Virus record (IMG/VR): IMGVR_UViG_3300037245_003904
Location: 1 to 23,103 of that record
DNA from: a virus
Length of the DNA stretch: 23,103 bases
Reading direction: 5' to 3' (one strand)
Shown here: positions 1-23,103 of the stretch, one piece after another
How the letters are laid out: each line of letters starts with the position of its first letter
Position numbering within the stretch: the first letter of the stretch is position 1
The notes under the pieces: model-generated
Seen by the model: only the letters and a program-made list of their open reading frames with translations
Told to the model about the DNA's origin: nothing
Databases searched by the model: none
Translations under genes and position numbers: made by a program

Positions 1-240
1 CTCCCCCCGCACCCCCTCCCTAAAGGAATCAGCCCAATGGTCCATATGATCCCCACTGACTCCGGTTTCGAGCAGATGGACCTGCTTCAGCCAGCGTAGT
101 GTTTGGGTCCTCCGGGGCATATTGGAGCCTTACGGGTACGAAGGGCGCAGGCTTTGTGTCCGGATGAATTTTGAATTGTGATGTAAAAATGTAACTCCGT
201 CTGTAATTCCTGACGGACATACCATAAATGGTTGAGTGAT
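1..240. other. leading non-coding region
   Basis: I see no supportable gene here. One + strand frame is open from the window edge to a TAG at 97-99. It contains an ATG at 37 that would give only 20 residues, so it may be the tail of an upstream gene or chance. A pyrimidine-rich stretch at 5-24 (CCCCGCACCCCCTCCCTAAA) loosely resembles the CCGTCCCTAAAAG part of the repeats at 1990-2010. No convincing promoter or ribosome-binding site for the following helicase gene was found. Confidence 0.4.
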
Positions 241-1803
241 ATGCCTGACGAATCAAAAGTGATCGACATAAAAAAAGCGGTAGCGGATCGCGTCGAGGAG
301 GAAGCCGCCGACCTGGTCGATCCTAAGCCGGGCGATGAGCTCACGGAGAAATTCGTACTTGACTGCATGCGGGCCAATGAACGTGGCGACGGTCTACTCT
401 ATATCGCTTTGCATCGCGGCCGGTTTCTCTACAACAATGCCGCCGGCGAATGGCTGCACTGGACGGATCACCATTGGGAGCGCGACATCATGGGGGTCCA
501 TCATCGAGCGATCGAGGATGTGGCGCTGAAATATCTCGAGATAGCCTACGGCCTCAAAGAAAAAATCGACAACGCGGTCACTGCTGAAGAGCCTGACCTT
601 GCAAAAAAAATAAAAGAGCAGCAGACGGACCTCTTCAAGCGGGTTAAAAAACTCCGCTCCTCTGCCGGCTGCGAAAGCTGCATCAAATTTGCCCGGATGA
701 ATATTGATCCTCTCGCCATTCACGGCGAAGAGATCGACATCAACCCCTGGTTGCTCGCCACCAAAAATGGCGTGATAAACCTGCGCAACGGCATTCACTC
801 TCCCGGCGATCCGGATGACTACCTGCTCAAGGCCAGCCCGATCGATTGGCAAGGTCTCGATGCCGAATGCCCAATGTTCGATAAATTTCTATTGGAAATT
901 TGTGACGGGAGCCAGGAGCAAGCCGACTACATAACCCGAGTGCTCGGCTACGGGATCACCGGAACGGTCAAGGAACATATCTTTCCGGTATTACAAGGGC
1001 AAGGTCGTAACGGCAAGGGAGTTCTGGTCGACATATTAAAGTTCATCCTGGGAGATCTCGCCGGGCCGATCGAATCAGAGATGCTGCTCGATCAAGGCCG
1101 CTCAAAAAATTCCGGTGGACCCAGCGCAGACATCATGCGGCTCAAAGGCCTGCGGATCGCCTTCGCCTCCGAGACCGATGAAGGTCGTAAGTTCTCCAGC
1201 TCCAGAGTTAAGTGGTTCACCGGCGGAGATATGCTCATCGGCCGTAATCCTCACGATAAATATCCGACCGAATTTCTACCGACCCACCTGTTGCTCTTAT
1301 TGACCAACAGCAGGCCGCACGCTCACGGAGACGACTTCGCATTTTGGGAACGAATGCACCTGATATTTTTCGGACTCAGTTTTGTTAGCCGAGAACCTAA
1401 AGCAGCCAACGAGCGTCGAGCCGAAAAAGGTCTGATCGAAATTCTCAAAAAAGAAGCGCCAGGCATTCTGGCAAAGCTGGTTCGCGGTTGTCTCGAGTGG
1501 CAGAAGAACGGACTCAATCCGCCGGCCATCATTAAAGATGCCACCGCCAATTACCGCCGCGACGAAGATCTGATCGCCGGGTTCATTGAAGACTGCTGCG
1601 AGGAAAAAGAAGACGGCAGCTGCGGATCCACCGAAGGCTATAAAGCGTTCGAGAACTGGTACCGCGAAAACATCGGCAACAAAATCCCATCACAGAAAGT
1701 CTTTGGCCAGTTGATGGGTAAAAAATTCGAGCGTGCAAAGTCCGGCGGCAAGAAGATCTATCGCGGGCTCGTGATTATTGATCATGGTCAGGACAACTTT
1801 TAG
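241..1803 (+). CDS. D5/P4-type SF3 replicative helicase
   Basis: This is a phage or plasmid DNA helicase of the D5/P4 superfamily 3 type, 520 residues, expected to unwind the replicon origin or fork. A Walker A motif, GQGRNGKG, lies at residues 253-260. A Walker B-like acidic segment (RIAFASETDEG) is near 305-315. A motif C-like LLLLTNS is near 351-357, followed by the family's AFWERMHLI signature near 367-375. The last 70 residues look like the D5 C-terminal winged domain and end in a GGKKIYRGL pattern. Residues 30-180 resemble the D5_N region. The archaeo-eukaryotic primase half of P4 alpha-type fusions is absent; priming is probably supplied by the zinc-finger/TOPRIM gene downstream. I chose ATG 241; a TTG at 232 is possible and neither has a clear ribosome-binding site. 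Confidence 0.88.
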   Translation: MPDESKVIDIKKAVADRVEEEAADLVDPKPGDELTEKFVLDCMRANERGDGLLYIALHRGRFLYNNAAGEWLHWTDHHWERDIMGVHHRAIEDVALKYLEIAYGLKEKIDNAVTAEEPDLAKKIKEQQTDLFKRVKKLRSSAGCESCIKFARMNIDPLAIHGEEIDINPWLLATKNGVINLRNGIHSPGDPDDYLLKASPIDWQGLDAECPMFDKFLLEICDGSQEQADYITRVLGYGITGTVKEHIFPVLQGQGRNGKGVLVDILKFILGDLAGPIESEMLLDQGRSKNSGGPSADIMRLKGLRIAFASETDEGRKFSSSRVKWFTGGDMLIGRNPHDKYPTEFLPTHLLLLLTNSRPHAHGDDFAFWERMHLIFFGLSFVSREPKAANERRAEKGLIEILKKEAPGILAKLVRGCLEWQKNGLNPPAIIKDATANYRRDEDLIAGFIEDCCEEKEDGSCGSTEGYKAFENWYRENIGNKIPSQKVFGQLMGKKFERAKSGGKKIYRGLVIIDHGQDNF

Positions 1804-1826
1804 CACGGAGCTACTAACCATGAAAG

Positions 1827-2095
1827 AGGGACCGAGGGACTATGCGGGGACGTTGCAGGGACGGAGGGGGCGCGGCGAACCGGCTGAAAATATTGCAGAT
1901 TTCGGGATGTAGGGACGGAGGGACCGAGAATGCAAGAAGTTGCGGCACAGTTATGAACTGCTTAATGGTTTTCTATTTACCCTCTTTTACGGTCCCTCCG
2001 TCCCTAAAAGAAAAAAAGTAGTGAAAAAATAGAAAGTTAGTTGAGAGACCTTTAAGAAAAAAGCAGTCCCTTTACGGTCCCTCTACGGTCCCTTT
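1827..2095. repeat. inverted/direct GGGAC-type repeats, candidate origin
   Basis: The roughly 300-base gap between helicase and primase genes has no credible ORF but is rich in one short motif. AGGGACGGAGGGACCG at 1911-1926 is matched by its exact reverse complement at 1990-2005. Related G-rich copies lie at 1827-1840 and 1857-1868. On the other side, TACGGTCCCT occurs three times as a direct repeat (1988-1997, 2073-2082, 2084-2093). An A-rich stretch (2006-2035) lies between the C-rich copies. Iterated motifs, an AT-rich tract and flanking initiator-type genes fit a replication origin. A transcription-regulating hairpin pair or a dispersed genomic repeat is the main alternative. Confidence 0.5.
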
Positions 2096-2114
2096 TATAT
2101 TTTGGATGGATAAA

Positions 2115-3545
2115 ATGAACATTCTCGATCTGGTTAAAAATGAAAAAACAATTCGCAAAGTCGGCAACCAGAACGGCGGCGAATATCATGCTCCCTGCCC
2201 TACCTGCGGCGGCGGCGAGGACGATCCGCAAGGGTGCAGCGATCGGATGCAGTTGTTTCCGCTTCAGGGTGAGTACGGCACATGGTTCTGCCGTGGCTGC
2301 GTTAAAGGTGGTGATGCCATTGAATATCTTATTTTTCATGAGCGCCTCAGTTTTCCGGCCGCCTGTGAGGCACTCGGCAAAGAACTCCCCGAGCAGCAGG
2401 AGTACGCCACCCCGCAAACACACCGACAACAGCAGTCGCAGTTTCAACCTCGCGAGACCATCGCTCCGGCGGACGCCTGGCAGAACAAGGCCGGTGAACT
2501 TGTCGAATATGCCTACGCCGAGCTGCGGGCCAATGATGAACAGCTCGCATTTCTTCAGGCCAGGGGGATATCCGCAGCAACCGCCCATCGGCAGAAGCTT
2601 GGCTGGTTGCCTGGAGAAAACGGCAAGCCGACCCACTACCGCAGCCGCAAGTCCTGGGGTATCGATCCCAATCCGCAAGGCAAGCGACCCGACTCGCTCT
2701 GGATACCGCGCGGCATACTGGTTCCGCAGATCATCGATGACGTGGTGCAACGGATCCGCATCCGGAGACCGGAAGCCGATCGCGAGCTCTTTCTGCCTGA
2801 TCGCAGCTACCATGTCCTGCCCGGATCCGGACAGGCTCCCCTGCTTATCTATCGTGGACAACGGGTAATCACGGTTCTTGAATCTGAACTCGATGGCGTT
2901 CTGATTGAGCAGGAGGCTGGCGATCTTACCGGTATTCTCTCTATGGGTAATAGCAGTATTAAGCCAGACGCAGCCGCCCACACCGCCCTCTGTCAGGCCG
3001 ACCTGATTCTGGTCGCTCTCGATTTCGACGAAGTAAAGAAAGGGCGTCGGGCCGGTGGTCAGGCCTGGATCTGGTGGAGCCGGAATTATAAACATGCCAT
3101 CCGTTGGCCGGTAGCGATCGGCAAAGATCCCGGTGATGCATACAAAGAAGGCCTTAATATCCGAGACTGGATCCAGGCGGCCTTGCCTGCTGTATGGACC
3201 GAGGGGATTGATGGCGCGTGTGACCACGGCGGGGGGAAGGGGCCTGATCATGGCGAGGAGATTATTGACCCGACAATGCTCCGAGGGGAGCCGCCTCTCT
3301 CGGCTGTAGCCGGCATAGCTGAGCTCGGCAACATGCTGCAGGCGCACAAGTACGTTTGTGTCGACATGACCGGCGATGGTTGCAAGATCGATGCGCATCC
3401 GAATTGGCGGAAAAACTTTGATCGAGAATTTTCCAGAATCAGCAAGCTGGTTTTTCACGACAAAGCCGTTTTTAATTTTTTAGTTAATCACCCGGCCGAA
3501 ATAATCACCGGACAGAACTATTGGGAAGGAAGTGGCAATGAGTAA
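2115..3545 (+). CDS. CHC2 zinc-finger/TOPRIM primase
   Basis: This is a DnaG-like primase, expected to make RNA primers for the replicon. Counting from the upstream in-frame ATG at 2106, the N-terminal zinc-binding domain has C31/C34 (CPTC) and C62/C65 (CRGC), followed by GGDAIEYL as in CHC2 fingers. A TOPRIM-like catalytic core follows, with E259 in LESELDG, the acidic pair D306/D308 in ALDFDE, and KDPGDA at 340-345. About 100 Gln- and Pro-rich linker residues separate the domains. The C-terminal 120 residues match nothing I recognise. ATG 2115 is preferred because TGGATGG lies just upstream of it and the product then begins MNILDLV; ATG 2106 is the alternative. The stop overlaps the next gene's start by eight bases, indicating coupled translation. 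Confidence 0.87.
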   Translation: MNILDLVKNEKTIRKVGNQNGGEYHAPCPTCGGGEDDPQGCSDRMQLFPLQGEYGTWFCRGCVKGGDAIEYLIFHERLSFPAACEALGKELPEQQEYATPQTHRQQQSQFQPRETIAPADAWQNKAGELVEYAYAELRANDEQLAFLQARGISAATAHRQKLGWLPGENGKPTHYRSRKSWGIDPNPQGKRPDSLWIPRGILVPQIIDDVVQRIRIRRPEADRELFLPDRSYHVLPGSGQAPLLIYRGQRVITVLESELDGVLIEQEAGDLTGILSMGNSSIKPDAAAHTALCQADLILVALDFDEVKKGRRAGGQAWIWWSRNYKHAIRWPVAIGKDPGDAYKEGLNIRDWIQAALPAVWTEGIDGACDHGGGKGPDHGEEIIDPTMLRGEPPLSAVAGIAELGNMLQAHKYVCVDMTGDGCKIDAHPNWRKNFDREFSRISKLVFHDKAVFNFLVNHPAEIITGQNYWEGSGNE

Positions 3546-3789
3546 TCATCAAAGAAAAATGCGGCGCATCAGAGACGCCCACCTGCTTAAGTCGTGGCAT
3601 GCCTGGCTTGAAACCATCAAAGAGTTTCCTTTGGGGCAACGGCTCACCATCGCCTATCAGATCGTGCCCCGGTTGCGTATCGCTGCCCAGCTTTCCATGT
3701 TGCTGGTGGCGATCGTAGTTATTCTGGTGGCTGTCATAGTTGGTGCTATTGAGTGGCCGGGTCTTGAAGTTGGTGGCTGGTTTGAATAA
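3538..3789 (+). CDS. small single-pass membrane protein
   Basis: The product is an 83-residue protein I do not recognise. The first 50 residues are basic and amphipathic. A hydrophobic stretch of about 20 residues (near 54-73, LSMLLVAIVVILVAVIVGAI) is a clear transmembrane helix, followed by a short tail ending in WFE. The start at ATG 3538 follows GGAAGGAAG and overlaps the primase stop. The ParB gene begins 10 bases after the stop, so the three are probably one transcript. A membrane anchor or a small helper for the replication/partition machinery is possible, but nothing in the sequence proves a role. Confidence 0.6.
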   Translation: MSNHQRKMRRIRDAHLLKSWHAWLETIKEFPLGQRLTIAYQIVPRLRIAAQLSMLLVAIVVILVAVIVGAIEWPGLEVGGWFE

Positions 3790-3799
3790 GGAGAGAATA

Positions 3800-5575
3800 A
3801 TGCCTAAATCAAGTGATGCTGTATTTGCCAATATTGAATTGGCTCGCCTGTTCCCTGCTGAGCAGAACGCCCGAAAATTTAAAGACGATGCCAGCCATCG
3901 GGTGACCAAGTTTAACGAGTTGGTCGCATCGGTTCGGGAAAAAGGGATTATCGAGCCGCTAGTGGTTCGCCCGACTGGTGATGGTAATTACGAGATCATA
4001 GCTGGCGAGCGCCGTTATCGGGCTGCCATGGCTATTGCCGCCGAGACGAATATTATTTCGATTGATTATGAGGTCCCTTGCATGGTCCGGGATGTTGACG
4101 ATGCCGAGGCGTCCGATCTGGCCATCATTGAAAATCTGCAGCGTGAGGATCTGACCCCGTTCGAAGCGGCCAGCGCATTCAAGTCTTACCTCGATCAGTT
4201 CGGCAACACGCCCGAGTCGGTGTCGGATCTGGCGTCTCGCACCGGCCTGCCGGCTCACGCCATCCGGCGCCAGGTTCGTATGCTCGATCTGCCGACCGAG
4301 ATCCTTAACGTCTGGGGTGACGGCACCATCACTGCCGGTCATGTCGAAGCCTTCACCCGCATCGATGACCGTGAGTTAATTCTGCAGGTCCTCACCGAAT
4401 GTCTGCGCCGCAAGCTCTCGGTGCGAGAGTTGCGCGAACATATCAACGGTATCTCTCCCGATCTCGAAAGCGGCTTTTTTGATCAGGGAGAGTGTCAGAC
4501 CTGCCCGTCCAATACCAGCCTGCAGTCTGGACTTTTTGCCGAAATCGAAACCGACGGCAAGTGTATTAACCCGGCCTGCTTCATGAAAAAACAGGGTGCG
4601 TTCCTCACTGAGAACTGGAGCCAGAGTAAGGCCGCTGAAAAGTTCGGTACTCGCGGTTTCCGTTTCGGTGGTCAGCTCAGACAAGAAAATATGGAGATGA
4701 TCACGACTCCGGAACCTGCCGAGCGCTGCCTGAGTTGTGATGCGTTTGTCAGTCTGCTGCGGATCTCCGGCATGATTGTCGGCGGATACGCTCGCACCTG
4801 TGTCGGTTCCCGTGAATGTTTCGAGGAGCTTTATCGGCAGTCGCCTCCACCGTCTGAAGAACCGGAGCCGGAAGAAAAAACCACCCTGACAGAAGATCCT
4901 GCAGAGCAGGCCGGCCCCACCGATCCGACGTCCGCGACGCAGCCGTCCTCCGATCGTAAAACCACACCGGCGCCGGAAGAGACCGGTCCGGTCTTCTCTG
5001 CCCGGCGTGCCGAGATGTTCCGCGAAAAATTCTTAAGTGTTGCCCTGCCGGCCAAAATCGCCGAGACACCGGCCAGTCAAGCTCAGAGCTTGCGCCTGGT
5101 TGCTCTGGCGTTGGCTCTCGCCTCCCCTGCAGCAAAGACCCATCTGGTCGCCAGTCTCGGCAGTAATGATACGCCCGAGGATCTCGCCGCCAAAGTTTTC
5201 GAGATTCCCGCCGAGGATATTCACGATCAGCTGCAGCAGCTGGCTGTCGCCCAGGTCATGAGCTCCAGCTACAACGGCACGCTACCGTCTGTGCGCAAGG
5301 TGGTCGCCGAGCGGTTCGGTATCGAGCTGCACCGTGAATGGTTTATGACCGAGGATTATCTGAAGGACCTGAAAAAAAGCGAGATTGTCCGGGTCGGTGA
5401 AGAACCACAGGTCAGTCTCTGGGGGAATGAAAAGGTTGACGCCTACCGGCAGGAGAATTGCCCGGGCAAGGCACTTATGTCGCTTAGGAAAGAAGTGCTG
5501 ATCGATCTGGTTATTAAGAGCGGCATCGATCTGGTCGGCCTGGTTCCGAATGAAATCATGGACAAGAAGGGTTAA
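3800..5575 (+). CDS. PRTRC-type ParB family protein
   Basis: This 591-residue ParB-family protein is expected to bind a centromere-like DNA site and act in partition or regulation of the element. The ParB N-terminal domain covers about residues 10-120, with the nucleotide-binding motifs GERRYRA (69-75) and ENLQRED (111-117). A helix-turn-helix follows in the LASRTGLPAHAIRRQVRML region (144-162). Unlike ordinary chromosomal ParB (about 300 residues), it carries two cysteine clusters: C232/C235 with C255/C260, and C310/C313 with C334/C340. These could bind zinc. An acidic, Pro-rich linker (348-395) separates them from a helical C-terminal domain. The start is set by AAGGAGAG just upstream of ATG 3800. 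No ParA is in the window. The PRTRC assignment rests on size and the B/ThiF neighbours. Confidence 0.8.
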   Translation: MPKSSDAVFANIELARLFPAEQNARKFKDDASHRVTKFNELVASVREKGIIEPLVVRPTGDGNYEIIAGERRYRAAMAIAAETNIISIDYEVPCMVRDVDDAEASDLAIIENLQREDLTPFEAASAFKSYLDQFGNTPESVSDLASRTGLPAHAIRRQVRMLDLPTEILNVWGDGTITAGHVEAFTRIDDRELILQVLTECLRRKLSVRELREHINGISPDLESGFFDQGECQTCPSNTSLQSGLFAEIETDGKCINPACFMKKQGAFLTENWSQSKAAEKFGTRGFRFGGQLRQENMEMITTPEPAERCLSCDAFVSLLRISGMIVGGYARTCVGSRECFEELYRQSPPPSEEPEPEEKTTLTEDPAEQAGPTDPTSATQPSSDRKTTPAPEETGPVFSARRAEMFREKFLSVALPAKIAETPASQAQSLRLVALALALASPAAKTHLVASLGSNDTPEDLAAKVFEIPAEDIHDQLQQLAVAQVMSSSYNGTLPSVRKVVAERFGIELHREWFMTEDYLKDLKKSEIVRVGEEPQVSLWGNEKVDAYRQENCPGKALMSLRKEVLIDLVIKSGIDLVGLVPNEIMDKKG

Positions 5576-5583
5576 GGGTCGCT

Positions 5584-6624
5584 GTGACTGTCAACGTCAT
5601 CATCGAGCGGATCAGCGCCAGCCTCGCAGCGTGCGAGTTGCCGGCCAAACCGGAAAACGTACAGGTCGACCTGTTGTCTATGGCGGATCTGTTGCGACCG
5701 TTCGATCAGGTATTCCCCGGTCTGTGTATTGATGATGAAGACCGTCGCGACATCTTTGGTTATGGAGGCCTGCTCAAGCCTCGCCTGGTTCCTCAGGTTC
5801 GGCGTAGCGTACGGCCACTGTTGCCACCTAAACCGTTGGCTGCTCCATCTCGTTTTATCACCCCAGGCCTGTTCATCTCGGTGCAGGCGATCTGGGACTG
5901 GTACCGGCAGGAAGATGTTGCTGTAGGGGAGATGATAGACAGGGAGCTCAATGAGAAAGGGCTCGAAAAGTTTCTCGACCCGCTCTATCAGCGAGCGCAG
6001 GAATACTGGCCGCTGTTTATTCCGATCGAGAACCTTTGGTGGGATGAAGGGCTGCTGCAGCTTCCGGGCGTGTGTCTCATGTTGCCGCATTATCATGCCG
6101 AGGATGAGGGTGCCGGCGTGGTTGAGGCGTTCTTGACCGGCGCTTCCGGAATCGAGTGGTTGATGTGTCACTACTACGGCATTAAAGACTTTCTGACCCT
6201 GCCGACTGAAGATCGGGAATTGATAGACAAGCGGGGCTTCGGTGATATTTGCCGCCTTTATTACGACAAAGGCGACGGGGCCTACGATCTGCAGCAGCTG
6301 CAAAGCTTTGGCGAGACCTTCTTCGGTTCGGTTTGGGAAAAGTTCCCGGAGCACGAGAAGCTGGATCCGCCGATCATTAGTGGCGAGGCTGGTCTGGATG
6401 CCGACGTCATGATCCGTAAGGCAGAAGATATCGACTTCTGTTTCGCTTACGCCAAGGCTTTTTATGAGTTGGCGGATTGTCTGCCAGATACAAACGCTTT
6501 CGAGGAGAACGACCTCGGTGAAACCGAGACCTTTGTCCATGAGCTCTGTGAGGTGTGGCGAGTGAATTATGGCTCACCATCCGTTCCCTGGACCAGTCCG
6601 GCCGCCAAGGAGATAACAGTATGA
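5584..6624 (+). CDS. probable PRTRC protein F
   Basis: The product is 346 residues, mostly soluble, with no motif I can assign to a catalytic fold. It is rich in Trp and Tyr around residues 140-165 (a YWPLFIPIENLWW segment), with a PHYH motif shortly after, and in acidic residues toward the C-terminus. It starts at GTG 5584, eight bases after the ParB stop, with AAGGG upstream. It ends in an ATGA overlap with the B gene. Its size and its place directly before protein B match PRTRC system protein F as I recall it. That is mainly a positional argument, so the name is tentative and the function unknown. Confidence 0.5.
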   Translation: MTVNVIIERISASLAACELPAKPENVQVDLLSMADLLRPFDQVFPGLCIDDEDRRDIFGYGGLLKPRLVPQVRRSVRPLLPPKPLAAPSRFITPGLFISVQAIWDWYRQEDVAVGEMIDRELNEKGLEKFLDPLYQRAQEYWPLFIPIENLWWDEGLLQLPGVCLMLPHYHAEDEGAGVVEAFLTGASGIEWLMCHYYGIKDFLTLPTEDRELIDKRGFGDICRLYYDKGDGAYDLQQLQSFGETFFGSVWEKFPEHEKLDPPIISGEAGLDADVMIRKAEDIDFCFAYAKAFYELADCLPDTNAFEENDLGETETFVHELCEVWRVNYGSPSVPWTSPAAKEITV

Positions 6625-7271
6625 CAACCGAACTCGGTCCAGCGCACCTACAGCGCCAGCTCTACGGTGTCGGGATCTATGAAGAGGAAATTCTTTTTTC
6701 CGATTTCACCGGCAACGGCGAAAAGCGGTTTGTGGTCACGCCCGAGCAGCTGATGACTTTCTTCCGCACCGGCGTCACTTTCCGGCCGTTTCCCGGGTTG
6801 ATCTGGATGAAGGATGACGGGCTGAAGCGGAAGTATCTACTCACCCTTCCCTCTGGCCAGCGGACCATTCTTTACCGGCGTCAGAAGAAATTGACGACCC
6901 GTAAACTCCGGCTGCCGAATATGGCCGTCCAGGTCACGGTCGGATCAGAGGCCGATCAGATTTTCGGCATAAATATATGGGGATTTGCCGGTCGCCAGCT
7001 GAGGCCGGATAGTGTGCTGTATGAATTGCCTCTGCCCAATATTGGTGGATCAAGTGTTTGTCTCGGCAGTACCGAGCGGGCCCTTGGGGACGATATCCGC
7101 CAGGCGGTTGAAAAGACTCTTTTCGATACGCCGTTCAACCATCACGGCGATCTGGTCGGCAAGGCCGGGATTTCATTTGCCCGGTACCACAAGAAACATG
7201 GCGGCCGCTGTCCGCTGCACACTCTCAACCGAATCGGTCGCGGCCATGAAATTATCAGGGGGAATCGATGA
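6621..7271 (+). CDS. PRTRC protein B, E2-like active-site motif
   Basis: The product is 216 residues. At 139-149 it has PNIGGSSVCLG, which strongly resembles the active-site segment of E2 ubiquitin-conjugating enzymes (HPNI, a short glycine-containing turn, then ICLD). This makes C147 the candidate thioester cysteine. The following segment has a HH pair at 174-175, then helical sequence rich in basic and His residues. This architecture and the neighbouring ThiF gene fit PRTRC system protein B, a family I recall being linked to E2-like folds; I cannot confirm that here. ATG 6621 is preferred over an upstream GTG at 6555 because AAGGAG lies just before it and it overlaps the F stop (ATGA). The stop overlaps the ThiF start the same way. 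Confidence 0.7.
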   Translation: MTTELGPAHLQRQLYGVGIYEEEILFSDFTGNGEKRFVVTPEQLMTFFRTGVTFRPFPGLIWMKDDGLKRKYLLTLPSGQRTILYRRQKKLTTRKLRLPNMAVQVTVGSEADQIFGINIWGFAGRQLRPDSVLYELPLPNIGGSSVCLGSTERALGDDIRQAVEKTLFDTPFNHHGDLVGKAGISFARYHKKHGGRCPLHTLNRIGRGHEIIRGNR

Positions 7272-8005
7272 ACCGAAAAACCTACCTTGCACCGCAGTTC
7301 CGGCAACTGCTGCTGATCGGCACCGGCGGTACCGGCAGCTATCTCGCCCAGGGACTCGCCAAGCTGGTCGCCGGTTACCGGCTCGAGCTTGAAGTGCTGA
7401 TGGTTGATCCGGATGTGGTCGAGGAAAAGAACTGCGCCCGGCAGAATTTCCAGCCCTGGGAAGTCGGCCAGGCCAAGGCCGAGGCACTCGCTTTGCGACT
7501 CAATCAGCAATACGGAGTCGGTTTCGGTTTCCTGCAGGCGATGGGTGAGGATCAGTTCGGCGGATATCCGGATGCCTACCGCCTGATCGTCAGCTGCGTC
7601 GACACCATCGCGGCGCGTAAGCCGTGTAAAGGTCAAGGCCCCTGGCTCGATCTCGGCAATGGTCAGGAGACCGGGCAGGCCCTGTATGGCACGACCGACG
7701 ATAGGAAGCTGCTCGCTGCCGAGGTGAACAAGTGGGAGACGACTCCGCACGTCGGTCACCTGCCGAGTCCCTATCGGGTGGCTGGCATGGGTCGCCTGCG
7801 TACCGGCAAGCGACAGCCGTCCTGTGCCGACACTCCATTTGCCGAGCAGGGTATTTTCGCCAATGAATGGGCCGCCTCGGCCGGCCTCGCCATTCTGCAT
7901 CAGCTGTTGATCAAGGGAGAGTTGAGCACTCCGGCTATTTACTTCGATACAGCCAAGCCACGGGTGGTGTCGGGTTTTGTTACCAGGGATATGCTGACCT
8001 GTTGA
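7268..8005 (+). CDS. PRTRC ThiF/E1-like adenylyltransferase
   Basis: This 245-residue protein of the ThiF/MoeB/E1 superfamily would adenylate the C-terminus of a small beta-grasp partner using ATP. The Rossmann nucleotide loop GTGGTG is at 18-23 and the acidic VDPD at 46-49. The E1 signature NCARQ (55-59) supplies the Asn and Arg that contact ATP, and K70 fits the catalytic lysine. C186 (PSCAD) is a candidate for the acceptor cysteine; the protein also ends in Cys. It lacks the paired CxxC zinc site of canonical ThiF/MoeB, as expected for a short PRTRC form. ATG 7268 overlaps the B stop, implying coupled translation of putative E2- and E1-like partners. Confidence 0.87.
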   Translation: MNRKTYLAPQFRQLLLIGTGGTGSYLAQGLAKLVAGYRLELEVLMVDPDVVEEKNCARQNFQPWEVGQAKAEALALRLNQQYGVGFGFLQAMGEDQFGGYPDAYRLIVSCVDTIAARKPCKGQGPWLDLGNGQETGQALYGTTDDRKLLAAEVNKWETTPHVGHLPSPYRVAGMGRLRTGKRQPSCADTPFAEQGIFANEWAASAGLAILHQLLIKGELSTPAIYFDTAKPRVVSGFVTRDMLTC

Positions 8006-8008
8006 GTA

Positions 8009-8029
8009 GGAATATTTTTGGAATATTTT
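8009..8029. promoter_or_regulatory. GGAATATTTT direct repeat, possible operator
   Basis: GGAATATTTT occurs at 8009-8018 and again at 8020-8029, spaced 11 bases start to start, about one helical turn. The second copy extends to the near-palindrome GGAATATTTTCC. It sits in the only sizeable gap (61 bases) inside the cassette. A regulator-binding site or an AT-rich promoter element for the following small genes is possible. Confidence 0.3.
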
Positions 8030-8066
8030 CCGTCAATTTTACAAACAACTTCAAGGAGAGAGTCCC

Positions 8067-8345
8067 ATGTCAGAAACCAGAGTACAGATTGCCTATCATT
8101 TCAAGTTCGATCCGGCCAAGGAGACCCCGGGGTTGATCCGGATCCCCGAGCTGATCACCAGGACCATCGCTGTCGGTGATGAGATTATTCCTGTCAAGGT
8201 CTCCGCCGGCATTATTCCGGAAGCCGATCGTGCTGCCATGTTAGCCGAGATGGAAAAACAGGTTCGCGAGGCTACCCGTACCGCCCGATCGGCCGATGCT
8301 CCGGCAGCCGGTGCTGGTGATGATAAAGAAGAAAGCGCTTTTTAA
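8067..8345 (+). CDS. unrecognised small PRTRC-linked protein
   Basis: The product is a 92-residue protein. Residues 1-60 look like a compact beta-rich domain (VQIAYHFKF, then alternating hydrophobic strands). Residues 60-92 are a charged, Ala-rich helical tail ending DDKEESAF. The start at ATG 8067 is set by AAGGAGAG. It lies between the ThiF and C genes and has no JAMM metal motif, so it is not the usual PRTRC protein A. A short relative of PRTRC protein E is possible because of its Ala/Glu-rich helical end, but I cannot support the name. Confidence 0.55.
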   Translation: MSETRVQIAYHFKFDPAKETPGLIRIPELITRTIAVGDEIIPVKVSAGIIPEADRAAMLAEMEKQVREATRTARSADAPAAGAGDDKEESAF

Positions 8346-8361
8346 AGAGGGGAGAAGATCG

Positions 8362-8547
8362 ATGGAAGATAAAACCGACATGATCGTCAAATTCGAGGGG
8401 CGTGAGTACAACGTCCCGGCCGGGTTCACTGTTGAGGAGTTCGTCGACAGTCTGGCCACCACCAACCCCAAGGCAGCCACCGCCAAACTGATCAAGGATG
8501 GTGACGGGGTCTATACGTTGAAACCGCAGTTTAAGGATAAGGGGTGA
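8362..8547 (+). CDS. PRTRC protein C-like small protein, possible ubiquitin-like fold
   Basis: The product is 61 residues. The pattern of a short strand (MIVKFEGREYNVP), a helix (TVEEFVDSLATTNPKAATAKL) and further strands (GVYTLKP) is compatible with a small beta-grasp domain and with PRTRC system protein C as I recall it. It ends in a single glycine rather than Gly-Gly. ATG 8362 follows GGGGAGA. The TGA overlaps the start of the next gene. Next to E1- and E2-like genes it is the best candidate for a conjugated or adenylated partner, but this is inferred from context and predicted fold only. Confidence 0.55.
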   Translation: MEDKTDMIVKFEGREYNVPAGFTVEEFVDSLATTNPKAATAKLIKDGDGVYTLKPQFKDKG

Positions 8548-9428
8548 TGAGCAGACCGCACGCAATCATGACGAACAGACGCATCCTGGCAATCATCGTC
8601 TGGCTCGCTGCCGAGTTGCTGTTGCAGATCCACGGTATTTGTTTCTGGATCGAGCACGGCGGCTTGCACGGCTGGTTGTGGTCGGTGGTGTTGTGTGTTG
8701 CAACGGTCTGGTTCTGGCTGCATCACCACAGGGCTATCCGTTACACGTTTGGTGTGCTGGCGAGTCTGCTGCTGTTGGCCGGGCCGTTGTGGCAGGTGGG
8801 CGCTCCGTTGGTTGATGCGATGGAGCAACGTAACGCGCAGCAACGTAACGTAACGTTGCAACTTGAAACGTTGCGCAATAGTGCAACGTTGCAGGTTGCA
8901 ACGTTGCAAACGTTTCTGCGCAATAGCGAAGCGCGTACCGGGTGGGCTCCACTGATCGTTGCGGCGCAGGATGATCTGGCAGCGACTCGCATGCGGATTG
9001 CCGATGTTGTGTCGACACCGCCTGCAGCGCGTGCGGCGTTTCTTTCGGTGGCGGTGATCGTGATCCAGTTGGCGGCGTTGATCGTGTTGCAGGTTGCAGC
9101 TGTTGCAGCGTTGCTGGTGATACGTTGCGCATCTGGTGTTGCACTACCTGATGCTCAGGTAGTTGATGGTTCCGGCATCCATGTGTTGAAGCGAGGTGAA
9201 ACGCTCCATTATCAGCAGACAAAAAAACCGGCAAATAAATTTAAGAATGTAGATGAAGTTAAGCAGCGGATTGCTTCTGGTGTTTATGGCCAGCAGCCGA
9301 GCATGCGGAAGGTGATTGATGGTGAAAAAGGTCTCCGGCATCCTGAGACTCGCGCGCTATTTCATGACCTTGTGGCGGAGGGGATATTGGTGGCTGTTGG
9401 GCAGCGTTTCAGGTTGGCGACTGGTTGA
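8547..9428 (+). CDS. four-helix membrane protein with winged-helix-like C-terminus
   Basis: The product is 293 residues and unnamed. Hydrophobic helices lie at about 12-33, 42-58, 65-86 and 163-193. Between the third and fourth is a polar, Gln-rich segment (90-160) that probably lies outside the membrane or forms a coiled coil. The final 60 residues (about 234-293) read like a winged helix-turn-helix: a helix with IASGVYG, a PSMRKVI helix, then LVAEGILV and GQRFRLA as a wing. A DNA-binding domain tethered to the membrane is therefore suggested. ATG 8547 overlaps the C stop, so it is probably co-transcribed with the cassette. Codons for T-L-Q in the loop region repeat and create many AACGTT palindromes. 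Confidence 0.6.
   Translation: MSRPHAIMTNRRILAIIVWLAAELLLQIHGICFWIEHGGLHGWLWSVVLCVATVWFWLHHHRAIRYTFGVLASLLLLAGPLWQVGAPLVDAMEQRNAQQRNVTLQLETLRNSATLQVATLQTFLRNSEARTGWAPLIVAAQDDLAATRMRIADVVSTPPAARAAFLSVAVIVIQLAALIVLQVAAVAALLVIRCASGVALPDAQVVDGSGIHVLKRGETLHYQQTKKPANKFKNVDEVKQRIASGVYGQQPSMRKVIDGEKGLRHPETRALFHDLVAEGILVAVGQRFRLATG
8825..8909. repeat. cluster of AACGTT/GCAACGTTGC palindromes
   Basis: Within 85 bases there are two GCAACGT half sites (8825-8831, 8840-8846) and two AACGTTGC copies (8852-8859, 8867-8874). There is also a 12-base perfect palindrome TGCAACGTTGCA (8882-8893) and a 14-base perfect palindrome TTGCAACGTTGCAA (8896-8909). The cluster lies inside the membrane-protein gene. Repeated binding sites for the cassette's ParB are a reasonable guess. 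Repeated ACG-TTG-CAA codons are the simple alternative. Confidence 0.5.
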
Positions 9429-9450
9429 TAATTAATTAAAGGTGAGAACA

Positions 9451-10125
9451 ATGCTATTCGAAAAATACTTGAAAGAAAAAGGAATAGAACTGAAGCCCTG
9501 GCAACTTCTTGCCGCTGAAAGTTTTCTGGCCGTGATGCATAGCCATAAAGAAAGCTTTACAGGGAAAACATTTTTGATTGATAAGTTGGCCGACTTTATC
9601 GAGGCCCATGGGAATGAATTTGAGATTAAAGGTGTCCCGGTCGACCTTTTGGATAGTGAGGATATGGAGGGACTTGTTCCAATGGGCAACGCAGCTTGTA
9701 TTGAAGTTTGGTCTCGAATGCATGAAGAAAGGGTGGCTCCTCGATCGGTGATGATTAAAACGTCTGGCCCTAGTTCCGTTGATCAAATAGAGGCCGATCT
9801 GTATGTGGCGCTCTGCCGACGCTTGATGGTGGATTCCTTTATTTGCCGGATTGAGGTTAAGGACGAGCCTCTGAATGAAGTGGATCAAGTGAAAGAATTT
9901 CTTGAAAAAAGGTGCAGAAGAAATCCGGACGCAACGATCAGTAGGGTTTCCCTTTACAGCGCCTACAAACTTTACTGTCTGGAGATTGATTATCGGGAAG
10001 TCGGCCAGAGACAGTTTTCTCTTTTGGTCGGGAGGTGTGCGCCTGATTTGTATAGGATCCGGCTAGGCGGGAGTCGCCTTTACAAGGGGTTGGAGTTGAA
10101 GCCAGTTGAGTCGGTTGGGGCGTAG
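9451..10125 (+). CDS. stand-alone D5 C-terminal-domain-like protein
   Basis: The product is 224 residues. Its last 75 residues (FLEKRCRR, then SLYSAYKLYCLEIDY, RQFSLLVGR and GGSRLYKGLEL) follow the same pattern as the C-terminal winged domain of D5/P4 helicases, including that of the helicase at 241-1803 (ending GGKKIYRGLVI). The N-terminal half has an LKPWQLLAAESF segment and a degenerate P-loop-like TGKTFL near residues 37-42, but no convincing Walker B, so ATPase activity is unlikely. ATG 9451 follows AAAGGTGAG. A DNA-binding or helicase-partner protein is suggested by resemblance; the function is unproven. Confidence 0.55.
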   Translation: MLFEKYLKEKGIELKPWQLLAAESFLAVMHSHKESFTGKTFLIDKLADFIEAHGNEFEIKGVPVDLLDSEDMEGLVPMGNAACIEVWSRMHEERVAPRSVMIKTSGPSSVDQIEADLYVALCRRLMVDSFICRIEVKDEPLNEVDQVKEFLEKRCRRNPDATISRVSLYSAYKLYCLEIDYREVGQRQFSLLVGRCAPDLYRIRLGGSRLYKGLELKPVESVGA

Positions 10126-10130
10126 CGGCT

Positions 10131-10325
10131 ATGGAATGTCCAACCTGCGATGAAGACTCTGGATATCTTTGGGACTCGAGCGCTGCCTGCCCGGATTGTG
10201 ACAAGGGGAAGACGATCCAGTACGAGTATGACAAAAGCGCTCTGAGGTACGTTGAAGAGAGAGCGCGGAAGTTGCGGAAGAAAATCAAGGCTTATGTTGC
10301 GTCTGAGAACGGAGGCGATAGATGA
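10131..10325 (+). CDS. small zinc-ribbon-like protein
   Basis: The product is a 64-residue protein with two CxxC pairs (CPTC at 3-6 and CPDC at 20-23), typical of a zinc ribbon, followed by a basic helix (YVEERARKLRKKIKAY). It lies five bases after the previous gene and overlaps the next start (ATGA), so it is in the same operon. A nucleic-acid or protein-binding adaptor is likely, but the family is not recognised. Confidence 0.6.
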   Translation: MECPTCDEDSGYLWDSSAACPDCDKGKTIQYEYDKSALRYVEERARKLRKKIKAYVASENGGDR

Positions 10326-10708
10326 CATACGATTTAAATTGGTGTGAAAAGTGTAAAAAATCACCTTGTTTTTGTGAAGTGCTTAGCGAGGCAGTCTTTA
10401 TTGAAAGTAGTGCGCCGACGGTAGTCTGCTTATGTGGGTCAACCAGGTTTGTCGACGCATTCAGGGAAGCGAACCGAATCGAGACGATGGCCGGAAAAGT
10501 GGTGCTTGCCCCTGGTGTATTCGCTCATGCCGGCGATCCGCTAACCGATGACGATAAGGCGCGACTTGATGCGCTGCATTTTTGCAAAATCAATATGTCA
10601 GACGAGGTGTTGATCCTGAATGTTGACGGGTATATCGGCAGTAGTACAAAAAACGAACTTGATTACGCTAATGCTCGCGGCAAACCAGTACGGTTTCTTG
10701 AGGGTTAA
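10322..10708 (+). CDS. nucleoside deoxyribosyltransferase-like protein with Cys-rich N-terminus
   Basis: The product is 128 residues. Residues 33-128 fit the nucleoside 2-deoxyribosyltransferase-like fold. CGSTRF (38-43) forms the first loop after strand one, D94 lies in SDEVLILN, GYIG is at 103-106, and E112 in STKNELDYANARGKPV is the candidate catalytic glutamate. Such enzymes cleave N-glycosidic bonds of nucleosides or nucleotides, so salvage or alteration of nucleotide pools is plausible. The first 20 residues add four cysteines (C8, C11, C16, C18), a compact metal-binding-like knuckle unusual for the family. The start overlaps the zinc-ribbon gene stop. Confidence 0.68.
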   Translation: MTYDLNWCEKCKKSPCFCEVLSEAVFIESSAPTVVCLCGSTRFVDAFREANRIETMAGKVVLAPGVFAHAGDPLTDDDKARLDALHFCKINMSDEVLILNVDGYIGSSTKNELDYANARGKPVRFLEG

Positions 10709-10745
10709 TTGTCCAAGAACAAAGCTCCTTTACTTGATAAAAGTA

Positions 10746-10774
10746 TTGACCTTAATCAAGATAAGGTATATACT
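10746..10774 (+). promoter_or_regulatory. sigma70-type promoter
   Basis: TTGACC (10746-10751) and TATACT (10769-10774) are separated by exactly 17 bases, in a 107-base gap upstream of the gene at 10816. CTTGAT (10733-10738) and ATCAAG (10755-10760) form a six-base inverted repeat around the -35 box and could be an operator. This is the clearest promoter in the window and probably drives the packaging operon. Confidence 0.72.
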
Positions 10775-10815
10775 CTTTTCAAGTTAAGCGAAACGCATTC
10801 AAAAAGGAGCAGACA

Positions 10816-11049
10816 ATGGCAGCGACTCAGGTGATAGACCAAAACAATAAAGACCTCGGCAAAAAGGAAGTAAAGATTTACAGCGATCACTGCGGCCCCT
10901 ACCGGGTCGATTATGAAGGTCGGGAATATTGGAGCACCGGCAAGTCTGGAAATAACATCAAAACCGGAAAGCCTTCGATTGAAATGGCAACAGAAGATGA
11001 CCAGCGGCTCTGGATCACTGTTGACGAAACCCTGATTAACCTGGACTGA
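10816..11049 (+). CDS. unrecognised 77-residue protein
   Basis: A small soluble, charged protein with no motif I can identify. It has alternating strand-like segments (VKIYSDHCGPYRVDYEGREYW) and an acidic second half. It starts at ATG 10816 after a strong AAGGAG and is the first gene behind the promoter at 10746-10774, so it is likely well expressed. It is followed 10 bases later by the next gene. Confidence 0.6.
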   Translation: MAATQVIDQNNKDLGKKEVKIYSDHCGPYRVDYEGREYWSTGKSGNNIKTGKPSIEMATEDDQRLWITVDETLINLD

Positions 11050-11059
11050 GGAGGACGTG

Positions 11060-11422
11060 ATGGCTGATGCAAACGAAAAAAAGCGCGGTTTCGTTCACCT
11101 CTCCCGGGCCTGGTACGGTGAGGCAAATTTACGGCAGGTCACCTTTATTGATCAGATTAATATCGGACTGTACAGCGATTCCGGGCAGATCGGCGGTGAA
11201 ATTGTTATCACCTGGTGTGTGATCGGTACTGCTGTCTGTCCCCGGCTTGAGTGTTTCGATGATGCCTGGGAGAACCTGGCATTCTTTAGTGAGCTGATCA
11301 AGACGATGGCCGAGGTTGATAACAAGTGCGTTACTCCTGATAAATTTCGGGAGCTGCTTCTGTCTTGCGGGTTTGAGGATATGACCCCGACCTCGGCTGA
11401 AAATCACGAGGTGAAATCATGA
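11060..11422 (+). CDS. unrecognised 120-residue protein
   Basis: A soluble alpha/beta protein with no recognised family. The first half is strand-rich (VTFIDQINIGLY, then GGEIVITWCVIG); the second is helical and acidic. ATG 11060 is chosen over GTG 11057 because GAGGAGG lies at an ideal distance before it. The stop overlaps the terminase small-subunit start by four bases, so the two are translationally coupled. Its position suggests a packaging-linked or early helper role; nothing more can be said. Confidence 0.6.
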   Translation: MADANEKKRGFVHLSRAWYGEANLRQVTFIDQINIGLYSDSGQIGGEIVITWCVIGTAVCPRLECFDDAWENLAFFSELIKTMAEVDNKCVTPDKFRELLLSCGFEDMTPTSAENHEVKS

Positions 11423-12180
11423 CCGCCGCCGAGCAGCTGGAGAAGCTTCTCGGTGCCGTTGACGAAGCCGACCTTCTGGAGTTGCAGATTCTCCAGTCGG
11501 CGGTGGAGTCGACCCGCAGCGCCTACCAGACAACAACAACGGCCAGCAACAAGAAAGACTGGGATGTCGCCCGGGAAGGTCTGCAGGAAACGATCGACCG
11601 GCTCTGGCCTCGTTACATGGTCCAGGATGAACGCCTCGATAATCGCAAGGCGGTGCTCTCGTACCTCAATGAGAACGGCTATAGCCTTTCTCAGGGCAAG
11701 CTCTACGCCGACGCCAAAAAAGGATTGCTCAAACTGCAGCCTGATAAGTCGGTATTGATGTCGTCGGTCGAGGCCTATGTCAGCAATCCGGGGTCCGGAC
11801 TGGTCAAGCATGATGAGGCCGGACAATCTAAGAAGGATCAGGAGAAGTCTCAGAAAAAGCTCGACCATCAGCTCTCGATCCTTGCCACTAAAGATGCAAA
11901 GGCCAGTTTCGATTTTGACAAGGAAAAGGGACTCTACCTCCTGCGTGAAGATTTTGAGCTCGAGCTGGCATCGCGGGCTGCGGTTCTCGAGACCGGTTTC
12001 AAGCACCGCTTCAAGTCCAAGGTCGGGGAATGGATCCAGATGTGCGGCGGCAGCCAGGATAAACGGTCCGCCCTGCTGGATGACATGCTCAAGGAGTTGG
12101 ATATACAGCTCAATGAATTCGCTACCACCGATAAGTTTCAAGTGATGTTCATCCCCGGCTCGGAGGATGACGACCTGTAA
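11419..12180 (+). CDS. terminase small subunit-like protein, copy 1
   Basis: This is a Nu1-like DNA-recognition protein, 253 residues, expected to bind the packaging site and recruit the large subunit. Residues 82-104 (LNENGYSLSQGKLYADAK and what follows) form the winged helix-turn-helix used by Nu1-type subunits. Residues 105-135 are conserved in copy 2, and the last part holds QLNEFATTDKFQVMF (230-244), identical in both copies. It is longer than lambda Nu1 (181 residues). The N-terminal 45 residues and the 136-165 linker diverge most from copy 2 (13481-14224). It is separated from the large-subunit gene by the methyltransferase and copy 2. Confidence 0.75.
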   Translation: MTAAEQLEKLLGAVDEADLLELQILQSAVESTRSAYQTTTTASNKKDWDVAREGLQETIDRLWPRYMVQDERLDNRKAVLSYLNENGYSLSQGKLYADAKKGLLKLQPDKSVLMSSVEAYVSNPGSGLVKHDEAGQSKKDQEKSQKKLDHQLSILATKDAKASFDFDKEKGLYLLREDFELELASRAAVLETGFKHRFKSKVGEWIQMCGGSQDKRSALLDDMLKELDIQLNEFATTDKFQVMFIPGSEDDDL

Positions 12181-12216
12181 TCCCGTTGGCACTTCGCCAG
12201 AAAGGCATGTAATGCA

Positions 12217-13488
12217 ATGCAGATTGAACAATGGCCGATTGAGAAGTTAACCCACTACGCAAGCAACCCGCGCAATAATGATCACGCTGTCGAGCAGATG
12301 GCGGCCGCTATCAATGAATTCGGTTTCCGGGTTCCGGTGGTCGCCAGAAGTGACGGCAGTGTGATCGATGGCCACCTCCGCCTCAAGGCGGCTATGCATC
12401 TCGGCCTCGCTCAGGTCCCAGTGGTTAATGCCGACGATCTAACCGAGGCACAGGTCAAGGCCTTCCGGATCTCGGTTAACCGTATGGCCGAGCTGGCCGG
12501 TTGGGATAGTGAGCTGCTCAAGCTCGAATTAATCGATCTGCAGGAGCTTGATTTTAACCTGGAATTGACCGGCCTCGATGCCGACACCATCGGCACCCTG
12601 CTGCACAGTGTCGATCCGGATCAGATCGGCCTCACTGATCCGGATGAGGTTCCCGATCCGCCGGTCGAGCCGATCGTTAAAAAGGGCGAGCTCTGGCGAC
12701 TCGGTCGGCATCTGCTCTATTGCGGTGATAGCACCAAAGTTGAGGATGTTGAGGCTCTGCTTGGTAACAGCAAGGCCGACATGGTCTTTACCGACCCGCC
12801 CTATCTCATGAATTTTCGCGGCAATGTCGGTGAGGGTGGGCGCAAGGCGCATAATACCAAGCATGGCCCGATCCACAACGATAAGATGTCACCAGCAGAA
12901 GGCGCTGCCTTCCTGCGTGATATCTGTAAAATCGTCAAAATCTATTGCAACGGTCCCTGGTATATCTGCTTCTATCGCCTCGGGATCGATTGGATCCTCT
13001 CAGCGATTAACGATACCGGCCTTAAATGGCGCAGCATGATCGTCTGGAAAAAGAATCAGTTTAACCTCTCCAATAGCGACTATAAATCCCTATATGAACC
13101 GATCATCACCGGCTTTGCCGATGACTTTGAGCCGATCTTCTATGGCTGGAATCTGGAGCATGGCTGGTACGGACAGAAGAACGAACGGGATGTCTGGGAG
13201 ATCGAGCTGCCCAGCATATGGGAGATCGCCCGTACCCGCGTGAATGATCTGCATCCAACCATGAAACCGGTCGAACTGGTCGAGCGGGCTATCAGTAATA
13301 GCAGTCGCCCTGGTCACACTGTTCTCGATCTGTTTGTCGGCAGCGGCACCACCTTTATTGCCGCCGAAAGAACCGGGCGCAGCTGTTACGGCATGGAGCT
13401 CGATCCGAAGTACTGCGACGTGATCATCACCCGCTGGCAAAACTTCACCGGCCAGCAGGCCGAGCGGCTCGGAGTTGGGCATGGATAG
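12217..13488 (+). CDS. ParB-domain/DNA methyltransferase fusion
   Basis: This 423-residue protein would transfer a methyl group from S-adenosylmethionine to adenine N6 or cytosine N4 of DNA. Residues 1-90 form a ParB/sulfiredoxin-like domain with GSVIDGHLRLKAA (47-59). The catalytic part has DPPY (193-196, motif IV) before FVGSGTT (373-379, motif I), the circular order of the beta class. HPTMKP is at 346-351. No restriction endonuclease is adjacent, so it is an orphan enzyme, perhaps protecting the phage genome or marking packaging sites. It is 36 bases after copy 1 of the terminase small subunit and overlaps copy 2 by eight bases, an unusual placement. AAAGG at 12201-12205 is the only upstream binding site. 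Confidence 0.88.
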   Translation: MQIEQWPIEKLTHYASNPRNNDHAVEQMAAAINEFGFRVPVVARSDGSVIDGHLRLKAAMHLGLAQVPVVNADDLTEAQVKAFRISVNRMAELAGWDSELLKLELIDLQELDFNLELTGLDADTIGTLLHSVDPDQIGLTDPDEVPDPPVEPIVKKGELWRLGRHLLYCGDSTKVEDVEALLGNSKADMVFTDPPYLMNFRGNVGEGGRKAHNTKHGPIHNDKMSPAEGAAFLRDICKIVKIYCNGPWYICFYRLGIDWILSAINDTGLKWRSMIVWKKNQFNLSNSDYKSLYEPIITGFADDFEPIFYGWNLEHGWYGQKNERDVWEIELPSIWEIARTRVNDLHPTMKPVELVERAISNSSRPGHTVLDLFVGSGTTFIAAERTGRSCYGMELDPKYCDVIITRWQNFTGQQAERLGVGHG

Positions 13489-14224
13489 ATTTCAGGAGTT
13501 GATGGGAGCTGTTCCCGATAAAGACAAGGCCGAGCTGGTAATCCTGCACAACGCAGCGGTCTCCTGCACGAATAAATACAAAGAGGATCCAACGGCCGCC
13601 AACGGTCGCGACTGGGACGATGCCAAGCGTCGCCTGCAGGATACGATCGACCGCCTCTGGTCTCGTTATGTCGAGCAGGAAGAGCGCTTCGACAATCGCA
13701 AGGCGGTTCTCGAGTATCTCAACGAAAACGGCTACAGCGTTTCCCAGGGCAAGCTCTATGCTGATGCTAAAAAAGGGTTGCTAAGGCTGCAGCCCGACAA
13801 GTCGGTGTTGATGTCGTCGGTCGAGGCCTATATCAAGGATCCGGAGTCCGGCCTGGTTAAGCATGCCGAGGTTGGCGCGGAGCAGGATAACGCCGAGCGG
13901 GCCGAACGGAAGTCGACCGCCGAATTAAATATTCTGGAAGGGAAGGCAACAAGACAAAAGTTCGATCTCGATCGGGAGATGGGCCGCTATCTTTTGCGGG
14001 AGGATTTCGAGCTCGAGCTGGCGTCCCGGGCTGCGGTCCTGGAGACCGGTTTTAAGCATCGGATCAAAACCGACATCTCCGAGTGGATCCAGGTCTGCAA
14101 GGGAAGTCAGGCACAACGGGCCGAGTTGCTCGGTCTGATCCTGTTGGCCGTCGATCAACAGCTCAACGAGTTCGCTACCACCGATAAGTTCCAGGTGATG
14201 TTTCTGGCCGAGGAGGTCGTCTGA
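13481..14224 (+). CDS. terminase small subunit-like protein, copy 2
   Basis: The product is 247 residues and a clear paralogue of the protein at 11419-12180. The helix-turn-helix (79-100, LNENGYSVSQGKLYADAK), the LQPDKSVLMSSVEAY block (103-117) and the QLNEFATTDKFQVMF tail (227-241) are the same or nearly so. The first 45 residues and the 133-160 linker are different. ATG 13481 is preferred, with GGAG six bases upstream, and overlaps the methyltransferase stop. The product ends in an ATGA overlap with the large terminase, so copy 2 is the likely canonical partner. The divergence suggests that copy 1 has specialised. Confidence 0.78.
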   Translation: MDRFQELMGAVPDKDKAELVILHNAAVSCTNKYKEDPTAANGRDWDDAKRRLQDTIDRLWSRYVEQEERFDNRKAVLEYLNENGYSVSQGKLYADAKKGLLRLQPDKSVLMSSVEAYIKDPESGLVKHAEVGAEQDNAERAERKSTAELNILEGKATRQKFDLDREMGRYLLREDFELELASRAAVLETGFKHRIKTDISEWIQVCKGSQAQRAELLGLILLAVDQQLNEFATTDKFQVMFLAEEVV

Positions 14225-16164
14225 TGAGCGATTCAGAGATTCCGCCTCTGTTTGACGATATCGATACGATCCGGATACCGGCTACCGCCACCTGGTTGCC
14301 TCGATCTCTTCGCCGTCGTCTGGAGCGGCAGGAGTGTATTTCCTACGGGGTCAAGTTCAGCAAGGCCGAGCGGAAGATATACCGCAAGCGGACCCCGTTG
14401 CCCCTTTCTCAGTGGTCCGAAAAGCATCGGGTTTTGACCATGAGCTCCTTGCCTGGTCCTTGGCGTAATGAGGCTACTCCCTACCTGCCCGGCATTATGG
14501 ATGCCTCGACCTTTCCGGGTGTTCAGGTCATTATACTTTGTAAGGGGCCACAAATGGGTGGTTCAGAGATCGCACACAACTTTGTCGGTGGTGCGATTGA
14601 TCAGCAGCCGGGTCCAGTCCTCTATGTTTATCCGGATGAGCAGACCACTAAAGATAACAGTCGCGACCGTATTTTGCCGATGATTAACAGCTCGCCCCGT
14701 CTGCGCAGTTATCTGACCGGGGTGCAGGATGATGCCTCGGTGATGCGGATCAGCCTCAAGCATATGCCGATCTACATGGCTTGGGCCACCTCTCCTAATC
14801 GTCTGGCCAATAAACCGATCCGTTACCTCATTCTCGATGAGATAGATAAGTATCCGGAAACCAGCGGCAAGCGAGAAACCAGCTCGATTGCCTTGGCTGA
14901 AATGCGCACTAATACTTTTAGCGATAGTCGAGTGATCTGGAAGATATCCACTCCGACCGTTGAGAGTGGCAATATATGGGTGGCTCTCAATAAAGAGGCT
15001 CAGGTGGTTTTTGATTTCTGGGTTGTCTGCCCTCATTGCGAGACTCTGCAGTTGATGGACTTTGACCGCATCAAGTGGCCTAAAGGTGAGCGGGATCCGG
15101 AGACGATCGAGGCTTCACGTCTGGCCGGATACGATTGCAGCGGCTGTCCTGACAGCTGGGATGATGAGGCTCGCGATCGGGCAGTTCGCAAAGGCTATTG
15201 GCGGGCCCGGGGTAGTCACCTGGAGTTGTTCGTCTACCTGAATGCCCACCGGCCGAAAAAGATCGGTTTCCATCTGCCGGCTTGGCTCAGTCGGTTTGTC
15301 TCGCTCTCCGAGATCGCTGCTGATTTCCTGCGGGGGGCTAAGGATAAAAAGCTGCTTAAAAAGTTCATGAACCAGCGCAAGGCCGAACCGTGGATCGATT
15401 ACGCCCAGGACCGCAAAGAGGATCTGATTCTTTCCTTGCGCAATATGCACCTGCCCCGCGGTATTGTCCCGTCCGGAGATGTCGCCGCCTTGACGATCGG
15501 CATCGATACGCAGGATGTCGGTTACTACTACCGGATCACCGCTTGGGGTTACGGTATGAACATGGGTGGCCATATGGTCGCCGAGGGTAAGGTCGAAAAT
15601 GAAGACGCGCTCGAGGAGGTACTCTACCGTGAGTATTGCAACACTGAGGGGGATATTTACATGGTGGTCGGTGGCTTTATCGACACCCAGGGCCATCGCG
15701 TCTCCGAGGTTTACGACTGGACCAGATTACATCAGAACATTCTGCCCTGTCAGGGCAAGTCGTCTAGGGGTGGGGCCGCAGTGAGCTGGAACCCGATCGA
15801 CTATTATCCCGGTACCAAAGTCAAGATTCCCGGCGGCTTGAACCTCTACAGCGTCGATACGATATTTTATAAAGACATGCTCTCGAGTAAGCTCGAGATC
15901 AAGCGCGACGATCCGGGTGCCTACCTCTTTCATAATGAGATCGATGAGGGTTACGCGGCTCAGATGTGTGTGGAGTATCGGGACGAAAAAGGGATCTGGC
16001 AGTGTCCGAAAAATAAAGACAACCATTACTGGGATGTCTCTGTCTATGACCTGGCTTATGCTCATTACCTGGGTATTCGTACATGGCCGATGCCGGATCC
16101 GGCTCAGCAGCAGGCGGCAGCCGGTGGTGGTCGCCGGGTGCGGAGTCAGGGGCTTACGGTGTAA
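14224..16164 (+). CDS. terminase large subunit (GpA family)
   Basis: This DNA-packaging motor and maturation nuclease has 646 residues, close to lambda gpA (641). The Walker A-type loop KGPQMGGSE is at 107-115, deviating from the classical P-loop as is normal in GpA. Walker B YLILDEID is at 201-208 with D205/E206, and a STPT coupling motif at 242-245. A zinc-like quartet CPHC (269-272) and CSGC (305-308) sits between the domains. The nuclease domain starts at GIDTQD (426-431), with FIDTQG (485-490) and WDVSVYDLAYAHY (603-615) giving further acidic residues. The C-terminal 20 residues are Gln/Ala-rich. The gene is coupled to the small subunit copy 2 by an ATGA overlap. Confidence 0.93.
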   Translation: MSDSEIPPLFDDIDTIRIPATATWLPRSLRRRLERQECISYGVKFSKAERKIYRKRTPLPLSQWSEKHRVLTMSSLPGPWRNEATPYLPGIMDASTFPGVQVIILCKGPQMGGSEIAHNFVGGAIDQQPGPVLYVYPDEQTTKDNSRDRILPMINSSPRLRSYLTGVQDDASVMRISLKHMPIYMAWATSPNRLANKPIRYLILDEIDKYPETSGKRETSSIALAEMRTNTFSDSRVIWKISTPTVESGNIWVALNKEAQVVFDFWVVCPHCETLQLMDFDRIKWPKGERDPETIEASRLAGYDCSGCPDSWDDEARDRAVRKGYWRARGSHLELFVYLNAHRPKKIGFHLPAWLSRFVSLSEIAADFLRGAKDKKLLKKFMNQRKAEPWIDYAQDRKEDLILSLRNMHLPRGIVPSGDVAALTIGIDTQDVGYYYRITAWGYGMNMGGHMVAEGKVENEDALEEVLYREYCNTEGDIYMVVGGFIDTQGHRVSEVYDWTRLHQNILPCQGKSSRGGAAVSWNPIDYYPGTKVKIPGGLNLYSVDTIFYKDMLSSKLEIKRDDPGAYLFHNEIDEGYAAQMCVEYRDEKGIWQCPKNKDNHYWDVSVYDLAYAHYLGIRTWPMPDPAQQQAAAGGGRRVRSQGLTV

Positions 16165-16174
16165 GGGAATAAAA

Positions 16175-16209
16175 TAGCCCGCTACCGGAGGGGGGGTGGT
16201 AGCGGGCTA
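16175..16209 (-). terminator. hairpin terminator oriented for the minus-strand gene
   Basis: A perfect 12-base stem (TAGCCCGCTACC at 16175-16186 with GGTAGCGGGCTA at 16198-16209) encloses an 11-base G-rich loop. On the minus strand it is followed by TTTTATTCCC, a short T tract. It therefore suits termination of the gene at 16284-17183. On the + strand it can still act as a weaker stop for the terminase transcript, as there is no T run after it. Confidence 0.72.
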
Positions 16210-16283
16210 AGGGTGAAACATAAAACGTTTATTACTGCGACGGATGATAGCAGATTGAAATTATTCGTCAATGAATTTCCAGC

Positions 16284-17183
16284 TCACAAAGAAGTAGTTT
16301 CGATGGTACTAATGACAACACCAGTTTCTATCACAGCTTCACTGAGAATTATATCCAAGTCGAATTCACTACTGGCAACGAAGTTCAAGACTGCATTATT
16401 GCCACGCAAACTTCTTATAGAGACTCTTGTTGCACATGCTTTGGATAGATACTTAATCATCTCATTTATTTCATCACTAGACCCTTTGATCTCTAGTTTG
16501 GCTCGAACTAAGTACAACGTATTCTCAGGGTACAAGTGTCCCTTATGGCGTAACTCTGGCTGTTTATTTTTGTAGTTAATATTTCCGATAGCCTTTTCAA
16601 TAGCATCAAACCGTTCAAGAATGTACTGGTCTTTCGTTCCAACGACAACCTCTTCCATGACCTGTGCTTGAACAGCACGATATATCGGATTGTCTGGTTT
16701 TTCATCACATAAAGCTTCTTCAACGGTCTCTTTCAAGCGTGGAATGAGATCTTGAGTACCCTGCATGTCGTTTTGATAAAACAGGGTCCGTTCATCAGAA
16801 ATATCAAAAGGGAGCTTAGTGCCATTTTCAGCAAGCGAAACCACCGGCTTTCTTTTGGCGTGACGAACCGCCAGTTCGTACATAACATTCGGATTCAGAC
16901 CAGTCAGGTTGGTGATGACCATGTCATCCTCAAGCAGATGCTCAAGAACCTGCTTGGTGATAGAGCCGGGCTTGGCAATTTCGTGAGCGACAAAGACCTC
17001 GAATCCCAGATCAGCCATAACCGGCTTTATGACAGAACGTATCAAGCCATCGGTGGCACGTCGGGTTGATGAATTATCATCCCCGATGGGCGTGACTACA
17101 AAGCAGCTTTTTTTCTTGGGGGCTTCTTCTGGTTCAGTCGTTGGTTGATCTTTTGCGGTAGTTTTCTTTTTAGGTGTGGTCAT
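16284..17183 (-). CDS. TIR/deoxyribosyltransferase-like accessory protein
   Basis: The product has 299 residues. After a basic, Lys/Thr-rich leader (1-26), residues 27-160 form a nucleotide-binding alpha/beta domain of the TIR/nucleoside deoxyribosyltransferase-like group. It has CFVVTPIG (27-34), EDDMVITNLTG (85-95) and NPNVMYELAVRHAKRKPVV (97-115), with E103 in the position of the catalytic glutamate. NAD or nucleotide cleavage is the likely activity. Residues 165-299 are of unknown fold, possibly a sensor or oligomerisation part. ATG 17183 is chosen because GGAGGGG directly precedes it; an upstream ATG at 17222 lacks this. It is the only minus-strand gene in the window and interrupts the packaging/head gene order, the pattern of a cargo gene. 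Confidence 0.72.
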   Translation of the reverse strand: MTTPKKKTTAKDQPTTEPEEAPKKKSCFVVTPIGDDNSSTRRATDGLIRSVIKPVMADLGFEVFVAHEIAKPGSITKQVLEHLLEDDMVITNLTGLNPNVMYELAVRHAKRKPVVSLAENGTKLPFDISDERTLFYQNDMQGTQDLIPRLKETVEEALCDEKPDNPIYRAVQAQVMEEVVVGTKDQYILERFDAIEKAIGNINYKNKQPELRHKGHLYPENTLYLVRAKLEIKGSSDEINEMIKYLSKACATRVSIRSLRGNNAVLNFVASSEFDLDIILSEAVIETGVVISTIETTSL

Positions 17184-17318
17184 GAGCCCCTCCGTGAGAA
17201 TCCGTTGGTAAGTGATGTCCACTGTTTTTAACGCAAGTAAGGAGATAATTCAACAAATGTCTTTGACACAGCATAAGGCCTTGAGCTGAAGCACTGATGA
17301 TACATATTTAAAATGCTC

Positions 17319-17346
17319 TTGTCTCTCATCTTTAAAAGTATATACT
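17319..17346 (+). promoter_or_regulatory. candidate promoter upstream of the 17393 gene
   Basis: TTGTCT (17319-17324) and TATACT (17341-17346) are spaced by 16 bases, in an AT-rich gap between the divergently transcribed cargo gene and the 17393 gene. It is the natural place for a promoter that restarts the head operon. The match is moderate. Confidence 0.5.
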
Positions 17347-17392
17347 ACAATCATCATAGAAACCTTGTCTAAGGTAGTAATCAGGAGTAAGC

Positions 17393-17611
17393 GTGGATAG
17401 TGCACATGGAGGTAAAAGAAAAGGTGCGGGCCGTAAGCCGGTCCATCCTCAATTGGTAAAAGTGCCGATCGGTATAAAGCTTCCGCAGTGGCTGGCCGAC
17501 TGGTCGGTAAAGCAGGAGAAGAGCCGGGCCCAGCTGATCGAGGAAGCTCTGATTGAGAAGCATGGACTCAAACCGCCGGAGGTTAATAATGGAAACAAAA
17601 GTGCAGATTGA
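17393..17611 (+). CDS. small ribbon-helix-helix-like DNA-binding protein
   Basis: The product has 72 residues. The N-terminal GGKRKGAGRKP is an AT-hook-like basic arm. Residues 24-55 (IGIKLPQWLADWSVKQEKS, then RAQLIEEALIEKH) have the strand-helix-helix pattern of CopG/Arc-type repressors. It starts at GTG 17393 after CAGGAGTAAGC and overlaps the next gene by 23 bases. As the first gene after the cargo insertion it may regulate the head operon or the divergent accessory gene. Confidence 0.65.
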   Translation: MDSAHGGKRKGAGRKPVHPQLVKVPIGIKLPQWLADWSVKQEKSRAQLIEEALIEKHGLKPPEVNNGNKSAD

Positions 17612-17810
17612 AATATATTTAGATGGTGGGCTTTTTGGCACACGAAATTGGCCTGTAGTTCCAGCGGTCGGCGACCACCTTTTTATAAACAAAGGTAAAG
17701 AACAGGTGAAGGTTACTGGTCGTGTTTTTGGTGCCAACTCTGGTTCGGAAGAAATCGTTTGCCGCCAGCTGGTAGTGGCGATCACTTGTGTTCGGGTAAA
17801 AGGATCATAA
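17589..17810 (+). CDS. unrecognised 73-residue protein
   Basis: A small beta-rich protein (VQIEIYLDGGLF, FINKGKEQVKVTGRVF, QLVVAITCVRV). ATG 17589 follows GGAGG and lies inside the end of the preceding gene. No family is recognised. The strong binding site and overlap support that it is real. Confidence 0.5.
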   Translation: METKVQIEIYLDGGLFGTRNWPVVPAVGDHLFINKGKEQVKVTGRVFGANSGSEEIVCRQLVVAITCVRVKGS

Positions 17811-17870
17811 TTATTTTACCGGTGTGAAAAAAACTTGTTGACGGCCTCGGCCAGTTTCCCAAAATAAGGA

Positions 17871-17912
17871 AGCGTACTAGAGATTCTCGTAAATCTCTAA
17901 GGCGCTTTTTTT
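17871..17912 (+). terminator. intrinsic terminator/attenuator before the W-like gene
   Basis: AGCG (17871-17874) pairs with CGCT (17903-17906) and AGAGATT (17879-17885) pairs with AATCTCT (17892-17898). These make a two-part stem with a small internal loop, followed by a seven-T run (17906-17912). The next gene starts only 15 bases beyond, leaving no room for a promoter in between. Confidence 0.68.
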
Positions 17913-17927
17913 ATTTGGGGAGACCAC

Positions 17928-18146
17928 GTGGCTATAACTCTTGATCAAGCTCAGGCTCAGCTCGATAAGTTCATGCAAATGAGCCTCGATTTCGACTGCC
18001 AGTCCTACACTTCCACCCGTGGTGGTAACCGCCATGCCAAGGAGATGCCGACCCTCTCCGAAATCACCAAGCAAATCAATTACTGGAAAAAAGAAGTAGC
18101 CAGTCTCTCTGGAGTCTCCCGGGTTAATGCGGGGGCACCGCTATGA
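17928..18146 (+). CDS. head-tail joining protein (lambda W-like)
   Basis: The 72-residue product is close to lambda gpW (68) in size, and its place between terminase and portal genes is right. It begins with a helix (LDQAQAQLDKFMQMSL), then a short polar hairpin with TSTRGGNRHAKEM. A second helix (LSEITKQINYWKKEVASL) matches the gpW-like pattern of two helices joined by a beta turn. The protein completes the portal and links head to tail. GTG 17928 follows GGGGAG. Its stop overlaps the portal start (ATGA). Confidence 0.75.
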   Translation: MAITLDQAQAQLDKFMQMSLDFDCQSYTSTRGGNRHAKEMPTLSEITKQINYWKKEVASLSGVSRVNAGAPL

Positions 18147-19750
18147 GCGATAAGTCTGCAGCAGTTTCGATCAAGCCTTCCCTTCTGGATCGGGCGGTCT
18201 CTTACGTCTCTCCGGTTCGTGGCGCTCAGCGTATGTATGCCAAAGAAATACTGGCCATGCATGGCGGCTACACCGGTGCCGACAAAACCCGTCGCAGTCT
18301 CATGAATTGGTTTACCAATGGCGGCAGCGCCGATGCCGCTACTCTCTCCGACCTCCCTGCCCTGCGTGAGCATTCCAGTGATCTGATCCGCAACACGCCT
18401 CTGGGTGCCGGTGTTGTTGGCACGATGGTCACCAATGTTGTCGGTTCCGGACTCACGCTGCAATGCGCTATCGACCGTGGCCTTTTGAATATGACCGACG
18501 ACCAAGCCGATACCTGGGAGGATGACACTGAGCGTGAGTTCAATCTCTTTGCTCTCAATTGCGATCTGCGTCGCACTCTTAATTTTTACGACATGACAGA
18601 GCTTAATTTTCGGTCTGAGTTGGAAAAAGGCGATGTCTTCACTGTGATGTCCCATAAGAAACGGCCCGGCGATCTCTATGGCCTCAAGCTCTCCATGGTT
18701 GAGGCCGATCGTGTCTGTAATGAAAACGACGCCATGGATACCGCCGATCTCGCAGGTGGTATCCAGAGGGATGAGGATGGTGCTCCTGAGTTTGTTCACA
18801 TTCTAAAGCATCACCCGGGCAACGCCACCTACCAGACTAAGGAGTGGGACAAGGTTCGCGTTTTTGGTGAAGAGACCGGCCGCCGTAATGTCCTACACCA
18901 CTATTCAATGCTACGCCCTGATCAGTCCCGCGGGGTGCCTCTGCTTGCTCCGGTGATCGAGCCGCTCAAGCAGATCAGCCGCCTCACTGAATCCGAGTTG
19001 ATGGCTTCAGTTTTAGCCTCTCTTTATACCGTATTTATCAAAACCGAAAATGGCCAGGGGATCAATGGTCTCTCTGGTCCGCCGCAAGCCGGTCCGATCC
19101 AGCCTGGAGCACCCGCACTGGCCAAGCAAGCCCCGGCCAAAGACAAGCAGCCAATGGCTATGGGTAGTGGTCTGATCGTTGATCTGGATATTGGCGAGTC
19201 GGTTGAAACTTCCACCCCTGGTCGCCCGAATGGAGCATTCGAGCCGTTCTACATGGCGATCCTTAAAGAGATCAGCCTTGGGGTTGAGCTGCCGTTCGAG
19301 ATCGTCCTGAAGACATTTAATCGCAGTTATTCGGCCGGGCGTGGCGCAATCAATGAAGCCTGGCGTCTGTTCATTAAGCGTCGGAAAAAAGTCTCCCGAG
19401 GGTTTTGCGATCCGGTCTATGCCGCCTGGATGGACGAAGCTGTCGCTTCCGGTCGCCGCCCTGCCCCTGGTTACTTTGCCAATCCATTGATTCGCCAAGC
19501 GTACCTCGGGGCCAATTGGCATGGATCGGGCCGTGGACAGATCAACGAGCTGGTCGAAGCCAAAGCCGCCAAAGAGCGGAGCGATATGGGTATGACCAGT
19601 TTGAGTGAGGAGATCGCCGGGTACAGCGGTGGTGACTTCCTCTCAACCCATCGTCAGCGGACCAAGGAAGTTAAGCGCCGGCGTGAGGATGGATTGCAGG
19701 AACCGTTGAAGCAGCCGGAGTCAAATAAAAAGGAGCCTGTGAATGACTGA
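18143..19750 (+). CDS. portal protein (lambda B-like)
   Basis: This is the dodecameric portal through which DNA enters and leaves the head. It has 535 residues against 533 in lambda gpB. It shows the lambda-type portal landmarks: an N-terminal SYVSPVRGAQRMY, then a helical RNTPLGAGVVGTMVTNVVGSGL segment (18 or so residues from 92), a YSMLRPDQSRGVPLLAPVI region near 253-271, and SYSAGRGAINEAWRLF near 394-409. A Pro/Ala-rich insert with QAGPIQPGAPALAKQ lies at about 312-330. The last 40 residues are basic and charged. It overlaps both W and the protease gene, as expected in a tightly packed head operon. Confidence 0.92.
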   Translation: MSDKSAAVSIKPSLLDRAVSYVSPVRGAQRMYAKEILAMHGGYTGADKTRRSLMNWFTNGGSADAATLSDLPALREHSSDLIRNTPLGAGVVGTMVTNVVGSGLTLQCAIDRGLLNMTDDQADTWEDDTEREFNLFALNCDLRRTLNFYDMTELNFRSELEKGDVFTVMSHKKRPGDLYGLKLSMVEADRVCNENDAMDTADLAGGIQRDEDGAPEFVHILKHHPGNATYQTKEWDKVRVFGEETGRRNVLHHYSMLRPDQSRGVPLLAPVIEPLKQISRLTESELMASVLASLYTVFIKTENGQGINGLSGPPQAGPIQPGAPALAKQAPAKDKQPMAMGSGLIVDLDIGESVETSTPGRPNGAFEPFYMAILKEISLGVELPFEIVLKTFNRSYSAGRGAINEAWRLFIKRRKKVSRGFCDPVYAAWMDEAVASGRRPAPGYFANPLIRQAYLGANWHGSGRGQINELVEAKAAKERSDMGMTSLSEEIAGYSGGDFLSTHRQRTKEVKRRREDGLQEPLKQPESNKKEPVND

Positions 19751-21014
19751 GCATTTTAGAAGAACCGCCCTGCAGGCGGTTATGGCCGAGCGCTGGGCAA
19801 TCACTCAGGATGGCCTGCGCACCATCCTCGCCGTCGCCAATCGCGAAGGGGATGTTGAAGCGCTCAAGGCCAAGCTCGGCAAGGAGCTACCCGGTACCCG
19901 TAAGGTCGAGATGCGTGGCGATGTTGCCGTGATCCCGATCAGCGGGCCTATCTTTCGTTACGCCAATCTCTTTACCGAGTTTTCCGGAGCCACCTCCCTG
20001 GGGATGTTGTCGCTCGATTTCCAGAAGGCGCTCGAAGATGACGCGGTTCGTTCGGTTTTACTTTGGCCGGATAGCCCGGGTGGTCAGGTCAACGGCACCA
20101 ACGAGTTTGCCGATGCGGTCTATGCGGCCAACAAGATCAAGCCGGTGATGGCTTATGTCGGCGGCACCGCCGCCAGTGCCGGTTACTGGGCGATCAGCGG
20201 CTGTCGGGAAATCGTTGTCGACGATACCGCCTGCCTCGGCTCGATCGGTGTGTGCGCAACCTTCCAGGATGATAGCAAGCTGCAGGAGATGCGAGGTATC
20301 GAGTCGATCGAGATCGTCTCCACTGCCAGCCCGAAGAAACGTCCCGACCTGAAAACCGAAAAGGGTCGCGAGCAGTTCCTGGTTGAGCTCGATGCTCTGT
20401 GTGATGTCTTCATTGCCAAGGTCGCCAAGCATCGCGGCGTCTCCGAAGAGAAGGTCCGCAGCGAGTTCGGTCAGGGCGATGTCTTTATTGGCGAGCATGC
20501 GGTTAGTGCCGGTCTGGCCGATCGTACCGGCTCGTTTGAAGAAGTTATCGAGTATATGCAGAAGGAATTCAGCGGCAGTACCAGTTTCGGTATTGGCGCT
20601 CATCAATCACTAGAACGTTGTGGAGGTAAGACCATGGATATTAAAGAGTTGAAGGACAAGCACCCGGAGCTGCATGCCGAGGTCATCAAGGTAGGGCACA
20701 CGGCCGGTCACGCCGAAGGCCTCATCGCTGGAGCCGCCGCCGAAGGCCAGCGGGTCAAGGATGTCAACGCCGCCCTGATCCCCGGGCATGAAGAGTTGAT
20801 CGCCGGTCTGGCTGCCGACGGCAAAACCACCGGCGGCGAAGCTGCTCAGGCGGTGACGATGGCGGAGAACAATCTGCGTGAGACGAATCTCAAGAGCATC
20901 AAAAATGATGCTCCGAAGGCTCCGAATGTAGCCGAGCCTGGTGCCGAGGGTGCCGAGGCTAAGCAGGAGCAGGAAGATGTCTCCTGTATGGTCGCCGGGA
21001 TGAACGCATCCTGA
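19743..21014 (+). CDS. S49-type prohead protease with scaffold tail (lambda C-like)
   Basis: This 423-residue protein would be incorporated in the prohead, where it cleaves scaffold and portal components. Residues 58-270 form the S49/ClpP-like serine peptidase. DSPGG (110-114) supplies the oxyanion-type loop, GGTAASAGYW (140-149) carries the candidate nucleophile S145, and SPKK (196-199) the candidate general-base lysine. The C-terminal 125 residues are Glu/Ala-rich and helical, as in scaffold proteins. The size compares with lambda gpC (439). AAGGAG precedes ATG 19743, which overlaps the portal stop. An internal start inside this gene is listed separately. Confidence 0.9.
   Translation: MTEHFRRTALQAVMAERWAITQDGLRTILAVANREGDVEALKAKLGKELPGTRKVEMRGDVAVIPISGPIFRYANLFTEFSGATSLGMLSLDFQKALEDDAVRSVLLWPDSPGGQVNGTNEFADAVYAANKIKPVMAYVGGTAASAGYWAISGCREIVVDDTACLGSIGVCATFQDDSKLQEMRGIESIEIVSTASPKKRPDLKTEKGREQFLVELDALCDVFIAKVAKHRGVSEEKVRSEFGQGDVFIGEHAVSAGLADRTGSFEEVIEYMQKEFSGSTSFGIGAHQSLERCGGKTMDIKELKDKHPELHAEVIKVGHTAGHAEGLIAGAAAEGQRVKDVNAALIPGHEELIAGLAADGKTTGGEAAQAVTMAENNLRETNLKSIKNDAPKAPNVAEPGAEGAEAKQEQEDVSCMVAGMNAS
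20634..21014 (+). CDS. nested scaffold protein (lambda Nu3-like)
   Basis: An in-frame ATG at 20634 (codon 298 of the protease) follows GGAGG (20622-20626) at seven bases, and would give a 126-residue protein identical to the end of the protease. It is charged, helical and rich in Ala, Glu and Gly, the usual character of scaffolds. In lambda, Nu3 is made in the same way from inside gene C. The strong internal binding site, otherwise not needed, is the direct evidence. Confidence 0.72.
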   Translation: MDIKELKDKHPELHAEVIKVGHTAGHAEGLIAGAAAEGQRVKDVNAALIPGHEELIAGLAADGKTTGGEAAQAVTMAENNLRETNLKSIKNDAPKAPNVAEPGAEGAEAKQEQEDVSCMVAGMNAS

Positions 21015-21063
21015 TCCCTGAACTCTGTAACCCGTAACCTGAATCCTTTAGGAGGATACTGAT

Positions 21064-21411
21064 ATGGATCTCGAAAGCTACACCCCTAAAAACCTGATCG
21101 CAGGTGACTTCCCCATCGCCGATGGCGATGGCACTATTTTGGCCGGGCAGAATCTGGCCGCTGGCACCGTGGTAGCCAAAGACAGCGGCAACGGCGACAA
21201 GCTGGTTGCGGTCGATTCAGCCCACGGCACTGCCTCGATTAACGATCCGTACGCTGTTTTGCCTGTGGCTATTGATGCATCCGGTGGTGACACCGTTGCA
21301 CCGCTCTACCTGGCTGGTGAGTTCAATGAGAACGCGCTGGTTTTCGGTGGGGCCGATACGATTGCCGATCATAAAGAAGCCTTGCGCGGGCTCTCTATTT
21401 TCACGAAATAA
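21064..21411 (+). CDS. head decoration protein (lambda D-like)
   Basis: The 115-residue protein would bind the expanded capsid surface and stabilise it (lambda gpD has 110). The features are a flexible N-terminus, then IADGDGTILAGQNLAAGTVV, then a VLPVAIDASGGD beta segment, and LYLAGEFNENALVF near the end. ATG 21064 follows AGGAGG. It lies exactly between protease/scaffold and major capsid, as in lambda. Confidence 0.87.
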   Translation: MDLESYTPKNLIAGDFPIADGDGTILAGQNLAAGTVVAKDSGNGDKLVAVDSAHGTASINDPYAVLPVAIDASGGDTVAPLYLAGEFNENALVFGGADTIADHKEALRGLSIFTK

Positions 21412-21414
21412 ACT

Positions 21415-21437
21415 GTGCCGGCCTTAAATGCCGGCAC
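21415..21437 (+). terminator. intergenic hairpin between decoration and capsid genes
   Basis: GTGCCGGC (21415-21422) and GCCGGCAC (21430-21437) form a perfect eight-base stem with a seven-base loop, just after the decoration stop. There is no T run, so it is more likely an RNA-stability or partial attenuation element adjusting the two protein levels than a full terminator. Confidence 0.5.
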
Positions 21438-21460
21438 CTATTAATGGAGGCTAGAAAGCC

Positions 21461-22642
21461 ATGAAAAAGTTTGCTCTGTTTTCTTCTTTGCTACTGCTGG
21501 TTTGCGTCGGTCTGGCGTTTATCGGCCTGCCTGTAGCAGCCGACACTCTGCCGGTGATCGATAGCCTGGGTAATACCGGGAATACGTCGCCAGCGCTGTG
21601 GGGTACCGCCAGCGTCAGCCTGTTTCAGTCACGCACCATGATGAAGGCTATCGATGAGCGGAAAAAAGTGACCACCTTCTTGCTACGTACCTTTTTCCCT
21701 GGTGAAGAGGTTTTTGGGACCAAGGCGGTTGATATTGAAACGATTGTCGGGAAGCTGAAATTGGCCCCTTTTGTTTCGCCGGTTAAAAAAGGCAAGCTGG
21801 TTGAAGCCGAAGGTCGCGCTATGAAGACCTTCGAGCCGCCCTATATCAAGCCGCTTGGGCATCTTGAGCCTGCTGATCTGATCCCGCCGGCTACAGGTGA
21901 AACGATCTATGAAGGTGGCAAAAATCACGGCCAGCGACTAGCTGAGAAGACCGGGGGAATTCTCGCCAAGCTTGATGATCAGATTACCGCCCGTGAGGAG
22001 TGGATGGCTGCTCAGGCGCTCGATACCGGCATCGTTATTGTCAAGGGTGAAGGCATCGATACCGCTGTCGATTTCGGCATGCCCGCTTCTCACAAGGTGA
22101 CTCTGGTCGGTACTGATCTCTGGACCGATAAGGACAATAGTGATCCGGGAGCTGACCTGGTGGCCTGGGCTGAGCTCAATGCCAAAGACTCCGGGATTAT
22201 CTCGAATGTTGCGGTGATGGGGACCGACGCTTGTCTCGCCTTCGGCGCTCATCCTCTGGTTAAGGAAAAGCTCGACAATCGTGCCATTGAGCAGGGCCGG
22301 ATCAAGCCGGAACTGCTGCCGGAAGGTGTCACCTTCTACGGCACCTATCGTGATGTTGGCGTCTTTATCGATATCTACACCTACCAGTCCTGGTATGTCG
22401 ATGACAATGGTGATGATCAGTCGTTTGTTCCGGTCGACAAGGTCTGGCTCGGTAGCAACAAAACCAAGAACAAGAAACTCTACGGCATGATCCAGGACCT
22501 TAAGGCTGGCAACTTCGCCGTTAAGCGTTTCCCGAAGAGCTGGGAACAGGAAGATCCTTCCATGCGTTTTATCCTGCTTCAGTCGGCTCCGCTGCCGGCG
22601 TTGCTGCAGCCTGCCGCATTCGTCTCGGCCAAGGTCGTTTAA
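21461..22642 (+). CDS. major capsid protein (lambda E-like) with signal-peptide-like N-terminus
   Basis: The HK97-fold shell protein, 393 residues (lambda gpE has 341). From about residue 55 it follows the gpE pattern: TTFLLRTFFPGEEVF near 71-85, FVSPVKKGK, PPYIKPLGHLEPADL, the helical QITAREEWMAAQAL region, and the C-terminal RFPKSWEQEDPSMRF and LLQSAPLPALLQP signatures. The first 27 residues look like a Sec signal peptide: MKKF, a hydrophobic core at 5-23, and an A-x-A-like VAA before D28. GGAGG at 21446-21450 sets ATG 21461. The later in-frame ATGs (codons 60, 61) would give a lambda-sized protein but have no ribosome-binding site. Capsid proteins are cytoplasmic, so this leader is odd. 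Confidence 0.88.
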   Translation: MKKFALFSSLLLLVCVGLAFIGLPVAADTLPVIDSLGNTGNTSPALWGTASVSLFQSRTMMKAIDERKKVTTFLLRTFFPGEEVFGTKAVDIETIVGKLKLAPFVSPVKKGKLVEAEGRAMKTFEPPYIKPLGHLEPADLIPPATGETIYEGGKNHGQRLAEKTGGILAKLDDQITAREEWMAAQALDTGIVIVKGEGIDTAVDFGMPASHKVTLVGTDLWTDKDNSDPGADLVAWAELNAKDSGIISNVAVMGTDACLAFGAHPLVKEKLDNRAIEQGRIKPELLPEGVTFYGTYRDVGVFIDIYTYQSWYVDDNGDDQSFVPVDKVWLGSNKTKNKKLYGMIQDLKAGNFAVKRFPKSWEQEDPSMRFILLQSAPLPALLQPAAFVSAKVV

Positions 22643-22703
22643 TTCTTGTCCGGAAGGCTGAAGTTTCAGCCTTCTGGACTCCTTTTAGTAGCGAGGTAAC
22701 GTT

Positions 22704-23103
22704 GTGAAAATCGTAGCCCTTGAAAGTATCAAGTATAAAAAGAAATGGCGGGTGCCAGACACCGATACGGCTGTCTTCACTGTCGACAAGAAAGATGAAA
22801 AACTCGCCAAGGATCTGATCGCAGCCGGCAAGGCCTGTCTGCCTCAAACCTTGGAGCAGTTGGGCAAGTCTTCTGATCAAAGCAGCGCCGCCCAGGTTGT
22901 CGCCAATGCAACCGCCGAAGCGAAGAGGCTTGTGGCTGAGGCTCAGACAGCAGTCGTCCAGCTCAAGTCAGCTGCTCAGACGGAAGTCGACCAGCTCAAG
23001 TCTGATGCCCAGACGGAAGTCAGCCAGCTCAAGTCTGATGCCCAGACGGAAGTCAGCCAGCTCAAGTCTGATGCCCAGACGGAAGTCAGCCAGCTCAAGT
23101 CTG
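22704..23103 (+). CDS. coiled-coil repeat protein, partial at right edge
   Basis: An open frame from GTG 22704 (GAGGTAAC upstream) runs off the window. Residues 1-45 form a small globular-like domain (MKIVALESIKYKKKWRVP) followed by a polar linker. From residue 80 an 11-residue unit, AQTEVSQLKSD with early variants, repeats five times to the edge. Eleven-residue periodicity predicts a hendecad coiled coil. The position after the capsid gene is that of a lambda FI-like DNA-packaging accessory protein, but no sequence evidence supports that name. Confidence 0.68.
   Translation, partial: MKIVALESIKYKKKWRVPDTDTAVFTVDKKDEKLAKDLIAAGKACLPQTLEQLGKSSDQSSAAQVVANATAEAKRLVAEAQTAVVQLKSAAQTEVDQLKSDAQTEVSQLKSDAQTEVSQLKSDAQTEVSQLKS
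22941..23103 (+). repeat. 33-base tandem repeat, five copies
   Basis: Units start at 22941, 22974, 23007, 23040 and 23073 (the last cut after 31 bases). Copies three to five are identical as far as seen, while the first two differ by several substitutions. The array is in frame, so copy number can change without a frameshift. It extends beyond the window. Confidence 0.92.

Follow-up and report, generated by a model that had tools for sequence, protein, structure and literature searches.

A PRTRC-type ParB/E1/E2/ubiquitin-like cassette without a JAMM peptidase in a lineage of lambda-type phages

The closest described relatives of the locus reported here are the PRTRC cassettes, a name that stands for ParB-related, ThiF-related; the group is the class 6d described by Iyer et al. 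2006 (PMC1779556). They are represented by models TIGR03734-03738 and further models, with plasmid 1 of Aromatoleum aromaticum EbN1 as an example, and their canonical gene order is ParB-E-C-F-B-A-ThiF, protein A being a JAMM/JAB protein. Like the present locus they are found on mobile elements and combine a ParB with double cysteine knots, an E2-like B, a ThiF, and a ubiquitin-like (Ubl) protein C with a Gly end. Plasmid sequences carry them by the hundred (one ThiF search gave 363 records); in the literature we found no biochemistry for PRTRC systems and no tested function. Bil (BilABCD, bacterial ISG15-like conjugation) likewise has separate Ubl, E1 and E2 proteins and a conserved E2 cysteine with a downstream histidine, but here the JAMM peptidase BilC matures BilA at its C-terminal Gly (review PMC11354881), ParB is absent and the system serves anti-phage defence. 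ATG12, FAT10 and URM1 are encoded in the mature form (review PMC11354881).

The window, by which we mean the whole stretch analysed (23,103 nucleotides of IMG/VR virus record IMGVR_UViG_3300037245_003904), covers part of a phage genome and breaks off at the major head gene. The gene features recorded in an earlier note, which was made from the sequence alone, were all verified at their coordinates.

3800-8547, + strand: PRTRC-type cassette (ParB, F-like protein, B, ThiF, 92-aa protein, C)
3800-5575, + strand: PRTRC-type ParB, 591 aa from ATG, with a TTG start possible at 3740 (PF02195, PF17762, TIGR03734)
4493-4819, + strand: ParB cysteine pairs C232/C235/C255/C260 and C310/C313/C340, predicted to form two zinc knots of the kind usual in PRTRC ParB
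5584-6624, + strand: 346-aa protein in the PRTRC F position, conserved across nine elements
6621-7271, + strand: B, E2-like (Prok-E2_D), 216 aa (PF14460, hhalign, AF2 model)
7059-7061, + strand: Cys147 codon; the candidate catalytic cysteine lies in LPNIGGSSVCLG, which is similar to the E2 motif HPNxxxxGxxCL
7143-7145, + strand: codon of His175, invariant in nine elements; E2s of this class are expected to have such a downstream histidine
7268-8005, + strand: ThiF, E1-like adenylating enzyme, 245 aa (PF00899, 40.6 bits; TIGR03736)
7823-7825, + strand: codon of Cys186, candidate E1 thioester cysteine, kept in 36/36 PRTRC ThiF proteins
8067-8345, + strand: 92-aa protein (E-prime) with a conserved domain, a variable linker and a conserved acidic tip ending SAF (alignment of nine)
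8362-8547, + strand: C, 61-aa ubiquitin-like protein, encoded mature, ending DKG with no tail
8542-8544, + strand: Gly61 codon, the C-terminal residue and candidate for activation at its carboxylate

The stop and start codons of the F-like and B genes, and of B and ThiF, overlap, each pair sharing ATGA, which indicates that the cassette genes form an operon. ThiF scored best against TIGR03736 (PRTRC_ThiF; 110.8 bits, E 7e-32, below the strict NCBI cut-off of 144.75), and its GxGGxG, D47, N55, R58, Q59, K70, D112, R117 and C186 are invariant in 36 of 36 PRTRC ThiF proteins; both place it in the PRTRC family. The same holds for ParB, whose best family is TIGR03734 (PRTRC_parB; 183.5 bits, E 6e-54, below the strict NCBI cut-off of 278.6) and whose knot cysteines are kept in 25-28 of 28 PRTRC ParB proteins from phages and plasmids.

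B belongs with PRTRC protein B (E2-like family D): it matches PF14460 (Prok-E2_D) at 33.7 bits against a threshold of 25, as do the B proteins of eight of the nine members overall, and hhalign aligns it with PRTRC B at 97.7% (E 2e-12). Cys147, the conservation of which the earlier note had set as a test, is invariant in all 19 aligned B proteins, and a downstream histidine is a feature of this E2 class (PMC1779556). Among structural comparisons of the AF2 model, the six best VIA rows are the UBC E2s UbcH7/UbcH8 (Z 4.1-4.7, 114-119 aligned), a weak match; Foldseek returned no significant match in the PDB and a PDB sequence search found nothing. The proposed E2 fold is thus carried by the family profile, with weak agreement from structure. 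Rotavirus VP8* and similar Foldseek matches in the PDB (E at least 0.24) were set aside as chance beta-sheet resemblance.

Protein C had no NCBIfam match, the model TIGR03738 being unmatched by single sequences, and a PDB sequence search was empty; its homology was established from profile-profile comparison (hhalign with PRTRC C, 93%, E 3.5e-7) and from a model. The latter is predicted to fold as bb-a-bb (pLDDT 80.6), with the BAT3 Ubl as best Foldseek row (probability 0.99, although the best E is only 0.017) followed by ubiquitins, and with the beta-grasp proteins G and L in the VIA rows (Z about 5). The ubiquitin-like fold anticipated for C is therefore what the model suggests. K60-G61 is invariant in the nine elements, and KG is also present in aligned canonical PRTRC C proteins.

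A small beta-grasp protein with a terminal Gly is also the layout of ThiS and MoaD. C shares it, and ThiF gives weak matches to ThiF and MoeB profiles, so that the two might be a sulfur-carrier pair (ThiF-ThiS or MoeB-MoaD like) and not a source of protein tags. We consider this improbable, since every intact cassette has, next to ThiF, a protein of the E2 family whose cysteine is invariant, and no sulfur-donor or cofactor gene is found in the cassette.

The remaining two proteins set the locus apart. The 346-aa F-like protein, found in 9/9 elements with 25-39% identity to three other members, occupies the position before B as PRTRC F does, but profile comparison detects no homology between the two (hhalign probability 0.2%). 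E-prime occurs only alongside this cassette or its remnant. That it might be a reduced PRTRC E was considered and found unsupported by profile comparison (0.1-0.2%, no detectable homology by hhalign); the likeness between the two is limited to a hydrophobic C-terminal tip. Compared with canonical PRTRC, the locus therefore has the order ParB-F-B-ThiF-E-prime-C, no A, a C without extension, E and F counterparts not detectably related to their namesakes, and carriage by phages.

Nine distinct elements, namely the window and eight others, have these six genes arranged in this order; they comprise seven virus records, one MAG contig (L012) and one Geoalkalibacter plasmid. Together with the family scores of ThiF, ParB and B, the recurrence of this order in eight other elements argues against a chance assembly. 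The earlier note had described a conjugation-type cassette of E1, E2 and ubiquitin-like proteins carried by a lambda-type phage, and this has held up, including the PNIGGSSVCLG stretch with Cys147 in B, GTGGTG and NCARQ in ThiF, and the 92-residue protein between E1 and C (ORF 8067-8345). A lineage of lambda-type phages carries the cassette, and at least some of these phages are temperate. The plasmid, pGSUB1 of Geoalkalibacter subterraneus (L004), shares genes, order, lack of A and 51% ThiF identity, but is 242 kb long, and its conserved genes are interspersed with small additional ones. When 369 genomes were surveyed for PRTRC C, two were positive; a C-profile survey of the class to which the MAG belongs recovered, besides the MAG, a single genome, with a contig position matching pGSUB1.

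One further virus record (L066) is a remnant: E1, E2 and F are missing, as is half of ParB, while E-prime and a C that ends ENG are kept. Such a locus would be expected if the cassette were decaying inherited baggage, but the nine other elements, the B proteins of which are 36-62% identical to that of the window, retain all genes and all candidate catalytic residues, with B, ThiF and C intact throughout, and in the phages and on the MAG contig C is 74-90% identical to that of the window. Decay is consequently a very remote explanation for the group.

ParB is present in every intact cassette of the group, and PRTRC is common on plasmids, both of which would suit a partition module in which ParB segregates an episomal phage and the remaining genes are regulators. 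Partition, one of the roles proposed earlier, is disfavoured, because none of the seven virus records has a ParA and three have an integrase; the PRTRC plasmid loci L059 and L063, moreover, have a separate ParA close by. We regard it as a poor candidate. For the other suggested role, as an anti-host or anti-phage device, no evidence emerged: in a PADLOC search for known defence systems (CBASS, Bil, others), the cassette matched the generic E1 portion of E1-E2 proteins and nothing else, through the E1 domain of ThiF.

No JAMM was found in the window. Since the window is a fragment, this alone is weak evidence, and longer relatives were searched instead: PRTRC A was detected in none of the group's seven virus records, the MAG or the plasmid, while positive controls were detected, so that the cassette does lack a JAMM as the earlier note had stated. 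That this absence is exceptional, as the note had implied, is not borne out. A-less PRTRC cassettes are common; A is missing from 10 of the 19 PRTRC plasmid cassettes sampled, all 10 negative across the whole plasmid, and hence does not define the family. Such plasmid cassettes (Pseudomonas fulva, Alteromonas, Vibrio vulnificus, Aeromonas, Deinococcus) also have a C ending exactly at Gly, but their gene order is the canonical one, a PRTRC E can be recognised in them, and they are distant in the ThiF tree. Conversely, Burkholderia phage BgVeeders33 (OK665841) carries a PRTRC cassette, but one with A, the canonical order and a C extension of about 62 residues.

The system could still be an ordinary reversible one, whose JAMM acts in trans and is encoded by the host or by a different gene of the phage. 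A RadC-type JAMM gene (GHNHPSGDPTPS) lies directly upstream of ParB in L031, the L033 record encodes a lambda K-like JAB plus NlpC protein among its tail genes, and the MAG to which L012 belongs carries a RadC gene at another place. However, a cassette-near RadC occurs in only one of nine elements and a tail JAB in one virus record, the other elements, including the complete 242-kb pGSUB1, give no significant TIGR03735, PF14464 or PF04002 match, and C has nothing to trim. We judge a trans-acting JAMM rather unlikely.

The state of the C terminus follows the presence of A. Of 36 loci, 14 have both a C tail and A, three have A and no tail, none has a tail without A, and 19 have neither; an extension past the terminal Gly is thus seen only at loci with A, and in 19/19 A-less loci C ends exactly at Gly. 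This count omits loci in which C is missing, cut, unclear or frameshifted (L015, L016, L025, L026, L029, L037, L038, L050, L053 and L060-L064). On the tree the association amounts to about 6-7 changes, and it is not significant by independent pairs. This correlation, rather than the lack of A, is the new point. It suggests that A is the Ubl-maturation peptidase and that the modifier of A-less cassettes is made in mature form and is perhaps irreversible.

We favour, with reasonable though not full confidence, a JAMM-less PRTRC-type ubiquitin-like conjugation system, in which C would be a pre-matured, long-lived tag for targets probably located on the element's own DNA. ThiF would adenylate the C-terminal Gly61 of C and then hold C as a thioester on Cys186; C would pass to Cys147 of B, and B would attach it to a target protein. 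Being encoded with the presumed reactive glycine at its end, C would need no maturing peptidase, so A can be absent; and with no isopeptidase in the cassette the modification is probably long-lived or irreversible, by analogy with ATG12, which eukaryotes likewise encode mature. The system would more likely act on proteins bound to the DNA of the element itself than on plasmid segregation, the zinc-knotted ParB serving perhaps as DNA tether or substrate. Against this reading stand the small number of changes behind the association of tail and A, the three loci with A and a tailless C, the weak match of B to E2 structures, the retention of C and E-prime in L066 after loss of E1 and E2, and the possibility of a JAMM acting in trans. 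More tentatively, one may imagine that cassettes with a mature Ubl repeatedly lost A as maturation peptidase, leaving a peptidase-free, effectively irreversible ATG12-like modification, and that the phage lineage modifies proteins on its own replicating DNA via ParB and possibly the replisome.

Given the pattern of tail and A, the role of the JAMM in PRTRC can be addressed with a straightforward cleavage assay. In the phage group, E1, E2 and Ubl are small individual proteins that form a compact natural system with no deconjugating enzyme in the cassette, and conjugates should for that reason accumulate and be easier to detect. If the modification is real, phages would use ubiquitin-like tagging in their own life cycle, instead of facing it as a host defence.

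The genes that the earlier note had read from the window lie where it placed them, in the order ParB, F-position protein (346 residues), B (E2-like), ThiF (E1-like), a 92-residue protein and C, a 61-residue ubiquitin-like protein. In the window sequence ATGA overlaps join F to B and B to ThiF, which suggests translational coupling. The source record, a linear virus fragment in IMG/VR, is 23,103 bases long and also encodes a large terminase (gpA), a lambda-family portal, a head protease, a decoration protein and a major head protein. Other features of the window are:

232-1803, D5-type primase-helicase
2106-3545, primase-like protein
3800-8547, plus strand throughout, the cassette from the start of ParB to the end of C
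8328-8342, EESAF tip of the 92-residue protein
12217-13488, fusion of a ParB N-terminal domain with an N6/N4 DNA methylase

Since replication and packaging genes flank it, the cassette is placed between them in a lambda-type phage; such carriage, proposed earlier, is borne out by the terminase, portal and head genes.

The cassette resembles the ParB-related, ThiF-related cassettes (PRTRC) of plasmids. The top matches of ThiF and ParB are PRTRC_ThiF (110.8 bits) and PRTRC_parB (183.5 bits), both under the NCBI strict cut-off; the Prok-E2_D score of B lies above the Pfam threshold. In profile-profile comparison with PRTRC proteins of other loci, B scored 97.7% (E 2e-12) and C 93% (E 3.5e-7); the 92-residue and F-position proteins reached only 0.1-0.2%.

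All 19 B proteins compared, taken from the group described below and from distant PRTRC cassettes, have Cys147, the candidate catalytic residue of the earlier note. The motif LPNIGGSSVCLG in B resembles the E2 motif HPNxxxxGxxCL. All 36 PRTRC ThiF proteins compared share the glycine-rich loop and residues D47, N55, R58, Q59, K70, D112, R117 and C186; by comparison with ThiF/MoeB-type enzymes, these presumably represent the residues of E1 adenylation and the cysteine at its usual place.

The structure model of C (17 sequences, pLDDT 80.6, pTM 0.56) is a bb-a-bb fold with a flexible tail. The top PDB rows in Foldseek were ubiquitin-like, in agreement with the beta-grasp fold suggested earlier (BAT3 Ubl probability 0.99, ubiquitins mostly 0.8-0.96, best E-value no better than 0.017), and VIA returned the beta-grasp proteins G and L at a Z of about 5, weak taken alone. 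For B (19 sequences, pLDDT 84.6) the top six VIA rows were all UbcH7/UbcH8-type E2s, with 114-119 residues aligned at Z 4.1-4.7, where values under 8 can reflect no more than a common arrangement; unrelated rows ranked lower and aligned fewer residues. Foldseek found no significant PDB match for this model. The predicted E2 fold is therefore supported by family profile and motif, but not structurally proved. The nearest viral structure models are unnamed phage proteins.

Viral contigs were searched with ThiF, C, the 92-residue protein and B in turn, and the record sets were nearly identical each time. The resulting group comprises nine distinct elements: seven virus records (the window, L001, L003, L031, L032, L033 and L034; L002 duplicates L001 and is not counted), a deltaproteobacterial MAG contig of 62 kb (L012, ThiF identity 83%) and the complete 242-kb Geoalkalibacter plasmid pGSUB1 (L004). 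All nine keep the order of the six cassette genes, with small unrelated genes intervening in some, and they form one clade in the ThiF tree (SH-aLRT 99, quick method). Prok-E2_D is matched by eight of the nine; His175 of B and a C ending in K60-G61 are found in every member. Elsewhere, on a Deinococcus proteolyticus plasmid (L005:1418-6663), the B-ThiF pair occurs twice in tandem and an F-position gene comes before each copy; there is one C, and A, the PRTRC JAMM protein, is missing. The cassette of Burkholderia phage BgVeeders33 (L006:2797-6720), annotated mostly as hypothetical proteins, includes A, and its C has a tail.

ThiF would activate Gly61 of C, which would be carried by Cys186 of ThiF, afterwards by Cys147 of B, and finally received by a target protein. 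The partition role entertained earlier is disfavoured, because ParA was not matched in any virus record of the seven, and tyrosine integrases are present in three. Two conserved cysteine knots after the HTH (window 4493-4819), common to phage and plasmid PRTRC ParB, could form a protein-binding or adaptor surface, possibly zinc-binding. The 92-residue protein has a conserved acidic tip after a variable linker, which in most relatives reads (E)E-[ILM]-S-A-F; the unrelated-looking E proteins of PRTRC often have termini such as NLFA, DLFG or SLF. Both resemble clamp- or SSB-type binding tips, and this hints, only as a lead, at a replisome link. The phage cassette adjoins the primase-helicase gene, and sliding-clamp or clamp-loader genes lie within a few kilobases of several PRTRC plasmid regions (L056, L059, L060, L061, L063).

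A remnant cassette (L066:1-2256) has ParB cut at the first cysteine knot and lacks F, B and ThiF; it retains the 92-residue protein and a C ending in ENG. Its C shows dN of 0.13-0.23 against other members, higher than the 0.06 and 0.11 of the two intact pairs reported, with dN below dS. Either the cassette is decaying after a deletion, or C and the 92-residue protein have a role that does not involve the enzymes.

The lack of a JAMM gene in the window was confirmed: models of PRTRC A and Prok-JAB gave no match there, in G001, in G003 or in complete pGSUB1, and both positive controls (the EbN1 plasmid and BgVeeders33) were matched. PRTRC A was likewise not found in the remaining group members. 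In one phage of the group, the gene immediately before ParB is a JAMM gene of RadC type (L031:5753-6196). In another, L033, the tail genes (L045:3892-5252, minus strand) encode a lambda K-like JAB/NlpC protein beside a lambda I-like protein, a second JAMM and ubiquitin-like pair in the same virus. Neither gene is common to the group. The earlier note's point that A is usual in PRTRC cassettes does not make the window cassette exceptional: 10 of 19 inspected plasmid regions lack A, and the ten plasmids, scanned whole with the A model, were all negative.

PRTRC is equated here with the operon class 6d that Iyer and colleagues described, which combines a ubiquitin-like protein with terminal Gly, JAB, E1, an E2 that has a histidine downstream, and a helical protein; they state that a JAB not fused to E1 is always the product of the adjacent gene (PMC1779556). 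As a predicted conjugation system the machinery is therefore not new. Among the papers covered that mention PRTRC, no title or abstract reports a tested function.

What is new here is a testable link between the presence of the JAMM and maturation of the ubiquitin-like protein. In many A-containing cassettes C runs 5-100 residues past KG; in those lacking A it stops exactly at the terminal Gly (KG, RG or NG). Among the 36 loci with a clear C, 14 have tail and A, three have A and no tail, none has a tail without A, and 19 have neither (Fisher p 1.8e-7, over loci related to one another); for L013, L017, L028 and L030 absence of A refers to the fetched contig stretch. The tree requires only about six changes of A and seven of the tail, and independent pairs were too few for significance, although none contradicts the pattern. 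The natural reading is that A may trim the tail of C, exposing its reactive glycine, much as BilC removes an extension of BilA (PMC11354881). Cassettes whose C is encoded mature, like eukaryotic ATG12, FAT10 and URM1 (PMC11354881), may then dispense with A.

Follow-up and report, generated by a model that had tools for sequence, protein, structure and literature searches.

A Sec-type leader recurring on three families of phage major capsid protein may tether nascent capsid subunits to the inner membrane

Tailed-phage capsids are usually pictured as cytoplasmic assemblies, a view with which a Sec-type signal on the main shell protein is at odds. The present locus raises exactly this question. 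The window, i.e., the whole 23,103-nt stretch of viral DNA analysed here (IMG/VR record IMGVR_UViG_3300037245_003904), carries a major capsid protein (MCP) ORF at 21461-22642 which encodes a 393-aa protein of the lambda gpE type with a signal-peptide-like N-terminus. Is this leader translated, is it a signal peptide, and what could it do for a protein that builds a shell? The head region contains the following features:

14224-16164, plus strand: terminase large subunit gpA (PF05876, PF20454)
18143-19750, plus strand: lambda-family portal protein (PF05136)
19743-21014, plus strand: S49 head maturation protease with a C-terminal scaffold-like region (PF01343)
21064-21411, plus strand: lambda gpD-like head decoration protein (PF02924)
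21415-21437, plus strand: inverted repeat with perfect 8-bp arms, GTGCCGGC-CTTAAAT-GCCGGCAC, lying downstream of the decoration gene and upstream of the MCP ribosome-binding site, read from the sequence
21446-21450, plus strand: MCP Shine-Dalgarno (SD) sequence GGAGG, read from the sequence
21461-21469, plus strand: n-region of the predicted signal peptide, MKK, read from the sequence (net positive in 62/62 leaders)
21470-21523, plus strand: hydrophobic core, residues 4-21, a predicted helix (AlphaFold2, KD14)
21524-21541, plus strand: c-region GLPVAA with a signal-peptidase-I-type site, VAA↓D, predicted cut 27/28 (AxA-type comparison)
21542-21610, plus strand: net-acidic disordered linker, residues 28-50, with the start of the patch SPALWGTASVSL (pLDDT, alignments)
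21611-22642, plus strand: gpE-type MCP body with the HK97 fold (PF03864, phrog_29, Foldseek)

Three neighbouring elements were noted in passing. The 8-bp hairpin at 21415-21437 has no T-run on its 3′ side in the window sequence, and mRNA processing is possibly one of its roles. A 312-aa ORF on the minus strand between terminase and portal (16284-17222) matched the PADLOC TIR effector model (E 1.2e-9) and no Pfam family; it is probably a moron and perhaps a phage-borne defence gene. At 22936-23103 on the plus strand, the gene that follows the MCP holds five in-frame 33-nt repeats (DAQTEVSQLKS), which run off the contig end.

The MCP body was compared with known capsid proteins by sequence and by predicted structure. 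The Pfam family Phage_cap_E (PF03864) matched MCP residues 58-392 (profile positions 3-329, E 1.1e-70), phrog_29 also matched the body, and residue 2 of lambda gpE fell on MCP residue 53 in the alignment, leaving ~50 extra residues at the N-terminus. An AlphaFold2 model made with a 54-sequence alignment gave a confident HK97-fold body, a lone helix over residues 4-21 (pLDDT ~62-73) and disorder over residues 25-50 (pLDDT <50), and in Foldseek this model matched the capsids of YSD1, Chi and lambda with E-values of 1e-22 to 1e-28. Judged by its sequence and predicted fold, the body is clearly a member of the lambda gpE family. The usual start of gpE at the N-arm, without any extension, which family membership does not demand, is however not seen in the window MCP, whose extra ~50 residues have an SD sequence of their own.

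This GGAGG (21446-21450) lies 10 nt upstream of the leader ATG at 21461. Residues 1-28 (21461-21544) read MKKFALFSSLLLLVCVGLAFIGLPVAAD, and the layout of the extra N-terminus is MKK, a hydrophobic helix, VAA↓D and then the disordered linker; residues 4-23, which follow the positive MKK, contain no acidic residue, and the KD14 of the hydrophobic core was 3.0. The sequence thus matches the earlier description of an SD-backed start at MKKF, a hydrophobic core and VAA before Asp. Most gpE proteins begin near the equivalent of residues 50-61, as would be expected if the start had been mis-annotated, the leader being untranslated 5′ sequence and synthesis beginning at about residue 50-61. Inspection of the window MCP, however, found no SD in front of any internal start codon up to Met60/61, nearly all leader carriers have an SD at the leader start, and the leader codons evolve in a protein-like way. 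A misplaced start was rejected on the missing internal SD, the conserved leader and this codon evolution, and we consider it extremely improbable. As for the alternative start proposed at Met60/61, its lack of an SD held true, but the equivalent start in leaderless relatives lies at about residue 50.

Signal-peptide anatomy was scored by simple rules in 62 distinct leaders of three MCP families. A net-positive n-region and a hydrophobic core were found in all 62, an AxA-type site in 56 (VAA↓D in the window), and the net charge of the 15 residues after the cut was ≤0 in 58. When the residues after the core were shuffled 500 times, 41.8 AxA-type sites were obtained on average and 50 at most; the excess over composition is real but moderate. 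No good cleavage site is present in the leaders of L026 and L356, and that of L039 is only weak. None of the 62 contained a lipobox with Cys or a twin-arginine motif, by which a lipoprotein or Tat signal was ruled out. A stricter homemade rule accepted 27/30 leader-bearing gpE MCPs, 0/185 leaderless ones and 9/1306 other ORFs of the same contigs, a contrast that does not represent so many independent events, the leaders being homologous. The match of the leaders to signal peptides is well beyond chance.

Beyond the predicted cut, ~20-30 residues remain in most gpE and gpT leaders and end in a short conserved patch (SPALWGTASVSL in the window, PLLGxxG in its gpE relatives, GxGGMIVN or similar in gpT), and the cut predicted for several GP7 phages (AMA↓) lies a few residues upstream of the leaderless N-terminus. 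An M13-like two-helix hairpin was considered and rejected, this second patch being too short and weak in the window. As far as sequence can tell, it is well supported that the ~27-residue leader is a real Sec-type signal peptide.

For the comparison with relatives, IMG/VR and GTDB contig scans yielded 214 distinct gpE-type MCPs, whose starts were picked by SD strength. These starts fell into two classes, 6-12 or 48-64 residues upstream of a fixed anchor. At least 30 residues preceded the anchor in 30 rows, which include a truncated contig end (L076), an apparent frameshift (L003) and a shorter hydrophobic extension (L356); of the 28 full-length gpE leaders read, 27 have an SD immediately ahead of their start. 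In L003 the leader, upstream of 2923, appears to be interrupted by a one-base frame shift just after the SD and ATG, probably an assembly error. The closest relatives (69-73% identity) are Desulfuromonadales-type MAGs, and the nearest two, a Geopsychrobacter MAG (L292, 73%) and a Deltaproteobacteria MAG (L293, 69%), retain the leader, as the initial annotation had proposed to check. It had also named relatives without the leader and with a shifted start as evidence against it; such relatives exist, but they are distant and not close ones, and they do not refute the leader because the close relatives keep it.

In leaderless relatives the body begins at the equivalent of about residue 50, as in M-SIDIFDTRTM, and an SD precedes each of these starts directly. 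No separate leader gene was found upstream in the leaderless phages, and the leader is cleanly absent. In two leaderless contigs (L090:4083-4481 and L295:1241-1645) the gene after the MCP encodes a 133-135-aa protein with its own signal peptide. A separate signal-peptide ORF acting in trans was rejected as a general replacement, since the other leaderless kin have none.

Pairwise comparison gave leader dN/dS values of mostly 0.1-0.6, against ~0.01-0.2 in the body, and 0.73 in one pair with very few differences, while the dS of the leader was close to that of the body. It follows that the leader is translated and selected, and it is under purifying selection. A quick tree of the gpE body, built without the leader columns from 27 sequences with and 60 without a leader, needed 12 leader-state changes, at least 9 of them forced by well-supported branches; this count, like those from the quick gpT and GP7 trees below, pools gains with losses. 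The leaderless L083 and the leader-bearing L011 are 79% identical over the body, and L083 groups with another carrier, L298. As such close relatives manage without it, the leader is not essential for gpE assembly in general. A recent gene fusion, one of the meanings first suggested for the leader, was upheld only in part: the leader is modular, sits at the ancestral start codon and has often been gained or lost, but the fusion is not recent in the window lineage because the window, L292, L293 and L343 all carry it.

The occurrence of the leader on other proteins was examined with a profile (A3) made from 21 leaders and run over 277 Desulfuromonadia genomes. The best 15 hits were all MCPs (PF03864, PF10124 and PF20911), and lower hits were mostly ordinary exported proteins; some of the gpE MCPs found in this way were too divergent for the window MCP query at 1e-15. 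Leader carriers of the Mu gpT family (PF10124) were present among the best hits (L436, L437, L440 and L467, with L448 lower down), a GP7 (PF20911) carrier was also hit (L438), and in the gpT and GP7 carriers the MCP domain starts right after the leader. Scans with gpT and GP7 members found leaders in 25/75 distinct gpT and 9/64 distinct GP7 sequences, fractions that are not prevalences, as the queries carried leaders themselves. At least 8 leader-state changes were counted in the gpT tree and at least 5 in the GP7 tree. The gpT junction is again the ancestral start, MIVNAS or MLVNKA in leaderless proteins versus ...GGMIVNAS in the leader form. Among the readable gpT MCPs from Desulfuromonadia, the leader is present in at least six and absent from at least two; it is missing from every readable HK97 gp5-type MCP of these hosts, which have an N-terminal domain of their own or are fused to a protease. 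A further Desulfuromonadia locus, L442:877-1155, encodes a leader-bearing gpE-like MCP; one of its bases is ambiguous, and the frame seems to break downstream of the leader.

Broad surveys outside Desulfuromonadia used a wider leader profile (A4), which missed a known carrier (G001), and matched 1/274 in Gammaproteobacteria, 1/150 in the class of L299 (the seed itself) and 1/297 in a phylum sample, with no new MCP. Because of the missed carrier, absence outside Desulfuromonadia is weak evidence, and the A3 search is the sounder one. Restriction of the leader to Desulfuromonadia hosts is hence described as a tendency, in a data set that consists mostly of MAGs and viral contigs and in which several gpT and GP7 leader carriers are IMG records. 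The like leaders on three MCP families, with at least 22 gain or loss events, point to a recurrent, host-linked role.

The diversity of the leader sequences, their faster evolution than the body, their frequent flips between presence and absence and the few leaders without a good cleavage site would fit an uncleaved membrane anchor, or a captured signal sequence that is tolerated without a selected role in head assembly. Such a reading is unlikely, as AxA-type sites exceed what composition gives (56/62 against the shuffle mean of 41.8 and maximum of 50), the leader codons are under purifying selection, and the leader recurs in three MCP families, MCPs alone making up the best HMM hits.

The initial annotation had further offered a delta-like domain cut by the prohead protease, i.e., a cytoplasmic hydrophobic assembly domain that sits in the prohead, aids scaffolding and is removed by the S49 maturation protease. 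The leader does occupy the position of the HK97 delta domain, directly before the N-arm, and most leader phages have an S49 (SppA-like) protease, a family related to signal peptide peptidase. However, the leaders of L014, L299 and L427 accompany unrelated Mu-I-type proteases (phrog_976 in L014, homologues in the other two), and this occurrence with two unrelated protease types weakens the idea. Leaders are also found on gpT and GP7 MCPs, their anatomy is Sec-like with a signal-peptidase-I-type c-region and not that of a coiled coil, and protease and scaffold are unchanged in close leaderless relatives. Removal by the prohead protease thus became less likely, and we hold this alternative to be unlikely. 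The common anatomy across MCP families, together with the two protease types, points instead to one host peptidase, signal peptidase I.

A textbook export signal, followed by an export-compatible start of the mature part, could also mean that a portion of the MCP really reaches the periplasm or envelope and serves there in some non-virion capacity, and that the rest escapes the leader and builds heads. Such export would compete with capsid formation, as the six host genomes checked carry one gpE-type MCP gene apiece and the window has no SD-backed internal start; we regard it as quite unlikely. With a single gene in each of these genomes, the leader-bearing protein must build the shell. Since full export would leave no shell, transient membrane engagement with cytoplasmic folding is proposed, and cytoplasmic retention has to be assumed because a signal peptide of the typical kind would direct the body into the periplasm.

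The leader is read in frame from an SD, is under selection, has Sec/SPase-I-like anatomy, persists in kin and is modular across three MCP families. The best explanation, to which we give a probability of about 0.5, is that it acts as a cleavable Sec-type signal with a linker, a swappable module which tethers the MCP to the membrane for head nucleation. The first ~27 residues and a short linker would have been placed before the ancestral MCP start codon, chiefly by Desulfuromonadia phages. The nascent MCP would be targeted to the inner-membrane Sec/YidC machinery, where the n/h/c region would insert into the membrane, and the gpE body would fold on the cytoplasmic side and hence not be exported. 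Capsid subunits would in this way be gathered at the membrane, where the head would be nucleated, and cleavage at VAA↓D by the host signal peptidase I would free them, leaving an N-terminus near the one at which leaderless relatives begin. The leader may thus be a transient inner-membrane tether of the nascent MCP before signal-peptidase cleavage; membrane engagement, cleavage, cytoplasmic retention of the body and a benefit to head assembly are parts that we infer. No other head protein of the window phage is known here as membrane-bound. Of the three meanings first put forward for the leader, membrane-associated head assembly would be the best mechanistic reading.

The results suggest that some phages begin head building at the bacterial inner membrane. 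A wider claim, that many tailed phages share a portable MCP signal peptide, membrane-sited assembly and host signal peptidase I as maturation protease, is tentative and falls somewhat short of even odds. If real, the leader would link the building of phage heads with the Sec pathway and signal peptidase I, and annotators would be warned against trimming such starts or labelling such MCPs as secreted.

Among known systems, the lambda gpE family (lambda, N15, YSD1/Chi and Vibrio XM1) has the same body by sequence and predicted fold, and the gpD, S49 protease, portal and gpA terminase genes of the window stand in lambda order. The named gpE members start at the equivalent of about residue 46-57, and among the matches listed none aligns to the leader: in these alignments to named phages, the first aligned query residue was never below 46 for gpE, 41 for gpT or 38 for GP7. 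A search of the open-access literature brought up no account of Sec leaders on the MCPs of tailed phages. The HK97 gp5 delta domain and the T4 gp23 propeptide are likewise N-terminal extensions of HK97-fold MCPs that may be removed. They are larger, cytoplasmic scaffolding domains cut by a phage protease, whereas the window leader is short and Sec-like. M13 procoat has a positive n-region, a hydrophobic core, an AxA site and an acidic segment, and its mature coat stays in the membrane. The likeness is that of a major coat protein with these four elements, but M13 belongs to an unrelated phage group with another fold and has a full second transmembrane helix, in place of which the window leader has no more than a short hydrophobic patch. 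In nucleus-forming phages the cell membrane is the site of capsid assembly (PMC9067925), and a precedent is given by T4, whose proheads are initiated on the inner membrane through gp20/gp40/YidC and come off it after cleavage (PMC9958956). The window leader, if real, would offer a testable case of membrane-sited capsid assembly beyond these two; the membrane-started head and the release by cleavage are alike in T4, which however uses its portal protein and a phage chaperone and not a signal peptide on the MCP.
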